Counted from the stretch's first letter, positions 1 to 64,000 are shown. The stretch: DNA of 64,000 nucleotides from Tepiditoga spiralis (GCF_014701195.1 NZ_AP018712.1:1754501-1818500); one strand, 5' to 3'. Notes: generated by a model from the letters alone, not told the origin. Numbers and translations: made by a program.

Positions 1-1
1 T

Positions 2-232
2 GAAGAAGAGATAAAAAATTATGGAATAAATGATATAATAAAAGTTTCAATAGCTTTTGATAAAAAAGAGGTTGAAATTGTTAGTAATTTAGATAAAGAT
101 GTTGAATTAACTCCAGAAGAAAGAATGGCAAAAGAACTATTAAAAAATGGAGTTGATATAGAAATTATTTCTAAAACAACGAAGTTATCTGTTGAAAAAA
201 TAAAAAAATTAACTTCTAAAAATAGACCATAA
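2..232 (+). CDS. C-terminal fragment of a probable PD-(D/E)XK nuclease / Rpn-type protein
   Basis: The reading frame is open from the window edge and gives 76 residues, so the 5' end is missing. The last 30 residues (ELTPEERMAKELL, then DIEIISKTTKLSVEKIKKL) resemble the short helical tail that ends many Rpn/PD-(D/E)XK 'putative transposase' proteins; no catalytic residue lies in the visible part. The final Pro codon and the TAA stop fall inside the first bases of an IS256-type terminal repeat that starts at 228. The natural C-terminus has therefore probably been replaced by IS sequence. The family call is tentative. Confidence 0.45.
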   Translation, partial: EEEIKNYGINDIIKVSIAFDKKEVEIVSNLDKDVELTPEERMAKELLKNGVDIEIISKTTKLSVEKIKKLTSKNRP

Positions 233-303
233 AAAATATTGTGTAAATAAAAAAATGAAAAAACTTCTTTTTGGGATGGTAAAATAAAACCAGGAAGGAG
301 GTT
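228..303 (+). mobile_element. Truncated 5' end of an IS256-family element
   Basis: These 76 bases match, with three differences, the reverse complement of 51907-51982, the transposase-proximal end of the full IS256 copy. The match covers the 20-bp terminal repeat (19/20 identical), the conserved GGGATGGTAAAAT stretch and the transposase ribosome binding site AGGAAGGAGG. Similarity stops just before the transposase start codon would appear, so only the end remains. It lies directly on the 3' end of the preceding gene and supplies its stop codon. Confidence 0.8.
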
Positions 304-465
304 CCTTTTTTTTCAACTCTTATTTTTTTTACTTACAGGAATGCTCCTTATAAATCTATCCCAACCTACAGATTAAATATCTGTGGTTTATGATTAATAA
401 AATACGCTCCAACTTTTCGTATTACATATCTCCCATCAATTTCTATATGTATGTATTTTGCAAGT
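304..465 (-). mobile_element. Possible IS200/IS605 (TnpB-type) right-end remnant
   Basis: Read on the minus strand, this gene-free stretch contains an imperfect hairpin, ACCACAGAT-loop-ATCTGTAGGT at about 375-398, with one bulged base, and a frame ending KPQIFNL-stop. Both features resemble what often lies at the 3' end of tnpB genes. A second short inverted repeat, AGGAATGCTCCT, lies at about 338-349. No transposase domain is visible. The assignment rests on resemblance only. Confidence 0.25.
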
Positions 466-521
466 GAAGAACAAGTCAAATTACAATTGAAAAGAAGAAC
501 AAGTCAAATTACAATTGAAAA
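466..521. repeat. Perfect tandem duplication, 28-bp unit x 2
   Basis: The 28-bp unit beginning GAAGAACAAGTC occurs at 466-493 and again, with no spacer and no mismatch, at 494-521. It lies in the gene-free interval between the IS256 remnant and the nfn promoter. It looks like a recent slippage or repair duplication. Confidence 0.9.
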
Positions 522-636
522 ATGGTCAAAAAAAATAAAAGATTGAAAAAAATACGTTTCATAAAATATTAAGAAGTTATATACGACAAAATTAATAGAA
601 TTTAATAAAAAATTAAACTTAAAAACAATTTTGTTC

Positions 637-665
637 TTGACTTTTTTTAATAAATTGAGTATATT
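637..665 (+). promoter_or_regulatory. Promoter of nfnAB
   Basis: A -35 box TTGACT (637-642) and a -10 box TATATT (660-665) are separated by 17 bases. They lie 34 bases upstream of the preferred nfnA start at 699. Confidence 0.7.
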
Positions 666-698
666 TCATATGATAACTAATTTATTGGAGGAATGTAT

Positions 699-1550
699 AT
701 GTATAAAATAATATCAAATAAAAAATTAGCAGAAAACATACATGAAATGATAATAGAAGCACCAAGAGTAGCTCATTCCGCAAAACCAGGACAATTTATT
801 ATACTAATTATTGATAAAAAAGGTGAAAGAATTCCACTAACCATTGCAGATTATGATAAAGAAAAAGGAACAGTAAATATTGTTGTTCAAGCAATAGGTT
901 ATTCAACAAAAAAGCTTGTTTCATTAAAAGAAAATGAATACATTAAAGATTTTGCAGGACCGCTTGGAAATGAATCAGAGTTTGTTCATGAAGATATAGA
1001 AATATTAAAAAACAAAAGAATTGTATTTGTTGGTGGAGGTGTTGGATCAGCCCCAATATATCCTCAAGTAAAATGGTTTTCAGAAAGAAATATAAAAACA
1101 GATGTAATTTTAGGATTTAAAAATAAAGATTTTATAATATTAAAAGAAGAATTTGAAAAATTAAATTGCAACTTACACATATGTACTGATGATGGTAGTT
1201 ATGGATTTAAGGGATTGGTAACTAATAAACTTCAAGATATGTTAGATAATGAAGAAATAGATGAAGTAATAACCATTGGTCCAATGATAATGATGAAGTT
1301 TGTATCTAAATTAACTAAAAAATACAATATAAAAACAATAGCCAGTTTGAACACCATAATGTTAGATGGAACTGGTATGTGCGGTGGTTGTAGAGTTAGT
1401 ATTGGTGGAAAAGTAAAGTTTACATGTGTTGATGGTCCAGAATTTGATGCTCATTTAATCAACTTTGATGAAGCAATGAATAGACAAACAACATTCTCTG
1501 ATATAGAAAAAAAACATTCATGTAGATTGGATGGTGCTATAAATGGATAA
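699..1550 (+). CDS. nfnA: NADH-dependent reduced ferredoxin:NADP+ oxidoreductase, small subunit (NfnA)
   Basis: This is a ferredoxin-NADP reductase-like flavoprotein of the sulfide/dihydroorotate dehydrogenase electron-transfer family (283 residues). FAD-binding residues lie near 44-60 (RIPLTIADYD), the NAD-binding loop is VGGGVGSAP near 110, and [2Fe-2S] ligands are in GTGMCGGC plus a later Cys (about 223-245). In NfnAB this subunit carries NADH-linked FAD and takes part in flavin-based bifurcation between NADH, ferredoxin and NADPH. ATG codons exist at 693 and 699. GGAGGA at 687-692 abuts the first and is 6 bases from the second, so 699 is preferred. The gene overlaps nfnB by 8 bases. Pairing with the GltD-like subunit supports Nfn over dihydroorotate dehydrogenase. 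Confidence 0.9.
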   Translation: MYKIISNKKLAENIHEMIIEAPRVAHSAKPGQFIILIIDKKGERIPLTIADYDKEKGTVNIVVQAIGYSTKKLVSLKENEYIKDFAGPLGNESEFVHEDIEILKNKRIVFVGGGVGSAPIYPQVKWFSERNIKTDVILGFKNKDFIILKEEFEKLNCNLHICTDDGSYGFKGLVTNKLQDMLDNEEIDEVITIGPMIMMKFVSKLTKKYNIKTIASLNTIMLDGTGMCGGCRVSIGGKVKFTCVDGPEFDAHLINFDEAMNRQTTFSDIEKKHSCRLDGAING

Positions 1551-2925
1551 AAGAATAAAGATGACTGAACAGGATCCTAATGTAAGAAAAAATAATTTTT
1601 TTGAAGTATCATTAGGCTATACTGAAGATGAAGCAGTAGAAGAAGCAAAAAGATGTTTAAACTGTAAAAATCCAAGATGTGTACCAAAATGTCCAGTTGC
1701 AATAGATATACCTGGATTTATTCAAGAAGTAAAAAAAAGAAACTTTAAAAAAGCTTATGAAATTTTAACTAAATACACTTCATTACCAGCTGTTTGTGGA
1801 AGAGTTTGTCCACAAGAAATACAGTGTGAAAGTACTTGTATTTTAGGAATAAAAGGTGAACCAGTGGCAATAGGAAATCTTGAAAGATTTGTTGCTGATT
1901 GGGCAATTAAAAATAATATAGAAATAAAAAACACTATAGAAAAAAATGGTCACAAAGTAGCTATTGTTGGAAGTGGACCAGCAGGTTTAGCTTGTGCTGG
2001 TGATTTATCAAAAATGGGATACGACGTTACAATATTTGAAGCACTTCAAGAAGCTGGTGGAGTTTTAACTTATGGAATACCTGAATTTAGACTTCCAAAA
2101 GATAAAATAGTAAAAACAGAAATAAATAAATTAAAAAAACTTGGTGTAAAGATAGAAACTGATGTAATAATAGGAAGAACTATTACTATAGATGAGTTAA
2201 TAGAAGAAGAAAAATTTGAAGCAGTATTTATAGGTTCAGGAGCAGGACTACCAAGATTTATGAATATTCCTGGTGAAAATACAAAAGGTGTATTTTCAGC
2301 AAATGAATTTTTAACAAGAACAAACTTAATGAAAGCTTATTTAGAAGATTATGAAACACCAATTAAGGTTGGAAAAAGAGTCGTTGTTGTAGGTGGCGGG
2401 AATGTTGCTATGGATGCCGCAAGGACAGCTTTAAGACTTGGAAGTGAGGTACACATAGTTTATAGACGTAGTGAAAAAGAGTTGCCTGCAAGAGAAGCAG
2501 AAGTACATCATGCAAAAGAAGAAGGTATACAATTTCATTTATTAACAAATCCTGTTGAAATATTAGCAGATGAAAATGACTGGGTAAAAGGTGTAAAATG
2601 TATAAAAATGGAGTTAGGAGAACCCGATGAATCAGGAAGACGTAGACCTATTGAAATAAAAGGATCAGAATATATAATAGATGCAGAAACAGTTATTATG
2701 GCAATAGGAACAACACCAAATCCTTTAATAACTTCTACAACAAAAGATATTGAAATTAATAAAAAACAATGTATTGTTGCAGATGAAGATGGAAAAACGA
2801 CAAAAGATAAAGTTTTTGCAGGTGGAGATATAGTAACAGGAGCAGCAACCGTAATTTTAGCAATGGGTTCTGGTAAAAAAGCTGCAAAAGCTATTGATAA
2901 AATGATAAGAAAAAACAACTCTTAG
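1543..2925 (+). CDS. nfnB: NADH-dependent reduced ferredoxin:NADP+ oxidoreductase, large subunit (NfnB, GltD-like)
   Basis: This 460-residue protein belongs to the glutamate synthase small-chain-like family. N-terminal cysteines CLNCKNPRC (about 38-46), CGRVCPQ and the Cys residues just after it hold two [4Fe-4S] clusters. An FAD Rossmann motif GSGPAGLAC follows near 142 and an NADPH-site motif VVGGGNVAMDAART near 282. With NfnA it forms the soluble electron-bifurcating transhydrogenase. No glutamate synthase large subunit is nearby, and the directly coupled NfnA-type partner argues for NfnB over GltD. The stop codon lies inside the terminator hairpin. Confidence 0.92.
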   Translation: MDKRIKMTEQDPNVRKNNFFEVSLGYTEDEAVEEAKRCLNCKNPRCVPKCPVAIDIPGFIQEVKKRNFKKAYEILTKYTSLPAVCGRVCPQEIQCESTCILGIKGEPVAIGNLERFVADWAIKNNIEIKNTIEKNGHKVAIVGSGPAGLACAGDLSKMGYDVTIFEALQEAGGVLTYGIPEFRLPKDKIVKTEINKLKKLGVKIETDVIIGRTITIDELIEEEKFEAVFIGSGAGLPRFMNIPGENTKGVFSANEFLTRTNLMKAYLEDYETPIKVGKRVVVVGGGNVAMDAARTALRLGSEVHIVYRRSEKELPAREAEVHHAKEEGIQFHLLTNPVEILADENDWVKGVKCIKMELGEPDESGRRRPIEIKGSEYIIDAETVIMAIGTTPNPLITSTTKDIEINKKQCIVADEDGKTTKDKVFAGGDIVTGAATVILAMGSGKKAAKAIDKMIRKNNS

Positions 2926-2947
2926 AATTAATCTAAGAGTTGTTTTT
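2914..2947. terminator. Terminator after nfnB, probably bidirectional
   Basis: AACAACTCTTAGA pairs with TCTAAGAGTTGTT across a 5-base loop and is followed by a T run. The stem includes the nfnB stop codon. The convergent M18 peptidase gene ends at 2977, so the hairpin could serve both strands. Confidence 0.85.
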
Positions 2948-2976
2948 ATTAGTATAATAATATTATATACAGAAAT

Positions 2977-4278
2977 TTATATTTTATAAAATTCATCAAA
3001 TGATTTTTTTACATATGTATGGTCTAAAACACCGCTTAATTCTCTTATTGAATGCATTGCAAGTTGAGGATTTCCTATATCTATTGAACGAATATTTAAA
3101 TGTGTTGATGAAATAGGTCCTATTGTTGAACCTCCTCTTACATCTGAACGATTAACGAACTTTTGATACGGTACTCCTGCATTTTTACATAACATTTCAT
3201 AAACTGCTGATGAATTACTATCTGTTGTATAGCTTTGATTGGCATTTATCTTTATTACAGGTCCTTTATTTATTACTGGTTTATTTGTTGGATCATGTTT
3301 TTCTGGCATATTTGGATGTATTGCATGTGCATTATCTGCTGATATTATATAAGAGTTTGATAAAGCTCTAAAAAAGTCTTCTCTGTTTCCTCCAAGTGCT
3401 ATTGTTATTCTTTCTAAAATATTTGCAAGCATATCAGAATTTGCACCTTGTTTTGTTGTACTTCCAACTTCTTCATTATCAAAGCATACCATAACATTTG
3501 TTGCTTTTGTTGGTTTTGCTACTTTTATAGCTTCTATACCAGCATGAACCATTGCTAAATCATCCAACCTTGGTGATGAAATAAATTCATTATTTACTCC
3601 CATAATACAACCTTTTTCATATTCGTATAAGAATAAATCAAAATCTATTATTTCTTCAGGATTGATTTCTAATTCTTTTGCAATTATATTTAATAGATAA
3701 TTTTCTTTTTCAAGTTTTTCATTTACCATAGATAATAAAGGTAATAAATCTTTTTGTTTATTTAGTTCTACACCTTCATTAACCTTTCTATTCATATGAA
3801 TTGCTAAGTTTGGTATTATCATTATTGGTTTGTTTATATTTATTAATTTAGTGTTTGGATTTAATATGTTTTCACTTTTTAAAGTTACTCTTCCAGCTAA
3901 TGCAAGTGGCCTATCCATCCATGTGTTTAATATTGGTCCTCCATATACTTCTGTATTTAATTTCATGTAAGTTTTTTCTACAATAATTTCTGGAGAAGGT
4001 TTAATTCTAAAAGAAGGAGAATCAGTATGAGCTCCAATTAGTTTAAATCCAGAATTTCCAATTTCATCAGTTCCCACAATAAAAGCAATTAATGCTGAAT
4101 CATTTTTAGTAACAAAATATTTTCCTTCTTTTTTTAAATTCCATTTTTCATTTTCTTTTAATTCTTTAAAGTTTGAATTTAATAAAATATTTTTTACATT
4201 TTTAACTGCATGAAAAGCTGTTGGACTTTCATAAATAAAATCAATTAATTCTTTTGCAAATTTTATTTCAGTATTCAT
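2977..4278 (-). CDS. M18 family aminopeptidase
   Basis: A 433-residue cytoplasmic zinc aminopeptidase of the ApeB/aspartyl aminopeptidase type. Metal-binding and catalytic motifs are visible in order: GAHTDSPSFRIKP, a conserved DDLAMVHAG segment, DNEEVGS and SADNAHAIHP. The C-terminal RGGSTIGPI motif is also typical. Length matches the family (about 430-460). GGAGGG lies just upstream of the ATG. It is the last gene of the fhs-folD-M42-M18 run, separated from the M42 gene by a 47-base gap holding a hairpin. It probably finishes degradation of peptides acting together with the M42 enzyme. Confidence 0.93.
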   Translation of the reverse strand: MNTEIKFAKELIDFIYESPTAFHAVKNVKNILLNSNFKELKENEKWNLKKEGKYFVTKNDSALIAFIVGTDEIGNSGFKLIGAHTDSPSFRIKPSPEIIVEKTYMKLNTEVYGGPILNTWMDRPLALAGRVTLKSENILNPNTKLININKPIMIIPNLAIHMNRKVNEGVELNKQKDLLPLLSMVNEKLEKENYLLNIIAKELEINPEEIIDFDLFLYEYEKGCIMGVNNEFISSPRLDDLAMVHAGIEAIKVAKPTKATNVMVCFDNEEVGSTTKQGANSDMLANILERITIALGGNREDFFRALSNSYIISADNAHAIHPNMPEKHDPTNKPVINKGPVIKINANQSYTTDSNSSAVYEMLCKNAGVPYQKFVNRSDVRGGSTIGPISSTHLNIRSIDIGNPQLAMHSIRELSGVLDHTYVKKSFDEFYKI

Positions 4279-4300
4279 TTTTTCCCTCCAATATCAATTT

Positions 4301-4327
4301 AAATTCAACCTCTTAGAGGTTGAATTT
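4301..4327 (-). terminator. Hairpin between the M42 and M18 peptidase genes
   Basis: AAATTCAACCTC and its reverse complement flank a 3-base loop (perfect 12-bp arms). On the minus strand the T run behind it is weak, so it may attenuate rather than stop transcription into the M18 gene. Confidence 0.5.
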
Positions 4328-5354
4328 ATTGTTGTATATAATTTAAAATTAATTTAAATGTATTTTCTATTCCTTCTTTGTGTGTTCTTTCATATCCATG
4401 TGATGCAAAAACGCCAGGTCCTATTAAACCATGTTTAATGTCATATCCTGCTCTTAAGGTTGCTTCAACATCAGAACCATAATATGGATAAATATCAACT
4501 GCATAGTTTAATTTTAACTTTTCAGCTATATTTATCAAATTAGTTGTTAATTCATAGTTATATGGACCACCTGAATCTTTTGCACATATAGAAACTTTAA
4601 ATTCATCAGTAGTTAGATCATCTCCAACTGCTCCCATATCTACAGATATCATTTCTTTTGTATCTTCGGGTATTCCAGCAGAACCACCATGTCCAACTTC
4701 TTCATAATTAGTAAATATCAAACAAACTTTTTTATTTAATTGAACAGCATTTTCTTTTATATACTTTGCTAATGCAATTAAGATTCCTGCACTTGCTTTA
4801 TCATCAAGATGTCTTGATTTTATAAATCCAGATTCTGTTACTATTGTTCTTGGGTCAAATGATATAAAATCTCCAACTTTTATTCCAAGTTTTTCTACAT
4901 CTTCTTTATTTTTAACTATTTCATCTATTACAACTTCAACAGTTGTATCATTTCTTTTCATAGTTCCAACTTCTCTGTTTACATGAACGGCTGGATTTAC
5001 AAGTTGAATTGTTCCTGTATATTCTTTTCCATTTCTTGTATGTATAATACAATTTTCTGATTCAATATTATTTTCTGGAAATCCTCCAAGTTTTGTGAGT
5101 CTCAATCTTCCATTTCCTTTTATTGATCTAACCATTGCTCCAAGAGTGTCTATATGAGCAGCTAATACTAATTTATCTCCTTTACCTCCCAAATCAACTA
5201 TTACAGAACCTTTATTTGAAGTAGTTGCTTCATATCCTATCTTTTTAAATTCATTTTTTAAGTATTCTTGTGCTTTTATTGTATATCCTGTTGGACTTGG
5301 AGTTTTACAAAGTTCTTCTATTTTATTGACTGCATAGTTTATATATTTTTTCAT
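4326..5354 (-). CDS. M42 family metallopeptidase (tetrahedral aminopeptidase / CelM type)
   Basis: A 342-residue cytoplasmic dinuclear metallo-aminopeptidase. Metal ligands and catalytic residues are recognisable as AAHIDTLGAM (about 64), RHLDDKASAG (about 181), NYEEVGHGGSAG (about 216), DMGAVG and the C-terminal HGYERTH. These enzymes form large tetrahedral assemblies that digest short peptides. The start codon overlaps the folD stop as ATGA, so the two are translationally coupled. The ribosome binding site GGGAGGA lies in the last codons of folD. Confidence 0.93.
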   Translation of the reverse strand: MKKYINYAVNKIEELCKTPSPTGYTIKAQEYLKNEFKKIGYEATTSNKGSVIVDLGGKGDKLVLAAHIDTLGAMVRSIKGNGRLRLTKLGGFPENNIESENCIIHTRNGKEYTGTIQLVNPAVHVNREVGTMKRNDTTVEVVIDEIVKNKEDVEKLGIKVGDFISFDPRTIVTESGFIKSRHLDDKASAGILIALAKYIKENAVQLNKKVCLIFTNYEEVGHGGSAGIPEDTKEMISVDMGAVGDDLTTDEFKVSICAKDSGGPYNYELTTNLINIAEKLKLNYAVDIYPYYGSDVEATLRAGYDIKHGLIGPGVFASHGYERTHKEGIENTFKLILNYIQQ

Positions 5355-6160
5355 ATTTTTCCTCCCTTAATTGCTGCTCTAAAAACATTTCTCATTAGTA
5401 TAGCAGATGTAACACTTCCAACTCCTCCTGGAACTGGTGTTACAGAACAATATTTTTCTACTTCTTTTGAAACATCACCAGTGAGTTTGCCATCTACTAC
5501 ATTTATCCCAACATCTATTACTGTTGTTCCTTCTTTTAAAAAGTCCATATTTACATAATTTGCTTTTCCAATTGCTACTATAACTATATCTGAATTCTTT
5601 GTTATTTCTTGCATATTTTTTGTTTTAGAATTTAATATATTAACTGTACAGTCTCTACCATAATTTTCAAGCATTATTGCAAGGGGTTTTCCAACTGTTA
5701 TGCTTCTTCCTATTACTGCAACTTTTTTTGACTTTAATTCCTCTGTTTGTTCTAATATTTTTACTGCAGATTCTGCTGTACATGGAACAAATTCTTCTAC
5801 TCCATAGAAGTTCATTCCCATATTGTAAGGCGTAACTCCTTCAACGTCTTTTGCTGGATTTAAAATTTTTGCTACTTCAATAAACTTTATTGTTTTTGTT
5901 GGTCTTGCAACAAATATTCCATCCACATTTTTATCTTCATTATATTTTTTAATTGTTTCTATTAAATTTTCTGTTTCTATTATTTCAAAGTCAACATCGT
6001 ATTCTTTTGCTATTCTTTTTTGTGATTTTAAATAAGCTTTTGTTGCTCCAGTATAATCATCTGTTATACTTATTAGCTTTGGTTTTCTATTTAACTTTTC
6101 TCTATGTTCTTTAATTTCTTTTTTTATTTTTTCAATAACTGGCAAAACATCTATTTTCAT
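5351..6160 (-). CDS. folD: FolD-family methylenetetrahydrofolate dehydrogenase/cyclohydrolase, divergent active site
   Basis: Overall sequence and length (269 residues) match FolD: PCTAESAV, VIGRSITVGKPLA for the NADP site and the C-terminal TPVPGGVGSVT. The catalytic site is unusual. The YxxxK motif reads YLKSQ, so the Lys essential for cyclohydrolase activity appears to be Gln. The VQLPLP motif reads VARPTK, and KDVDG reads KDVEG. Replacing this Lys by Gln in human MTHFD1 is known to abolish cyclohydrolase while leaving dehydrogenase, so this may be a dehydrogenase-only enzyme. It follows fhs by 10 bases and overlaps the M42 gene, an odd operon partner. Confidence 0.85.
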   Translation of the reverse strand: MKIDVLPVIEKIKKEIKEHREKLNRKPKLISITDDYTGATKAYLKSQKRIAKEYDVDFEIIETENLIETIKKYNEDKNVDGIFVARPTKTIKFIEVAKILNPAKDVEGVTPYNMGMNFYGVEEFVPCTAESAVKILEQTEELKSKKVAVIGRSITVGKPLAIMLENYGRDCTVNILNSKTKNMQEITKNSDIVIVAIGKANYVNMDFLKEGTTVIDVGINVVDGKLTGDVSKEVEKYCSVTPVPGGVGSVTSAILMRNVFRAAIKGGKI

Positions 6161-6170
6161 AAACTCCTCC

Positions 6171-7838
6171 TTAAGATAATCCTTTTATTATTCCATCTTT
6201 ATCTATATCAAGATTAACAGCATTTGGTATCTTACCAAGTCCAGGCATTCTCATTATTTCACCTGCAAGTGCTACTATAAATCCTGCTCCTGCAGAAAGT
6301 TCAAAATCTCTTACAGTAAACTTATATCCATTTGGTGCTCCTAATTTTTTCTTGTCATCAGATATTGATGATTGTGTTTTTGCAACTATTAAAGGTAAGT
6401 TATCATATCCATACTTTCTTAAAAATTTTATTTTACTTTTTGCCGTTGGAGTTAATTCTAATGTTCCTGCTCTATATATTTCTTTTGATAGTATTTCTAA
6501 TTTTTCTTCAAGTGTATTTTCAAGTGTATATAAAGGTTTGTAGTTATTTTCCTTTTCTACTGATTCTATTACTTCTTTTGCAAGTTCAATAGCTCCACTT
6601 GAACCATCTGCAAATGATGTATTTATACTTGCTTTTGAACCAAGATTTTCTGCATAATCTTTTACAATTTGTATTTCTTTTTCTGTATCAGTTGCAAATT
6701 TGTTTATTGCTACTACAACTGGAACTCCAAATTTTTTTAAATTTTCTATATGAACCTTTAGATTTTCTAAACCTTTATTTAATGTTTCAAGATTTTCTTC
6801 TGATATAGTATCTAATTTTTGACCTCCATGATACTTTAATGCTCTTATAGTAGCTACTAAAACAACTGTATCTGGATGCAACTTAAATGTTGGTGAAACA
6901 AAATCTAAAAATTTTTCTGCTCCAAGGTCTGCTCCAAAACCAGCTTCTGTAACAACATAATCTGTCATTTTCAATGCCATTTTTGTAGCCATCATTGAAT
7001 TTGTTCCATGTGCTATATTAGCAAAAGGTCCACCATGTATCAATGCTGGAGTATTTTCAATTGTTTGTACTAAGTTAGGATTTATTGCATCTTTTAAAAC
7101 TAATGCCAATGATCCTTCTATTTTTAAATCTCCAATTGTTACAGGTTCTCCCTTTAAGTTTCTTGCAATTACTATACTTGCCAATTTTTTCTTTAAATCC
7201 GTAATACTTTCAGCTAAACATAATACGGCCATTACTTCAGAAGCAGCTGTTATAATAAAGCCGTCTTCTCTTGTTACACCATTGGCTTTTCCTCCAAGCC
7301 CTATTACTATATTTCTAAGAGCTCTATCATTCATATCCATTGCTCTTTTCCATAATATTCTTGTTGTATCTATATTTAATTTATTTCCATATTTTATATG
7401 AGCATCGAGTACTGCTGAAACTAAATTATGTGCTGTTGTAATTGCATGTATGTCTCCAGTAAAGTGTAAATTAATATCTTCCATTGGTAAAACTTGTGAA
7501 TATCCTCCACCTGCAGCTCCACCTTTTATGCCCATTACTGGTCCTAATGATGGTTCTCTTAAAGCTACTATTGATTTTTTTTCGAGTTTATTTAATGCCA
7601 TTGATAAACCTATACTTGTCGTTGTTTTACCTTCTCCAGCTGGAGTTGGAGTTATTGCAGTAACTAAAATTAATTTTCCATCTTTTTTATCTTTTAATTC
7701 TTTCATATAGTGATTTGATATTTTAGCTATATGTTTTCCATAGTTATTATAATATTCTTCAGGAATATTCAATTTTTCAGCTATATTATCTATTTTTTCT
7801 AGTTTTGCTTTTCTTGCTATTTCAATATCTGTAAGCAT
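6171..7838 (-). CDS. fhs: Formate-tetrahydrofolate ligase
   Basis: A 555-residue enzyme that makes 10-formyl-THF from formate, ATP and THF. The ATP-binding loop [14 protein letters not shown] lies at about 66-79, and the conserved [18 protein letters not shown] and [11 protein letters not shown] stretches are present. Length is normal for the family. The start has AAAGGGGG seven bases upstream. It is the first gene of the operon and supplies the one-carbon branch continued by folD. Only a weak promoter can be seen in the 157-base region upstream. Confidence 0.97.
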
Positions 7839-7995
7839 TATTTTGCCCCCTTTTTATTTTTAGTTTTTCACTTTATATTTTATCATAAATAATTTTTTAC
7901 AATAAAGTATAAATATAACATTTTTTATTAATTTTTTGCTTTTATTCAACTTAAAACCTTCATTCACTCTAATTTTCAAAACAAAAAAATTGTAT

Positions 7996-8781
7996 TTAAT
8001 ATTTTATATATTTATCTAATATTTTATCATATTCTCCAGATTCTTTTAATTTTTCTAAACCTTTATCAAAGATTTTTTTTAATTCAAGTCCAAAACTATT
8101 TTTTGTAAATATTGCATAAAATGTTGTTGGCTTTAACCATTGAATTGGTTTATATCCAATCTGTTCTTTTTCAAAGTCAAGATCATTTAAAATAAAATAA
8201 CCATATAATACTTCAAATGCTTCTGGAAAAAGATCGTAATAATTAGCTTGAATTTGTTTTATTGCTCCTAAAAAATTTTTTGCAGTGGTATCAACATTTT
8301 TTTTATTTAATCCATAGAGTTCATAATTGTATCCAAGTACTCCATTTATCCTATAATTTTTAAAATCATTCAATTTTTTTATATCCAATCCATTTGGATG
8401 TAACTTTTTATTATAGAAATAATAAGGATGAGTATAATAAAAAGGTTTTGAAAAATAAAATTTTTTTGCTCTATCTTCATTATAACTTGCATTTAATATC
8501 ATTTGATATTTTTTTCCAATTTCTACTTCTTTTAATGCTCTTTTCCAAGGTAAAAGTGTAATAGTGTATTTTATATTTTCAGCTTCAAAAATTTTTTTAA
8601 TAACTTCAACTGTAAATCCTGTTATCTTATTTGTTTTTTCTCCATTAATTCTTTCATAGTAAATATATGGCGGCCATTCTGCACCATCATCGGTAATATT
8701 AATTACAATATTTTTAAAATCAATAGAAAAACTAAAATTAAATAAAACAATAAATAAAATTAAAATTAAAATTTTTTTCAT
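7996..8781 (-). CDS. Orphan family-3 extracellular solute-binding protein
   Basis: A 261-residue protein with a signal peptide (MKKILILILFIVLF to about residue 19) and the SBP_bac_3 pattern: DGAEWPPYIYYE near the start, GFTVEVIKKIFEAENI and LLPWKRALKEVE. Family members bind amino acids or act as orphan periplasmic proteins. No permease or ATPase is adjacent. It lies 17 bases after glgX on the same strand with its own AAAGGAG site, so it is probably cotranscribed. The ligand is unknown. Confidence 0.8.
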   Translation of the reverse strand: MKKILILILFIVLFNFSFSIDFKNIVINITDDGAEWPPYIYYERINGEKTNKITGFTVEVIKKIFEAENIKYTITLLPWKRALKEVEIGKKYQMILNASYNEDRAKKFYFSKPFYYTHPYYFYNKKLHPNGLDIKKLNDFKNYRINGVLGYNYELYGLNKKNVDTTAKNFLGAIKQIQANYYDLFPEAFEVLYGYFILNDLDFEKEQIGYKPIQWLKPTTFYAIFTKNSFGLELKKIFDKGLEKLKESGEYDKILDKYIKY

Positions 8782-8798
8782 TTCAGTCTCCTTTTTAA

Positions 8799-10922
8799 TT
8801 ATTTACTAATTAATATTATAGAACTTTTTTCTTTTACTATATACTTTGTACTATTTAATACTATAGGATCATCTAAAAAATCATTTTCATTATATGTATC
8901 AACAACTCTATACCATTTTTTACCTTTTATTTCAGGAATTTCAAAAGTTAAAGGTTCATGATAAGAATTTAAAACCACGTATATATCATTATCTTTTTTC
9001 TTGTATTTTTCTGCAAAATCTTCTCCACTAATCAAAAAAGCTAAGGAGTGTGAATTTTCATTAAAGTCTGGATTGTATGGTTTTACTCCATGCCATGTTA
9101 CATCAGCGATACCATTTCCAGTAAAATCTCTTCCAGTAAAAAAGTGAACCCTTCTTAAAGAATGATGTTTTTTTCTAAAATCTATCATTTTAACAAAAAA
9201 ATTGTAAATATCATTGAATTTATCTTTTCTTCTCCAATCTATCCAGTTTTTATGATTATCTTGACAATAAGCATTATTATTACCATGTTGAGTTTTACAA
9301 ACTTCATCTCCCATAAGAATCATAGGAACTCCTTGAGATACCATTAACGTAACTATAAAATTTTTAATTTGTCTTTTTCTTAATTTTATTATTGCTGGAT
9401 CATCTGTTTCTCCTTCATAACCATGATTGTAACTGTCATTTTCATTCATTCCATCTCTATTATTTTCACCATTTTCTATATTTTTTTTATAATTATATGA
9501 AACCAAATCCCACATTGTAAAGCCATCGTGCGCTGTAATAAAATTAACACTACTGTATGTTGTTCTTCCTTCTTTCCAAAATAAATCAGGGCTTCCAGCA
9601 ATTCTCGTTGCTAAATCACTTACTGTACCATTATCTCCTTTAATAAATCTTCTTACTGTATCTCTAAACTTTCCATTCCATTCAGCCCAACCAGTAGGAA
9701 ATTCTCCAACAAAATATCCACCAGCTGCATCCCAACCTTCCGCAATTAATTTGCTTCCAGATAATATTGGATCATCTGCAATATCTTTTAATAAAGAAAC
9801 ATCTCCTATCCAATTTCCTTTTGAGTCTCTACCAAGAACGGCTGCTAAATCAAATCTAAATCCATCAACGTGCATTTCTGTAACCCAGTATCTTAAACTT
9901 TCTAATATCATTTCTTTAACAACTAAGTGACTACAGTTTAAAGTATTTCCTGTTCCCGAATAATTTGCATAGTATCTTTTATTTTTTTCTAATATATAGT
10001 ATATTGAGTTATCAATTCCTCTAAAAGATAATGTTGGTCCCATTTCATTTCCTTCACCTGTATGATTGTATACTACATCCAAAATAACTTCAATTCCATT
10101 TTTATGCATAGTTTTTACAAAGTCTTTAAATTGAAAAACTTGTTCTCCTAATCTTAATCCATGTGTATAATTCCCTGTAACAGAAAAGAAGTTAATGGGA
10201 TTATATCCCCAAACATCTTCAAGTCTTTCTCCTGTTAGAGGATTAATTCTTGTATTTGCTGATGGATTAAATTCAAAGATAGGAAGTAATTCAATTGCTG
10301 TTATTCCAAGTTTTTTTAAATGATCTATTTTTTCTATTATTCCATCAAATGTACCTCTATATTCAACTTCTGAATTTGGATTCATTGTAAACAACCTTAC
10401 ATGCATTTCATAAATTATTGTATCATTAAAAGGAGTTCTTGGATGTTCATCATCTTCCCAATCATAAGAACTATCATCTATGATTATACTTTTACAAGAA
10501 CTTTTTGAGGAATTAATATCTGATATTTCAAGATCTTTAAACTTACTATCTTTTTTATATCCATACATTGAAGGATCATCAAAATCATATGTTCCCGAAA
10601 TAGCTTTTGCATAGGGATCTAACAATAATTTTTTATAGTTAAATCTATTTCCCTTTTCTGGGTCATATTCTCCATCAATTCGCCATCCATAATACATATT
10701 AGCTTTTGCATTCTCAACATAAATATGCCAAGTATCACCAGTTTTAAACTTTCTTTCATTAAGTGTATATTTAAAAATAGGTACATCATCATAAAAGTTT
10801 TCATATATTTCGAGAGTGACTTTTTTTCCATTTCTTGAAAAAATACAAAAATTAACTCCTTTTGAATCAACTGTTGCACCAAAAACAGGATATCCTCTAT
10901 GAACTTTAAAATCCTTTACCAT
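8799..10922 (-). CDS. glgX: Glycogen debranching enzyme (GlgX/isoamylase type, GH13)
   Basis: A 707-residue GH13 enzyme that cleaves alpha-1,6 branches of glycogen or limit dextrins. An N-terminal CBM48 (GYPVFGATVDSKGVNF, residues 8-100) precedes the catalytic barrel. The nucleophile Asp is in HVDGFRFDLA (about 356), the acid/base Glu in LIAEGWDAAG (about 394) and the transition-state His-Asp in FITAHDG (about 464). There is no signal peptide, so it should be cytoplasmic. GGGGGTGGTGAT precedes the ATG. A TATAAT box lies on the minus strand at 10943-10948 with no good -35. Confidence 0.93.
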   Translation of the reverse strand: MVKDFKVHRGYPVFGATVDSKGVNFCIFSRNGKKVTLEIYENFYDDVPIFKYTLNERKFKTGDTWHIYVENAKANMYYGWRIDGEYDPEKGNRFNYKKLLLDPYAKAISGTYDFDDPSMYGYKKDSKFKDLEISDINSSKSSCKSIIIDDSSYDWEDDEHPRTPFNDTIIYEMHVRLFTMNPNSEVEYRGTFDGIIEKIDHLKKLGITAIELLPIFEFNPSANTRINPLTGERLEDVWGYNPINFFSVTGNYTHGLRLGEQVFQFKDFVKTMHKNGIEVILDVVYNHTGEGNEMGPTLSFRGIDNSIYYILEKNKRYYANYSGTGNTLNCSHLVVKEMILESLRYWVTEMHVDGFRFDLAAVLGRDSKGNWIGDVSLLKDIADDPILSGSKLIAEGWDAAGGYFVGEFPTGWAEWNGKFRDTVRRFIKGDNGTVSDLATRIAGSPDLFWKEGRTTYSSVNFITAHDGFTMWDLVSYNYKKNIENGENNRDGMNENDSYNHGYEGETDDPAIIKLRKRQIKNFIVTLMVSQGVPMILMGDEVCKTQHGNNNAYCQDNHKNWIDWRRKDKFNDIYNFFVKMIDFRKKHHSLRRVHFFTGRDFTGNGIADVTWHGVKPYNPDFNENSHSLAFLISGEDFAEKYKKKDNDIYVVLNSYHEPLTFEIPEIKGKKWYRVVDTYNENDFLDDPIVLNSTKYIVKEKSSIILISK

Positions 10923-11066
10923 ATCACCACCCCCTAATATTTATTATAACATTTTAAATTCATTTTATAACTTTGCATCATTTCTTGTTTGTTATTTTTT
11001 TATGTATATGAAAAACACTATTCGTTCAAGTATTGTATAAAATATTATTTATTTATATTTTTGTGG

Positions 11067-11072
11067 TACAAT
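11067..11072 (+). promoter_or_regulatory. Extended -10 promoter for the 11095-11863 pair
   Basis: TGGTACAAT gives an extended -10 (TACAAT at 11067-11072) 22 bases upstream of the preferred start. The -35 region is poor, as expected for extended -10 promoters. Confidence 0.45.
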
Positions 11073-11094
11073 TTATTGAAAGGAAGTGAGTTCA

Positions 11095-11379
11095 TTGTTT
11101 AATTTCTTTAAGAAAAAAAATAAAAAATCTATCTTTAAAAGTGAAGGCAATACACTCTATATATCCATAAAATGTGATAAGTGTGGGACTGAATTTAACA
11201 GTCACTTGAGAAAAGGCTATGATTTGATTACAGATTATTCTACTGGAAATTTTTTCATAAATAAAGAATATATATGCCCTAAATGTTATTCTAAAATAAA
11301 ATTAAATGCTGTGTTCAATGGTAAATATCAATTAAATTCTTTAGAAATAATTGGAGGAAAAATACAAAATGAAGAATGA
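11095..11379 (+). CDS. Small zinc-ribbon protein of unknown function
   Basis: About 94 residues with two CxxC pairs, CDKCGTEF and CPKCYSKI, which together should bind one zinc ion. The N-terminus is Lys-rich. The longest frame starts at GTG 11086, but AAAGGA at 11080-11085 touches it. The TTG at 11095 has correct spacing and is preferred. The gene overlaps the next by 11 bases, so the two are coupled. The function is not recognised; nucleic-acid binding is plausible from the ribbon and charge. Confidence 0.7.
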   Translation: MFNFFKKKNKKSIFKSEGNTLYISIKCDKCGTEFNSHLRKGYDLITDYSTGNFFINKEYICPKCYSKIKLNAVFNGKYQLNSLEIIGGKIQNEE

Positions 11380-11863
11380 TACCAGTATACAGGAGTTTGA
11401 ATATAGACCAGTAAGACCTTTTATTCAAATACCCGAAAAAGTATTAATGTATATATTACAATTAACGCCTTCTTCATTTTCAAAGGTATATCTTTATTTG
11501 TATAATATAAGTTATGGAGCAGGATATAATAAAACCTTTATGTATACGAGTGTTAGAGAAATCGCTAAAAATTTAAATATAAGTATAGGAAGAGTACATA
11601 ATGCAATTACTTATTTCAAAAAAATAGGTGCAATTGAAAAAATTGTATCTAAAGCAGTTATAGGAACTAAATTTTTAGTTAATGTTCCAGAGTTTTCTTC
11701 AGCTAAAGGTTTGTGGTTCTTTACAAAACCAGAAAAGGTAAGATATTTAATGATGAAAGAAAAATTAATCACTGAAGATAAAATCGTTATGTCTAAAATA
11801 AAACGTTATAAATCTCAAAAAGAAAATCAAAAAATAGAACTCTTTGATAAAAAAAATAATTAA
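11369..11863 (+). CDS. Putative winged-helix DNA-binding protein
   Basis: About 164 residues. The segment TSVREIAKNLNISIGRVHNAITYFKKIG has the shape of a helix-turn-helix followed by a recognition helix, preceded by an SSFSKVYLYLYN helix as in DnaD-like or replication-initiator wHTH folds. The C-terminus is strongly basic. A TTG at 11351 is in frame, but GGAGG at 11353-11357 favours the ATG at 11369. Translation is coupled to the zinc-ribbon gene. The function is unknown; gene regulation is the simplest guess. Confidence 0.65.
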   Translation: MKNDTSIQEFEYRPVRPFIQIPEKVLMYILQLTPSSFSKVYLYLYNISYGAGYNKTFMYTSVREIAKNLNISIGRVHNAITYFKKIGAIEKIVSKAVIGTKFLVNVPEFSSAKGLWFFTKPEKVRYLMMKEKLITEDKIVMSKIKRYKSQKENQKIELFDKKNN

Positions 11864-11906
11864 AAAATTTATGTTTTTTGATATTACATACAAAGGAGCC
11901 TAAAAA

Positions 11907-12767
11907 ATGAAAAAAAATTTTTTAATAACTAAACAAGTAATATTACCAACTTCGTTTGGAATTTTATTAATACCACTTTCACAACTAATAAGTAGTCTAG
12001 TATATTTATTACCTTTACCAAAAGAAATAACCTCCATATTATTTGGAATAGTATACATTATAATTTCATACTCTTCAATAAAATTATATTGTAATAAGAT
12101 ATTATATATTTCACCGAATTCTTGTTACATCAATAAACCTAAAATTTATATTAAGTGGTTAATAGTTGGAATTTTATTACCAATTATAGTTTCTTTTGTA
12201 TTTTTAAGTTCTTCTGGTGAATTAATAAAAAATACTATGAATACAAGAGGTTTTATAAATATTATATTAACAGCTATTTTTATTTTAGGATTTAGTACAG
12301 GAGTAGTTGAAGAAATGATATTTAGGGGTTTGATAATGAAAGTTTTTGAAAAGCAATGGGGAAAAACAATTTCCATAATTGTTCCTTCAATCATTTTTAG
12401 TGTTTTACATATTATTGGACATAACTTGAACATTATTGATATAATATTACTTTGCATTGCTGGAACAACTGTGGGTATTATGTTTTCTTTAATCGTATAT
12501 GAAAGCAATTCAATTTGGGCTAGTGCTATTGTACATGGGCTTTGGAATATTATTATAATAGGAAATATTTTAAGTATTAGTACTACACATAATAAAAATG
12601 CAATCTTTTCATACAAATTATCCTCTACTTTTCAGTTTTTTACTGGTGGAAGTTTTGGTATAGAAGCTTCAATAATTTCCGTATTAGGTTATATTGCTGT
12701 TATAATTTTTTCATTGTACTCAATAAAAAAGAAATATAAATTAACTCAGAAGATATTAGAAAAATAA
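11907..12767 (+). CDS. CPBP-family intramembrane metalloprotease
   Basis: A 286-residue, very hydrophobic protein with about eight membrane segments. The CPBP/Abi motifs are present: VEEMIFRGLIM (EExxxR, about residues 133-143), FSVLHII and the later HGLWN. Members cleave prenylated or other membrane substrates, and some protect against bacteriocins. The substrate here is unknown. AAAGGAG lies upstream of the ATG. The stop codon adjoins an IS256 transposase relic. Confidence 0.85.
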   Translation: MKKNFLITKQVILPTSFGILLIPLSQLISSLVYLLPLPKEITSILFGIVYIIISYSSIKLYCNKILYISPNSCYINKPKIYIKWLIVGILLPIIVSFVFLSSSGELIKNTMNTRGFINIILTAIFILGFSTGVVEEMIFRGLIMKVFEKQWGKTISIIVPSIIFSVLHIIGHNLNIIDIILLCIAGTTVGIMFSLIVYESNSIWASAIVHGLWNIIIIGNILSISTTHNKNAIFSYKLSSTFQFFTGGSFGIEASIISVLGYIAVIIFSLYSIKKKYKLTQKILEK

Positions 12768-13000
12768 TATATACAACAAATACTATAAAATCTTTAAATA
12801 TACAGTTTAGAAAAACGAAAAAAATAAGAGCTATATTTTCAAATAAAAACTCATTAATGAAAATACTTTGCTTAGCTATGCATAATGCTACAAAAAAATA
12901 TTCAGATATAGAAATTATAATTATATCTGAATTATACATAATTTTTGAGAATAGATTTCTTAGATTTAAAATGCTTAAAAGTTTATATTCTTTAAAATAA
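12764..13000 (+). pseudogene. Relic of an IS256-type transposase C-terminus
   Basis: With no start codon, this frame encodes IIYTTNTIKSLN, an R-K-T-K-K run, ALKIL-like residues and HNATKKYS before a stop at 12998. It aligns with the end of the transposase at 50651-51541 (MYTTNVIESLNRQYRK, then LLKMLYLATINATKRW). The catalytic Glu of VIESLN is Lys here, so the fragment is dead. It starts within the stop region of the CPBP gene. Divergence is much greater than for the 228-303 remnant, which suggests an older insertion. Confidence 0.7.
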
Positions 13001-13121
13001 AAGTTTTTTTAACTGTTATTTTTTTATTTTAGTTTTTTGAGTTATAATTTTAGTACTAATGAAAAATATTTTGTTTTTACACATAATTTCTTATAGGCTC
13101 AATATTATAACTTTTAATATT
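13001..13121. other. Gene-free AT-rich interval
   Basis: Between the transposase relic and the stop of the convergent AAA ATPase gene I see only T-rich sequence. There is no clear hairpin or promoter. Confidence 0.5.
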
Positions 13122-14660
13122 TTAAACCCAAACGACAAAAATTTCTTTATTTTTAATTTTTATATTATCCTGTTTTTTATTAGATTTTTTTCTAGTGTCA
13201 AAAATTACTAAATAACCTTTATTTTGATTGTTTATTTCAAGATAATGTTCAAGTTGCTTAATACCACGTTTATGATATTCTTCACCATACCACTTTTTCA
13301 TTTCAATAATATATTTGTACTTACCATATGTAATAACAACATCAAGCCTTTTTTCTTCAGAAACTTGAACTTCTTTAAAGTCAAATCCTTTTCCATTTAT
13401 TATTGGTTTTATGAATGCTAAAAATATTAATGTTCCATTCCTTTCTACAAAATTCATATCTTTTTCTGAGTATTGTTCTTTCATAAAAAGCTGAAACTTT
13501 TTTAAAACGAGTTCCATATTTAATTTGTCTCCAATTATGAAGTTATCTCTAAAGTTGTATCTTTCAGTATCCACATTTTGTGATGTTTCTATTTTTGATG
13601 CCATATAATCATATATTAATTGTTCATAAATTTTGTTTTGAACCTTTAAAGTACCATTTTCGTTTTTTAATATACCATACATTAAACATAGATTTATTAT
13701 TGGATTATACATATTATATTTGACTTCTTTTCCATCTATTATTATTTTATATACTAAGTTATATATATCTTCATTATTCTCTAAATTTTTAATTAATGAT
13801 TCAAAGTTAGTGTTTTGTTTTTTTAGAATAATCTTTACGGCATCTTGAAGAACTTCATCAGTCCATTCTTTTTCTACCATCATTTCTTCATCAATAATTT
13901 GACAAAGTTTACTAACTAAAAAAGGATAACCTGATGTATAATAGTATAATTTTTCAGAAATGTATTTAACATTATTGAGTTCATAACCTCTATCATTATA
14001 ATAATCAACTATCATAGTAGAAATTTCATCTGAATTAAAAGATAAGTCTATGTCAAAGTCTACAGCTATATTCCACGGACTGTTATACTTTATTTCTTCA
14101 TTAGGCCTTATATGAGTTTTTAAGCTTTTAACATCGTGTACTCCAGCTAAGATTATACTGTAAAATGTATAGTCTTTTCCTTTGTTTGCTTCTAAATACT
14201 TTGTTCTGAGCATGCCTAAAAAGTTTAAAAATAGTTGATTATTAGAGCTTTTATCTACTTCATCTATCATTAGTACTATCTTTTTTTCACTTGCTTTAGC
14301 TATTTTTGTTATTATTTTTGATAGTTCTTTCATAGTTTTTATTATTTTTTTATCTATTTTTATATTTAATGAATCTGTTATATCTTCTAAAAAACTTTGA
14401 ACAAACTCTTTTTCATCTTCCATTATTATGGAACCAATACCTTCAAAACTTATGGAAATTACTGTATACTTATTTTCTAACTTTTTTTCAAGTAAAAACA
14501 TAGTAGTAGTTTTACCAAACTGTCTTGGTTTATTTATTGTAAAGTATTCACCATTTTCTATTAATTTCATTATTTGTTTTAATTTATTCTCTGTATTAAC
14601 CATGTAATGCTTTTTAGGAACACACACTCCTGTTGTATTGAATCGTTTCATTTTCTTCAC
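13122..14660 (-). CDS. AAA-like ATPase with C-terminal PD-(D/E)XK nuclease domain
   Basis: A 512-residue protein. The N-terminal ATPase has Walker A in NKPRQFGKTTT (about 41-51) and Walker B in VLMIDEVDKS (about 130-139). The C-terminal 90 residues carry a nuclease-like core: RLDVVI (Asp), YIIEMKKW (ExK) and QLEHYL (Gln). This is the AAA-like/PDDEXK_9 (DUF1703-related) arrangement, often present in many copies in anaerobe genomes. The biological role is not established; defence or mobile-element functions have been suggested for relatives. GAGGTGAAG precedes the ATG, and the histidine phosphatase gene ends 5 bases upstream. Confidence 0.85.
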   Translation of the reverse strand: MKKMKRFNTTGVCVPKKHYMVNTENKLKQIMKLIENGEYFTINKPRQFGKTTTMFLLEKKLENKYTVISISFEGIGSIIMEDEKEFVQSFLEDITDSLNIKIDKKIIKTMKELSKIITKIAKASEKKIVLMIDEVDKSSNNQLFLNFLGMLRTKYLEANKGKDYTFYSIILAGVHDVKSLKTHIRPNEEIKYNSPWNIAVDFDIDLSFNSDEISTMIVDYYNDRGYELNNVKYISEKLYYYTSGYPFLVSKLCQIIDEEMMVEKEWTDEVLQDAVKIILKKQNTNFESLIKNLENNEDIYNLVYKIIIDGKEVKYNMYNPIINLCLMYGILKNENGTLKVQNKIYEQLIYDYMASKIETSQNVDTERYNFRDNFIIGDKLNMELVLKKFQLFMKEQYSEKDMNFVERNGTLIFLAFIKPIINGKGFDFKEVQVSEEKRLDVVITYGKYKYIIEMKKWYGEEYHKRGIKQLEHYLEINNQNKGYLVIFDTRKKSNKKQDNIKIKNKEIFVVWV

Positions 14661-14665
14661 CTCAT

Positions 14666-15271
14666 CTATTTAGTTAAATGCGAAGTGTCATTTAAAAATT
14701 CTATGCTAAAGGTATCTTTTTCATATTTTATCTTTGTTAATGATGTATTGTATAAATGAATTTTTCTATATTTGTTTAGTGGCATTTCAAATATCCAATG
14801 AATTATGGTTCTCAATGCAAGTCCATGGGATACAATTAATATTGTGTCCTCTTCTGAATGTTTTTTCACAATTTTTAAAAATTTTTCAACAACTCTTTTT
14901 TGCAAATTTCCCATAGATTCAACACCTTCAATTATTGTCCATGGATTATTTGCCCATTCCTCAAATTCGCTACTAAATTTTGTAAATACATCATTTATGC
15001 TATATCCATTCCAAAGTTCTATTTTACATTCATTGAATTCTTTGTATCTTTCTACTTTTAAATTATGTTTTTCTGCAATTATATCGGCAGTTTTCATTGC
15101 TCTTTTAAGTTTTGAAGAATAAATTGCATCAATTTTTTCATTTTGTAATTTATTTGAAAGTTTTCTTGCCTGTTCTATACCTACTTCACTTAATTCTCCA
15201 TCTAGTAAGCCTTGCCAAATACCTGCTTTATTATGTTCGCTTTCACCATGTCTAACAATATATATATTCAT
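14666..15271 (-). CDS. Histidine phosphatase family protein (phosphoglycerate mutase-like)
   Basis: A 201-residue protein with the catalytic IVRHGESEHNKAG motif at the N-terminus, YSSKLKRAMKTA near residue 53 and the second His in VSHGLALRTI (about 150). These fit the cofactor-dependent phosphoglycerate mutase/phosphatase superfamily. Short members of this kind are usually phosphatases on small metabolites such as alpha-ribazole phosphate or sugar phosphates. The substrate cannot be read from context. AAAAGGAG precedes the ATG. Confidence 0.88.
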   Translation of the reverse strand: MNIYIVRHGESEHNKAGIWQGLLDGELSEVGIEQARKLSNKLQNEKIDAIYSSKLKRAMKTADIIAEKHNLKVERYKEFNECKIELWNGYSINDVFTKFSSEFEEWANNPWTIIEGVESMGNLQKRVVEKFLKIVKKHSEEDTILIVSHGLALRTIIHWIFEMPLNKYRKIHLYNTSLTKIKYEKDTFSIEFLNDTSHLTK

Positions 15272-15340
15272 ATATTTACTCCTTTTAATTAATTTTTTAA
15301 TGTTTCAGATTGTAAAGAATTTTAATAACTTCAATAGTTT

Positions 15341-16048
15341 TTAAATCAGACTTTCCATTATTTCATATTCTTTATTTTCCTTTAAATTATTTCTCATATA
15401 ATTTGAAATTTCATAATATATATTACCCAAATATCCTTTTGGATCTATTATTATTGGACTACTATTTATTAATATATTAAAATGATGAAAGTCTCCATGT
15501 ATTAAATATAAATCCTCATATTTTAATGAATTAAATAATTGTATAGATTCATCTATAATATTTTTATCAATATCTTTACTCAAAATATCGTAGAAATTTA
15601 TTATATTTTTACTCATATCTTTAATATTTTTTAATTTTTTATCGTTATAATATTCTTTTTTTATATAAAGTTTTTTTAATAATTTTGCAGCTATTTCAGT
15701 TTCTTTTTTATTATCATTTAAGTCTAAAAGCATTTTATTACCAGCATACTTTTCAATTAAACAGTATAAATTTTTATCATATTCAATAATTTCAACTAAA
15801 TTCTTATTTTTTAATGCAAAAACTTCTCCATAAATTTCATCATTTGGAACAAAAATTTTTATTGCATATTTTTCATTATCTTTTTCAAATAATCCAACAT
15901 AATTAAAAGATAATGTTTTAAAATCTTTAATATACTTATATTTTTTTATTTTTTCAATCTTTGATATTATTTGATTTAAATTTTTTAAAAAACTTAAACC
16001 CTTATTACCATATAAATTTTTCATATTTTGTTTTAAATATTCTGTCAT
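15341..16048 (-). CDS. Aminoglycoside/choline kinase-like phosphotransferase
   Basis: A 235-residue protein with the protein-kinase-like fold of the APH family. The catalytic loop is LIHGDFHHFNIL (about 178-189) and the metal-binding segment is IIDPKG (about 196). The N-terminal lobe is short. Family members phosphorylate antibiotics, choline, fructosamines or other small molecules. It follows aroF by 22 bases on the same strand, but nothing ties it to aromatic biosynthesis. The substrate is unknown. Confidence 0.75.
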   Translation of the reverse strand: MTEYLKQNMKNLYGNKGLSFLKNLNQIISKIEKIKKYKYIKDFKTLSFNYVGLFEKDNEKYAIKIFVPNDEIYGEVFALKNKNLVEIIEYDKNLYCLIEKYAGNKMLLDLNDNKKETEIAAKLLKKLYIKKEYYNDKKLKNIKDMSKNIINFYDILSKDIDKNIIDESIQLFNSLKYEDLYLIHGDFHHFNILINSSPIIIDPKGYLGNIYYEISNYMRNNLKENKEYEIMESLI

Positions 16049-16070
16049 ATTATATCCTTATATATTTTTT

Positions 16071-17084
16071 TTAATTTATTTTTATATTTAAAGCTGAAGA
16101 TAAATTTATTAATTCTTTTACCATACTTTGAAACTCTTTAAAATTTAAACTTTGTTTTCCATCTGAAAGGGCCTTTTCTGGATTTGGATGAATTTCAACT
16201 ATTATACCATTTGCTCCTGAAGCCATAGAAGCTTTTGCCAAAGTTGGTATTATATCTCTTCTACCTGCTGCATGGCTCGGATCAGATATTATTGGAAGAT
16301 TTGAATTTAATTTTATTAATGGAAATGCAGAAATATCTAAAGTGTTTCTTGTTTGATTTTCAAATGTTCTTATTCCTCTTTCACAAAGAATTATATTTTT
16401 ATTACCTCTAAGAGCTATATATTCAGCGGATTGTAAAAATTCTTCTATTGTATTCATAAATCCTCTTTTTAATAAAACTGGTTTATTAATACTACCAAGA
16501 TTCTTTAAAAGTTCGAAATTTTGAGAATTTCTTGAGCCAACTTGAACTATATCTACATAATTTTTAATTTCTTTTAACACATCAATACCGACTGCTTCTG
16601 AAACAGTTAAAAGATTATATTTTTCTGAAGCTTCCTTTAAATATTCAAGAGCTTTCATTCCATTTCCTTGAAAAGAATATGGTGAAGTACGAGGTTTAAA
16701 TGCTCCACCTCTCATTATTTTTATTCCATTTTCTTTTAAAAAATGAGCTATTTCAAAAGTCATATCTCTATCTTCAATAGAACAAGGACCAGCAATAATT
16801 GTAAAGTTATTATTTTTAATTTCAAAATCATTGAACTTTATTATAGTCTCATTTTTATATTCTTTTGAAACTAAATAATAAGGTTTTAATATTTTTACTA
16901 CTTTTTCAACGCATGTAAAAGTTTCAAATCTTTCTTTAGAAAAATATCTATCTTCTCCTATTAGTTCTATTATATTTCTTTCTCCATGATTATATAATTT
17001 GAATTTCAAATTCATACTTTTAATTGTATTTTTTAATTTTTCAAGTTCATTATTTTCACAATTATTTTTTAAAAAAATTATCAT
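16071..17084 (-). CDS. aroF: 3-deoxy-7-phosphoheptulonate synthase (type I beta)
   Basis: A 337-residue DAHP synthase that condenses PEP with erythrose-4-phosphate as the first shikimate step. The N-terminal 75 residues form the extra ferredoxin/ACT-like domain known in Thermotoga-type enzymes, which mediates feedback control. The barrel shows IIAGPCSIED (about 93), GGAFKPRTSPYSFQG, VGSRNSQNFELL and SDPSHAAGRRD. It begins one base after the aroH stop, and its ribosome binding site lies in the last aroH codons. Confidence 0.95.
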   Translation of the reverse strand: MIIFLKNNCENNELEKLKNTIKSMNLKFKLYNHGERNIIELIGEDRYFSKERFETFTCVEKVVKILKPYYLVSKEYKNETIIKFNDFEIKNNNFTIIAGPCSIEDRDMTFEIAHFLKENGIKIMRGGAFKPRTSPYSFQGNGMKALEYLKEASEKYNLLTVSEAVGIDVLKEIKNYVDIVQVGSRNSQNFELLKNLGSINKPVLLKRGFMNTIEEFLQSAEYIALRGNKNIILCERGIRTFENQTRNTLDISAFPLIKLNSNLPIISDPSHAAGRRDIIPTLAKASMASGANGIIVEIHPNPEKALSDGKQSLNFKEFQSMVKELINLSSALNIKIN

Positions 17085-17085
17085 T

Positions 17086-17427
17086 TTATTCCTCCAAATC
17101 AGGTCTTAATTCTCTTGCATCATGTAAAAAAACAAAGTTATTTGTATTACTTTCACAATGAATTAAAAATCTAATTATTCCATTTTTACTATTTTTAAAT
17201 TGAGCCTCTTGAACACAAAGCAATGCTACTTTTTTTAATTTAAAATTTTCTCTAATTATAGTTACAGGATTTATTTCTGTTATATCTGAAGTAACAGAAA
17301 CAATTATACTAAGTATTTTCTTTATATCATTTTCCTTCATTATTTTATCATACAATTCTATTGTTTTTTCTTTTATATGTTTTGATTCATTTTTTTCTAT
17401 TGATGTTGCTCCTCTTATTGCAATCAT
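17086..17427 (-). CDS. aroH: Chorismate mutase, AroH class
   Basis: A 113-residue trimeric AroH-type chorismate mutase resembling the Bacillus subtilis enzyme: RGATSIEKNE at the start, SDITEINPV in the middle, the catalytic Glu in VQEAQF and the catalytic Arg in IIRFLIH. The conserved tail RELRPDL is present. It converts chorismate to prephenate. It is coupled to aroF, so the pair joins the entry and branch steps of aromatic amino acid synthesis. Confidence 0.93.
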   Translation of the reverse strand: MIAIRGATSIEKNESKHIKEKTIELYDKIMKENDIKKILSIIVSVTSDITEINPVTIIRENFKLKKVALLCVQEAQFKNSKNGIIRFLIHCESNTNNFVFLHDARELRPDLEE

Positions 17428-17445
17428 AAAAATACCTCCCCTTAT

Positions 17446-17473
17446 ATTATACCTTTATTCTTTTAAATTACAA
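17446..17473 (-). promoter_or_regulatory. Promoter of aroH-aroF
   Basis: On the minus strand TTGTAA (17473-17468) and TATAAT (17451-17446) are separated by 16 bases. They lie about 20 bases upstream of the aroH ATG, with GGGGAGG between. Confidence 0.7.
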
Positions 17474-17489
17474 TAAACAAAAAGATCAA

Positions 17490-17543
17490 AAAAATTAAAT
17501 GCCTAATTTCTATATTTTAAAGAAATCAAGCATTTAATTTTTT
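17490..17543. terminator. Terminator after the GH130 gene
   Basis: An imperfect hairpin pairs AAATGC and ATTTCT with AGAAAT and GCATTT, with mismatches between the two stem blocks. T runs follow on both strands. It separates the glycan operon (minus) from the aroH promoter. Confidence 0.7.
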
Positions 17544-18524
17544 TTATAATGAATTATTTTTTGTAAAATCAATTATATCTTGTATTGTTGAAAAAGCAAG
17601 GCATGTTACTGTATCAGCTGCACCATAGTATATTGCTATTTTTCCTGTTTTTTTATCATGTAAAGTTGCACATGGAAATACAACATTTGGTACATCTCCT
17701 ACACATTCATATTGCTTTTGTGGAGATAGCAAATATGGTCTTGAACGATATAGTACTTTCCAAGGAGTTTCTTTGTCTAATATTGCTGCTCCCATATGAT
17801 AAACATATCCATTACATGAAGTTAAGACTCCATGATATATTAAAAGCCATCCCTCTTTTGTTTCTATCGGAACAGGACCCGCTCCAATTTTTGTACTTTG
17901 CCAAGGGCTTGTATTTATATTTGTCGTTCCCATAACATGTCTGTGTTTTCCCCAATGAATTAAATCAGGACTTTCACTATAAAATATATCTCCAAATTGA
18001 GTATGACCATTATCACTTGGCCTGCTTAGCATAGCAAATTTTCCATTTATTTTTTTAGGAAATAATACTCCATTTCTATTAAAAGGTAAAAAAGCATTTT
18101 CAGTTTGATAAAATGTTTTAAAATCATCTGTATATCCAACTCCAATTGTTGGTCCATGATACCCATTACACCAAGTTATATAATATCTATTTTCTATTTT
18201 ACACAATCTTGGATCATATTTATATGATGATATTCCAACTTCTTCATCTGATGAATTTGCTGATTTAAATTCTATTGGTTTATCTTTTATCTTCCAATTA
18301 ATTCCATCTTTTGAACTACCAAAATGAATATTCATTTCTCTACATTTATTATCACATCTAAATATTCCAACAAATTCATTTTCATAAGAAATTACAGCAC
18401 TATTAAAAATACTATTTGAATTTTTTATAGCATTTCTTTCTATTATTGGGTTTTTTGAATATCTCCAAATTGTGTCATCACAATTTAATGGTTTATCTTC
18501 CCATGGAATATTTAAATTAGACAT
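17544..18524 (-). CDS. GH130 family beta-mannoside phosphorylase
   Basis: A 326-residue five-bladed propeller enzyme of GH130. Characteristic stretches are [58 protein letters not shown] and [21 protein letters not shown]130 members use phosphate to split beta-1,2- or beta-1,4-mannosides into Man-1-P and an acceptor. There is no signal peptide. The gene overlaps the GH38 gene by one base (TAATG), and the divergent operon encodes GH85. Context therefore favours Man-beta-1,4-GlcNAc as substrate. Subfamily and specificity cannot be proved from sequence. Confidence 0.9.
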
Positions 18525-21500
18525 TATACTTTCTCCAAATAAACCTTAAAAGTCTTAATTTCAAAAGGTTTTATTGTAAATTCAAAAATATTTTTATTAA
18601 ACTCTACATTTTTTTCTTTTTCTTCTAATAAATTACACTCTTCAAGAATTTTAATGTTTGAATTGAGTTTAACTTTTACTGTATCATTAGCATTTGAATA
18701 TTCATAAAATCTTAAAATAAAAGCATTTTCATCTTCTGATTTTTTTACTGTATCTAAAATAACTGAAGTTTCTTCAACTTCTATAAAACTCTTTATAGAA
18801 GTTAAATTGCCTGATTTATTAGTTGTTTTTGCAATCAAAGGATAATTCAATTCAAATGCTTCTTTTGTTGTATTTGCATCAAACCAATCTCCAACATGTG
18901 GCATAATACTATAAACAAACTCATGATTACCATTATCAGCCATTTTATCTGGTTCTATTCCAGATTTTATTAATGTAATTCTCATATTGTTATCTTTTAT
19001 ATCATGACCATATTTACAATCATTCAATAAGCTTACACCATAATTTCTTTCTGATAAATCTACCCATTTTTGAGCTACTGTTTCAAACTTTGCATAATCC
19101 CAACTTGTATTCCAATGAGTGTTTCTTTCAACATTTCCAAATTGTATTTCATAAGTAGCTTTTGTAGTTCTAACATCTACTGGAAATAACGCTTTTAATA
19201 AAACTTGATGTTCATTCCAATTTACCTTTGTTTCAAAATCTATTCTTCTTTTATCAGAATAAACTATCATATTTTGAGATAATTTAGAATTTAAAAATTC
19301 ATATTCAAAATTAATTACTATTCTATCTGGACCATTTTCAATTACTTTCTTATTCACTAAATTGTTTATTTCATATACTTTTTCTCTATAATATATATCT
19401 ATATCCCATGCATCAAACATCATAGGCCTATCTTCAAAAGTCTGTAAAACATTAGCTTTTTTCCCTTTTGGTAAAACTTCTCTATATGCTTCTTTATCAA
19501 ATAATGAAATTATTTGACCATTCTTATTTAATTTAATTATATAGAATTTATTTTCAATAGTATCATTTTCATACTTTAAATAATTTTTTATAGATTCATT
19601 TTTTCCATCAACTATTTTATATGTTTTATAACCCATTGCAGGAATATTTTCTACATTTATTTTTATAATATTCCCTATAATTTTTGAATAAGCAATTTCG
19701 TTATTTTCATCCACAAAAACTTTATTTTTAAACTCATCATTAAATTTTATAAAAATTTCACCACTTCTTATCCAAGATAATGAATTGAATACTATTAATT
19801 TATTACCTTTAATATTTATATTATCTGAAATTTCTTGAAGAACTTTATTAAGTAATGTTTCTTCAAGATTAAATAATTTTTCAAACTCCATTTGACTATC
19901 TTCATAAACTTCATGTATTGAAGAACCAGGTAAAATATCATGAAATTGATTTCTTAAAAGTATTTTCCATCCTTCATTTATTTTTTCTTGTGGATATATA
20001 TTATTTAATTCAATACTCGATAAAGTATTAAATACTTCAACATTGTGAAGTAAAATCTCACTTTTTCTATTATTTCTTTTTGTTTTTCCTTGTGAAGTAT
20101 ATGTACCTCTATGAAATTCTAAATATAGTTCACCATCAACTGTTGGTAATTTATACTTTTCTTTAACCCTTTCATCTAATCTTTTAAAAAAAGGCTCTGC
20201 TTTTCCAAATTCTATATCTGGTATACTTGGCATTTCTTTTATTTTTTTTCCTGTTTCAATCATTTCTTTGGTAGGTCCACCACCACCATCTCCCCATCCA
20301 AAAGCAATTAATAGTTCATCATTTATATCCTTTTGACTGTAATTATCCCATAATCCCTTTACACTTTTTGGAGTTAATAAACCATTATATGTATAAAAAT
20401 GAGCTCCATGTTCATCAGGCGTTGTTATAAAATGTGTTAAAATTTCTGTTCCATCTATTCCTCTCCAATTAAATGTGTCATATTCAGGTTTGTTGAACTG
20501 ACTCCAACTTATTTTTGTAGTCATAAAATATTCACAGCCACTCTTTTTTATTATTTGAGGTAAAGCCCATGAGTATCCAAATACATCTGGAAGCCATAAA
20601 ATTTTACTTCTTATATCAAATTCTTCTTTCATAAATTTTTGTCCAAATAAAAATTGCCTTACTAAAGATTCTCCTGATGGAACATTGCAATCTGCTTCTA
20701 CCCACATTCCTCCTGTAACTTCCCATTTACCTTCTTTTATTCTTTTTTTTATATTTTCATATATTTCAGGATAATCTTTTTTTATATAATCATATAGCTG
20801 AGGTTGAGATTGTACAAATTGATACTCTTCATATTGATTCATTAAATGATTTACTGTTGAAAATGTTCTTGAAGCTTTTTCTCTCGTATGTTTTAATCTC
20901 CAAAGCCATGCAACATCAATATGAGAATGTCCTATAGCAACCACTTTTGGTTTGTTTTTTTCATTTGATTTATAGTTCTTCAAAAATTCTTCTAATAATT
21001 CATTAGCTTTTGTAATTGAATCATAAAATTCTTTTGTCCCAGTTTTTCTAAAATCAATTACTTTAAATGATTTATCTAAAAATTCAATTAAATTTTTTCT
21101 ATCAAAAGAGTTTTTATCTAATTCTAATACTGTTTGTAATACAGTTAATGATCTAAAATAAAAGTCTTCTGTAACTCTGTTTATTTTTACTAATTTTGCT
21201 TCTGAAAACAAATTATTTTTATTATTAATTCCACTAAATGCTTTTATATGAATAATTATCTTTTCATTTATAATCCATTCTGGTTTCAAAAATACTTCGG
21301 AATGATTAATATCTAATCCTTGCACTGGCTTTTCATTTATATAAATTAATGATTCTGTTCCTGAAAGGCCTCCAAGATCTCCTTTACCTAAATTAAAGTA
21401 TAATGCAACATTATCTTTAGACCAGTCATTTGGAAATTTAATTGTTTTTCTAAACCAATATATTTCATCTTTGTTTCCCCATCTATTTCCTATATTAAAT

Positions 21501-21652
21501 TCTTTCCAAGTTTTATTTTTTACATAATCTAATCCTAAATTATTAACTCCAATATTAATATATTCCATTATTTCTAAATCTATAATTTTTTCATAAATAT
21601 GTTTTTTAATCTCTTCAACATATTTTTTTATTTTTTCAACAGTAAAGTACAT
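18524..21652 (-). CDS. GH38 alpha-mannosidase
   Basis: A 1042-residue cytoplasmic alpha-mannosidase with no signal peptide. The catalytic domain shows the zinc-binding [19 protein letters not shown] (about 240-258), [16 protein letters not shown] (about 312-327), which contains the expected nucleophile Asp, and [15 protein letters not shown]. The N-terminal beta domain and C-terminal beta-sandwich domains complete the Ams1/MngB-type architecture. It would remove alpha-linked mannose from imported oligosaccharides. It lies 24 bases after the GntR/LacI regulator and overlaps GH130. Confidence 0.95.
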
Positions 21653-21676
21653 ATTTTAAGCCTCCTAAAGATTATT

Positions 21677-22777
21677 TTATAAGTTTTTAGTTGAGTTTCT
21701 TATTATCAATTTAGTTGGATAATATATTTGATGAATTATTTTAGAATCTAATTCATCATTATTTTTTATTTCAATTTTTTTTATGAGTAAGTTACCAGCT
21801 TGATAACCAATATTTTTTGGATATTGAGCTACAGTTGTTAATGGTACTTCCAAATGTTTTACTATTTCTTTATCATCAAATCCAACAACAGATAAATCTT
21901 CAGGTATTTTTATATTTTTTATTCTACTCATCTTCACAATATGTAAGGCTACATAATCATTTAATGCCACAATGCCAGTTATTTTATTTTCTGTTATATA
22001 TTTATATAATTCTTCATAAATCTGATCTTCAGTTTTTTTATATTCATTATATGAGTATAAAAGTATTTCTTCATCTTCAAATCCAAAATTTTTCATTGCT
22101 TTTTTATAACCAGTTATTCTATCTTCTATAGTGGATGTAATGGAATATCTGTTTTTTATAAAAGCTATTTTATGATGCCCTCTATCTATTAAATGATTAG
22201 TTGCTTTAAATGTTCCATCGATGTTATCAGACATAACAACGTCGGTTTCACAACCTTGTAAACGTCTGTCTACTAAAACAAAAGGAAATTGTTCTTCTTT
22301 TAAATCTGATATGGCATTGCTATCTTTTTGATCTTCAGCAGGCATTATTATCATTCCTGCAACACCTTCGTGTTTTAATTTATGGATATTTTCGGCTTCT
22401 TTTTTATAATTTTCATTACTATTCATAAAAGTTATAGAAAATCCTTTTTCTTCTAATGCCTTTTCTATCCCATTTAATATTTTTGATTCAAATTCGTCAG
22501 AACAATTATTCAATAATACCCCTATATGATTATTTTTTTTATCAGAATTTATACTTTTATCAAATACAAATGTTCCTGCTCCTTGAACTCTATAAAGATA
22601 CCCCGCATAAACTAATTCCTGAATTGCTTTACGAATTGTTTGTCTACTAACTTTTAAATTTTCAGAAAGACTTCTTTCAGTTGGAATAACTTCTCCAGGT
22701 TTAAAGGTTCCATTGTTTATATTTTTTAGTATATATTCTTTAATTTTTATATACAATGGTTTATTAGATTGTTCCAT
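21677..22777 (-). CDS. GntR/LacI-type (AraR-like) transcriptional regulator
   Basis: A 366-residue chimeric regulator. Residues 1-70 form a GntR winged helix (KPGEVIPTERSLSENL, SRQTIRKAIQELVYAGYL). Residues 80-366 form a LacI-type periplasmic-binding-like sugar sensor (HIGVLLNNCSDEF, SDNIDGTFKATNHLIDRGHH, VVGFDDKE). It heads the minus operon with GH38 and GH130 and faces the transporter-GH85 operon. The inverted repeats at 22833-22866 and 22986-23012 are its probable operators. The likely inducer is a mannose- or GlcNAc-containing sugar. Confidence 0.92.
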   Translation of the reverse strand: MEQSNKPLYIKIKEYILKNINNGTFKPGEVIPTERSLSENLKVSRQTIRKAIQELVYAGYLYRVQGAGTFVFDKSINSDKKNNHIGVLLNNCSDEFESKILNGIEKALEEKGFSITFMNSNENYKKEAENIHKLKHEGVAGMIIMPAEDQKDSNAISDLKEEQFPFVLVDRRLQGCETDVVMSDNIDGTFKATNHLIDRGHHKIAFIKNRYSITSTIEDRITGYKKAMKNFGFEDEEILLYSYNEYKKTEDQIYEELYKYITENKITGIVALNDYVALHIVKMSRIKNIKIPEDLSVVGFDDKEIVKHLEVPLTTVAQYPKNIGYQAGNLLIKKIEIKNNDELDSKIIHQIYYPTKLIIRNSTKNL

Positions 22778-22805
22778 AAAATTCCCCCTTTATTCTATAT
22801 ATTTA

Positions 22806-22834
22806 ATAATATCAAATTATTTAAAAAATGTCAA
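22806..22834 (-). promoter_or_regulatory. Promoter of the regulator-GH38-GH130 operon
   Basis: On the minus strand TTGACA (22834-22829) and TATTAT (22811-22806) are 17 bases apart. The -35 box overlaps the proximal arm of the inverted repeat at 22833-22866 by two bases. Confidence 0.8.
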
Positions 22835-22866
22835 TACCAATTTTTACTTTTTAATAAATTGGTATT
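22833..22866. promoter_or_regulatory. Probable operator O1
   Basis: AATACCAATTT at 22833-22843 and its exact reverse complement AAATTGGTATT at 22856-22866 are separated by 12 bases. The repeat sits at and just upstream of the minus-strand -35 box, fitting repression or autoregulation by the GntR/LacI protein. It shares the ATTGGTA half-site with O2. Confidence 0.65.
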
Positions 22867-22944
22867 TTGTATAAAAAACAACTTATAAATTAAAATTAAA
22901 TCAAAGTATTAAAATATTTGTTTAAAATAGATATAAAAATGTGG

Positions 22945-22973
22945 TTGACAAATAAATTTTAATTTGATATAAT
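22945..22973 (+). promoter_or_regulatory. Consensus promoter of the transporter-GH85 operon
   Basis: TTGACA (22945-22950), a 17-base spacer and TATAAT (22968-22973) give a perfect sigma-A-type match. The start site would be near 22980, just upstream of O2. Confidence 0.9.
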
Positions 22974-22985
22974 CAAAATGTTACT

Positions 22986-23012
22986 ATTGGTATCTAAAAG
23001 ATACGTACCAAT
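22986..23012. promoter_or_regulatory. Probable operator O2
   Basis: ATTGGTA (22986-22992) and TACCAAT (23006-23012) form the outer arms. An inner perfect repeat GTATCT-AAA-AGATAC lies at 22990-23004. The site covers roughly +6 to +32 of the plus-strand promoter, where a bound repressor would block elongation or open-complex formation. Confidence 0.65.
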
Positions 23013-23046
23013 AAAAACCATTTTTAGTAAAAAAGGGGGATTATAA

Positions 23047-24942
23047 ATGAGCAAAAAAAGATTGAAAATTTTTTTGAGTTTTTTATTTATGCTTTTTATG
23101 GTGAATTCAATTTTTGGAAGTTATAGTGAATCACCAATGTTAATGGAAAGAGTAAAAAATGGAGATTTACCTTCTGTGGATAACAGACTGCCTATTCATC
23201 CAAAAGTTGTAAAAGTAAGAGAAGAAATTGGTAAATATGGCGGAACTTTACACATATCAAAAGGAAATGAAATGAGAGCATTACTTGTGGAAAACACAAT
23301 AGAATCCACAGGTCCCATACCTGTTTTTGACGAAAAATTAGTTGAAGGAAATGTAATTGAAAGTTGGAAAGTTATGGATAATGGTAAAAAATTTTTATTT
23401 ACTATAAGAAAAGGATTAAAATGGTCAGATGGATATCCTGTAACTACTGAAGATGTTAGATTTACTTTAGAAGATATTTATTCTAATAAAAATATAACAA
23501 GGATTTTTCCTGATTGGTTAGTCAAAGGCGGAGAAAAAGTTAAATTAAATATAATAGATAAATATACATTTGAATTAGATTTTAAAGAACCATATGGATT
23601 ATTTTTATTACAATTACAATCAATTGCAAGAGGAAGTTATCATTTTTTTATTAATCCTTCACATTACTTAAAAAAATTTCATGCAAAATATACTTCAATG
23701 GATAAATTAAAACCTTTACTCGAAAAAGAAAAACTTGATGAAAAAAGCTGGGGAAAATTATTTCAAAGAAAATGGCAATCAAGTCCATGGAATCATAGAA
23801 AGGATATAGGTTATCCAGTACTCGATCCTTATGTAGTTGTAGAAAAACCATCAGATAATGTTACTATTTTCGAAAGAAACCCTTATTATTTTAAAGTTGA
23901 TGAAAAAGGGAATCAATTACCATATATAGATAAAGTTAGATATGAATCTATTAGCAATCAAGAATTGATGAATATGAAAATAATGTCTGGAGAACTTGAT
24001 TTTACAATAAACACATCGCTTGGCGATTTAGCTTTGTACAAAGCTAATGAAGAAAAAGGAAAGTATAATACAGTTCTTGTTCCAATAAAAAGTATAAATA
24101 CAAAAGCATGTTACTTTCCAAACTTAACTTATGAAGATAAAACATGGAGAAAAATAATGAGAAACCCAGAATTTAGACATGCTCTATCTCTTGCAATAAA
24201 TAGAGATGAAATAAATGAGCTTGTTTATTATGGGTTTGGTACACCATCACAAGCTTGTGATGCACCTGGTTCTCCATTTGTAGAAAAGTCATTTAGAAAT
24301 GCTTATATAAAGTATGATCCTAAAAAAGCAGAAGAAATTTTAGATAAAATTGGTCTCAGTAAAAAAGATAAAGATGGTTGGAGAATAGGTCCAGATGGTA
24401 AACCTTTTACAATAAATATAGAATTTTTTCAAGTTAATCCAAGCTTGGTACCAACAACAGAATTAGTTGCAAGTTATTGGAAAGATATAGGAATAAAAAC
24501 TGAAATGAAAGTTATAGATGGTGGTTTATGGTATCAAAGACAAGGTGCAAACAAAACAACCATGTCTGTATGGCATGAAGATGCTTCAAGACCTGGAAAT
24601 CCATTTTTCTTTTTTGTTCCATATGAAATGATTAACTGGGGACCTGCATGGAGAACATGGTTCACAACAAATGGAAAAGAAGGAGAAGAACCACCTTTAG
24701 AAGTTAAAAAATTATTTGAATATTATAATAAATTTACAAGTACAATTTCAAATAAAGAAAGAATTGAATTTGGGAAAAAAATACTAAAATCACAATCAGA
24801 AAATTTATGGGTAATAGGTACAGTAAACAACATACCAATACCTGTAATTATAAATAAACATTTAAAAAATGTAGTAAATGGCTTAGATCCACAATGGGGA
24901 CCTTCTATGGAAGAACAATACTTTTTTGACAATGTAAAATAA
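23047..24942 (+). CDS. Family-5 extracellular solute-binding protein of the glycan ABC importer
   Basis: A 631-residue SBP_bac_5 protein with a signal peptide (residues 1 to about 24, ending near SIFG). The family core is visible: KFLFTIRKGLKWSDGYPVTTEDVRF, NPYYFKVDEKGNQLPYID and FRHALSLAINRDEI. In Thermotogota many family-5 binding proteins carry oligosaccharides, not peptides. Between a sugar regulator and a GH85 gene, the probable ligand is the Man(n)GlcNAc oligosaccharide. AAAAGGGGG precedes the ATG. A terminator hairpin follows the gene. Confidence 0.9.
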   Translation: MSKKRLKIFLSFLFMLFMVNSIFGSYSESPMLMERVKNGDLPSVDNRLPIHPKVVKVREEIGKYGGTLHISKGNEMRALLVENTIESTGPIPVFDEKLVEGNVIESWKVMDNGKKFLFTIRKGLKWSDGYPVTTEDVRFTLEDIYSNKNITRIFPDWLVKGGEKVKLNIIDKYTFELDFKEPYGLFLLQLQSIARGSYHFFINPSHYLKKFHAKYTSMDKLKPLLEKEKLDEKSWGKLFQRKWQSSPWNHRKDIGYPVLDPYVVVEKPSDNVTIFERNPYYFKVDEKGNQLPYIDKVRYESISNQELMNMKIMSGELDFTINTSLGDLALYKANEEKGKYNTVLVPIKSINTKACYFPNLTYEDKTWRKIMRNPEFRHALSLAINRDEINELVYYGFGTPSQACDAPGSPFVEKSFRNAYIKYDPKKAEEILDKIGLSKKDKDGWRIGPDGKPFTINIEFFQVNPSLVPTTELVASYWKDIGIKTEMKVIDGGLWYQRQGANKTTMSVWHEDASRPGNPFFFFVPYEMINWGPAWRTWFTTNGKEGEEPPLEVKKLFEYYNKFTSTISNKERIEFGKKILKSQSENLWVIGTVNNIPIPVIINKHLKNVVNGLDPQWGPSMEEQYFFDNVK

Positions 24943-24947
24943 AATTT

Positions 24948-24985
24948 AAACTAACCGTAGTTAAATCTACGGTTAGTTTTAAAAA
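24948..24985 (+). terminator. Intra-operon terminator after the binding-protein gene
   Basis: AAACTAACCGTAG and its exact complement flank a 6-base loop and are followed by TTTT and then A-rich sequence. Partial termination here would give more binding protein than permease, as is common in ABC operons. Confidence 0.75.
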
Positions 24986-25014
24986 AATTTTTTTACGAAG
25001 CTAAGGAGGAACTG

Positions 25015-26019
25015 ATGATAACTTATATTATAAAAAGGATTCTCCAAATTATACCAATATTAATAGCAATATCTATAATAAGCTTTATAGTTATTGAATT
25101 ACCACCAGGAGATTTTTTAACTTCAAAAATTGCTCAATTAACAAAAGAAGGTGGTACTGTATCAGAAACAGAATTAAATAACTTAAGAGTGAGTTATGGT
25201 CTTGATAAACCAGTTGTTCAAAGATACTTTATATGGATATGGAAAATCATTTCTCGTGGAGATTTTGGTAGATCGTTTAAATGGAATAAACCTGTTTTTG
25301 AAGTTATTGGTGAAAGATTGATGTTGACAGTCATAATCTCTATAACTACTTTGATTTTTGTATGGGTAGTTGCTATACCAATAGGGGTTTTATCTGCAAC
25401 AAGACAGTATTCTATTTTTGATTATGGAGCAACATTTATAGGATTTATAGGACTTGCAGTACCTAATTTTTTATTAGCATTAATTTTAATGTTTATTTCA
25501 TACAAATATTTTGGAGTTACAATAACTGGTTTATTTTCACAAGAATATGCTGATTCTGCATGGAATTTTGGAAAGTTTTTAGATATGATGAAACATATTT
25601 GGGTACCAGTAGTCGTAATTGGAACATCTGGAACAGCAGGTATAATAAGAACTTTGAGAGGTTGTTTGTTGGATGAATTAAAAAAACAATATGTAGTTAC
25701 AGCAAGAGCAAAAGGATTAAGTGAAAGAAAAATATTATTTAAATATCCAGTTAGAATAGCTTTAAATCCTTTAATTAGTACTATTGGATGGGTTTTACCT
25801 GGAATAATTTCTGGAGATGCAATAGTTGCAAATGTTCTTAATTTACCAACAACAGGAACTGTATTGCTTGAATCTTTACAATTTCAAGACATGTATCTTG
25901 CAGCAAGTTTTGTTTTACTTTTGAGCTTTTTGACTGTAATAGGTACTCTAATTTCAGATATTCTGTTAGCACTTACAGATCCTAGAATTAGGTATGAAAG
26001 GAATGAAAAAAATGTTTAA
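25015..26019 (+). CDS. ABC transporter permease, DppB/OppB family
   Basis: A 334-residue inner-membrane permease with an N-terminal membrane segment (IPILIAISIISFIVIELPPGD) and about six segments in all. The EAA-like loop RTLRGCLLDELKKQYVVTARAKGLSE contacts the ATPase subunits. It forms a heterodimer with the next gene product. AAGGAGG lies 5 bases before the ATG. It is the second gene of the glycan importer operon. Confidence 0.95.
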   Translation: MITYIIKRILQIIPILIAISIISFIVIELPPGDFLTSKIAQLTKEGGTVSETELNNLRVSYGLDKPVVQRYFIWIWKIISRGDFGRSFKWNKPVFEVIGERLMLTVIISITTLIFVWVVAIPIGVLSATRQYSIFDYGATFIGFIGLAVPNFLLALILMFISYKYFGVTITGLFSQEYADSAWNFGKFLDMMKHIWVPVVVIGTSGTAGIIRTLRGCLLDELKKQYVVTARAKGLSERKILFKYPVRIALNPLISTIGWVLPGIISGDAIVANVLNLPTTGTVLLESLQFQDMYLAASFVLLLSFLTVIGTLISDILLALTDPRIRYERNEKNV

Positions 26020-27115
26020 GAAAAAGTCAAAAAAAATAGATAAATTTACAGCCTCTCAACTCCAACTGACTTGGTGGAACTTTAAAAAACATAAATTAGC
26101 AATTATTTCAAGTTTTGTGTTGATTTTTCTTTATTTAATGATTATATTTGCACCATTCATTTCACCATATAGTAAATCAAAAAGATTTTCTATGTATCAA
26201 TACGCCCCACCACAAAAAATTCATTTTTTTGATGAAAAAGGATTTCATTTGAGACCTTTTGTTTATGGGTATAACAAAAAATTAGATATGAAAACATTTA
26301 AAAGAACATATGAAGTTAATAAAACAAAAAAATATAAAATATATTTTTTTGTAAAAGGTGAAAAATATAAGTTATGGAATTTATTTAAAACAGACATTCA
26401 CTTATTTGGAACAAAAAAAGGTCATATTTTTTTATTTGGAACGGATAGACTTGGTAGAGATTTATTTTCAAGAGTAGTATTTGGAGCATGTATTTCTCTG
26501 ACAATAGGTTTAATTGGAGTATTTTTAACTTTTGTAATAGGTGTTACTCTTGGAAGTATTTCAGGTTATTATGGTGGAATTGCAGATACTATAATTCAAA
26601 GAATGATAGATGTATTAATTTCAATACCTCAAATCCCATTATGGATGGCACTTGCAGCAGCAATGCCAAGAAATTGGCCAATTTTAAAAGTATATTTTTC
26701 AATTGTTATAATACTTTCTTTAGTTGGATGGGGAGGACTTGCAAGAGTTGTACGCGGAAAGTTTTTATCTTTAAGAAATGAAGAATTTATAATGGCAGCT
26801 AAATATGCTGGAGCATCAGACTTTTGGATAATTACAAAACATATGATACCTTCTTTTATGAGTTATATAATAGTCTCTATAACTTTAAGTATACCTGGAA
26901 TGATACTTGGAGAAACTGGTTTGAGCTTTTTAGGTTTAGGTTTACAACCACCAGCAGTTAGCTGGGGAGTATTACTTCAAGATGCACAAAATTTGTCTGC
27001 ATTAGCTTATCATCCATGGCTATTATTACCTGGATTGTTTGTAATAATAACAGTACTTATGTTTAATTTTTTAGGTGATGGATTGAGAGATGCAGCAGAT
27101 CCATACAGTAAATAG
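26012..27115 (+). CDS. ABC transporter permease, DppC/OppC family
   Basis: A 367-residue permease. After the first membrane segment (LAIISSFVLIFLYLMIIFAPF) there is an external insertion of about 90 residues with many charged residues before GTDRLGRDLFSR, longer than in E. coli OppC. The EAA-like loop is GKFLSLRNEEFIMAAKYAGA. In-frame ATGs occur at 25994, 26003 and 26012. AAAGGA at 25997-26002 has good spacing only for 26012. The gene overlaps the preceding stop by 8 bases. Confidence 0.93.
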   Translation: MFKKKSKKIDKFTASQLQLTWWNFKKHKLAIISSFVLIFLYLMIIFAPFISPYSKSKRFSMYQYAPPQKIHFFDEKGFHLRPFVYGYNKKLDMKTFKRTYEVNKTKKYKIYFFVKGEKYKLWNLFKTDIHLFGTKKGHIFLFGTDRLGRDLFSRVVFGACISLTIGLIGVFLTFVIGVTLGSISGYYGGIADTIIQRMIDVLISIPQIPLWMALAAAMPRNWPILKVYFSIVIILSLVGWGGLARVVRGKFLSLRNEEFIMAAKYAGASDFWIITKHMIPSFMSYIIVSITLSIPGMILGETGLSFLGLGLQPPAVSWGVLLQDAQNLSALAYHPWLLLPGLFVIITVLMFNFLGDGLRDAADPYSK

Positions 27116-27132
27116 AAAGGAAAGGATTAATT

Positions 27133-27474
27133 ATGGTATTTTTTTATTTAATGTTTTTAATTTTAATAATGATATTCGTATTTATAAGTAAAGTTTTCTT
27201 TGAGCTTTCAATAAATAAATTTATAGTAGAAAAACACAAACATTTAGAATACATATTAGAAACTAAAAATCCACCAAATATATGGTTAAAAAACACTAAA
27301 AATGTACAAAAAAAATGTTTAAAAAAACTTACTAATTTGATAAAGTATTTACAAAGTTCAAAATTAGTTGATAGTGAAGAAAGTAGAAAAAAAATGCTTT
27401 TAAAATTAAATAAGATACAAAAAAATTGGATGAAAAAAGAATATTTTAAACAAATTAATATAAAGGATGATTAA
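27133..27474 (+). CDS. Small single-pass membrane protein of unknown function in the importer operon
   Basis: A 113-residue protein with one N-terminal membrane helix (FFYLMFLILIMIFVFISKVF, about 3-23) followed by a Lys-rich, probably helical or coiled-coil cytoplasmic part. No known domain is recognised. It sits between the permease and first ATPase genes and overlaps the start region of the ATPase gene, so it is expressed with the importer. It may be an accessory or assembly subunit; this is inference from position only. Confidence 0.7.
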   Translation: MVFFYLMFLILIMIFVFISKVFFELSINKFIVEKHKHLEYILETKNPPNIWLKNTKNVQKKCLKKLTNLIKYLQSSKLVDSEESRKKMLLKLNKIQKNWMKKEYFKQINIKDD

Positions 27475-27475
27475 T

Positions 27476-28486
27476 TTGAATAACAAACTTCTTGAAGTTA
27501 AAAATTTAAAAACATACTTTGAAACAGATCAAGGAACAGTAAAGGCTGTAGATGGCATAAATTTTTTTATTGAAAAGCAAAAAACAGTTGGAATAGTAGG
27601 AGAAAGTGGAAGCGGAAAAACTGTTACTGCACAATCAATAATACAAATTATGCCTTGGCCTGGAAAAATAATTGATGGTGAAGTTCTTTTTTATAAAAAC
27701 GAAAAAGAAATTATTGATTTAGCAAAATTAGATCCAAAGGGAAAAATTATAAGAGAAATAAGAGGAAAAGAAATAGGTTATATTTTTCAGGAACCAATGA
27801 CTGCTTTGAGTCCAATTCATACTGTTGGTAGTCAAATAATAGAAGCAATTAGAATACATAATAGTATGTTAACAAAAAAAGAAGCAAGAAAAAAAGCCAT
27901 TACATTATTAAAAAATGTTGGAATACCCAGTCCTGAAAAAAAAATAAATGATTATACTTTTCAATTGAGTGGAGGAATGAGACAAAGAGTAATGATAGCA
28001 ATGGCACTATCATGTAATCCAAAATTATTAATTGCAGATGAACCAACAACAGCAATAGATGTGACTCTTCAAGCTCAAATTATAAAACTATTAAAAGACT
28101 TACAAAAAAAATACGAAATGTCTATTTTAATTATCACACATGATCTTGCAGTTATTGCAGAAATGGCAGATGAAGTTATAGTAATGTATCTTGGAAAAAT
28201 AGTAGAAAGTGGAACAGTATTTGATATTTTTGATAATCCAAAACATCCATATACAAAAGCATTATTAAAGTCCATACCAAATAAAACATCTAAAAAATAC
28301 TTAGATACGATAAAAGGAATGGTACCAGATGCATTTTCAATTCCTAATGGATGTGAATTTGAACCAAGATGTGAATTTTCCATAAAGGGAAAATGCAACA
28401 AGTATAAACCTCCTATTATTGAAATAAAAAAGGGACAGTTTGTAAGATGTTTTTTATATGAAAAGGCATGTGAAGAAAATGAATAA
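27476..28486 (+). CDS. ABC transporter ATPase, DppD/OppD family
   Basis: A 336-residue ATPase. Walker A is GESGSGKTVTAQ (about 41), the signature is LSGGMRQRVMIA and Walker B is LLIADEPTTAID, followed by the His of ITHDLAV. The C-terminal Cys-rich tail (CEFEPRCEF, KGKCNKY, VRCF) matches the [4Fe-4S]-type OppD/DppD C-terminal domain. An ATG at 27467 overlaps AAAGGA; the TTG at 27476 with 8-base spacing is preferred. Confidence 0.94.
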   Translation: MNNKLLEVKNLKTYFETDQGTVKAVDGINFFIEKQKTVGIVGESGSGKTVTAQSIIQIMPWPGKIIDGEVLFYKNEKEIIDLAKLDPKGKIIREIRGKEIGYIFQEPMTALSPIHTVGSQIIEAIRIHNSMLTKKEARKKAITLLKNVGIPSPEKKINDYTFQLSGGMRQRVMIAMALSCNPKLLIADEPTTAIDVTLQAQIIKLLKDLQKKYEMSILIITHDLAVIAEMADEVIVMYLGKIVESGTVFDIFDNPKHPYTKALLKSIPNKTSKKYLDTIKGMVPDAFSIPNGCEFEPRCEFSIKGKCNKYKPPIIEIKKGQFVRCFLYEKACEENE

Positions 28487-29477
28487 AGAAAATATTCTTG
28501 AAGTAAAAAATTTAAAAACATACTTTCCAATTCGAGGTGGAATATTCAATAGAGTAATCAACCATGTAAAAGCTGTAAATGGTGTGAACTTTGAACTATT
28601 AAAAAATGAAACTCTTGGAATAGTAGGAGAAAGTGGATGTGGAAAAAGTACCTTAATAAAAACTATTATGAGAGGAGTACATGCGAGCGAAGGAAAAATT
28701 TTATTTAATAATGGAAATAATAAAATTGATATATTGGAATTAAACAAAAAAGAATTAAAATCAATACGAAAAAATATACAGATGATTTTTCAAGATCCAT
28801 TTTCTTCATTGAGCCCAAGAATGACCGTTAGAAATATCATTGTAGAACCTCTAAAAATAAATAAAAATATAAAAGACAATAAAAAATTAGATGAAATTGC
28901 AATAAATCTTTTAAAAGATGTTGGATTGAATCCAAAATATTTACAAAGATATCCACATGCATTCAGTGGAGGACAAAGACAAAGAATAGGTGTTGCAAGA
29001 GCTTTATCATTAAAACCTAAACTTTTACTAGCAGATGAGCCAACATCAGCACTTGATGTTTCAGTACAATCACAACTCTTAAACCTTTTAACAAAATTAA
29101 AAGAAAAATATGAACTCTCAATGATATTTATTTCGCATGATTTAAGTGTTGTAGAACATATAAGTGATAGAATGGCTGTTATGTATGTTGGAAATATAGT
29201 TGAAATAGGAGATGTGAAAGAAATATTTAACAAACCAACTCATCCTTATACAAGAGCGTTACTTTCAGCTGTACCAATAGCAAATCCACACAAAAGAAAT
29301 CATAAAGAATTACTTGAAGGAGAAGTGGCAGATCCTGCGAACCTTCCATCTGGATGTCCTTTTCATCCAAGATGTAAATATAAAAAAGATATATGTATAC
29401 ATCAAAAACCAGATCTTAAACCATTAAAAAGTAATGAAAACAAAAAAGTAGCATGTCATTTTGCAAATGAACTATAA
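28479..29477 (+). CDS. ABC transporter ATPase, DppF/OppF family
   Basis: A 332-residue ATPase partner of the OppD-type subunit. Walker A is GESGCGKSTLIK, the signature is FSGGQRQRIGVA, Walker B is LLLADEPTSALD and the switch is ISHDLSV. The C-terminal cysteines CPFHPRCKY...ICIHQ and ACHF are conserved. In-frame starts are ATG 28458, GTG 28470 and ATG 28479. The N-terminus MNKENILEVKNLKTYFPI fits the family best and overlaps the preceding stop by 8 bases. The exact start is not settled. Confidence 0.93.
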   Translation: MNKENILEVKNLKTYFPIRGGIFNRVINHVKAVNGVNFELLKNETLGIVGESGCGKSTLIKTIMRGVHASEGKILFNNGNNKIDILELNKKELKSIRKNIQMIFQDPFSSLSPRMTVRNIIVEPLKINKNIKDNKKLDEIAINLLKDVGLNPKYLQRYPHAFSGGQRQRIGVARALSLKPKLLLADEPTSALDVSVQSQLLNLLTKLKEKYELSMIFISHDLSVVEHISDRMAVMYVGNIVEIGDVKEIFNKPTHPYTRALLSAVPIANPHKRNHKELLEGEVADPANLPSGCPFHPRCKYKKDICIHQKPDLKPLKSNENKKVACHFANEL

Positions 29478-29495
29478 AAAAAGGGGGGAACATCT

Positions 29496-32400
29496 TTGAA
29501 AAATTATATTAGAAAAACAGTGATTGTTGTATTTTTGTTATTAGTTAGTATTAGTATTTTTTCGCAACAACCATATTCATCTTATTGGTTTCCAGAAACA
29601 TTATTAAACTGGTCTCCAGAAAATGATGCAGATTCTGATTTTAACAGAGGTATAATTCCATTAAGTGAAAGACAAGTTGGAGAAATTGTAAATAAAAATG
29701 CTAAAGGTGAAGCAAAATTAACAGTGTTGAGTATAATGCACCCAACAACTTCAAAGAATCCATCTGAGGGTTCAAATAAATTTAATATTTATACATTCAA
29801 TTATTGGCAATATGTTGACAAATTAGTTATGTGGGGAGGATCCGCATCGGAAGGAATAATTGTTGCACCAAGTGCTGATGTAATTAATGCTGCACATAAA
29901 AATGGTGTAAAAGTTTTAGGAACCATATTTTTTCCTCCAAAAAAATATGGTGGACAATTAAAGTGGTACAAAGATTTTATAAAAAAAGATGGAGTTCTTT
30001 TATTTGAAAAATTTCTAATGGCAGATAAATTAATTCAAGTAGCCGATTATTACGGATTTGATGGCTGGTTTATAAATCAAGAAACAGATGGAGTTTCGCA
30101 AGAAGACGCAAATACTATGAAAGAATTTATACAGTATTTTGAAAATCATAAAAAACCTAATATGGAAATAATGTGGTATGATGCTATGACTGAAAATGGA
30201 AAAATTGATTGGCAAAACGCCTTAAATGAAAAAAATGATGGATTTTTAAAAGTATCAGATAGTATATTTTTAAACTTCTGGTGGAAAGATATGGATTCAA
30301 CAAGAAGTTATGCAAAAAAAATAGGAGTAGATCCCTACACTATTTTTGCAGGAATTGATACACAAGCAAATGGATACAATACAACGGTTCATTGGGATGG
30401 AATATTTCCAAAAGAAGAAACGCCAAAAGTATCCCTTGGAATTTATTGTCCAAATTGGACCTATTCAAGTTCAAAAAATCAAGAAGAATTTTATAAAAAA
30501 GCAAGTCGATATTGGATAGGTGAAAATAACGATCCAAGCAATACAGAAAGTAAGTCTAATTGGAAAGGATTAGCAAATTATTTTCCTGCAAAAACACCAA
30601 TAGTTAAATTACCTTTTGTTACAAACTTTAATACAGGAAATGGACATTCATTTTCAGTTGATGGAAAATTACTGAGTACAAAAGATTGGAATAATAGAAG
30701 CTTACAAGATATTTTACCAACTTGGAGATGGATAATTAATGGAAACCCTTTAAAAATTGATTTTGATTGGACTGATGCTTATTATGGAGGTAGTTCATTA
30801 AAAATAAGTGGAAATTTAAAAGATGAAACAACAATAAAATTATATAAAACAAACTTAAAAGTAAATAAAAATACACAACTTACAATCATTAATAAAGCAA
30901 ATACACTTGGTGTTGCAGAAATAGGAATAAAGTTAAAAGATAAAACAGAACCTATTTATTTTGTATTAAACGAAAATAAAAGTTCTTGGAATAAGAAGGT
31001 TATTTCATTATCAAATTATGAATCAAAAATAATTACAGAAATATTGTTAAAATTTAAAACAAATAATGAAATAAAAAATTATGAATTTAATTTAGGTAGA
31101 ATAGCAATAACAAACAATGAAAAAAATTTAATAGAAACTCCAAATAATCTCAAAATCACAAAAATTGATTTTATTAATGGAATTTATGCAAATATCAGAT
31201 TAAAATGGAAAAATAATCAAAAAAATTTGTTGTATCAAATATATAGAGAAAAAATAAATGGAGAAAGAGAATATCTTGGCAGTACATATAATAATGTATT
31301 CTTTGTTTCAAACTTAAATAGATTATCAGCATCTGAAAACAAAACTAATTTAATAGTAATCCCAGTAAATAAACTTTATGAAAGAGGAAAAGAATCAATC
31401 GTATCATTTGACTGGGTAGCATATCCAAAACCAAAAGCAGATTTTTATGTTGATAAAACTTTTATAGCTCCAGGAGATACTATTCAATTTCAAAACAAAT
31501 CAAAAGTATATGATGAAGTAAAATGGTTCTTTTCAGGAGGAAAACCACTTATTACTAAAGAAGAAAATCCAAAAGTAACTTATGCTAAAGAAGGAGAATA
31601 CAGAGTAACTATAATTGCAAAAAATGCTGTTGGAAAAGACACTCTTGTAAAAGAAAAATATATTACAGTATCTAAAAATGCAAAAAAAGAAATGGAAGTT
31701 GTATCATTAACTGCAGAGGCAACAGCAAATGGAAATGTACCAACAGAAACGCCTAAAATGGCTCTTGATGGAAAGAAAAAAACAAAATGGTGTGCAATTG
31801 GAAAAGAACCTCATGAATTATATGTTACTCTTGAAAAAGAACAAAAAATAGGAAAGTTCATAGTTAAACATGCTGAATTTGGTGGTGAATCACCTGATTA
31901 TAATACAAAAGATTTTTATATATCAATAAGTAAGGATGGTAAAACATGGAAAAAAGTTGTAGATATAAAAGGAAATAAAGATGCAATTACTGAACATTTA
32001 ATAGAGCCAACAAGAACAAAATATATAAAATTAACAGTAACAAAAGCAACACAAGGAGGAGACACCGCTGCTAGAATTTATGAATTTCAAGTTTTGGCAG
32101 AAAAAAATGCATTTGAAAATTATGCATTAAATAAAAAAGCAATAGCAAGTGGAAACGTACCAGCAGAATATCCAGCGCTTTGTTTTGATGATAAAGTAAA
32201 AAATAACAGTAAATGGTGTGCTATCGGAAAAGAACCTCACTGGATTATGGTAGATCTTGGACAAATAGAAATAATAGATAAATTCATAATAAAACATGCT
32301 GAAGAAGGCGGAGAAAACCCCGAATGGAACACAAAAGATTTTTATATAGAAGTTAGTAATGATAAAAAAACATGGAAAAAAATTATTGACATAAAAGGAA

Positions 32401-33365
32401 ATAAAAAAGGCGTAACTGAATACTTAATAAAACCTATTAAAGCAAGATATGCAAAATTAACAGTAACAAAAGCAACACAAGGAGGAGACACTGCTGCTAG
32501 GATTTATGAATTTCAAGTTTTAGGATACAAAACACACAAATTAAATAAGGCAGCTGGTAAAGAAGCAATAGCAAGTGGTTGTGTATCAACTGAAACTCCA
32601 AATTTAGCAGTTGATAGAGATAATAAAACAAAATGGTGCGCAGTAGGAAAAGAACCTCACTGGATATTGATAGATCTTAAAGATATAATAGCAATAAATA
32701 AATTCATAATAAAACACGCACAAGCTGGTGGAGAAAGTGCAGAATATAATACAAAAGATTTTTATATAGAAGTTAGTAATGATAAAAAAACATGGAAAAA
32801 AGTTGTAGATATAAAAGGGAATAAAAAGGGTATAACAGAAAATATAATAAAACCAGTTGAAGCAAGATATGTAAAATTAACAGTAACAAAAGCAACACAA
32901 GGAGGAGATACTGCTACTAGAATTTATGAACTTGAAGTACAAGGAAAAGTAGTAAAAAAATATGTAGAAGAACCAAAAATATTATTTAAAGCAAGTGGAA
33001 GTAATCCTGGTGAAACACCTGATTTAATAATGGACAATGAAATAAGAACAAAATGGTGCGCAGTAGGAAAAGAACCTCACTGGATATTAATAGAGTTTAA
33101 AAAACCCAGAACAATAAAAGAATTTACAATAAAACATGCACAAGCTGGTGGAGAAGATGCAAAATACAATACAAAAGATTATTATATAGAAGTTAGTATC
33201 GACGGTAAAACATGGAAAAAAGTTGTAGATGTAAAAAATAATACAAAAGCAATTACAAAAGATGCAATAAAACCAGTTGAAGCGAAATACGTAAAACTAA
33301 CAGTAACAAAAGCAACACAAGGAGAAGATACTGCCGTTAGAATTTATGAACTTGAAATAAACTAA
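29496..33365 (+). CDS. Secreted GH85 endo-beta-N-acetylglucosaminidase with PKD and four discoidin-like modules
   Basis: A 1289-residue extracellular enzyme. A signal peptide (about 1-24) is followed by the GH85 domain (about 25-400) with SYWFPETLLNWSPEND, GVKVLGTIFFPP and the catalytic Asn194/Glu196 pair in FDGWFINQETDG. A beta domain follows, then a PKD-like domain (about 645-727) and four F5/8-type C modules (about 740-868, 880-1010, 1022-1151, 1164-1289), each with KWCA-GKEPH and TVTKATQG. GH85 cuts the GlcNAc-GlcNAc bond of high-mannose N-glycans. The start is TTG with GGGGGG seven bases upstream. It ends the importer operon. Confidence 0.92.
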   Translation: MKNYIRKTVIVVFLLLVSISIFSQQPYSSYWFPETLLNWSPENDADSDFNRGIIPLSERQVGEIVNKNAKGEAKLTVLSIMHPTTSKNPSEGSNKFNIYTFNYWQYVDKLVMWGGSASEGIIVAPSADVINAAHKNGVKVLGTIFFPPKKYGGQLKWYKDFIKKDGVLLFEKFLMADKLIQVADYYGFDGWFINQETDGVSQEDANTMKEFIQYFENHKKPNMEIMWYDAMTENGKIDWQNALNEKNDGFLKVSDSIFLNFWWKDMDSTRSYAKKIGVDPYTIFAGIDTQANGYNTTVHWDGIFPKEETPKVSLGIYCPNWTYSSSKNQEEFYKKASRYWIGENNDPSNTESKSNWKGLANYFPAKTPIVKLPFVTNFNTGNGHSFSVDGKLLSTKDWNNRSLQDILPTWRWIINGNPLKIDFDWTDAYYGGSSLKISGNLKDETTIKLYKTNLKVNKNTQLTIINKANTLGVAEIGIKLKDKTEPIYFVLNENKSSWNKKVISLSNYESKIITEILLKFKTNNEIKNYEFNLGRIAITNNEKNLIETPNNLKITKIDFINGIYANIRLKWKNNQKNLLYQIYREKINGEREYLGSTYNNVFFVSNLNRLSASENKTNLIVIPVNKLYERGKESIVSFDWVAYPKPKADFYVDKTFIAPGDTIQFQNKSKVYDEVKWFFSGGKPLITKEENPKVTYAKEGEYRVTIIAKNAVGKDTLVKEKYITVSKNAKKEMEVVSLTAEATANGNVPTETPKMALDGKKKTKWCAIGKEPHELYVTLEKEQKIGKFIVKHAEFGGESPDYNTKDFYISISKDGKTWKKVVDIKGNKDAITEHLIEPTRTKYIKLTVTKATQGGDTAARIYEFQVLAEKNAFENYALNKKAIASGNVPAEYPALCFDDKVKNNSKWCAIGKEPHWIMVDLGQIEIIDKFIIKHAEEGGENPEWNTKDFYIEVSNDKKTWKKIIDIKGNKKGVTEYLIKPIKARYAKLTVTKATQGGDTAARIYEFQVLGYKTHKLNKAAGKEAIASGCVSTETPNLAVDRDNKTKWCAVGKEPHWILIDLKDIIAINKFIIKHAQAGGESAEYNTKDFYIEVSNDKKTWKKVVDIKGNKKGITENIIKPVEARYVKLTVTKATQGGDTATRIYELEVQGKVVKKYVEEPKILFKASGSNPGETPDLIMDNEIRTKWCAVGKEPHWILIEFKKPRTIKEFTIKHAQAGGEDAKYNTKDYYIEVSIDGKTWKKVVDVKNNTKAITKDAIKPVEAKYVKLTVTKATQGEDTAVRIYELEIN
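31715..33362 (+). repeat. Four tandem coding repeats of about 420 bp
   Basis: The four discoidin-like modules (about 31715-32098, 32133-32525, 32560-32946 and 32986-33362) share long identical DNA stretches, for example TTAACAGTAACAAAAGCAAC in all four copies. Spacing between equivalent positions is about 418-427 bp. The nucleotide-level identity points to recent duplication or continuing gene conversion. Confidence 0.9.
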
Positions 33366-33368
33366 TTT

Positions 33369-33404
33369 AAAAAGTGAAGTTAGCTTAGCTAACTTCACTT
33401 TTTT
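33369..33404. terminator. Bidirectional terminator after the GH85 gene
   Basis: AAAAAGTGAAGTTAGC and its complement flank a 3-base loop with T runs on both sides. It separates the GH85 operon from the convergent Ehr operon. Confidence 0.88.
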
Positions 33405-33435
33405 ATGTTAGTTATCTTATAATTTAATATTATTC

Positions 33436-33849
33436 TTAAATAAAATTTTTATTATTTTTTATAATTATTTTATTAAAAAAATAATATATAAAACTATTGA
33501 TTATACTTATAATTAAAATTACTAAAAATAAAATTAAATTAAAATAAATATTAATTTTTTCTCTAAATAATAGGTTAGGAAAAATGCTAAGTATAAACCA
33601 TGTTATTGAACCAAACAAACTCCAATACATTGTATTTTTTAAAAACAGATTTTTTTCCTTGTTTATGAGTTTAGGTATTAAAAAATTACTATATATTTCT
33701 AAAATTGCAGATTGTATGTATAGTATAAAAACTACAATAAGAAATCCTTTTGGTGGGGGTTTATCTGCTCCAAGCAACATTATTATTATCCATATAACAA
33801 AAAAAATTATTGAATTTATTTTAGAAATCTTTTTTACTTTATTTTTCAT
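33436..33849 (-). CDS. Hypothetical four-helix membrane protein
   Basis: A 137-residue protein with about four membrane helices (starts INSIIFFVIWIIIMLLG, FLIVVFILYIQSAI, MYWSLFGSITWFILSIF, LILFLVILIISII). No known family is recognised. It lies 19 bases after the ferredoxin-NuoB-like gene with its own GGGGG site, so it is probably read with the Ehr operon. Whether it is a subunit of the complex is unknown. Confidence 0.65.
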   Translation of the reverse strand: MKNKVKKISKINSIIFFVIWIIIMLLGADKPPPKGFLIVVFILYIQSAILEIYSNFLIPKLINKEKNLFLKNTMYWSLFGSITWFILSIFPNLLFREKINIYFNLILFLVILIISIINSFIYYFFNKIIIKNNKNFI

Positions 33850-33868
33850 TTTTTTACCCCCTATTTTT

Positions 33869-34621
33869 TTATTTTATACCAAAAAAATCTAATATAGCAC
33901 TTAAAAGAGTCAATGGATGTGGTGGACATCCAGGAACAAATAAATCTACTTTTAAAATATTTTCTACTCCATTAATTTGTTCAATATTATTTCTGAATGG
34001 TCCTCCTGAAAGAGCACAACTTCCAGATGCTATTATTATTTTAGGATCAGGAATATCTTTATATGCTTTTTTTAATGCATATTCCATATTTTTTGTTACT
34101 GGACCAGTTATTAGCAAACCATCTGCATGTCTTGGAGAAGCAACAAATTGTATACCAAATCTTGACAAATCATAAAATGGTGTATTTAAAACATTAATAT
34201 CAGCTTCGCAAGCATTACAACCACCAGCTGAAACAACTCTCAATTGTAACGAACGTCCAAACATCTTTTTAAATGATTTATTTGTAGAAACTTTTAAATT
34301 TTCAACCTCTCCATTTAAAATTAATTTTTCTGATTTTGTTGATGCCATTTCAAAATTTCTTGTAAAAGTAACAAACTTTCCATTTGATACTTTTTCACAC
34401 AATCCACAAAAAGTACATTTTCTAAGATCAATTGTTTTATTTTCTATATTTATCGCATCTTGCGGACAAACATCAGCACATTTTTCTACAATTTCTATTG
34501 AACAATTTGTATTTATTTTTGGAAGTCCTCTATAATTTTTAGGAAGTTCTATTTCTTTTTTAGGATATTTTGATGTTCTATTTTTTTGTTCAATTCTATT
34601 TTTTATTATATCAAAAAACAT
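33869..34621 (-). CDS. Ehr/Hyf-like complex: fused ferredoxin and NuoB-like (HyfH-HyfI) subunit
   Basis: About 250 residues. The N-terminal half is ferredoxin-like: CADVCPQDA and KCTFCGLCEK give one full [4Fe-4S] set. A second set is incomplete (only one further Cys, in NTNCS). The C-terminal half is NuoB/HyfI-like with GGCNACEAD, SGSCALSGGP and PGCPPHP, four ligands for the proximal [4Fe-4S] cluster. In E. coli Hyf these are separate proteins. A longer frame runs upstream, but GAGAGG eight bases before ATG 34621 fixes this start and avoids overlap with the large subunit gene. Confidence 0.87.
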   Translation of the reverse strand: MFFDIIKNRIEQKNRTSKYPKKEIELPKNYRGLPKINTNCSIEIVEKCADVCPQDAINIENKTIDLRKCTFCGLCEKVSNGKFVTFTRNFEMASTKSEKLILNGEVENLKVSTNKSFKKMFGRSLQLRVVSAGGCNACEADINVLNTPFYDLSRFGIQFVASPRHADGLLITGPVTKNMEYALKKAYKDIPDPKIIIASGSCALSGGPFRNNIEQINGVENILKVDLFVPGCPPHPLTLLSAILDFFGIK

Positions 34622-34637
34622 TTTCATTACCTCTCTT

Positions 34638-36146
34638 TTATAGGTCAAAGCCAGAATAAGATAAATTAAAGCTTTTATTACATAATGGAAAATCATAAAT
34701 TCCTTCATTTCTTACTGCAATTTCAAGACCTTTCCAATTATTAAATGATGGATCTTTTATTTTATACCTAATAATTTTCCCATCTTTATTTGTTATTATA
34801 CAATGAGATAATTCTCCTCTCCAACCTTCCTGCAAGGTTAAAATCAAAGTTTCTTTTGGTAATTTAAAATTTTGTATTACAACTTTTGAATCTATACTTT
34901 TAATTTTTTTCAATAAATTTTGTACTATTTTTAATGATTCTTTTGTTTCTTTATATCTTATCATCGCTCTAGCCATAGCATCACCAGAAGTTTCAATAAT
35001 TTCTTCAAGCTTTATTTTCTTCCAACTTTCATTTGGAAAAAATCTTCTTACATCATAATTTATACCAGATGCTCTTCCAACTATACCAACCATATTTATT
35101 TTTTCTGCAATATTTTTTTCTACAATTCCAGTATCTTCTAATCTACTCAATACCCCAGCTTGAGAAAAAAACATATCTCCAACATTAATTATTTCCTTTT
35201 CTAATTGTTTTATTTTTTTTATAAAATTATTTTTTTGTTGTTCACTTATCATATTTTCAGTTCCTGGCCTAATTAATCCTCTTCCAAACCTATTTCCAGA
35301 TATTTCTAATAGTATATTCAAAAATTCTCCTCTAATTCTTCCATAATAAGAAGAAACAGTTAAAAAGGCTATATCTCCACTTAAAGCTCCCAAATCACCT
35401 ATATGATTTGCAATTCTTTCTAATTCTAAAGAGATTAGTCTTAATAATTTTTCATTTTCATTAATTTTTATATTCATCATTTCTTCAATAGCTTCTGAAT
35501 ATGAAATACTGTGAACAATCGTTGAATCTCCACTTATACTTTCTATAATAGTTGGTATTTTTTTTAATTTAACATTCTCTAATTGTTTTTCTATGCCTCT
35601 ATGTTGGTATCCATGTTGAATCTCTAAATTATATACTTTTTCTCCAACACAATTAAATCTAAAGTGTCCCGGTTCTATTACACCAGCATGGATTGGACCA
35701 ACAGCAACTTGATGAACTTCTTCACCTTCCATTTTATAAAAAGGATAATTTCCAGGTATTACTTTTTCATAATCATTATTAAATAAATCCTTTTTCCCAA
35801 CATAATTTTTATGGTATCTTAAAGATTTAAACCATGGGTGACCTATTGGTTTTATTGAAAATTGTTCTGCTATTTCTCTTTCATATTCATTAAATTGTTC
35901 ATATTTTTTTGTTAGTGATTCATATTCATTTGGTGCTTCACAAAGTCCTATCCAAAGCATTTCTGTTCTTAAAATAATGATTAACATTACTTTGTTATTC
36001 ATTTCAAAAGCAAAATATTGAATTACTTTTGCATTTTTTGCCATTAATATCTCTATTTCATTATAAAAATCATCAAAAGTACTTAATGGCACTTCAGATA
36101 AATTTATTTTTTTAGTATTTTCTATATTTATAAAATTTTTATTCAT
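34638..36146 (-). CDS. Ehr/Hyf-like complex: NuoCD/HyfG-like large subunit lacking NiFe ligands
   Basis: A 502-residue protein with an N-terminal 30-kDa/NuoC-like part (ending AEQFSIKPIGHPWFKSLRYH) and a NuoD/hydrogenase-large-subunit part (HFRFNCVGEKVYNLE onward). At the place of the hydrogenase motif RxCGxC it reads SISGDS. At the place of DPCxxC it reads DPSFNNW. All four Ni-binding cysteines are therefore absent. This is the pattern of energy-converting-hydrogenase-related (Ehr) complexes, which are not hydrogenases. The stop and start overlaps with neighbours (ATGA with the HyfF-like gene) support one operon. Confidence 0.9.
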   Translation of the reverse strand: MNKNFINIENTKKINLSEVPLSTFDDFYNEIEILMAKNAKVIQYFAFEMNNKVMLIIILRTEMLWIGLCEAPNEYESLTKKYEQFNEYEREIAEQFSIKPIGHPWFKSLRYHKNYVGKKDLFNNDYEKVIPGNYPFYKMEGEEVHQVAVGPIHAGVIEPGHFRFNCVGEKVYNLEIQHGYQHRGIEKQLENVKLKKIPTIIESISGDSTIVHSISYSEAIEEMMNIKINENEKLLRLISLELERIANHIGDLGALSGDIAFLTVSSYYGRIRGEFLNILLEISGNRFGRGLIRPGTENMISEQQKNNFIKKIKQLEKEIINVGDMFFSQAGVLSRLEDTGIVEKNIAEKINMVGIVGRASGINYDVRRFFPNESWKKIKLEEIIETSGDAMARAMIRYKETKESLKIVQNLLKKIKSIDSKVVIQNFKLPKETLILTLQEGWRGELSHCIITNKDGKIIRYKIKDPSFNNWKGLEIAVRNEGIYDFPLCNKSFNLSYSGFDL

Positions 36147-37561
36147 AATGCACCGCCAAAAACTTCAACTGCCTTATTAATCAGTTCTAACAATTGATTA
36201 AATTGAAAAAAAGTAATAATAAATGATGTACTAAGCAAAATATATTGAGGATAAACTCTCCAATTATTTTCTTTTATTTTAGGTTCATATTCAGTTTTAT
36301 CATAATACATCTTTAACATATACTTTATAAAACCTGCAACAATTAATATAAGACTAAAAACAAACAATGAAACAGCCACATATTTTCCTTTTTTTATTGA
36401 GCCCACAATTATCAAAAACTCACTAAAAAACAATCCAAAAGGTGGAAATCCCAGAATGGCAACCGTTCCTAAAAACATAGCAATGAATGTTTTAGGTAAA
36501 AATTTTACCATATTTCCAATTTTTTCTATGAGTTTTGTTTCATAGCTAATTAAAACATTTCCAGCAGATAAAAACAAAGAAGATTTTATTAATGCATGAT
36601 GTATTAAATGAAAAATAGCTCCATAAGCAGCTATTCCACCTATTCCTGCTCCAAAGGCTATAATCCCCATATTTTCAACACTTGAATATGCTAACATTCT
36701 TTTATAATCAACTTGTTTTAATATAAATACTGCAGCTATTAACATAGATAATAATCCAAGAATAATTAAAGACATTTCAGCAAAAGTTCCTGCCTCAGTT
36801 ACTTTTAAAACTTTTGTTATTTTAAAAATGCCTAAAAATGCTGTATTTAATAATGCACCTGAAAGAAGTGCAGAAGCTGGACTTGCTGCTTCACTGTGTG
36901 CATCTGGAAGCCAGGTGTGCATTGGTGCTAATCCCATCTTTGTTCCATATCCTATTAAAATAAAAACAAATCCCGCTTTTAACCATTCCATTTTTAAAAG
37001 AGATGGATTTTTATATAATTCAGTAAAGCTCAATGCAATTTTTAAATTTGCTTCATCTCTTGCAATTGCAATTAAAAATGTTCCAAGTAAAGCTAATGCT
37101 ATACCAACAGAACATATTATTACATACTTCCATGCTGCTTCTATTGAAGTTTTTGACTTATGAATAAATATAAGCGGTGCACTTGTTATTGTTGTTGCTT
37201 CCACAGATATCCAAAATAATATTAAATTATCTGATATTGCAACTGAACTCATCGAAGCTAAGAAGAGTATCATAAATGCATTAAATATTTTTTCGTTTTC
37301 ATATTTTACTTCTTTTAAATAAAAAACAGTGTAAAAAGATATTATCAAAAATAAAAACGAAGTAATTAATAGTACTATCATTCCATCAGAAGATAAAAAA
37401 ACATATTTATTAAACATTGGTTTTAGGAAACCACCCCAACTTAACATTGTCAATGTAAAATGTATTATTCCAGTAATAGGTAATAAAATTTTTGATTCTT
37501 TTACAAAAAAGATCAATATTCCAATTATAAAAGGTACAATCACTATTAATTCTATCATCAT
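36143..37561 (-). CDS. Ehr/Hyf-like complex: HyfF-type (NuoN/MrpD-like) antiporter subunit
   Basis: A 472-residue membrane protein with about 14 helices. Proton-channel signatures are present: FWISVEATTITSAPLIF (conserved Glu in helix 5), the Lys/His-containing GYGTKMGLAPMHTWLPDAHSEA loop and VDYKRMLAYSSVENMG. It would pump H+ or Na+ in response to electron transfer. The gene starts one base after the HyfE-like stop and overlaps the large subunit gene by 4 bases. Confidence 0.92.
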   Translation of the reverse strand: MMIELIVIVPFIIGILIFFVKESKILLPITGIIHFTLTMLSWGGFLKPMFNKYVFLSSDGMIVLLITSFLFLIISFYTVFYLKEVKYENEKIFNAFMILFLASMSSVAISDNLILFWISVEATTITSAPLIFIHKSKTSIEAAWKYVIICSVGIALALLGTFLIAIARDEANLKIALSFTELYKNPSLLKMEWLKAGFVFILIGYGTKMGLAPMHTWLPDAHSEAASPASALLSGALLNTAFLGIFKITKVLKVTEAGTFAEMSLIILGLLSMLIAAVFILKQVDYKRMLAYSSVENMGIIAFGAGIGGIAAYGAIFHLIHHALIKSSLFLSAGNVLISYETKLIEKIGNMVKFLPKTFIAMFLGTVAILGFPPFGLFFSEFLIIVGSIKKGKYVAVSLFVFSLILIVAGFIKYMLKMYYDKTEYEPKIKENNWRVYPQYILLSTSFIITFFQFNQLLELINKAVEVFGGAL

Positions 37562-38194
37562 TTACTCCTTTAAATTTTTTAATTTTATGGTATTTATAGT
37601 TTCAAATTTTATATTTATCTGTTGTAAAATAACTACCATAATCATAACTCCAACTAAAATATCCAATAAAATACCAAATTCAACTATATAACTACTTTTA
37701 TTAATTAACATACTTCCAATTAAATATATTCCATTTTCAAGCATTAAGTATCCTATAACCTGTGTAATAGTCTTTCTTCTTGCAATAAGCAAGAACATAC
37801 CTGATAAAATAGTAGCTATTGCAGTAACTCCCAAAAGATTATTTGAAATTGGAAATGATATTTTATTTTGAATAACAAATGAAAAAACAATGATCAATAC
37901 TGATATAAAAATAGAAGCATGATAACCAACAATAGGTTCTAATTCTTTTTTCATTATAACTTTATCCAACACTTTTATTAACATTGTTGGAATTATAATT
38001 CCTTTTACTAAAAAGGGGATAAAAGCAAAAACTATAGTTGTAATAGTAATTTTTTCTTCTATAAATATTGGTACTAAAGATACTAAACTTCCTTGTAAAA
38101 ATATTGTATAAATTAAAATTCTCAATCTACTTGAATTCAAACTAAAAATCAAAGAAAATAATATTATCATTAATAAAAGATTTAATATACTCAT
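37562..38194 (-). CDS. Ehr/Hyf-like complex: HyfE-type subunit
   Basis: A 210-residue protein with about seven membrane helices. It resembles HyfE, whose C-terminal half is NuoK-like (KTITQVIGYLMLENGIYL, with a conserved membrane Glu, then VEFGILLDILVGVMIMVVI). It overlaps the HyfC-like gene by 4 bases and abuts the HyfF-like gene. It probably forms part of the ion-translocating arm. Confidence 0.87.
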   Translation of the reverse strand: MSILNLLLMIILFSLIFSLNSSRLRILIYTIFLQGSLVSLVPIFIEEKITITTIVFAFIPFLVKGIIIPTMLIKVLDKVIMKKELEPIVGYHASIFISVLIIVFSFVIQNKISFPISNNLLGVTAIATILSGMFLLIARRKTITQVIGYLMLENGIYLIGSMLINKSSYIVEFGILLDILVGVMIMVVILQQINIKFETINTIKLKNLKE

Positions 38195-39105
38195 TTTAAA
38201 AACCCCTTAACTAATATATTGGCTAAAATTGATAAAGAAAAAGATGTTAAAATAAATTTTGGAACCTTTTCAAATTTAAATCTTGGTATTAAAGATTCAA
38301 TTACGCCAATGAATACATAAATTAAAAATATTATTCCATAAAAAATTATTGTATCTAAATAAAAGTTATTAAATGAAAAGAACATTAATAATTTTGCAAT
38401 GAATGCAGCATAAAACATCAATTTTAAATTAGCACCAAAATGTATAAAACCAAGATCTGGTCCACTATGATCAAGAACCATAACTTCATGAATCATTGTG
38501 AGCTCTAAATGAGTTTTTGGATCATCAACTGGAACTCTTGAATTTTCTGTTAATAAAATCATAAATAAAGAAATTATTATTAAAATCAAAGAAAGTCCAT
38601 AATCACTCCAAATGTTTTTATTAAAATTGAGTATATTCATAAATGAACTGTATCCATTCATATTAACTAAAGAAATTATAGACATAAATAAAGTTAATTC
38701 AGCTAAAGCAGAATAATATCCTTCTCTGCTTCCTCCCATTCCTTCAAATGAAGAACCAGTATCCATTGCAGATATTATAGTAAAAAATCTACTCAATCCC
38801 ATCAAATAAATTATAAAGACAATATCTCCATTAAATGAAAGTATTGAATTAAATCCTGCAATTGGAAAGAACATCAAAGCTATTAATGCAACAGTAAAGG
38901 ATATAATTGGTCCAATTTTAAATATAAAAGTTGTTGTACTACTATATACAGAACCTTTATTAAAAAGAAGTTTTTTTAATGTATAGTAATTTATAAAAAT
39001 TGAAGGTCCTTTTTTTCCTGAAAAAAATGCTTTAGTTTTTAAAATTATTCCTGAAAATAAAGGAGATAAAAATATTGTTAAAATAAATAAAATTATTGAC
39101 TTCAT
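38191..39105 (-). CDS. Ehr/Hyf-like complex: NuoH/HyfC-type subunit
   Basis: A 304-residue membrane protein with about eight helices. NuoH/HyfC features include GKKGPSIFINYYTLKKL near the N-terminus, SREGYYSALAELTLF, and the acidic loop NSRVPVDDPKTHLELTMIHE. This subunit links the soluble arm to the pump subunits. The start overlaps the HyfB-like stop as ATGA and the end overlaps the HyfE-like start likewise. Confidence 0.92.
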   Translation of the reverse strand: MKSIILFILTIFLSPLFSGIILKTKAFFSGKKGPSIFINYYTLKKLLFNKGSVYSSTTTFIFKIGPIISFTVALIALMFFPIAGFNSILSFNGDIVFIIYLMGLSRFFTIISAMDTGSSFEGMGGSREGYYSALAELTLFMSIISLVNMNGYSSFMNILNFNKNIWSDYGLSLILIIISLFMILLTENSRVPVDDPKTHLELTMIHEVMVLDHSGPDLGFIHFGANLKLMFYAAFIAKLLMFFSFNNFYLDTIIFYGIIFLIYVFIGVIESLIPRFKFEKVPKFILTSFSLSILANILVKGFLK

Positions 39106-41063
39106 TTAATAACCCCCATTATCAAAAACAATGTTAATGCTATAAAAATATATGCTATGTATCCATGAACATCACCATGTTGTATCCATCTTAATTTATT
39201 AGATATAAATAAAATTGGATTGACAATATACTTTTTTATTAAATATTCTGAAACATCTATTGTCTTTGATTCATACATAGTTCCTTTAGGAAAGATTCCT
39301 TTTATTTCATCTATACTTTCTTCTACTTTTATAAAAGGTTTATAAAAATTTAGTATTTCATGAGCATAAGAACTTCCAGTATATTGCATTTTAGATGTAG
39401 GATAACCATATCCACAATCCCAAGTAGTGCTATTTTTAATTTTTTTATTTTTATAAAAATACTTTCTTATTAAATAAATAATCAATAAAGAAATGATAAA
39501 AAGTGTACTTGAAAAAGTTATATTAGAAGCTATTTTTAAATCAATATTAACTTTTTGAGTTAATTTAAAACTATTAACTATATTAAAAACATTATTTATA
39601 AAAACTGAAGGAAAAATTCCTATAAAAATACAAAAAATTGTAAGTATTATCATTGGAATTAAAATAAAATAATTACTTTCTTTTGCATTTTTTGCTTTAT
39701 TCGTTTTTGGAGTTCCTAAAAATACCACTCCAATTACTTTTGTAAAACACATTATTGCAAGTCCTCCTATCATTACAAGAGATAATATCACAATCAATGA
39801 AAAAACATATGGAAAGTTTGATAAATTCATTCCATTAAATACTCCAAAATATATTAAAAATTCACTTACAAATCCATTAAATGGTGGTAATCCTGCTATT
39901 GCCAGTGAGCCAATTAAAAATGTAATTGAAGTTACTTTCATTTTTTTTAAAAAACCACCCATTTCTTCAATTGATTCAATTCCTGTTTGATGTAAAATAG
40001 ATCCAGCACCTAAAAATAATAAAGATTTAAATATTGAATGATTTAATATATGTAATAAACCCCCACTAAAACCAAGTAATGTAATAATAGGATTTTTTAT
40101 TGTAACACCCAACATTCCAACACCAATACCCATTGTAATAATTCCAATATTTTCTACACTATGATATGCTAACAATTTTTTTAAATTATGTTGTCCTAAT
40201 GCATAAACAACCCCCAAAATACCAGAAATTACTCCAATTGATATTACAATATAAGGTATCAAAGTTATGCTTGTATTTAATAACAAATACATTTTTAGTA
40301 TTCCATATATACCTATTTTAATCATTACTCCAGACATAATTGCAGATACATGACTTGGAGCTATAGGATGTGCATGAGGTAACCAAATATGTATAGGTAT
40401 AAGTCCTGCTTTAGAACCAAATCCGATTAAAGAAAGTATAAATGCTATTAATTTTATATTTTCAGGTAAACTTGAAATTCCATCGAATGAAAATGAATTT
40501 GTATAAGCATAAATTAAACCAAATGAAGCAAATATGAACATTCCTCCAATGTGCGTAAATATAAAATACATATGACCAGCTCTTCTTACTTTTTCTTTAT
40601 TATATTCAAAAATAACAAGAAAAAAAGAAGACAAAGACATTATTTCCCAATTGAACGCAAAAGTAATCAAATTATTTGACAAAACGACTGTCATCATTGA
40701 AATAACTAACAATGAATAAAAAAAATAGTTAATTGCAATATTTTTAGATTTTTTTTCATTATTTAAATATGAAAAACTATATATTATTGATAAAAAACCT
40801 ATTAAACTTATTATAGAAATAAAAAATAAAGATAATTCATTTATTTGAAATTCAATAGGAAAATAAGGTAATTTTAAATATGAAAAATTTATATTTCCAT
40901 TGAATTTTACAAGCAAAAAAATTGATTCAATTAAACTTATTATAGTGCCAAAAGATATCAAACCTATTGAAAAAAATTTCATTACATTAAATTTTTTAGT
41001 TAAAAATAATGGTAAAGTACCACCTATTAATATTAAAAAAATTGACATAAAAAAAATGTCCAT
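39102..41063 (-). CDS. Ehr/Hyf-like complex: HyfB-type (NuoL/M-like) antiporter subunit
   Basis: A 653-residue membrane protein with about 16 helices. It shows the antiporter core NWEIMSLSSFFLVIFEYNKEK, GFGSKAGLIPIHIWLPHAHPIAPS and LKKLLAYHSVENIGI, and the HyfB C-terminal TTWDCGYGYPTSKMQYTGSS. It is the first large gene of the operon, behind a 22-codon ORF. A HyfD-like subunit, present in E. coli Hyf, is missing here, so the complex has two rather than three antiporter-like subunits. Confidence 0.93.
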   Translation of the reverse strand: MDIFFMSIFLILIGGTLPLFLTKKFNVMKFFSIGLISFGTIISLIESIFLLVKFNGNINFSYLKLPYFPIEFQINELSLFFISIISLIGFLSIIYSFSYLNNEKKSKNIAINYFFYSLLVISMMTVVLSNNLITFAFNWEIMSLSSFFLVIFEYNKEKVRRAGHMYFIFTHIGGMFIFASFGLIYAYTNSFSFDGISSLPENIKLIAFILSLIGFGSKAGLIPIHIWLPHAHPIAPSHVSAIMSGVMIKIGIYGILKMYLLLNTSITLIPYIVISIGVISGILGVVYALGQHNLKKLLAYHSVENIGIITMGIGVGMLGVTIKNPIITLLGFSGGLLHILNHSIFKSLLFLGAGSILHQTGIESIEEMGGFLKKMKVTSITFLIGSLAIAGLPPFNGFVSEFLIYFGVFNGMNLSNFPYVFSLIVILSLVMIGGLAIMCFTKVIGVVFLGTPKTNKAKNAKESNYFILIPMIILTIFCIFIGIFPSVFINNVFNIVNSFKLTQKVNIDLKIASNITFSSTLFIISLLIIYLIRKYFYKNKKIKNSTTWDCGYGYPTSKMQYTGSSYAHEILNFYKPFIKVEESIDEIKGIFPKGTMYESKTIDVSEYLIKKYIVNPILFISNKLRWIQHGDVHGYIAYIFIALTLFLIMGVIK

Positions 41064-41109
41064 TTATTTTCCTCCCTTATCATTTATTAAAAAAAAATAA
41101 AATTTACTT

Positions 41110-41178
41110 TTAAAATTTTTTTCTCATTCTTTTTTTTATTTTCCATATAATTTTTTTAGATAAAGAAAGTTTTTTCAT
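41110..41178 (-). CDS. 22-residue basic leader ORF of the Ehr operon
   Basis: The ORF encodes MKKLSLSKKIIWKIKKRMRK plus two residues. AAAGGAG lies eight bases before its ATG and a good promoter lies 40-68 bases upstream. Half of the residues are Lys or Arg. It ends 47 bases before the HyfB-like start. It may be a leader peptide, a small membrane-associated peptide, or fortuitous. No homologue is known to me. Confidence 0.4.
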   Translation of the reverse strand: MKKLSLSKKIIWKIKKRMRKKF

Positions 41179-41217
41179 TTCGTTTTTCTCCTTTAAATAA
41201 TATTAACTAACGTCTGT

Positions 41218-41246
41218 ATTTTAAGTCTTAAATAAAAAAAAGTCAA
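41218..41246 (-). promoter_or_regulatory. Promoter of the Ehr operon
   Basis: On the minus strand TTGACT (41246-41241) and TAAAAT (41223-41218) are 17 bases apart. The 5' untranslated region up to the HyfB-like gene is about 150 bases and holds the 22-codon ORF. Confidence 0.7.
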
Positions 41247-41285
41247 CACTTTTATATTAATTTTCTTTTAATTTTAGGATTTAAT

Positions 41286-41327
41286 AAAAAAATGGTAGAA
41301 TCCCATTAGATCCTACCATTTTTTTAT
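41286..41327. terminator. Terminator after the sensor kinase gene
   Basis: AATGGTAG (41291-41298) pairs with CTACCATT (41313-41320), with further pairing of ATC/GAT inside. T runs follow on both strands. Confidence 0.8.
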
Positions 41328-41338
41328 TAAGTTACAAA

Positions 41339-43696
41339 TTATATATTTTTAGGAATATTTATAATGAATTTAACTCCTTTACCAATTTCACTTTCACACT
41401 TTATACTTCCTTTCATTTTTTGAGTCACTAAGTTATATATAAGATTTAATCCTAATCCAGAACCACCCTTTCCCATTTTAGTAGTAAAAAATGGTTCAAA
41501 TATTTTATCAATTATTTCTTTTTCAATTCCACTTCCATTATCAATATAAATTAATTCTATATTATTTTCTATTTCTTCAAAGCTTATACTTATTTTTCCA
41601 TTTTTTTTGTTCTCAAAACCATGAATTATACTGTTCATTATTAAATTATTTATTATTTGATACCAATCTCCTGGATATCCTTTTAATTCTATATTTTTAC
41701 CCTTAATTAAGACTTCTATATTTTTTTGTTTTAACTTTTTATTCAAAATTAAAATAGTATTATTTATATAATCTTTTAAATTAAAGTTTGTTTTTATATC
41801 ATTAGAAGTTTCAACAGATACTTTTTTAAATTTTTGTATTAATTCGGATGCACGTCTTAAGTTAAACATTGTAATATCTGATATTTCTAAAGTATCTTTT
41901 ATATAATTTTCAAATGTCGATTTTTTTAATTCATTATTTAAAAAATCTTTTTCTAAAGATTTTGTTTTATCTTTGAGATGAGATACTGTAGTTACACTTA
42001 TTCCAAGAGGTGTATTTATTTCGTGAGCTACACCAGCAACTATTTTTCCAAGTGATGCCATTTTTTCTGTTTCAACAAGTTGCTTTTGGGTTTTTTGATA
42101 TTTTTCAAGAAGATTATTTAATGATTTTGTTCTTTCTAAAACTTTAAATTCTAATTCATCGTTTAATTTTTTTAATTCAGCATTTTGTGTTTCAATTTTT
42201 TTAAAACTTTCTTTTATCTCATCTTTCATTTTATTAAAAGAACTTCCAAGCTTTCCAAATTCATCTTTTGACTTTATATCTAATTTAAAGTCATAATTAC
42301 CTTTACTTATACTTTGAGTTGCATCCACTAAATATTCTAAATTTTTAGTTGATTTTGATAAAACATAATATAGAATTATTCCAATAATAAAAACTAAAAT
42401 TACAATAATCGTTGTTTGATATTTTAAAATATTTTGAGTAGAAGAATTTATTGTGTTTTGTGAATTAACTAAAGTTTGGTATAATGACTCTTCAGGTAAG
42501 AAAAATCCAAGAGTCCAACTTTCTTTGTAAAAACCTTTGTTTTTATTCCATGTATTGAATGAATTCAAATTTTTCATAACAAGAATATACTTTTTATTAT
42601 TTATTACTATATTTTTAAATACAGTTTTTGCTGAAGAACTTGTAAGGCTTAAATTCTTTATACTCTCATATTTACTGTCTTTAAAATATCTTTTCATTGG
42701 ATTATATCCTACACCTTTTTTTCCATATATTGTAGATTCTTTTTCACCTTTTAAACCCAATGTTTTTATTCCCATATCATTTATGGCAAAAACATTTCCA
42801 TTAGACTGTGAAATAAAACCAAACCCATTTTTTACTACTTTAAACTCTTTAATATAATCAATTATTTGTTGTATGGTAACATCAACACTTAAAGATCCTT
42901 CAAATTTTTTTCTTGCTTTATCCCAAATTGGATAGTTTAAGGTCATTATTATTTTTCCTGTTCCTCCATCTTGTGTTGGTCCTTTAATAATTGAAAAATC
43001 TTTTAAAGGTAGATTTGAATTATTTTTTCTTTTTTCTTCAAACTGTTCAACAAGTCCTGGATTAAATGCTTCCCAATTTGGCACGTCTGTATGAGCAGGA
43101 TAAACTTTATCCATTGCATTTCCAACATCATTCCATGGATATATTCTCATAAAAGATCCATTTTTTCTTCCTGAAAAATATATCCAAAGAAGATTTGAAC
43201 TATTATTATAAATAGCTGGTAATACTAAATTTAAAATAGAAGTATCATGTATCTGTTGTAAAACATCATCTCTTATACTGTTATCTTTATTTAAACAGTA
43301 TCTTTGAACAAGGACAACTGTATTTTGAGTTGAATCATTTTGATACCATCTTCCATTGAACTTTAACTTATCTTTAGAGTAATCATTCTTAATCATAGTT
43401 TTTGTTATTTCTTTAAAATCTTCATTATTGTCAAAGTATTCTTGTAAAATACTTCCTGCAATTGCTTGATTTTCAAAGATATTTTTTATTTTGCTTTCAA
43501 TTAAGTTTGAAGCGCTATTTAAGTAATTAGTATAATATTCTTTATAAATATTTTGCATACCAATCTTTAATTCTTTTTCTGAATTATCAGCTAATTTTTT
43601 TATTCCATAAAATGATATAAAAAGCTCTATTATTAATGCTAAAAAAAGTAAAGTTATTGATATAAATATTATTTTATTTTTAAAACTCTTAGTCAT
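41339..43696 (-). CDS. Sensor histidine kinase with Cache-like domain and HAMP
   Basis: About 785 residues. A membrane helix at about 6-28 is followed by a 400-residue extracytoplasmic Cache-like sensor, a second helix near 430-450, HAMP (about 452-500), a coiled coil, HisKA with GVAHEINTPLG (phospho-acceptor His near 556) and HATPase (NLIMNSIIHGF, DNGSGIEKE, FFTTKMGKGGSGLGL). Its N-box reads NLIMNSIIH. The longest frame starts five codons earlier, but GGAGGTGA lies inside that extension and fixes ATG 43696. No response regulator is adjacent, so the output partner is elsewhere. Confidence 0.92.
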   Translation of the reverse strand: MTKSFKNKIIFISITLLFLALIIELFISFYGIKKLADNSEKELKIGMQNIYKEYYTNYLNSASNLIESKIKNIFENQAIAGSILQEYFDNNEDFKEITKTMIKNDYSKDKLKFNGRWYQNDSTQNTVVLVQRYCLNKDNSIRDDVLQQIHDTSILNLVLPAIYNNSSNLLWIYFSGRKNGSFMRIYPWNDVGNAMDKVYPAHTDVPNWEAFNPGLVEQFEEKRKNNSNLPLKDFSIIKGPTQDGGTGKIIMTLNYPIWDKARKKFEGSLSVDVTIQQIIDYIKEFKVVKNGFGFISQSNGNVFAINDMGIKTLGLKGEKESTIYGKKGVGYNPMKRYFKDSKYESIKNLSLTSSSAKTVFKNIVINNKKYILVMKNLNSFNTWNKNKGFYKESWTLGFFLPEESLYQTLVNSQNTINSSTQNILKYQTTIIVILVFIIGIILYYVLSKSTKNLEYLVDATQSISKGNYDFKLDIKSKDEFGKLGSSFNKMKDEIKESFKKIETQNAELKKLNDELEFKVLERTKSLNNLLEKYQKTQKQLVETEKMASLGKIVAGVAHEINTPLGISVTTVSHLKDKTKSLEKDFLNNELKKSTFENYIKDTLEISDITMFNLRRASELIQKFKKVSVETSNDIKTNFNLKDYINNTILILNKKLKQKNIEVLIKGKNIELKGYPGDWYQIINNLIMNSIIHGFENKKNGKISISFEEIENNIELIYIDNGSGIEKEIIDKIFEPFFTTKMGKGGSGLGLNLIYNLVTQKMKGSIKCESEIGKGVKFIINIPKNI

Positions 43697-43789
43697 ACCA
43701 TCACCTCCCATATTTATATTATATCACTTATTTTATGTAACATTCTTATGGTAAAATATATTTTAATACTAATTTAATGAGGTGAAACT

Positions 43790-44482
43790 ATGTTTAAAAA
43801 TATAAAAATGATTTACTTTGATCTTGATCATACACTTTGGGATTTTGAAAAAAATTCAAGAGTTTGTCTTGGTATTTTATATGATAAATATCTTTTGAAA
43901 TCAAATATTGACAAAAATTATTTCATTGATGTTTATGAAAAAAATAATGATATACTGTGGGAAATGTATAGAAAAAGAGAAATAGAAGTTTCAAAATTAA
44001 AATTGAAAAGATTTGAAAATACTTTAGATGAATTAAATTATCCCTATGAAAATAATTTAATAAAAAAATTAAATGAAAATTATATTAATTTACTTGCTGA
44101 ACAAGACAAAACCTTTGATGGAACACATGAAGTTTTAAAGTATTTAAAATCAAAGTACGAAATTGGAATAATAACAAATGGTTTTAAAGAAATACAATTT
44201 AAAAAACTAAAAAGTGCAAATCTTGATAATTTTTTTAAAATTATAATTACTTCTGATTCTATTGGAATTCCAAAACCTGATAAAAAAATTTTTGATTATG
44301 CTGCAAAGCTTTCTGGATTTAATCACAATGAAATTTTATATATAGGAGATGACCTACAAACTGATGTTATTTCCTCTAAAAAAGCAGGCTTTGAATCAAT
44401 TTGGTTTAATTATAAAAAGAAAAACACATCCGAAGATGTGTTTCAAATTCATTCTTTATTAGAATTACTCAATCTTTTATAA
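43790..44482 (+). CDS. HAD-family hydrolase, YjjG-like
   Basis: A 230-residue haloacid-dehalogenase-type phosphatase. Motif I is FDLDHTLWDF (residues 8-17), motif II IITNG, motif III Lys in IPKPDKKIF and motif IV IGDDLQTD. The overall pattern is closest to YjjG-type noncanonical nucleotide 5'-phosphatases. GAGGTGA precedes the ATG. The last 14 bases overlap the end of ribH on the other strand, and the rib terminator lies within its C-terminal codons. Confidence 0.88.
   Translation: MFKNIKMIYFDLDHTLWDFEKNSRVCLGILYDKYLLKSNIDKNYFIDVYEKNNDILWEMYRKREIEVSKLKLKRFENTLDELNYPYENNLIKKLNENYINLLAEQDKTFDGTHEVLKYLKSKYEIGIITNGFKEIQFKKLKSANLDNFFKIIITSDSIGIPKPDKKIFDYAAKLSGFNHNEILYIGDDLQTDVISSKKAGFESIWFNYKKKNTSEDVFQIHSLLELLNLL
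44410..44443 (-). terminator. rib operon terminator inside the HAD gene
   Basis: AAACACATC and GATGTGTTT (44422-44443) flank a CGAA loop, which on the minus strand is a stable C(TTCG)G tetraloop followed by TTTTTCTTTTTA. It lies 26 bases past the ribH stop and encodes NTSEDVF of the HAD protein on the plus strand. Confidence 0.85.
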
Positions 44483-44936
44483 TTTTATTTAAATTCATCA
44501 TTTCAACAAGTGCCATTGCTGCATCAAATCCTTTGTTTCCTGACTTTATACCAGCTCTATTCAATGCTTGTTCAACCGTATCAGCTGTAATTACACCAAA
44601 AGTTATGGGAATATCCGAAGTTAAGTTTATTTGCGATATTCCCTTTGATATTTCATTTGAAACAACTTCAAAGTGATATGTTTCTCCTCTTATAACTGCT
44701 GAAAGTGCAATTAATCCATTATATTTTTTTGTTTTTACAAGTTGTTTTACTAAAAAAGGAACTTCAAAACTTCCAGGAACATAATAAACGTCTATATTTT
44801 TTTCATTTAATCCATGTCTGATTAAACAATCTTTTGCGCCTTCTAAAAGTTCTGTGGTAATGTTTGAATTAAATCTCGAAATTACAATTCCAACTTTTTC
44901 ATTAGATAACTTATAATTACCTTCAAATATATTCAA
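44469..44936 (-). CDS. ribH: 6,7-dimethyl-8-ribityllumazine synthase
   Basis: About 155 residues. The family pattern is clear: IFEGNYKL at the N-terminus, VISRFNSNIT, VPGSFEVPF, ALSAVIRGETYHFE and GVITADTVEQALNRAG. The enzyme joins the pyrimidinedione and dihydroxybutanone phosphate as the penultimate riboflavin step. An ATG at 44942 touches the GAGGG site. The TTG at 44936, spaced 6 bases, gives the usual N-terminus (M)NIFEG and is preferred. It is the last gene of the operon. Confidence 0.95.
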   Translation of the reverse strand: MNIFEGNYKLSNEKVGIVISRFNSNITTELLEGAKDCLIRHGLNEKNIDVYYVPGSFEVPFLVKQLVKTKKYNGLIALSAVIRGETYHFEVVSNEISKGISQINLTSDIPITFGVITADTVEQALNRAGIKSGNKGFDAAMALVEMMNLNKIIKD

Positions 44937-44945
44937 TTTCATCCC

Positions 44946-46130
44946 TCACTTTAAAAATTCATTTAATTTATGATTGAATCTTTCCATTTTCGTTTTTAAA
45001 TAAAATTTGTTTTCAACTGTTAGCTTTCCAAAAAGTTTTTCCATTTTTTTAACATTTATTCCATACTTCATTAATTGATTTTTTTTATCTTCATTATTAG
45101 ATAAAAGAATAATATCATTTATATTCATTGCTTTTAACATTTGAGCAGCAATTGCATAATCTCTTCCATCTGGTGGAAGCCCTATTATTTCATTTGCATC
45201 ATAAGTATCCACTCCATCATCTTGAAGTGCATAGGCTTTTATTTTGTTTGTTATTCCTATATTTCTTCCTTCTTGACGCAAATAAATCAAAATACCTCTT
45301 TGTTTTATTTCATTCATTGCATTATAAAGTTGTGAACCACAATCACATTTTTTTGATTTTAAAACATCTCCTGTAACACATTCCGAATGTACTCTAACTT
45401 TTACAGGATCTCCATCAAAGATATCTCCAGAATATATCAAAAAATGTTCTTTATTATCTAACAAATTTTTAAATCCTACTATCTTAAATACTCCAAGTTC
45501 AGTTGGTAATTTTGCTTCTGAAACTTTAAATACAAATTGTTTTCTTTTCATACTTTCAATATAAATATCTTCTATATCTATTATTGGTATATCATATTCT
45601 TTTGAAAGTTGATTTATATATTCAAAGTTATGTGAATCTCCATTTTCATCTAAAATTTCTATTATTGTTGAAAATCTTTTGTATCCTATAAATTCAACTA
45701 ATTCTAATGATGCCTCTGTATGTCCTTTTCTATTATTTATGCCAATTCCACCTAAAAGTTGAACATGTCCTGGATAAGAAAATAAATTAATATTATTATT
45801 TTGTGCCAGCATTTCTATTGTTTTTGCTCTTTCAAAAGAAGAAATACCTGTATTACTCAACTTATAGTCTATTGGAATAAAATAATTTGTATTGTGTTTA
45901 TCTAAATTGTTTGAAGGAAGTTTAAAAAAACCTCTTTCAATTAAGAGCTTTTCATCTGCAACTGTACACAAAAGGCCTTTACCTTTTGATATCATAAAAT
46001 TAATTACTTCTGAATTTATTATTTCAGATGGAAAAATTAAATCTCCTTCTACTTCTCTACTCTTATCCAAAATAATTATTGGTTTATTATTTTCAAAATT
46101 CTTCTTTATACTATTAATATCCATACTCAT
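44946..46130 (-). CDS. ribBA: Bifunctional DHBP synthase / GTP cyclohydrolase II
   Basis: A 394-residue fusion. The GTP cyclohydrolase II half (about 200-394) is canonical: VRVHSECVTGDVLKSKKCDCG for zinc, YLRQEGRNIG and YDANEIIGLPPDGRDY. The DHBP synthase half (1-198) is more divergent. The acidic loop is shortened to SREVEGDLI and the usual TAFTVSID segment reads TNYFIPID, though NTGISSFERAKTI and GHTEA are kept. It makes both precursors of the pathway. It overlaps ribE by 17 bases. Confidence 0.93.
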   Translation of the reverse strand: MSMDINSIKKNFENNKPIIILDKSREVEGDLIFPSEIINSEVINFMISKGKGLLCTVADEKLLIERGFFKLPSNNLDKHNTNYFIPIDYKLSNTGISSFERAKTIEMLAQNNNINLFSYPGHVQLLGGIGINNRKGHTEASLELVEFIGYKRFSTIIEILDENGDSHNFEYINQLSKEYDIPIIDIEDIYIESMKRKQFVFKVSEAKLPTELGVFKIVGFKNLLDNKEHFLIYSGDIFDGDPVKVRVHSECVTGDVLKSKKCDCGSQLYNAMNEIKQRGILIYLRQEGRNIGITNKIKAYALQDDGVDTYDANEIIGLPPDGRDYAIAAQMLKAMNINDIILLSNNEDKKNQLMKYGINVKKMEKLFGKLTVENKFYLKTKMERFNHKLNEFLK

Positions 46131-46677
46131 TCTTTCCTCCCTTTATATATCTTGCAAACACATCTATTTCATAATTTACTTTTTCATTTTTTAATAAGTA
46201 CTTTAAATTTGTATTTTCTATTGTATGTGGTATTATTTGAACAAAAAATGTATCTAAAGATTTTTTTGCAACAGTTAAACTAATGCCATTTAAAGTTATT
46301 GACCCTTTTTCTACAATTGCCCAATTTTCTTTTACATTTGAAAATTGAAACAAATATGATCCTCTCTGTAATTGTTTATCTATAAATTTTACAGTACCAT
46401 CAACGTGTCCCAAAACAAAATGTCCGCCAAGTCTACTTCCTACTTTTAAAGCACGCTCAATGTTTACTTTTTTTGATACTTTTAAGTTTGTTCTATTTAA
46501 TGTTTCTTCTCCAATACCAAAAATTAAATAATTGTTCTCTATCTTTTCTACAGTTAAGCAAACTCCGTTTAATGCTATGCTTTCTCCTAATACAATATCA
46601 CTATAAGGATTTTTTATATACACATTTCTTCCTTTAATAAACATTTCTTCTACATATTCAACTATTCCAGTAAACAT
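46114..46677 (-). CDS. ribE: Riboflavin synthase, alpha chain
   Basis: About 187 residues with two lumazine-binding halves: MFTGIVEYVEEM, GESIALNGVCLTVE and GGHFVLGHVDG in the first, ENWAIVEKGSITLNGISLTVA in the second. It dismutates two lumazines into riboflavin. A longer frame exists, but the family invariably begins MFTGI, and GGGAG lies upstream of 46677. The start overlaps the ribD end by 20 bases. Confidence 0.95.
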   Translation of the reverse strand: MFTGIVEYVEEMFIKGRNVYIKNPYSDIVLGESIALNGVCLTVEKIENNYLIFGIGEETLNRTNLKVSKKVNIERALKVGSRLGGHFVLGHVDGTVKFIDKQLQRGSYLFQFSNVKENWAIVEKGSITLNGISLTVAKKSLDTFFVQIIPHTIENTNLKYLLKNEKVNYEIDVFARYIKGGKNEYGY

Positions 46678-47698
46678 TTTCCAACTCCCATAAAATGTTA
46701 TTATCAATATTTTTTATACTCAACGTTTTTAAGTTTTTTTCATTTTTTAAATTTTCAAATGGTGATATTCCTCTTCCAAAAATTTTTGAACTATAAAATA
46801 AAGAAATTCTATCTGCATATTCTATAAATTCTGAAGCAACTTTTGAACCGCCTTCAACCAAAACAGAATCAATATGTCTATTATAAAGTTCCTTTAATAT
46901 ATCTTTTATATTCAACTTATCAGTATAAATAATTTCTGTATTTTTAAAGTTCCATTTTTCATTTGAAGACGTAAATATTATATTTTCACCTTCATTGTAA
47001 ATATTCAAATTTTTGTTTGCTGTAAGTCCATGTTTATCTAAAATTATTTTTAAAGGATTTCTAATTTTTTTAGTTAATCTAACATTCAAACTTGGATTAT
47101 CTTTTAATATAGTTCCAGCTCCAACAAGTATTGAAGAATAAAAATTTCTCATTTCATGAACTATTTTTCTTGAGCTTTCATTTGAAATCCATTTTGAATT
47201 TCCATCTTTATTTGCTATAAATCCATCTAAAGTGAGAGCTAATTTCAAATGAACATAAGGCCTTTTTTGTACTATATAAGTCAAAAACACTCTATTAATT
47301 CCCTTTATTTTTTCTTTCATTAAACCAACTTCAACATAAATTCCAGCATCTTTTAATTTTTTAATACCTTTTCCACCAACTAATGGATTTGGATCTTTTA
47401 ATCCTACATAAACTTTTTTTATACCCTCTTTTATTATTCTATCTGCACAAGGTGGTGTTTTTCCATAATGAGAACACGGTTCAAGTGTTACATACATTTC
47501 TGAATTTTTTATTGAATAACCTTTTTCCTTTGCATTGTCTATTGCAACTACTTCTGCATGTCTACCTCCAAAAAATTCATGATATCCAGTTGATAAAATT
47601 TTATTATTTTTAACTATTACTGCTCCTACCAATGGATTTGGATTAACTTTTCCAATACCCTTTAAAGACTCATTTATAGCTAAATCCATATAATTCAT
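46658..47698 (-). CDS. ribD: Bifunctional pyrimidine deaminase/reductase
   Basis: A 346-residue fusion. The N-terminal zinc deaminase shows GGRHAEVVAID and EPCSHYGKTPPCA. The C-terminal NADPH reductase (about 145-346) has RPYVHLKLALTLDG and SVLVEGGSKVASEFI. It performs the second and third steps from GTP to riboflavin. It is the first gene of the operon, with GAGGTGA before the ATG, and lies downstream of the FMN riboswitch terminator. Confidence 0.95.
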   Translation of the reverse strand: MNYMDLAINESLKGIGKVNPNPLVGAVIVKNNKILSTGYHEFFGGRHAEVVAIDNAKEKGYSIKNSEMYVTLEPCSHYGKTPPCADRIIKEGIKKVYVGLKDPNPLVGGKGIKKLKDAGIYVEVGLMKEKIKGINRVFLTYIVQKRPYVHLKLALTLDGFIANKDGNSKWISNESSRKIVHEMRNFYSSILVGAGTILKDNPSLNVRLTKKIRNPLKIILDKHGLTANKNLNIYNEGENIIFTSSNEKWNFKNTEIIYTDKLNIKDILKELYNRHIDSVLVEGGSKVASEFIEYADRISLFYSSKIFGRGISPFENLKNEKNLKTLSIKNIDNNILWELENVYWNS

Positions 47699-47721
47699 AT
47701 TTCACCTCTTAAAAATATAAT

Positions 47722-47756
47722 AAAAAAGCCTGAAGAATTTTCTTCAGGCTTTTTTA
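47722..47756 (-). terminator. Riboswitch expression-platform terminator
   Basis: AAAAAAGCCTGAAGA and its complement flank a 4-base loop, followed on the minus strand by TTTTTT. It lies between the FMN aptamer and ribD. The arm TCTTCAGGC repeats the 5' edge of the aptamer P1 stem (TTCTTCAGGGC), which suggests competition for the same partner strand. Confidence 0.85.
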
Positions 47757-47790
47757 TTATATTTTTTATCATGATATAATTAAATATAGT

Positions 47791-47899
47791 CTTCTCTCAT
47801 CCGGACTTTAACCGTCGGTATCGGAATTTCACCGATTCAACCTAAAAGGCTCGCGGACTATCACCGCCGGTAGGGAATTTCACCCTGCCCTGAAGAACT
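47791..47899 (-). ncRNA. FMN riboswitch (RFN element)
   Basis: Read on the minus strand, the conserved RFN blocks appear in order: CTTCAGGGCAGGGTGAAATT, CCCTACCGGCGGTGATAGTC, CGCGAGC, GGTTGAATCGGTG, AATTCCGATACCGACGGT, AAAGTCCGGATGAGAGAAG. It stands directly upstream of ribD with a terminator between. FMN binding should favour the terminator and stop the rib operon. Confidence 0.97.
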
Positions 47900-47906
47900 C
47901 AAAAAA

Positions 47907-47934
47907 AGTATATCACAAAAATTTTAAATTTCAA
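47907..47934 (-). promoter_or_regulatory. Promoter of the rib operon
   Basis: On the minus strand TTGAAA (47934-47929) and TATACT (47912-47907) are 16 bases apart. Transcription would begin a few bases before the aptamer. The -35 box ends three bases from the crcB ribosome binding site on the plus strand. Confidence 0.7.
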
Positions 47935-47950
47935 AATGGAGGTTTTATTC

Positions 47951-48322
47951 TTGAATTTATTGTATATAGGAACAGGTGGATTTATTGGAGCAATACTCAG
48001 ATATTCTATTTCTAAGTTTATTAATCAAAAATTTCCATTTTCATCTATTCCCTATGGAACTCTTTTAGTAAATATCATTGGTGCTTTTATATTAGCTTAT
48101 TTAATGTCATTGTCTATTCATAAAATAGAATTTTCAAAAGAATTTATTTTATTTTTTGGAACGGGTATGCTTGGAGCTTTTACAACTTTTTCAACATTCA
48201 TGTATGAATCAATTTCAATGATAGAAAATAATAATCTATTATTTTCTGCTATTTATGTTAGCGTTAGTATAATTGCTGGAATATTTTCTTCATACTTTGG
48301 ATACATTTTAGGGAGGTCTTAA
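47951..48322 (+). CDS. crcB: Fluoride exporter CrcB/FluC
   Basis: A 123-residue, four-helix membrane protein. The family motifs are GGFIGAILRYSIS, PYGTLLVNIIGAF and GTGMLGAFTTFSTF, the last containing the Phe-box and TM3 break. It forms a dual-topology dimer that exports fluoride. An ATG at 47936 is in frame, but GGAGG (47938-47942) lies inside that extension. The TTG at 47951, with 8-base spacing, is the better start. No fluoride riboswitch is visible upstream, where the FMN riboswitch lies on the other strand. Confidence 0.92.
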   Translation: MNLLYIGTGGFIGAILRYSISKFINQKFPFSSIPYGTLLVNIIGAFILAYLMSLSIHKIEFSKEFILFFGTGMLGAFTTFSTFMYESISMIENNNLLFSAIYVSVSIIAGIFSSYFGYILGRS

Positions 48323-48324
48323 TT

Positions 48325-48639
48325 ATGAAATTATTAAAAATTTATCTGGGTGAAAAAGATAATCATGGTCATAAAAGAATGTATGAAAAAATAATGGAGT
48401 TAGCTTATAATGAAGGATTAAAGGGAATAACTGTTTATAAAGGAATTGCTGGATTTGGAGAAAAACATCATATTCACAAATCAGATTTTTTTACTTTAAG
48501 TGAAGATTTACCTATTATTATTGAAATAATAGATAAAAAAGAAAAAATCATTAATTTTCAAAAAATAATAGCTAATTTAAAATTTGATGGTATAATGTTT
48601 ACTCAACCAATTGAAAATTATGAAGAATATAAAAAATAA
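48325..48639 (+). CDS. DUF190 family protein
   Basis: A 104-residue PII-like protein with the DUF190 pattern: LLKIYLGEKD at the start, ELAYNEGLKGITVYKGIAGFG in the middle and LPIIIEIID. DUF190 genes are often next to crcB, as here, two bases after it, with GGGAGG in the last crcB codons. It may regulate or assist fluoride export. The molecular function is not established. Confidence 0.88.
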   Translation: MKLLKIYLGEKDNHGHKRMYEKIMELAYNEGLKGITVYKGIAGFGEKHHIHKSDFFTLSEDLPIIIEIIDKKEKIINFQKIIANLKFDGIMFTQPIENYEEYKK

Positions 48640-48665
48640 TTTTTAATTAAAAGGTGGTTTAAATT

Positions 48666-48977
48666 ATGCACAATAATAAAAAAATTAATCTACTATGCAA
48701 CAAAATAATAAAATTTATAGAAAAGTGTATAAATAAATATGAATTTTATATATTAAATGAAAAAACTTATCAAACCACTTTAAAAATTGCTTTAAAAAAT
48801 TTAAATTTATCTCAAAAACAATTAAAAATGGTTTCTATGATAACTAAATGTAAAATTGAAGATTATATTTTTCAAAATTATTCAACTACAATACAACAAA
48901 ACTATGTTCTTGTATATAAAAATTTAACTAAAAGAGTATTAAAAATAAAAAAAATATATTATATTAAAGATTATTAA
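48666..48977 (+). CDS. Hypothetical basic protein
   Basis: A 103-residue, Lys-rich, probably helical protein with three cysteines. No domain is recognised. AAGGTGG lies upstream of the ATG, and the gene follows DUF190 by 26 bases, so it may share the crcB transcript. It ends before a strong terminator. Confidence 0.55.
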   Translation: MHNNKKINLLCNKIIKFIEKCINKYEFYILNEKTYQTTLKIALKNLNLSQKQLKMVSMITKCKIEDYIFQNYSTTIQQNYVLVYKNLTKRVLKIKKIYYIKDY

Positions 48978-48990
48978 TTTCTAATAAAAA

Positions 48991-49020
48991 AAATAGAGAG
49001 TTTAACTCTCTATTTTTTTA
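48991..49020. terminator. Terminator after the crcB-DUF190 run
   Basis: AAATAGAGAGTT pairs with AACTCTCTATTT around a 1-3 base loop, followed by a T run; the A run on the left could serve the opposite strand. Confidence 0.8.
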
Positions 49021-49102
49021 AAATTTAACTTTAGGAATTAAGCTCAATACAATTTTTACTTTTAAAAAATTATTAAATTTTTTATTAATAAGCATAATAT
49101 TA

Positions 49103-49969
49103 TTAAATAATATTAAATTGATTTCTTCCATTATTTTTTGCTTCAATCATAGCTTTTCTTACTTTTTCAATAACAAAAGTATCATTTGAAAACTTTGTAA
49201 TTCCTACACTTACAGTTACATTTAATGTTGTTCCTTCAAAATTAATAGGTTCTTTCATCGAATTGATTATTTCATTGGATATTATTTTTATAAGCTCTTC
49301 ATCTTTTCCCTTTAATATTAACGCAAATTCATCAGCATCTATTCTTATAACTTCTTCTTTAATATTATTATTTTCTAAAACTTTATTAATTCTTACTGGT
49401 ACCTCTATAAGAACTATATCTCCCATTTTTCTACCATAATTTTTATTTATTAAAGAAAAATTATCTATATCAAAATCAAATATAAATCCATTTGAAAATA
49501 AATTTATTTTTTCTTTTATCTTTTCTTCATTCATATTTACACCTCCATAAATTAAGTTTATTTTTTGAAAAACATTATATTCATCAACATTTTTAGTACT
49601 TTCTCGATATTTTTTTGGTGAAATTCCAAATAATTTTTTAAAACTCCTCGAATAAGACTCATAAGTTTCATATTGATACTTTAAAGCAATTTCTAAAATA
49701 CTTTGTTTTGTTTCTATTAAATCTTTTTTAGATAATGAAAGACGTCTCTTTCTAATATAATCTTTTAAAGTGGTTCCAATTATTTTTGAAAATAATTTAT
49801 AAAATAAAGAAACTGACATAAAAGCTTCTTCTGCTACTTTATCAATTTTTATATCTTCATATAAATTTTCTTCAATATAATTTAATGATTTCTGTATTCT
49901 GTCTAATATATTGATTGCAATCACCTCCGAGCTCAATACAATTATATAATTTTTAAAAATAAAAAGCAT
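49103..49969 (-). CDS. AraC-type HTH regulator with a degenerate GGDEF domain
   Basis: The limits shown are the longest frame. An AraC-type DNA-binding domain (about 22-120: IDKVAEEAFMSVSLFYKLF, ISPKKYRES) is followed by a GGDEF-like domain (about 155-288: FDIDNFSLINKNYG, then DADEFALIL where GGDEF is expected). Loss of both glycines suggests no diguanylate cyclase activity; a GTP- or ligand-sensing role is possible. A TATAAT box lies within the longest frame at 49946-49941. GGAGGTGAT (49928-49920) then precedes only ATT or ATC codons at good spacing, so the true start may be noncanonical (ATC at 49915). Confidence 0.78.
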   Translation of the reverse strand: MLFIFKNYIIVLSSEVIAINILDRIQKSLNYIEENLYEDIKIDKVAEEAFMSVSLFYKLFSKIIGTTLKDYIRKRRLSLSKKDLIETKQSILEIALKYQYETYESYSRSFKKLFGISPKKYRESTKNVDEYNVFQKINLIYGGVNMNEEKIKEKINLFSNGFIFDFDIDNFSLINKNYGRKMGDIVLIEVPVRINKVLENNNIKEEVIRIDADEFALILKGKDEELIKIISNEIINSMKEPINFEGTTLNVTVSVGITKFSNDTFVIEKVRKAMIEAKNNGRNQFNII

Positions 49970-50002
49970 GATATTTTTTCTACAATTATAACAATTAATT
50001 TA

Positions 50003-50011
50003 TGATATAAT
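50003..50011 (+). promoter_or_regulatory. Extended -10 promoter before the MFS gene
   Basis: TGATATAAT at 50003-50011 is an extended -10 element. It lies 23 bases upstream of the 22-codon ORF and about 115 bases upstream of the MFS start. Confidence 0.5.
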
Positions 50012-50033
50012 TAACTATATTATGAAAGAGGTG

Positions 50034-50102
50034 ATGAAAATGATTAATATTTATCATATAAAATTTTTAGGAAATGTACAGGGAATTTACACGAGTGGAT
50101 AA
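50034..50102 (+). CDS. 22-residue ORF upstream of the MFS gene
   Basis: AGAGGTG sits next to an ATG-initiated frame encoding MKMINIYHIKFLGNVQGIYT plus Ser-Gly. A second ATG at 50040 has better spacing. It ends 22 bases before the MFS start. It could be a leader peptide controlling the exporter or the remains of a longer gene. No homologue is recognised. Confidence 0.35.
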   Translation: MKMINIYHIKFLGNVQGIYTSG

Positions 50103-50392
50103 AAAAATCAAGGAGGTTTAAAACGTGTATTCCCAGAATATTAAAAAAAATTATGTATTTTCATTTTTTATGAACTTTAATGTAACAAGTGCAATTTGGA
50201 TGATATATCTTGCTTCAATTGGATTTAATCAATTTCATATAGGTTTATTTATGTCAATAGCTTCTATTTTTAGTGCACTTTGTGCAGCATATACGCATAA
50301 AATAGAAAAAATAATTAGTGAAAAATTATTATTAAAATATATACCATTAATAATGTCATTAACTGTATGGGGAATTGCTCTTTCAAAGGTAG

Positions 50393-50412
50393 CATAAAAA
50401 ATTTTGTGTAAA
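50393..50412 (+). repeat. IS256 left terminal inverted repeat
   Basis: The repeat CATAAAAAATTTTGTGTAAA is identical over 20 bases to the reverse complement of 51963-51982. Confidence 0.9.
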
Positions 50413-50650
50413 CGGCTCTTCTTGGAAGGTAAAAATAAATAAAATTAGTTATTATTTTTAAAGTATTTCCATAAGAATTATCGACTATAAAGAAATATGC
50501 TTTAAGAGTAAATTTTAGAAGTTTTTAGTATAATTTTTTGTAATAAATAGCCTTTTGCAACTTTTTATTGCAAGGTATAGCATTATAATATTTAATATTC
50601 ATTTTTGTGTGTTATAGGTATTTTTTGTTATGTTACAAAGTATATTTATG

Positions 50651-51900
50651 TTAGGAATTATAGATATATTTTGTAATTCTTTCATTAAAAAAGATGGATA
50701 ATTCGTTTAGGACATTGCTCCAATTTCTATAACGAGCTGTCCATCTTTTTGTTGCATTTATTGTTGCTAAATAAAGCATTTTCAATAATGCATCGTCATT
50801 TGGAAATGATGTTTTATTTTTTGTTGCTTTTCTATATTGTCTATTTAATGATTCTATTACATTTGTTGTGTACATTATTTTTCTTACATCATCGCCATAA
50901 TCAAAATAAGGGGATATTGTTTCCCAATGTTTTTCCCAACTTTCTAATGCTAATTTGTATTTTGTCCATTTGTTTTCTTTCAAATCTTGTAAGTTTGAAT
51001 AAGCAATATCTTTATTTGGTGCTTTATATACTTTTTTTAAATCATTAACAAGTTCTTTTCTATCTTTGTAACTAACATATTTTAATGTATTTCTTATTTG
51101 ATGTATTATACATCTTTGTACTATAGTATCTGGGAAAGCAGTTTTTATTGCTTGTGGGAAACCTGTTAATCCATCTACAGAAGCTATTAATATATCTTTT
51201 ATTCCTCTATTTTTTAAATCATTTAATACTCTTAACCAAAATTTTGATGATTCTATTTCACCTATATATATACCAAGTACTTCTTTAAATCCATCTATAT
51301 TTACACCAAGTACAACATATGCAGTCTTTTTTATTATTTCACCATCATCTTTTACTTTAAACACTATTCCATCCATAAACATAAAAGTATATATTTCTTC
51401 TAAAGGTCTGCTTTGCCATTCTCTGATTTCAGGTAATATTTTATTAGTTATTTTACTTATCATTTCCGCTGATAATTCTACACCATATATGTCCTCTACG
51501 TTCTTTACTATATCTTTTGTGCTTAATCCTAAACCGTACATACCTATTATTCTACCTTCAATATCTGAGATATCTTTTTTATACTTTGGTACTATGGCTC
51601 ATATTCACCTTTTCTATCTCTAGGTATTTTTAATTCCATTTCTCCAACACTTGTTCTTACTCTTTTTGAACTGTACCCATTTCTAGAATTATCTGTTTTC
51701 TTGTTTTCTTTATCATATTTCCCATAACCTAATTCATCTTCTAATTCTGCTTCTAACATCCCTTGTATTAACGGTCCCACTAATTCTTTTATCTTTTCAT
51801 ATACATCTTTTATTGTGTTTACCTCTGGATCCCTTGCTATTAATCTTGCTAATTTTTCAATGTTGCTTTCTTCTTTTTCTTCTTTTTTTCTTCTTGCCAT
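50651..51900 (-). pseudogene. IS256 transposase, frameshifted
   Basis: The N-terminal 102 codons (51900-51592) end at a TAG after PRDRKGEYEP. In the next frame IVPKYKKDISDIEGRIIG continues into a 296-codon segment (51541-50651). All three catalytic acidic residues are in the second part: FMDGIVF, SVDGLTGF and NVIESLN. Family alignment suggests four bases lost at the junction near 51590. There is no slippery heptamer, so programmed frameshifting is unlikely and this copy is probably inactive unless complemented. Confidence 0.85.
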
Positions 51901-51962
51901 TTTAAAAACCTCCTTCCTGGTTTTATTTTACCATCCCAAGAAGAAGGTTTTTCATTTTTTTA

Positions 51963-51982
51963 TTTACACAAAATTTTTTATG
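51963..51982 (-). repeat. IS256 right terminal inverted repeat
   Basis: This is the transposase-proximal repeat, an exact inverted copy of 50393-50412. The transposase ribosome binding site CCAGGAAGGAGG follows on the minus strand at about 51907-51918. Confidence 0.9.
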
Positions 51983-52269
51983 GTCTCCTTTCAAAATATT
52001 CATTCATATATTTTACAATAATTAGTGGTCTTGAAGGCATTCTTTATGTAGTATATAGCTCATCTATAAACAAATTAATCCCATCTAATAAAAGAGCTAC
52101 AATACTATCTTTTGCAAGCATGGTGTTTAGCTTATACATGATAGTAATTTTCCCATTATTTGGAAAAATAGCTGATATTTATTCGTTAAAAATAGCTTTT
52201 TTATTTTTAGCAATATTTATTTCAGCATTAGAAATAATAATTATAACTAAATACTCAAATTGAATTATT

Positions 52270-52299
52270 AAAGGTGAAGCCTAAGGCTTCACCTTTTTA
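52270..52299. terminator. Bidirectional terminator between the MFS relic and tldE
   Basis: AAAGGTGAAGCC and its complement flank a 3-base loop, with T runs on the plus strand. The convergent tldE stop codon lies at the hairpin edge. Confidence 0.85.
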
Positions 52300-53589
52300 A
52301 CCACTTATTGATACATTAAATATTTTTATTGATTTTGGACCTATAAAATTATTTATTTGTTGATATTCTTTTGATAAATACATTTCATTTTGTACTTCTT
52401 TTAAATTTCCTGAAATTGATCCACCAGTTATTGGAAGCTTATTTTTACCATCATAGTACCATCCAAACCTTATTTCAGAACCAAAATCACCAGTTAATGT
52501 ATCTACATCAAATCCTGAAAATTCTATTAATTCTAAATGAGGCTCTTTTTTCAATTCATCTAAAGTTTTATTTCCACATTCAACTACTACATTGTTTATG
52601 TTTCCTGTTGGTTCTATATTTAAATAATGAGAATACCTTAAATTACCTGAATATCTTTTTAATTTTCCGTTTTTTATTAATTCAACTTTTTCTAATGGTA
52701 TTCCGTCTTCATCATATAAATTAGCTCTTGTTGAGTTTTTCATTAAAGGATCCAAAGTTATATTTATTTTATCTCCATTAATTTTATCTCCTTGTATACT
52801 TTCTCCAACTTTAAAATTAGAATACTGTTGATACACCATTGCAGCATTTGATTGTTCAACATAATAATCAAACAAATTTCTAACTGAACTTCCAGTTAAT
52901 AAAACTGGAATATCTTTTACTGAAGGCGTCGATTGTGCAATTGCTCTATATTTTGCTATTTCAAATTTTTCCTTTATTTTACTGCTTATAAAATCTTCTA
53001 CATAATCAGAAAAATTTATTATTTCAAATAACTCTATTTCTTCATTTCCTTTCCAATTAACTATAAATTCAAGCATTCCATCATATTTTTCATATTCAAC
53101 ATCTATACCATTTGAATTCAACAATCTTATCTTATTTTTTGTTAAAAATAATTCAGCTGAATTTATCCAACCATCTTTATACTTATCATTTTTAAAAATT
53201 TCTTTTGTTAATATAGGTATCCACTCTTCCATACTTTTTTCATTAAATTTATTACTTAAGGTATTTTTATTTTCTTTTGGCATTGCAAGAGGATAGTACT
53301 CATTCTTTACAAATTTTGCTGAAAAATAAGCATCTTCTATATTAGTTTTTATTTCTTCTTCTGTCATAGTTGGATGAATATTTGTTGTTGAATGTCCTTT
53401 ATATTTTTTTTCATTTTCTTCAAAATCTCTGTAAATAGTTAAAATTATTTCATGTGTTTTTGTTGCTCTATTCATATCCAACTCTTTTCTTATAAAAAAT
53501 AACTCTTTTGAACTACTATTTTTTTCTATAATTTTCCAATCTTTTATTTCATTATATGAATTGAGAATATTCTTTATTTTATCAATCAT
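52297..53589 (-). CDS. tldE: TldE/PmbA-type subunit of the TldD/TldE protease
   Basis: About 430 residues of the TldD/PmbA family. It lacks the HExxxH metal-binding motif, as expected for the non-catalytic partner. Conserved parts include DIPVLLTGSSVRNLFDYYV, GDKINITLDPLM and the C-terminal GGSISGNLKEV. Its longest frame begins in tldD, but ATG 53589 overlaps the tldD stop (TAATG), giving a coupled pair. The TldD/E heterodimer degrades unfolded peptides and in some bacteria matures microcins. Confidence 0.9.
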   Translation of the reverse strand: MIDKIKNILNSYNEIKDWKIIEKNSSSKELFFIRKELDMNRATKTHEIILTIYRDFEENEKKYKGHSTTNIHPTMTEEEIKTNIEDAYFSAKFVKNEYYPLAMPKENKNTLSNKFNEKSMEEWIPILTKEIFKNDKYKDGWINSAELFLTKNKIRLLNSNGIDVEYEKYDGMLEFIVNWKGNEEIELFEIINFSDYVEDFISSKIKEKFEIAKYRAIAQSTPSVKDIPVLLTGSSVRNLFDYYVEQSNAAMVYQQYSNFKVGESIQGDKINGDKINITLDPLMKNSTRANLYDEDGIPLEKVELIKNGKLKRYSGNLRYSHYLNIEPTGNINNVVVECGNKTLDELKKEPHLELIEFSGFDVDTLTGDFGSEIRFGWYYDGKNKLPITGGSISGNLKEVQNEMYLSKEYQQINNFIGPKSIKIFNVSISG

Positions 53590-55016
53590 TATCCCAACCT
53601 CGCTTTTGTTTTTATATAAGGACCACCTGCTGAAACTTTTACCCATTCTTTATAACCTTTTCCACAAGCTCCACTACCAGATAATTTTAAATCTTTAGAA
53701 ACCATGGAAATATTTTTTAGTAATTCAGGTACATAACCAGTTAGTATTATTGGAGAATAAATATTATCTGTTAACTTTCCATCTTTTATTTCAATTGCAG
53801 ATAATATCATACATTGAATTCCCCAATTTTTAGGATCTTCCATACCACTCATTTCATCTACAAGATATATCCCTTCTTTTATTGACGAAAGCATTTCTTC
53901 AAAAGAACTATCTCCAGGTGCAAAAAAAGTATTTGTCATTCTTGCATATGCTTTTCTTTTATAACTTTCTCTTTTTCCATTTCCAGTTGGTTTTGTTCCA
54001 AGTTTTAAAGCTGATAATAAATCAGATATTCCTCTTTTTAAAATACCATTTTCAATTATTTTTGTATCAGTTCCAATTGTTCCTTCATCGTCAAATAAAT
54101 AAGACGAAACATGATTTGCAGACTTTGCACCATCATGCATATTAACTAATTTTGAAGCAACTTCTTTATTTAAATACTCTTGTGCCTTTGCTCTATTTTT
54201 TACAAACATGTCCATTTCAACACCATGACCAAAAGCTTCATGTGCAATTAACCCTGAAATTTCAGGACTGCAAATAACATCGTATACACCAGGCTTTATT
54301 TTTTTTGCATTCAATAAATTTTCAGTATGTCTTATTGCTTTTTCATAATTATCTTCCATTTCATCAATTATCTCTAAACCTTTTAATCCTGAAAACGCTT
54401 TAAAAGAATACTTTATTTCATCTTCCTTTTTTAATATTGGAACCACATAAGCTTGACTCCATATATAAGATTGTTTTAATTCCTTGTTTTTAGAAATAAA
54501 TATTTTAGAAACTTTTTCCCAATCAAAGTTTAACTTTAAATCTATTAATTTATCAGAAAGTTTAAATGCTTCAGCTTTTATTTTTGAAAGTTTTTCTATT
54601 ATTTCATTTGTCTTCATTTCTTCTGGAAGGATCTTTACATCTCCATAAAATTCATCTTTTATTTTTTCTTCATCTATTATTGGATAAGTTGAAATAGATA
54701 TTTCATCAATATTTAATTTATTTATATTTAAAGCTTCTTTTTTTATGGATTCAATTATATCATTGAAATTATTTTCAGAAAGTTCATTAAAAGAGTATTC
54801 TGTATAATTTTTACCATTGTACACTCTTGCAACAAAACCCCTTTCATTCCACATTCCATCACTTACTCCAATTTCCTTACTACTAACTTTATAAGACTTT
54901 CCAATAGAATCTGTTCCAAGAATAGAAACATACTCAAAATCATTTGAAAGATTATCAATGATTTTTTTTAATAAATCTATCTTTGAGTCTAAAAAATCTG
55001 ATTTTTTTACCTTCAT
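53589..55016 (-). CDS. tldD: TldD-type metalloprotease subunit
   Basis: A 475-residue protein with the TldD catalytic motif HEAFGHGVEMD (HExxxH, about 257) and the conserved C-terminal KLSGSGACGKG Cys segment, which helps bind the metal in E. coli TldD. GAGGTAAAAA precedes the ATG. It is coupled to tldE and lies 23 bases after the 2-hydroxyacid dehydrogenase gene. Confidence 0.93.
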   Translation of the reverse strand: MKVKKSDFLDSKIDLLKKIIDNLSNDFEYVSILGTDSIGKSYKVSSKEIGVSDGMWNERGFVARVYNGKNYTEYSFNELSENNFNDIIESIKKEALNINKLNIDEISISTYPIIDEEKIKDEFYGDVKILPEEMKTNEIIEKLSKIKAEAFKLSDKLIDLKLNFDWEKVSKIFISKNKELKQSYIWSQAYVVPILKKEDEIKYSFKAFSGLKGLEIIDEMEDNYEKAIRHTENLLNAKKIKPGVYDVICSPEISGLIAHEAFGHGVEMDMFVKNRAKAQEYLNKEVASKLVNMHDGAKSANHVSSYLFDDEGTIGTDTKIIENGILKRGISDLLSALKLGTKPTGNGKRESYKRKAYARMTNTFFAPGDSSFEEMLSSIKEGIYLVDEMSGMEDPKNWGIQCMILSAIEIKDGKLTDNIYSPIILTGYVPELLKNISMVSKDLKLSGSGACGKGYKEWVKVSAGGPYIKTKARLG

Positions 55017-55039
55017 TTTTTACCTCCTCTAAAATAAAG

Positions 55040-55999
55040 TTATTTAAAAACTGAATTAAATGGTTTTTCACCATTTAATGCTTTTATTATACCTTTTGCA
55101 GCCATTTCTGCCATGTTATTTCTTGTTTCAATTGTTCCACTTCCTATGTGTGGAGCCAAAACTACATTTTTTAATTCTTTAAGCCCTTCTGTTAATTTTG
55201 GTTCATTTTCATAAACATCTAAGCCTGCACCAGCTATTTTATTTTCTTTTAATATTTTCACTAAATACTTTTCATCTACAACAGGTCCTCTTGCTGTGTT
55301 TATTAAGTAAGCTGTTTTTTTCATTAAATTTAATCTTTCTTTATTCAATAAATGATATGTATTTTCAGTTAAAGGTGTATGTAAAGATACAAAATCTGAA
55401 TTTTTCAAAAGTTCATTCAAATCTAAATATTCAACACCAAGTTCTTTTTCCTTTTCTGATGGCAATCTATTTCTTTTATAATAAAAAACTTTCATATTAA
55501 ATCCTTTTGCTCTTCTTGCAAAAGCTTGACCAATTCTTCCAAAACCTATTACTCCAAGTGTTTTACCATAAATATCATTTCCAAGAAAAAGTTCTGGTTT
55601 CCAACCATTGAATCTTCCTTCTCTAACAAAATTATCACTTTCAACTATTCTTCTTGAAACTGCCATCATTAAAGCCCAAGCTAAATCTGCAGTAGTTTCA
55701 GTCAATACATCTGGTGTATTTGTAACTTCAATCCCTGATTTCTTTGCATAATTAAAGTCTATGTTATTATATCCAACAGCATAATTTGCAATTATTTTTA
55801 ATTTATTTTTTCCAGCATCAATAACTTCTTTATCTATTTTATCTGAAAGCATTGTTAACATTCCATCACTTTCACTTGCAAGTTTTTTTAATTCTTCTTT
55901 AGTTAAAGCTCTATCTTCTTCATTTGTCCATACATCATATTTTTCTTTTAATAAATTAATTCCTTTTTCTGGAATTTTATAAGTTATAGAAATTTTCAT
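55040..55999 (-). CDS. D-2-hydroxyacid dehydrogenase (glyoxylate/hydroxypyruvate reductase type)
   Basis: A 319-residue NAD(P)-dependent enzyme. The Rossmann motif is VIGFGRIGQAFARRA (about 147-161), followed by NTARGPVVDE (Arg), ENEPKL (Glu) and APHIGSGT (catalytic His). The pattern is closest to GyaR-type glyoxylate reductases. GGAGGTGG precedes the ATG. Physiological substrate is uncertain. It is the first gene of the run that continues into tldD-tldE. Confidence 0.9.
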   Translation of the reverse strand: MKISITYKIPEKGINLLKEKYDVWTNEEDRALTKEELKKLASESDGMLTMLSDKIDKEVIDAGKNKLKIIANYAVGYNNIDFNYAKKSGIEVTNTPDVLTETTADLAWALMMAVSRRIVESDNFVREGRFNGWKPELFLGNDIYGKTLGVIGFGRIGQAFARRAKGFNMKVFYYKRNRLPSEKEKELGVEYLDLNELLKNSDFVSLHTPLTENTYHLLNKERLNLMKKTAYLINTARGPVVDEKYLVKILKENKIAGAGLDVYENEPKLTEGLKELKNVVLAPHIGSGTIETRNNMAEMAAKGIIKALNGEKPFNSVFK

Positions 56000-56178
56000 A
56001 ATCCACCTCCAAAAACTAAATCATAATTATGATACCATACTTTTTAAAAATATTAGCATAACGTATTTAATTTTATATATTTCTTATAATTAAAGATTAT
56101 TTCTTTTAATTATAAATAATTGTTTAATATTATTTGTAATTATTTCTCTTAAGATTTTTATTTTTATTAAAAAAGAGT

Positions 56179-56222
56179 TAAAATGAGAGATGATTCATAT
56201 TAAAATGAGAGATGATTCATAT
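56179..56222. repeat. Perfect tandem duplication, 22-bp unit x 2
   Basis: The unit TAAAATGAGAGATGATTCAT plus AT occurs at 56179-56200 and 56201-56222 without mismatch. It lies just before the ribosome binding site of the KASIII gene. The rest of the 56000-56178 interval is AT-rich with no gene. Confidence 0.9.
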
Positions 56223-56238
56223 TAAAAGAGGTGAATTT

Positions 56239-57258
56239 ATGAATATAGGAATAATTGGAATTGGAACATACATTCCTTCAACCTTTATAACATCGAAAGA
56301 ACTTTCTTTAGAAACTGATATACCAGAAGAAGTTATATTGGAAAAATTTGGAATAATTAAAAAACCTATTGCAGGGCCAAGAGATACTACAACACATATG
56401 GCAATTGAAGCTGCAAAAAAAGCTATTAAAAATGCTGGTATTAACCCTAAAGAAATAGATTTAATAATTTGGAATGGTTCTCAACATAAAGATTATCAAA
56501 ATTGGCTGGCTGGATTAAAGGTAGCAGATGAAATTGGAGCAACAAATGCTTGGTCATTTGACATGGAAGCGATGTGTGGCTCTATGATGGCTGGTATAGA
56601 TGTTGCAAAATCTTTAATGTTAACTCACAAAAATATAAAAACTGTTTTATTAGTAAGTGGATACAGAAATAATGATTTTATCAATTTAAAAGAAAAGTCA
56701 ACTACTTTTATGATTGATTTGGCTTCAGGTGGTTCAGCCTTAATTATGAAAAAAAATTCAAATAAAAATTTAATTCTTGAAAGCTCTTTTAAAGGTGATG
56801 GTTCTTTTTCTGAAGATTGTATTATACCTGTTGGAGGAAGCAAAAATTGGCCTTTACAAAAAGAAGATGTTGCAAAGAATTATTTTGTAGTAAAAGATAT
56901 TGAAAAATTTAAAACAAAATTAAAAGAAAAAACTATGTCAAATTTCTTTTTAGTAATAAAAGAAGCATTAAAAAAATCAGGTAATTTAACTTATAAAGAT
57001 ATTGATTATTTAGCGATATTACATTTAAAAAAATCTGCGCACGATGCCATTTTAAATGAATTAAATTTGAATGAAAACCAAACTACTTATTTGAATAATT
57101 ATGGCCATATGGGGCAAAATGATCAAGTTTTATCTTTAGAATTAGGTTTAAAAGAAAGGAAAATAAAAGATGGAGATATAGTAGTTCTTGTTGGAGCTGG
57201 TATAGGTTTTGTTTGGGCTTCAACTGTAATAAAATGGGGAAAAGGAGATGTTATTTAA
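56239..57258 (+). CDS. 3-oxoacyl-ACP synthase III (FabH)-like condensing enzyme
   Basis: A 339-residue thiolase-fold enzyme. The expected triad is present: Cys113 in EAMCGSMMAG, His262 in AILHLKK and Asn near 287 in LNNYGHMGQND. N-terminal IGIGTYIPSTF is typical of KASIII. A frame extends 9 codons upstream, but GAGGTGA seven bases before ATG 56239 fixes the start. In this operon it may prime or condense acyl-CoA rather than serve general fatty acid synthesis. It is the first gene of a coupled set. Confidence 0.88.
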   Translation: MNIGIIGIGTYIPSTFITSKELSLETDIPEEVILEKFGIIKKPIAGPRDTTTHMAIEAAKKAIKNAGINPKEIDLIIWNGSQHKDYQNWLAGLKVADEIGATNAWSFDMEAMCGSMMAGIDVAKSLMLTHKNIKTVLLVSGYRNNDFINLKEKSTTFMIDLASGGSALIMKKNSNKNLILESSFKGDGSFSEDCIIPVGGSKNWPLQKEDVAKNYFVVKDIEKFKTKLKEKTMSNFFLVIKEALKKSGNLTYKDIDYLAILHLKKSAHDAILNELNLNENQTTYLNNYGHMGQNDQVLSLELGLKERKIKDGDIVVLVGAGIGFVWASTVIKWGKGDVI

Positions 57259-57989
57259 TGAAAAACAAAGTTTGTGTAGTTACAGGTGGTGCTCAAGGAA
57301 TTGGTAAAGCAATTGTAGAAAACTTTATAAATGAAGGAGCAAAAATTGTCTATGCCTTAGATACAAATGAAAAATTATTAAAAGATTTAGAAATCCAAAA
57401 TAAAAATGTAATAGGATATGTTTTGAATGTACTTGACAGAGATGCAATAAAAATATTTGTAGATGAAGTAAAAAATAAATATGGAAAAATAGATGTTCTT
57501 GTAAATAATGCAGGCATTACAAAAGATGGCTTAATTCAAAAAATGTCAGAAGAAGATTGGAATATGGTAGTTGATGTAAATTTAAAAGGTGTATTTAATA
57601 TGACTCAAGAAATTGTAAAAATAATGTTAGATAATTCTTTTGGCAGTATTGTTAATATGGCTTCTATAGTTGGCGAAGTTGGAAATATAGGACAAACTAA
57701 TTATGCTGCAACTAAAGGGGGAGTAATTGCAATGACAAAAACCTGGGCAAAAGAGTTTGCACGTAAAGGTCAAAATATAAGAGTTAATGCCGTAGCTCCA
57801 GGTTTTATAAAAACACCCATGACAGAAAAAATTCCTAAAAAAGTTATTGAAAGTATAAAAAGTAAAATAATTTTAAAAAGAATGGGAGAAGCTTTTGAAA
57901 TAGCAAATGCAGTTACTTTTTTAAGTTCTGAAAAATCATCTTATATAACTGGTCATGTATTAGATGTAAATGGTGGAACTATATTATAA
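57258..57989 (+). CDS. SDR-family 3-oxoacyl-(ACP/CoA) reductase
   Basis: A 243-residue short-chain dehydrogenase. TGGAQGIGKAI (NADP loop), NNAGITKDG, catalytic Ser in NMASIVGEVG and YAATKGG (YxxxK) are present, together with VAPGFIKTPMTEKIP typical of FabG/PhaB. It would reduce 3-oxoacyl to 3-hydroxyacyl thioesters. Its start overlaps the KASIII stop (TAATG). Confidence 0.92.
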   Translation: MKNKVCVVTGGAQGIGKAIVENFINEGAKIVYALDTNEKLLKDLEIQNKNVIGYVLNVLDRDAIKIFVDEVKNKYGKIDVLVNNAGITKDGLIQKMSEEDWNMVVDVNLKGVFNMTQEIVKIMLDNSFGSIVNMASIVGEVGNIGQTNYAATKGGVIAMTKTWAKEFARKGQNIRVNAVAPGFIKTPMTEKIPKKVIESIKSKIILKRMGEAFEIANAVTFLSSEKSSYITGHVLDVNGGTIL

Positions 57990-58008
57990 TAAAAAAGGTG
58001 TGATTTTT

Positions 58009-59322
58009 ATGTGGAAAGAGTTATATAATAAAAAACTTAAAAACATAAATGAAATAATGAAAAAATTACCCAAAAAATGTATTATTGTTACAGGATTAGC
58101 TGCAACAGAATCTCAAGGGCTACTAGAAAATTTAAATAAATTTAAAGACCATTTTGAATATGTAAAAATAATAACTTGTTTAAATATGAAAGAATACGCT
58201 TTTACTTTTGAAAAAAATAATGAAGGGAAATTTGAAAATCATACTTGGTTTATGAGTGATCCGACAAGAAAAGTTAAAAAACAAAATATAAATACCGTAG
58301 ATTTCATTCCAAATAATCTTCATATGGCCTCACATGACAAACTTTCAAGTATAAAAGAAGAACAATTACCTATAATTTTTTGGGGAACGGTTACTCCTAT
58401 GCATGAAAAAAATGGATACTTTAATCTTGGAATTTCTAATGTTTATGAAATGGATATTTTAGAAAATGCAGAAAAAGTAATATTAGAAGTAAATGAAAAA
58501 ATGCCTTGGATACATGGTGAAACACAAATTCATATAAATCAAATTGATTTTATTTTTGAAAATACATGGGAATTACCAACATTAAATATCGTAGAACCAA
58601 AAAATTTAGAATCAAAAATAGCTAAAAATATAGCTTCTTTGATAAATAATGGTTCAACAATACAAATTGGAATAGGTGGAATTCCAAATGCCATAGCTAA
58701 ACTTTTAAAAGATAAAAAAGATCTTGGTATTCATACAGAAATGTTTACGGAATCAATGATAGAATTATTTGAAAATGGTGTAATTACTAACATGAAAAAA
58801 AATTTATGGAAAGGTAAATTTGTCTGCACTTTTGCTTTAGGAAGTAAAAAAATGTATGAATGGTTAGATAATAATCCCGGAATTCAATTAATGCGCGGAA
58901 ATTATGTTAATGATCCTTATATAATTGCAAAAAACGATAATATGATTAGTATCAATACAGCAATTTCAATTGACTTAACAGGACAGGTTTGTTCAGAAGG
59001 ATTTGGCACTAAACAATTTTCTGGAACTGGTGGACAATTAGATACACATAGAGGGGCTATAAAGAGTAAAAACGGAAAAGGGATTATAGCTTTAAAATCT
59101 ACTGCAAAAAATGAAACTATCTCTACAATAGTTCCAGTTTTACCTTTAGGTTCTCCCGTTACTGTTCCAAGACAAGACTTAGATTATGTTGCAACAGAAT
59201 ATGGGGTAGTACATTTACGTGGAAAAAGCATAAAACAAAGGGTTGAAAATTTAATATCTATTTCACATCCTAAATTTAAAAATGATTTAAGAAAAAAAGC
59301 AAAAGAATATGGATATTTATAG
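58009..59322 (+). CDS. Acetyl-CoA hydrolase/transferase family CoA-transferase
   Basis: About 437 residues, similar to 4-hydroxybutyrate or butyrate:acetate CoA-transferases. Family blocks include IQIGIGGIPNAIAKLL, GIHTEMFTESM, INTAISIDLTGQVCSEGFG, SGTGGQLD and VATEYGVVHLRGKS. The Glu in CSEGFG is the probable catalytic residue. It would exchange CoA between short acyl groups. A longer frame overlaps the SDR gene, but AAAGGTG before ATG 58009 favours this start. Confidence 0.9.
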   Translation: MWKELYNKKLKNINEIMKKLPKKCIIVTGLAATESQGLLENLNKFKDHFEYVKIITCLNMKEYAFTFEKNNEGKFENHTWFMSDPTRKVKKQNINTVDFIPNNLHMASHDKLSSIKEEQLPIIFWGTVTPMHEKNGYFNLGISNVYEMDILENAEKVILEVNEKMPWIHGETQIHINQIDFIFENTWELPTLNIVEPKNLESKIAKNIASLINNGSTIQIGIGGIPNAIAKLLKDKKDLGIHTEMFTESMIELFENGVITNMKKNLWKGKFVCTFALGSKKMYEWLDNNPGIQLMRGNYVNDPYIIAKNDNMISINTAISIDLTGQVCSEGFGTKQFSGTGGQLDTHRGAIKSKNGKGIIALKSTAKNETISTIVPVLPLGSPVTVPRQDLDYVATEYGVVHLRGKSIKQRVENLISISHPKFKNDLRKKAKEYGYL

Positions 59323-59334
59323 GAGGAAAAAACA

Positions 59335-60537
59335 ATGAGAAAAGTATATATAGTAGAAGCAAAAAGAACAGCAGTAGGAAGTTTTGGAGGAGCATTAAAA
59401 GACTTAACAGCATCGGAGTTAGGTGCAATTGCAATAAAAGAAGTAATAAAAGATGTTGATCCCAAAAATATAAATCAAGTAGTAGTAGGAAATGTATTAC
59501 AAGCGGGACAAGGGATGGGACCAGCAAGGCAAGCATCGATAAAAGCAGGCATACCAGTAGAAGTTCCAGCATATACAATAAATATGATATGTGGAAGTGG
59601 AATGAAGGCAATAATGCTTGCAGCAAATGAAATAAAATTAGGAGCAGACTTAGTAGTAGCGGCAGGAATGGAAAGTATGTCAAATGCACCATACAACTTA
59701 CCTTCAAAATCAAGATTTGGAAGTAAGTTTGGAGATATGAAAGTAACGGATCATATGATACGAGAAGGACTTTGGGATGTATTCAACGACTATCATATGG
59801 GAGTAACAGCAGAAAACTTAGTAGAAAAATATGGAATAACAAGAGAAGAAATGGATGAACTATCAGCAATGAGTCAAAACAGAGCAGAAGAAGCAATAAA
59901 AGCAGGAAAGTTTAAAGATGAAATAATACCAGTAGAAATAAAAACAAGAAAAGGAACAGTAACAGTAGATACAGATGAATATCCAAGATTTGGAACAACA
60001 GCAGAAAAACTTGCAAAATTAAGACCAGCATTCAAAAAAGATGGAACAGTAACAGCAGGTAACTCATCAGGAATAAATGATGGAGCAAGTGCAATGCTAT
60101 TAGCATCAGAAGAAGCAGTAAAAAAATATAACTTAAAACCAATAGCAGAAATAGCTGCATATGATCAAGGAGGAGTAGATCCAGCATACATGGGAATGGG
60201 ACCAGTTGCAGCAATAAGTAATCTCTTTGAAAAATATACAGAATATGAATTAAAAGATATGGAATTATTAGAATTAAATGAAGCCTTTGCAGCACAATCA
60301 TTGGCAAATATAAAGGCACTTACAGAAAAGTATAACTTAACAAAAGAATGGTTTACTGAAAGAACAAATGTAAATGGAGGAGCAATAGCAATAGGGCATC
60401 CAATAGGAGCATCAGGAAACAGAATAACAGTAACTTTAATACATGAAATGAAAAAGAGAAATTCAAATGTAGGATTGGCATCATTGTGCATTGGTGGCGG
60501 TATGGGTACTGCTATTGTTATTAAAAATATTAAATAA
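59335..60537 (+). CDS. Acetyl-CoA C-acetyltransferase (thiolase)
   Basis: A 400-residue thiolase. The acyl-accepting Cys is in NMICGSGMKA (about 86), the His in IAIGHPIGASG and the second Cys in SLCIGGGMG. It makes or splits acetoacetyl-CoA (or 3-ketoacyl-CoA). Codon use differs from its neighbours: GCA, AGA, ATA and GTA recur with few alternatives. This suggests high expression or a separate history. AGGAGG precedes the ATG by 8 bases. It lies 12 bases after the CoA-transferase gene. Confidence 0.95.
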   Translation: MRKVYIVEAKRTAVGSFGGALKDLTASELGAIAIKEVIKDVDPKNINQVVVGNVLQAGQGMGPARQASIKAGIPVEVPAYTINMICGSGMKAIMLAANEIKLGADLVVAAGMESMSNAPYNLPSKSRFGSKFGDMKVTDHMIREGLWDVFNDYHMGVTAENLVEKYGITREEMDELSAMSQNRAEEAIKAGKFKDEIIPVEIKTRKGTVTVDTDEYPRFGTTAEKLAKLRPAFKKDGTVTAGNSSGINDGASAMLLASEEAVKKYNLKPIAEIAAYDQGGVDPAYMGMGPVAAISNLFEKYTEYELKDMELLELNEAFAAQSLANIKALTEKYNLTKEWFTERTNVNGGAIAIGHPIGASGNRITVTLIHEMKKRNSNVGLASLCIGGGMGTAIVIKNIK

Positions 60538-60549
60538 GGGGGAAACAAA

Positions 60550-61704
60550 ATGAAGAAGTTATTATTTATTTTTATCATTTTCACTTTAAATTTGAATATT
60601 TTTGGAACTATTACTGACAATGAGATAAAAGTTGGATCTTTTCAAGCTTTATCTGGACCAGTTGCTTTTATTGGACAACCAATGACAAATGGTATGAAAG
60701 CATACTTTAACTATATAAATGATAATGGTGGAATTTATGGAAGAAAAATTAATTTTATTGTAGCAGATGATCAATTTAATCCTGCAAAAACAACTGTAGA
60801 AGTTAAAAGACTTGTTGAAAATGATAAAGTGTTTGCAATTGTTGGTGGATTAGGAACGCCAGGATGTTTAGCAGTAATGAAATATTTAAATGATTCAAAG
60901 ATTCCTTTTGTTTATCAAGGTAGTGGTTCATCATTATTGGCCATACCACCTAAAAAATATATTTTTCCTGTTCAACCTAATTACACACTTGAAGGAAATA
61001 TTGTTATTAATCATCTCATAAAAGATAAACATGCTAAAAAAATTGCCATAGTATATAGAAATGCTGATGATGGTAAAGAATTTCTTAACTCTGCAAAAAA
61101 AGCTTTAGAAAAAAATGGAATGGAGCCAGTTGTAAATATAGCAATAAACCCTACCGCAAACGATTTTTCAACAGAAATGACTAAATTAATAGCTGCAAGA
61201 CCTGATTCAATTGCTGTAATGTTATTTAATCCTCAAACAATTAATTTTGTTAAACAGGCAAAACAATATGGTTTAAAAAATCAAAATTATATTTTAACTT
61301 ATGCTAATGCTGATATTACTTTTATAAAATATGCTGGAAGTGCAGCAGAAAATGTAGAAGCCATGGCATGGGTTGATGTTGATTTTTCTAATACAGATCT
61401 TCAGGTTTTTAAAATTTATCAAAAATATTATAAAGAATTACCAAATGCTTATGCAATTGCTGGTATGATCGCAGCAGAAACATTTGTTGAAGGATTAAAA
61501 AGAGCTGGAATAAATTTAACAACAGAAAATTTTATAATGGGAATGGAAAGTATTCACAAATGGAATGGCGTAGCTGCTCATGAAATTACATATGATAAAT
61601 TAAATAATGAAAATTCAAGAATGGGTAAAGAATCAATGTATGTTTTAAAAGTAAAAAATGGTATTTGGGTAAAAGCAAGTGATTGGATTAATTATTCAAA
61701 ATAA
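60550..61704 (+). CDS. LIV-type ABC transporter substrate-binding protein
   Basis: A 384-residue binding protein with a signal peptide (1 to about 19, MKKLLFIFIIFTLNLNIFG) and the Peripla_BP_6 fold: KVGSFQALSGPVAFIGQPM, VADDQFNPAKTTVEVKRLV and NGGIYGRKI. Such proteins bind branched-chain amino acids, amides or aliphatic and aromatic acids. It follows four acyl-CoA enzymes, so an organic acid ligand is possible. A terminator follows. Confidence 0.92.
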   Translation: MKKLLFIFIIFTLNLNIFGTITDNEIKVGSFQALSGPVAFIGQPMTNGMKAYFNYINDNGGIYGRKINFIVADDQFNPAKTTVEVKRLVENDKVFAIVGGLGTPGCLAVMKYLNDSKIPFVYQGSGSSLLAIPPKKYIFPVQPNYTLEGNIVINHLIKDKHAKKIAIVYRNADDGKEFLNSAKKALEKNGMEPVVNIAINPTANDFSTEMTKLIAARPDSIAVMLFNPQTINFVKQAKQYGLKNQNYILTYANADITFIKYAGSAAENVEAMAWVDVDFSNTDLQVFKIYQKYYKELPNAYAIAGMIAAETFVEGLKRAGINLTTENFIMGMESIHKWNGVAAHEITYDKLNNENSRMGKESMYVLKVKNGIWVKASDWINYSK

Positions 61705-61711
61705 ATATTGA

Positions 61712-61739
61712 GCGGGGTTATAAAACCCCGCATTTTTTA
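61712..61739 (+). terminator. Intra-operon terminator after the LIV binding-protein gene
   Basis: GCGGGGTT and AACCCCGC flank a 4-base loop and are followed by ATTTTTT. It probably limits readthrough into the ATPase genes so that binding protein is in excess. Confidence 0.85.
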
Positions 61740-61754
61740 AAGAGGTGAATTTTT

Positions 61755-62516
61755 ATGCTTAATATAAAAGATATAACTGTTAAATTTGGTGGATTAAAAG
61801 CTTTAGAAAATTTATCATTCACTATACAAAAAAATACAATACACTCTTTAATTGGACCAAACGGTGCTGGTAAAACAACTTTATTTAATGTTATAACAAG
61901 AATTATTAAACCAAACAAAGGAAATATTTTATTTAATAATGAATCGTTATTAAATTTAAAATCCAATGAAATAATCTATAAGGGGATAACAAGAACATTT
62001 CAAAATTTACAGCTGTTTAATTATATGAATGTTTATGAAAATATTTTATCTGGATACGTTCATACCTTTAATAAAAATTCTTTTAATGATAAAAAATTAA
62101 AATTAAAAGCATATGATGTCATTTTAGAAATTTCTGAATTGCTACAAATAAAAAACAGATTATTTTCTTATCCTTATCAATTATCTTATGGGATTTTAAA
62201 AAGAGTAGAAATAGCTCGTGCAATAGTTTCTAAACCTAGTTTAATACTTTTTGATGAACCTGCTGCAGGCTTAAATAATCAAGAAACTTCAGAAATTCTT
62301 TCCATTTTAAACTTATTAAAAAGTAAAGGAAAAACTATTTTACTTGTCGAACATGATATGTCTCTTGTAATGAAAGTTTCTGATGAAATAACGGTTATAA
62401 ACTTTGGTAAAAAAATTGCTGAAGGAGCACCAAATGAAATTTCTTTAAATGAAGAAGTAATAAATGTTTACTTGGGAGGAGGAAAAAATGTTAAAAAAAA
62501 TATTAGAAATAAATAA
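61755..62516 (+). CDS. livG: LIV-type ABC transporter ATPase LivG
   Basis: A 253-residue ATPase. Walker A is GPNGAGKTTLFN (about 36), the signature region is LSYGILKRVEIARAI (LSYG instead of LSGG) and Walker B is LILFDEPAAGLN, with the switch His in LVEHDMSL. The extra region after Walker A (ITRTFQNLQLF) is typical of LivG. AGAGGTGA precedes the ATG. Confidence 0.94.
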   Translation: MLNIKDITVKFGGLKALENLSFTIQKNTIHSLIGPNGAGKTTLFNVITRIIKPNKGNILFNNESLLNLKSNEIIYKGITRTFQNLQLFNYMNVYENILSGYVHTFNKNSFNDKKLKLKAYDVILEISELLQIKNRLFSYPYQLSYGILKRVEIARAIVSKPSLILFDEPAAGLNNQETSEILSILNLLKSKGKTILLVEHDMSLVMKVSDEITVINFGKKIAEGAPNEISLNEEVINVYLGGGKNVKKNIRNK

Positions 62517-63192
62517 CTTAATGGTCAACTATGGACAAGTTAAAGCTGTTAAAAATATTTCATTTGAAGTAAACAAAGGGGAAATTGTATCTATTTTGGG
62601 GTCAAATGGTGCAGGAAAGACTTCAACTCTTTTTGGAATAATGAATGTTGTAAAAAATAAAGGAAGAATAAAGTTTAAAGGTATCAATATATCAAATATA
62701 CCTACTTATAAAAGAGTTAAATCAGGATTGATTTTATGTCCAGAAAACAGAAGAGTATTTTATGAACTCTCTGTTGAAGAAAACTTAAAAATGGGGGCTT
62801 TTATTCGTGGAAACATCAAAAAAAATTTAAAAAAAGTTTATGACTTATTTCCAAAACTCTATGATAGAAAAAAACAAAATGCAGGATCTTTATCAGGAGG
62901 AGAGCAACAAATGCTTGCAATTGGACGTTCTTTAATGGGAGATCCAGAGTTATTTATGTTAGATGAACCTTCTCTTGGCTTAGCTCCAATAATAACAGAT
63001 GAAATTTTTAATATATTGTTAAAATTAAAAAAAGAAGGTATATCTATTTTATTAGTTGAACAAAATGCTATAAAATCTTTAGAAATAAGTGATAGAGCTT
63101 ATATTTTAGAAAATGGAAAAATTATTCAATCTGAAAATGCTAAGGAACTTTTAAATAATAAAAAGATCAAAAAAGCATATATTGGAATGTGA
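62488..63192 (+). CDS. livF: LIV-type ABC transporter ATPase LivF
   Basis: A 234-residue ATPase. Walker A is GSNGAGKTSTLFG, then CPENRRVFYELSVEENL, signature LSGGEQQMLAIGRSL, and Walker B LFMLDEPSLGLAP, with LLVEQNA. GGGAGGAGG before ATG 62488 decides the start against an in-frame upstream ATG at 62464. The gene overlaps livG by 29 bases. Confidence 0.94.
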   Translation: MLKKILEINNLMVNYGQVKAVKNISFEVNKGEIVSILGSNGAGKTSTLFGIMNVVKNKGRIKFKGINISNIPTYKRVKSGLILCPENRRVFYELSVEENLKMGAFIRGNIKKNLKKVYDLFPKLYDRKKQNAGSLSGGEQQMLAIGRSLMGDPELFMLDEPSLGLAPIITDEIFNILLKLKKEGISILLVEQNAIKSLEISDRAYILENGKIIQSENAKELLNNKKIKKAYIGM

Positions 63193-63201
63193 GGTGAACT
63201 T

Positions 63202-64000
63202 ATGTTAATATTACAAAGTGTAATTTTAGGTATACCACAAGGTGCTTTATATGGACTAATGGCCATTGGTATATCTTTAATATTTAAAACTGTTGGAGTA
63301 ATGAATTTTTCTCATGGACATGCAGGAATGATTGGGGCTTATGTTGCATTTTCATTATATTTAATAACAAATAATTTTTTTGTATCTATAATTTTAGCAA
63401 TAATTTTTGGATTCTCACTTGGACTATTAATAGAAAAATTTTTAATGAGGCCAATAAAACATTTATCTCATGGAGCTATGTTAATAATAACTTTGGGATT
63501 ATTAATGGTATTTGAAGGATTGGCAATAATGATATGGGGAACAGAATTTAAAGTATTACCAGAAATTATTTCTCTTCCACCAGTTATTTTAAATTTAAAA
63601 GAAAATATTTTAGTGATGCCCGGAAATGATATATTTATAAGTATAATAGCTATTTTTATTTCCTTAAGCCTTACAATATTTTTAAAGTTTACAAAAATTG
63701 GAACAGCCATAAGAGCTCGTTCTCAAGATGAAATAGGTTCTGATGTTGTTGGAATAAATGTAAATTTGGTTGATTCTATAGTTTGGGGAATTGGAATATC
63801 TATTTCAGTAATAGTTGCTATATTGATTTCACCAAAAACTTACGTTAATCCTAATATGATGGTTAATATGCAATTATATGGTTTTACTGCTGGTGTTATA
63901 GGAGGTTTTTCAAGTTTTTTTGGTGCAATAATTGGAGGGTTAATACTTGGAATATTAGAAAAAATAGTTGGAATGTATATTTCACCTGATTATCAATTAT
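63202..64000 (+). CDS. livH: LIV-type ABC transporter permease LivH (3' end outside the window)
   Basis: An open frame starts at ATG 63202, with GAGGTGA seven bases upstream, and runs off the window after 266 codons. The product is a membrane protein with LivH features: GIPQGALYGLMAIGISLIF, VGVMNFSHGHAGM, KIGTAIRARSQDEIGSDVVG (the EAA-like loop) and GFSSFFGAIIGG. The partner permease LivM is expected just outside. Confidence 0.92.
   Translation, partial: MLILQSVILGIPQGALYGLMAIGISLIFKTVGVMNFSHGHAGMIGAYVAFSLYLITNNFFVSIILAIIFGFSLGLLIEKFLMRPIKHLSHGAMLIITLGLLMVFEGLAIMIWGTEFKVLPEIISLPPVILNLKENILVMPGNDIFISIIAIFISLSLTIFLKFTKIGTAIRARSQDEIGSDVVGINVNLVDSIVWGIGISISVIVAILISPKTYVNPNMMVNMQLYGFTAGVIGGFSSFFGAIIGGLILGILEKIVGMYISPDYQL

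Follow-up and report, generated by a model that had tools for sequence, protein, structure and literature searches.

An Ehr complex of Tepiditoga spiralis predicted to lack nickel and one of three iron-sulfur clusters

Introduction

What can a membrane complex with the build of a [NiFe] hydrogenase do once the ligands of its nickel are gone? The question is raised by six Hyf-like genes in the 64,000-nucleotide stretch of the Tepiditoga spiralis genome analysed here (NZ_AP018712.1:1754501-1818500; the window). Complexes of this kind, named Ehr, have been described in Melainabacteria, Margulisbacteria, Nitrospira and Geobacter as a group-4-hydrogenase-like module with antiporter subunits and without the Ni/Fe-binding residues, and no function has been assigned to them (PMC6349859, PMC10284858, PMC12342949, PMC7894505). 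Coupling of a cytoplasmic redox reaction to ion translocation is presumed. A preliminary description of the locus had taken the complex for an Ehr and had suggested ferredoxin as its electron donor, pointing to Nfn in the same window.

Results

Organisation of the operon

ORF calls together with Pfam and NCBIfam profiles (HyfB, NuoH (HyfC), HyfE, HyfF, NuoD/NiFe large subunit and NuoB) bear out the six genes of the preliminary description. They are contiguous minus-strand reading frames running from 41063 to 33869 in the order B-C-E-F-G-HI, overlapping or abutting, and the operon is intact (Table 1). The mechanical ORF of HI (33869-34708) has its listed start at 34708 and runs into gene G; the start at 34621 gives the length found in the family and is preceded by a well-spaced Shine-Dalgarno sequence. 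The channel residues of the two antiporter subunits are conserved, namely E140, K218, K295, H342, K346 and E401 in EhrB and E121, K208, K287, K326 and E381 in EhrF. The 137-aa ORF that follows HI has no Pfam match, and no homologue clustering with it was found near the operons of relatives; it is probably the last gene of the transcript, which the stem-loop behind it probably closes, judging by the sequence pattern. The operon is flanked by genes for a dCache-HAMP histidine kinase on the upstream side and for a probable secreted protein on the other; read by eye, the latter looks GH85-like in its N-terminal part and carries several discoidin-like repeats, similar to one another, towards its C-terminus.

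Table 1. Coordinates of the features discussed in the text
Feature	Sequence	Position	Strand	Evidence or remark
ehrB, HyfB/NuoL-like antiporter subunit, 653 aa	window	39102..41063	-	Pfam Proton_antipo_M 1.5e-54; NCBIfam hydrogenase 4 subunit B 6.6e-173
ehrC, HyfC/NuoH-like membrane anchor, 304 aa	window	38191..39105	-	Pfam NADHdh 1.7e-30
ehrE, HyfE-like membrane subunit, 210 aa	window	37562..38194	-	NCBIfam hydrogenase 4 membrane subunit 7.2e-24
ehrF, HyfF/NuoN-like antiporter subunit, 472 aa	window	36143..37561	-	NCBIfam hydrogenase 4 subunit F 6.4e-96
ehrG, large subunit without Ni ligands, 502 aa	window	34638..36146	-	NuoC-like N-terminal part fused to NuoD/HycE-like part
HI, small subunit, 250 aa	window	33869..34621	-	degenerate HyfH-type ferredoxin domain fused to NuoB/HyfI; corrected start
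137-aa ORF	window	33436..33849	-	hydrophobic by eye; 20 bp downstream of HI
Terminator-like stem-loop, 16 pairs	window	33369..33403	-	pattern match only
dCache-HAMP histidine kinase	window	41339..43711	-	275 bp upstream of operon
Probable secreted protein, 1289 aa	window	29496..33365		
nfnAB	window	693..2925		ordinary-looking by eye
Mrp-Mbx operon of the same genome	L003	569..11218		
Cluster-free six-subunit Ehr-like operon	L111	5753..12337		
Cluster-free six-subunit Ehr-like operon	L112	5683..12241		
Cluster-free six-subunit Ehr-like operon	L113	6050..12624		
Cluster-free six-subunit Ehr-like operon	L114	4378..10966		
Cluster-free six-subunit Ehr-like operon	L115	5366..10258		partial
DUF6062 protein, about 210 aa	L111	5117..5749		
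DUF6062 protein, about 210 aa	L112	5005..5655		
DUF6062 protein, about 210 aa	L113	12630..13265		

The former nickel site of the large subunit

Group 4 [NiFe] hydrogenases hold their metal with the motifs L1 (RxCGxC) and L2 (DPCxxC), and EhrG has neither (S203-S208, S492-G499). At L1, SISGDS (203-208) stands opposite RVCGIC of E. coli HycE, as the preliminary description had proposed. Its second motif, DPSFNNW (465-471), was misplaced: in the phmmer alignment this segment pairs with non-ligand residues, RAATYANW in HycE and APSFVNL in Nqo4, while the SLDPCYSC segment of HycE, with its DPCYSC, stands opposite SFNLSYSG (492-499). The claim that all four Ni ligands are gone is upheld nonetheless. 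EhrG also stops just behind the second site and has no C-terminal tail for protease cleavage. The maturation protein HypD was not found in the genome by a search that was positive in four control genomes, nor in 11 other Thermotogota genomes carrying such a complex.

The Ni-less pattern is common to the relatives; a cysteine at position 205, the first of the four, is kept in 46 of the 83 large subunits. Residues invariant throughout this set include H153, E158, H161, G206, D207, PSF.NW, S496, Y497 and D501. The glutamate E158, found in 83/83 sequences, aligns with the hydrogenase-type proton-relay glutamate E21 of MbhL, the key proton-reduction residue of MBH, which is missing from MBS (PMC7684303). 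An aspartate has been gained at D207 (likewise 83/83), together with a conserved S-Y-x-G-x-D-L tail. The quinone-binding His and Tyr of NuoD are not found in EhrG, where GPIHAGVIEPGHF replaces GPQHPSTHG. Judged from these residues, the pocket would resemble a hydrogenase pocket from which the metal has been removed and to which polar groups have been added, rather than a quinone or polysulfide chamber. Since the quinone prenyltransferase UbiA was not found in the genome, a quinone is unlikely as acceptor. An AlphaFold model of EhrG (pLDDT 86) has HycE of formate hydrogenlyase (FHL; 7z0s_E) as its best PDB match, followed by complex I.

Phylogenetic placement

The analysis covered 80 relatives with 39-49% identity, most of them from metagenome-assembled genomes, belonging to Gastranaerophilales/Melainabacteria, Omnitrophota, Auribacterota, Lentisphaerota, Ignavibacteriota, Bacteroidota and Spirochaetota; in loci whose contigs are long enough to show it, the genes stand in the order B-C-E-F-G-HI with few exceptions. 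In the maximum-likelihood tree, EhrG falls inside a Ni-less clade (bootstrap/SH-aLRT 100/99), at the base of which it branches alone. HycE/HyfG is the sister of this clade (80/90), with Mbx and Nuo further off, and a constrained grouping of EhrG with the true hydrogenases is rejected (p-AU 0.00025). That EhrG lies apart from the true hydrogenases of group 4, from complex I and from Mbx/MBS is read from a small reference set that leaves out Geobacter Ehr, Nitrospira Ehr and group 4g hydrogenases. One operon combines Hyf/Ech-like large and small subunits with NuoH-like and antiporter-like membrane subunits, and this gene content, the phylogeny and the lack of both the Ni ligands and HypD support the assignment to Ehr made in the preliminary description. 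The six-gene complex is thus an Ehr complex, a kind already described. Melainabacteria and Spirochaetes sequences are among its closest relatives; unlike the published Ehr complexes, the Tepiditoga copy sits in a Thermotogota-type genome on a lone basal branch, lacks FDH or NuoEF neighbours and has lost one iron-sulfur cluster, N6a.

The iron-sulfur wire of the small subunit

This last loss had gone unmentioned in the preliminary description. HI is a fusion of a ferredoxin domain with NuoB, and one of its two ferredoxin-type clusters is lost: with N6a and N6b assigned from the known ligand pattern of NuoI/HycF, N6a has one of its four cysteines left, N6b has 4/4, and N2 keeps four, with the CxxC of GGCNACE in hydrogenase-like spacing. 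Overall, the complex has thus lost its Ni site and one of three iron-sulfur clusters. The AlphaFold model of HI (pLDDT 88) matches MbhJ best among PDB entries (6cfw_J) and HycG next.

By cysteine counts, both ferredoxin-type clusters are kept in 39 of the 80 small subunits, and 31, including the Tepiditoga one, keep the inner cluster N6b alone. The remaining ten have neither, all of them from Omnitrophota or Auribacterota. N2 is intact in essentially the whole set, and N6a never occurs without N6b (0/80). On the gene tree, the presence of N6a changes at least nine times. This pattern indicates that the wire erodes strictly from its distal end across the Ni-less clade, which is new here. In the literature searched, nothing relevant was found on redox-free relatives of complex I or on the EIIA and SulP links reported below; the cluster loss may have been noticed earlier, in the Ehr analysis of Marreiros (2013).

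Comparison with known systems

Formate hydrogenlyase and hydrogenase-4 of E. coli are the nearest systems, as sister group (HycE, HyfG), as best structural match and by the shared subunits B, C, E, F, G, H and I. The Tepiditoga complex differs from them in the missing Ni ligands and processing extension, in the fusion of H with I, in having no HyfA or HyfD in the operon and in the lack of HypD in the genome. MBS/Mbx of Thermococcales and Thermotogota is likewise a Ni-less group 4 relative, but it occupies a separate branch and has an Mrp-type membrane arm. In MBS the proximal cluster has three cysteines, from a loop three residues shorter, and E21 is absent (PMC7684303); HI has four cysteines there. 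Complex I (Nuo/Nqo) shares the fold, the subunit logic and the absence of Ni, whereas the Tepiditoga complex has no quinone-site HPSTHG, carries a CxxC in place of the tandem CC at N2 and lacks an NADH module.

An apparently cluster-free complex in another Thermotogota family

Nine genomes of another Thermotogota family match a small subunit in which the ferredoxin domain is absent (about 152-166 aa), encoded in operons of the order C-E-F-G-HI-B. In the five loci that were read fully, the N2 cysteine motifs are absent as well, with DVGNSN.LNFE in place of the GGCN.CE.D/E found elsewhere and with no PGCPP. Of three aligned members, two retain a cysteine close to each of the two later N2 positions; with the first CxxC pair missing in 5/5 loci, however, no normal N2 can be formed. 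The HMMER match to HycG/NuoB persists all the same (E 1e-13). The large subunit of this family lacks the second L1 cysteine and both L2 cysteines. The channel residues of B and F are kept (e.g., E140, K218, K295 and K346; E121, K208, K287 and K326).

Decay as the cause of the cluster loss was rejected, the operon genes being under purifying selection (for those pairs that allowed a computation, omega is 0.07-0.15). We also rejected the idea that a Cys-bearing NuoB is borrowed from elsewhere: each genome has at most one other strong NuoB match which, where known, lies on the contig of an Mbx-type large subunit. The group stands on a long branch of its own in the tree (3.2 changes per site). Trees that exclude it from the clade of Ehr and HycE/HyfG are rejected (p-AU 0.0012), a result to be read with the caution that long branches call for. 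Taken together, these sequences appear to encode a complex-I-like machine in which no redox cofactor can be recognised. In several of the operons, gene B is followed by a gene for a DUF6062 protein (Table 1), possibly an extra subunit or assembly factor of the complex.

Gene neighbourhoods

Ferredoxin, the donor suggested in the preliminary description, remains plausible, N6b and N2 having kept all their cysteines, but Nfn does not count as evidence for it. We rejected Nfn as a partner: nfnAB lies over 31 kb from the operon, and of nine NfnA-cluster genes near the relatives' operons, just one has an NfnB-like neighbour; a further one is followed by a PyrD-like gene, and the other seven lack any NfnB-like neighbour. 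The genome also carries Rnf, Mrp-Mbx and two FeFe hydrogenases, which show a ferredoxin-based metabolism. Its other NuoD homologue belongs to the Mrp-Mbx operon, which ends in a 608-aa NfnB-like Fe-S flavoprotein.

Two recurrent neighbours stand out near the relatives' operons, and no others. In about 14 loci from several phyla (L028, L036, L039, L044, L049, L058, L059, L079-L082, L085, L095 and others), the gene immediately upstream of B encodes a fusion of HTH_17 with PTS EIIA (PtsN-like), and in three cluster-poor relatives (L028, L049, L095) a SulP anion transporter gene precedes this fusion gene. Neither gene adjoins the Tepiditoga operon. In E. coli, EIIA-Ntr regulates potassium transport. 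The EIIA neighbour fits an ion-transport role and proves nothing.

Discussion

For the Tepiditoga copy we favour an ion pump fed by ferredoxin through a shortened wire, since it retains N6b, N2 and the pocket; we give this reading about even chances. The sequence shows the subunits, the loss of the Ni site and of N6a, the retention of N6b and N2, and the conserved pocket and channel residues, and neither HypD nor UbiA was found in the genome. Reduced ferredoxin would most likely hand electrons to N6b, the single remaining ferredoxin-type cluster of the small subunit, from which they would pass to N2 at the former NiFe pocket and leave there to an acceptor that is neither H+ (as H2) nor quinone. 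A change of conformation or charge would then push H+ or Na+ across by way of the NuoH-like subunit C and of both antiporter subunits, B and F. What we infer here is the donor (ferredoxin), a net flow of electrons and the kind of ion that is pumped. Against a pump stands the operon itself: it encodes neither an acceptor module nor a subunit for flavin or NAD(P).

The most serious rival is an ion transporter, exchanging H+ for Na+ or K+ via B and F and gated via C, whose cytoplasmic arm is no longer catalytic; N2 and N6b would serve as redox sensor or structural cofactor, and some lineages would be free of cofactors. The strict order of loss from N6a over N6b to N2, the selected cluster-free complex with its channel residues and the EIIA and SulP neighbours all speak for it. 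Yet the clade of the Tepiditoga copy retains the N2 ligands with essentially no exception, which argues for a redox role there, and the long branch of the cluster-free group may be a derived, repurposed line; we regard the transporter as doubtful, though clearly ahead of the remaining readings. Thermotogota commonly reduce sulfur, and a polysulfide or another sulfane-sulfur compound might be reduced at N2, as in MBS. That Ni-less relative reduces polysulfide at its proximal cluster (PMC7684303), but the Tepiditoga complex, unlike MBS, keeps the four-Cys CxxC spacing and the E21 equivalent, and the genome already has an Mrp-Mbx complex nearer to MBS, all of which makes the sulfur reading improbable. 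Still less probable is a formate-linked chain (FDH-Ehr) of the kind suggested for Saganbacteria and Riflemargulisbacteria (PMC6349859), in which the complex would work with a separate module, either a formate dehydrogenase or a NuoEF-like one: Ehr subunits do rise with formate in Geobacter (PMC7894505), but genes of these types neither adjoin the operon nor recur beside the 80 relatives. Persistence of H2 evolution or use via an unusual metal site can be practically dismissed, for although the overall fold is nearest to HycE, the four cysteines are missing, HypD was not found and grouping with true hydrogenases is rejected.

Two further points weigh against the pump. Ten relatives have lost both ferredoxin-type clusters and N6a is lost here, so ferredoxin input is not a constant of the family; and because the cluster-free homologue is under purifying selection, electron flow may be dispensable for the conserved function. 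On this sequence evidence, a branch of the complex I superfamily may have undergone stepwise redox uncoupling, with the Tepiditoga copy as an intermediate (N6b and N2), Omnitrophota with N2 alone and one Thermotogota family at completion, a six-subunit complex under selection that has no redox cofactor by sequence. We hold this tentatively, at somewhat less than even chances. If it is true, the conserved job would be ion transport gated by the cytoplasmic arm and not electron transfer. The central open question of complex I is how ions tens of angstroms from N2 are set in motion by a change there, and a natural series with three, two, one and no clusters in otherwise equivalent complexes is a test of which parts need electrons. 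One cannot take for granted that Ehr complexes, widespread among gut Gastranaerophilales, Omnitrophota and others, are "ferredoxin-driven", and the driving force of a widespread relative of complex I is now a testable question.

A separate observation was made at L036, where a second B-C-E-F set lies behind the first cassette (after 11143), without G and HI and followed by polyphosphate-type genes; by eye, it reads as a membrane-only copy.
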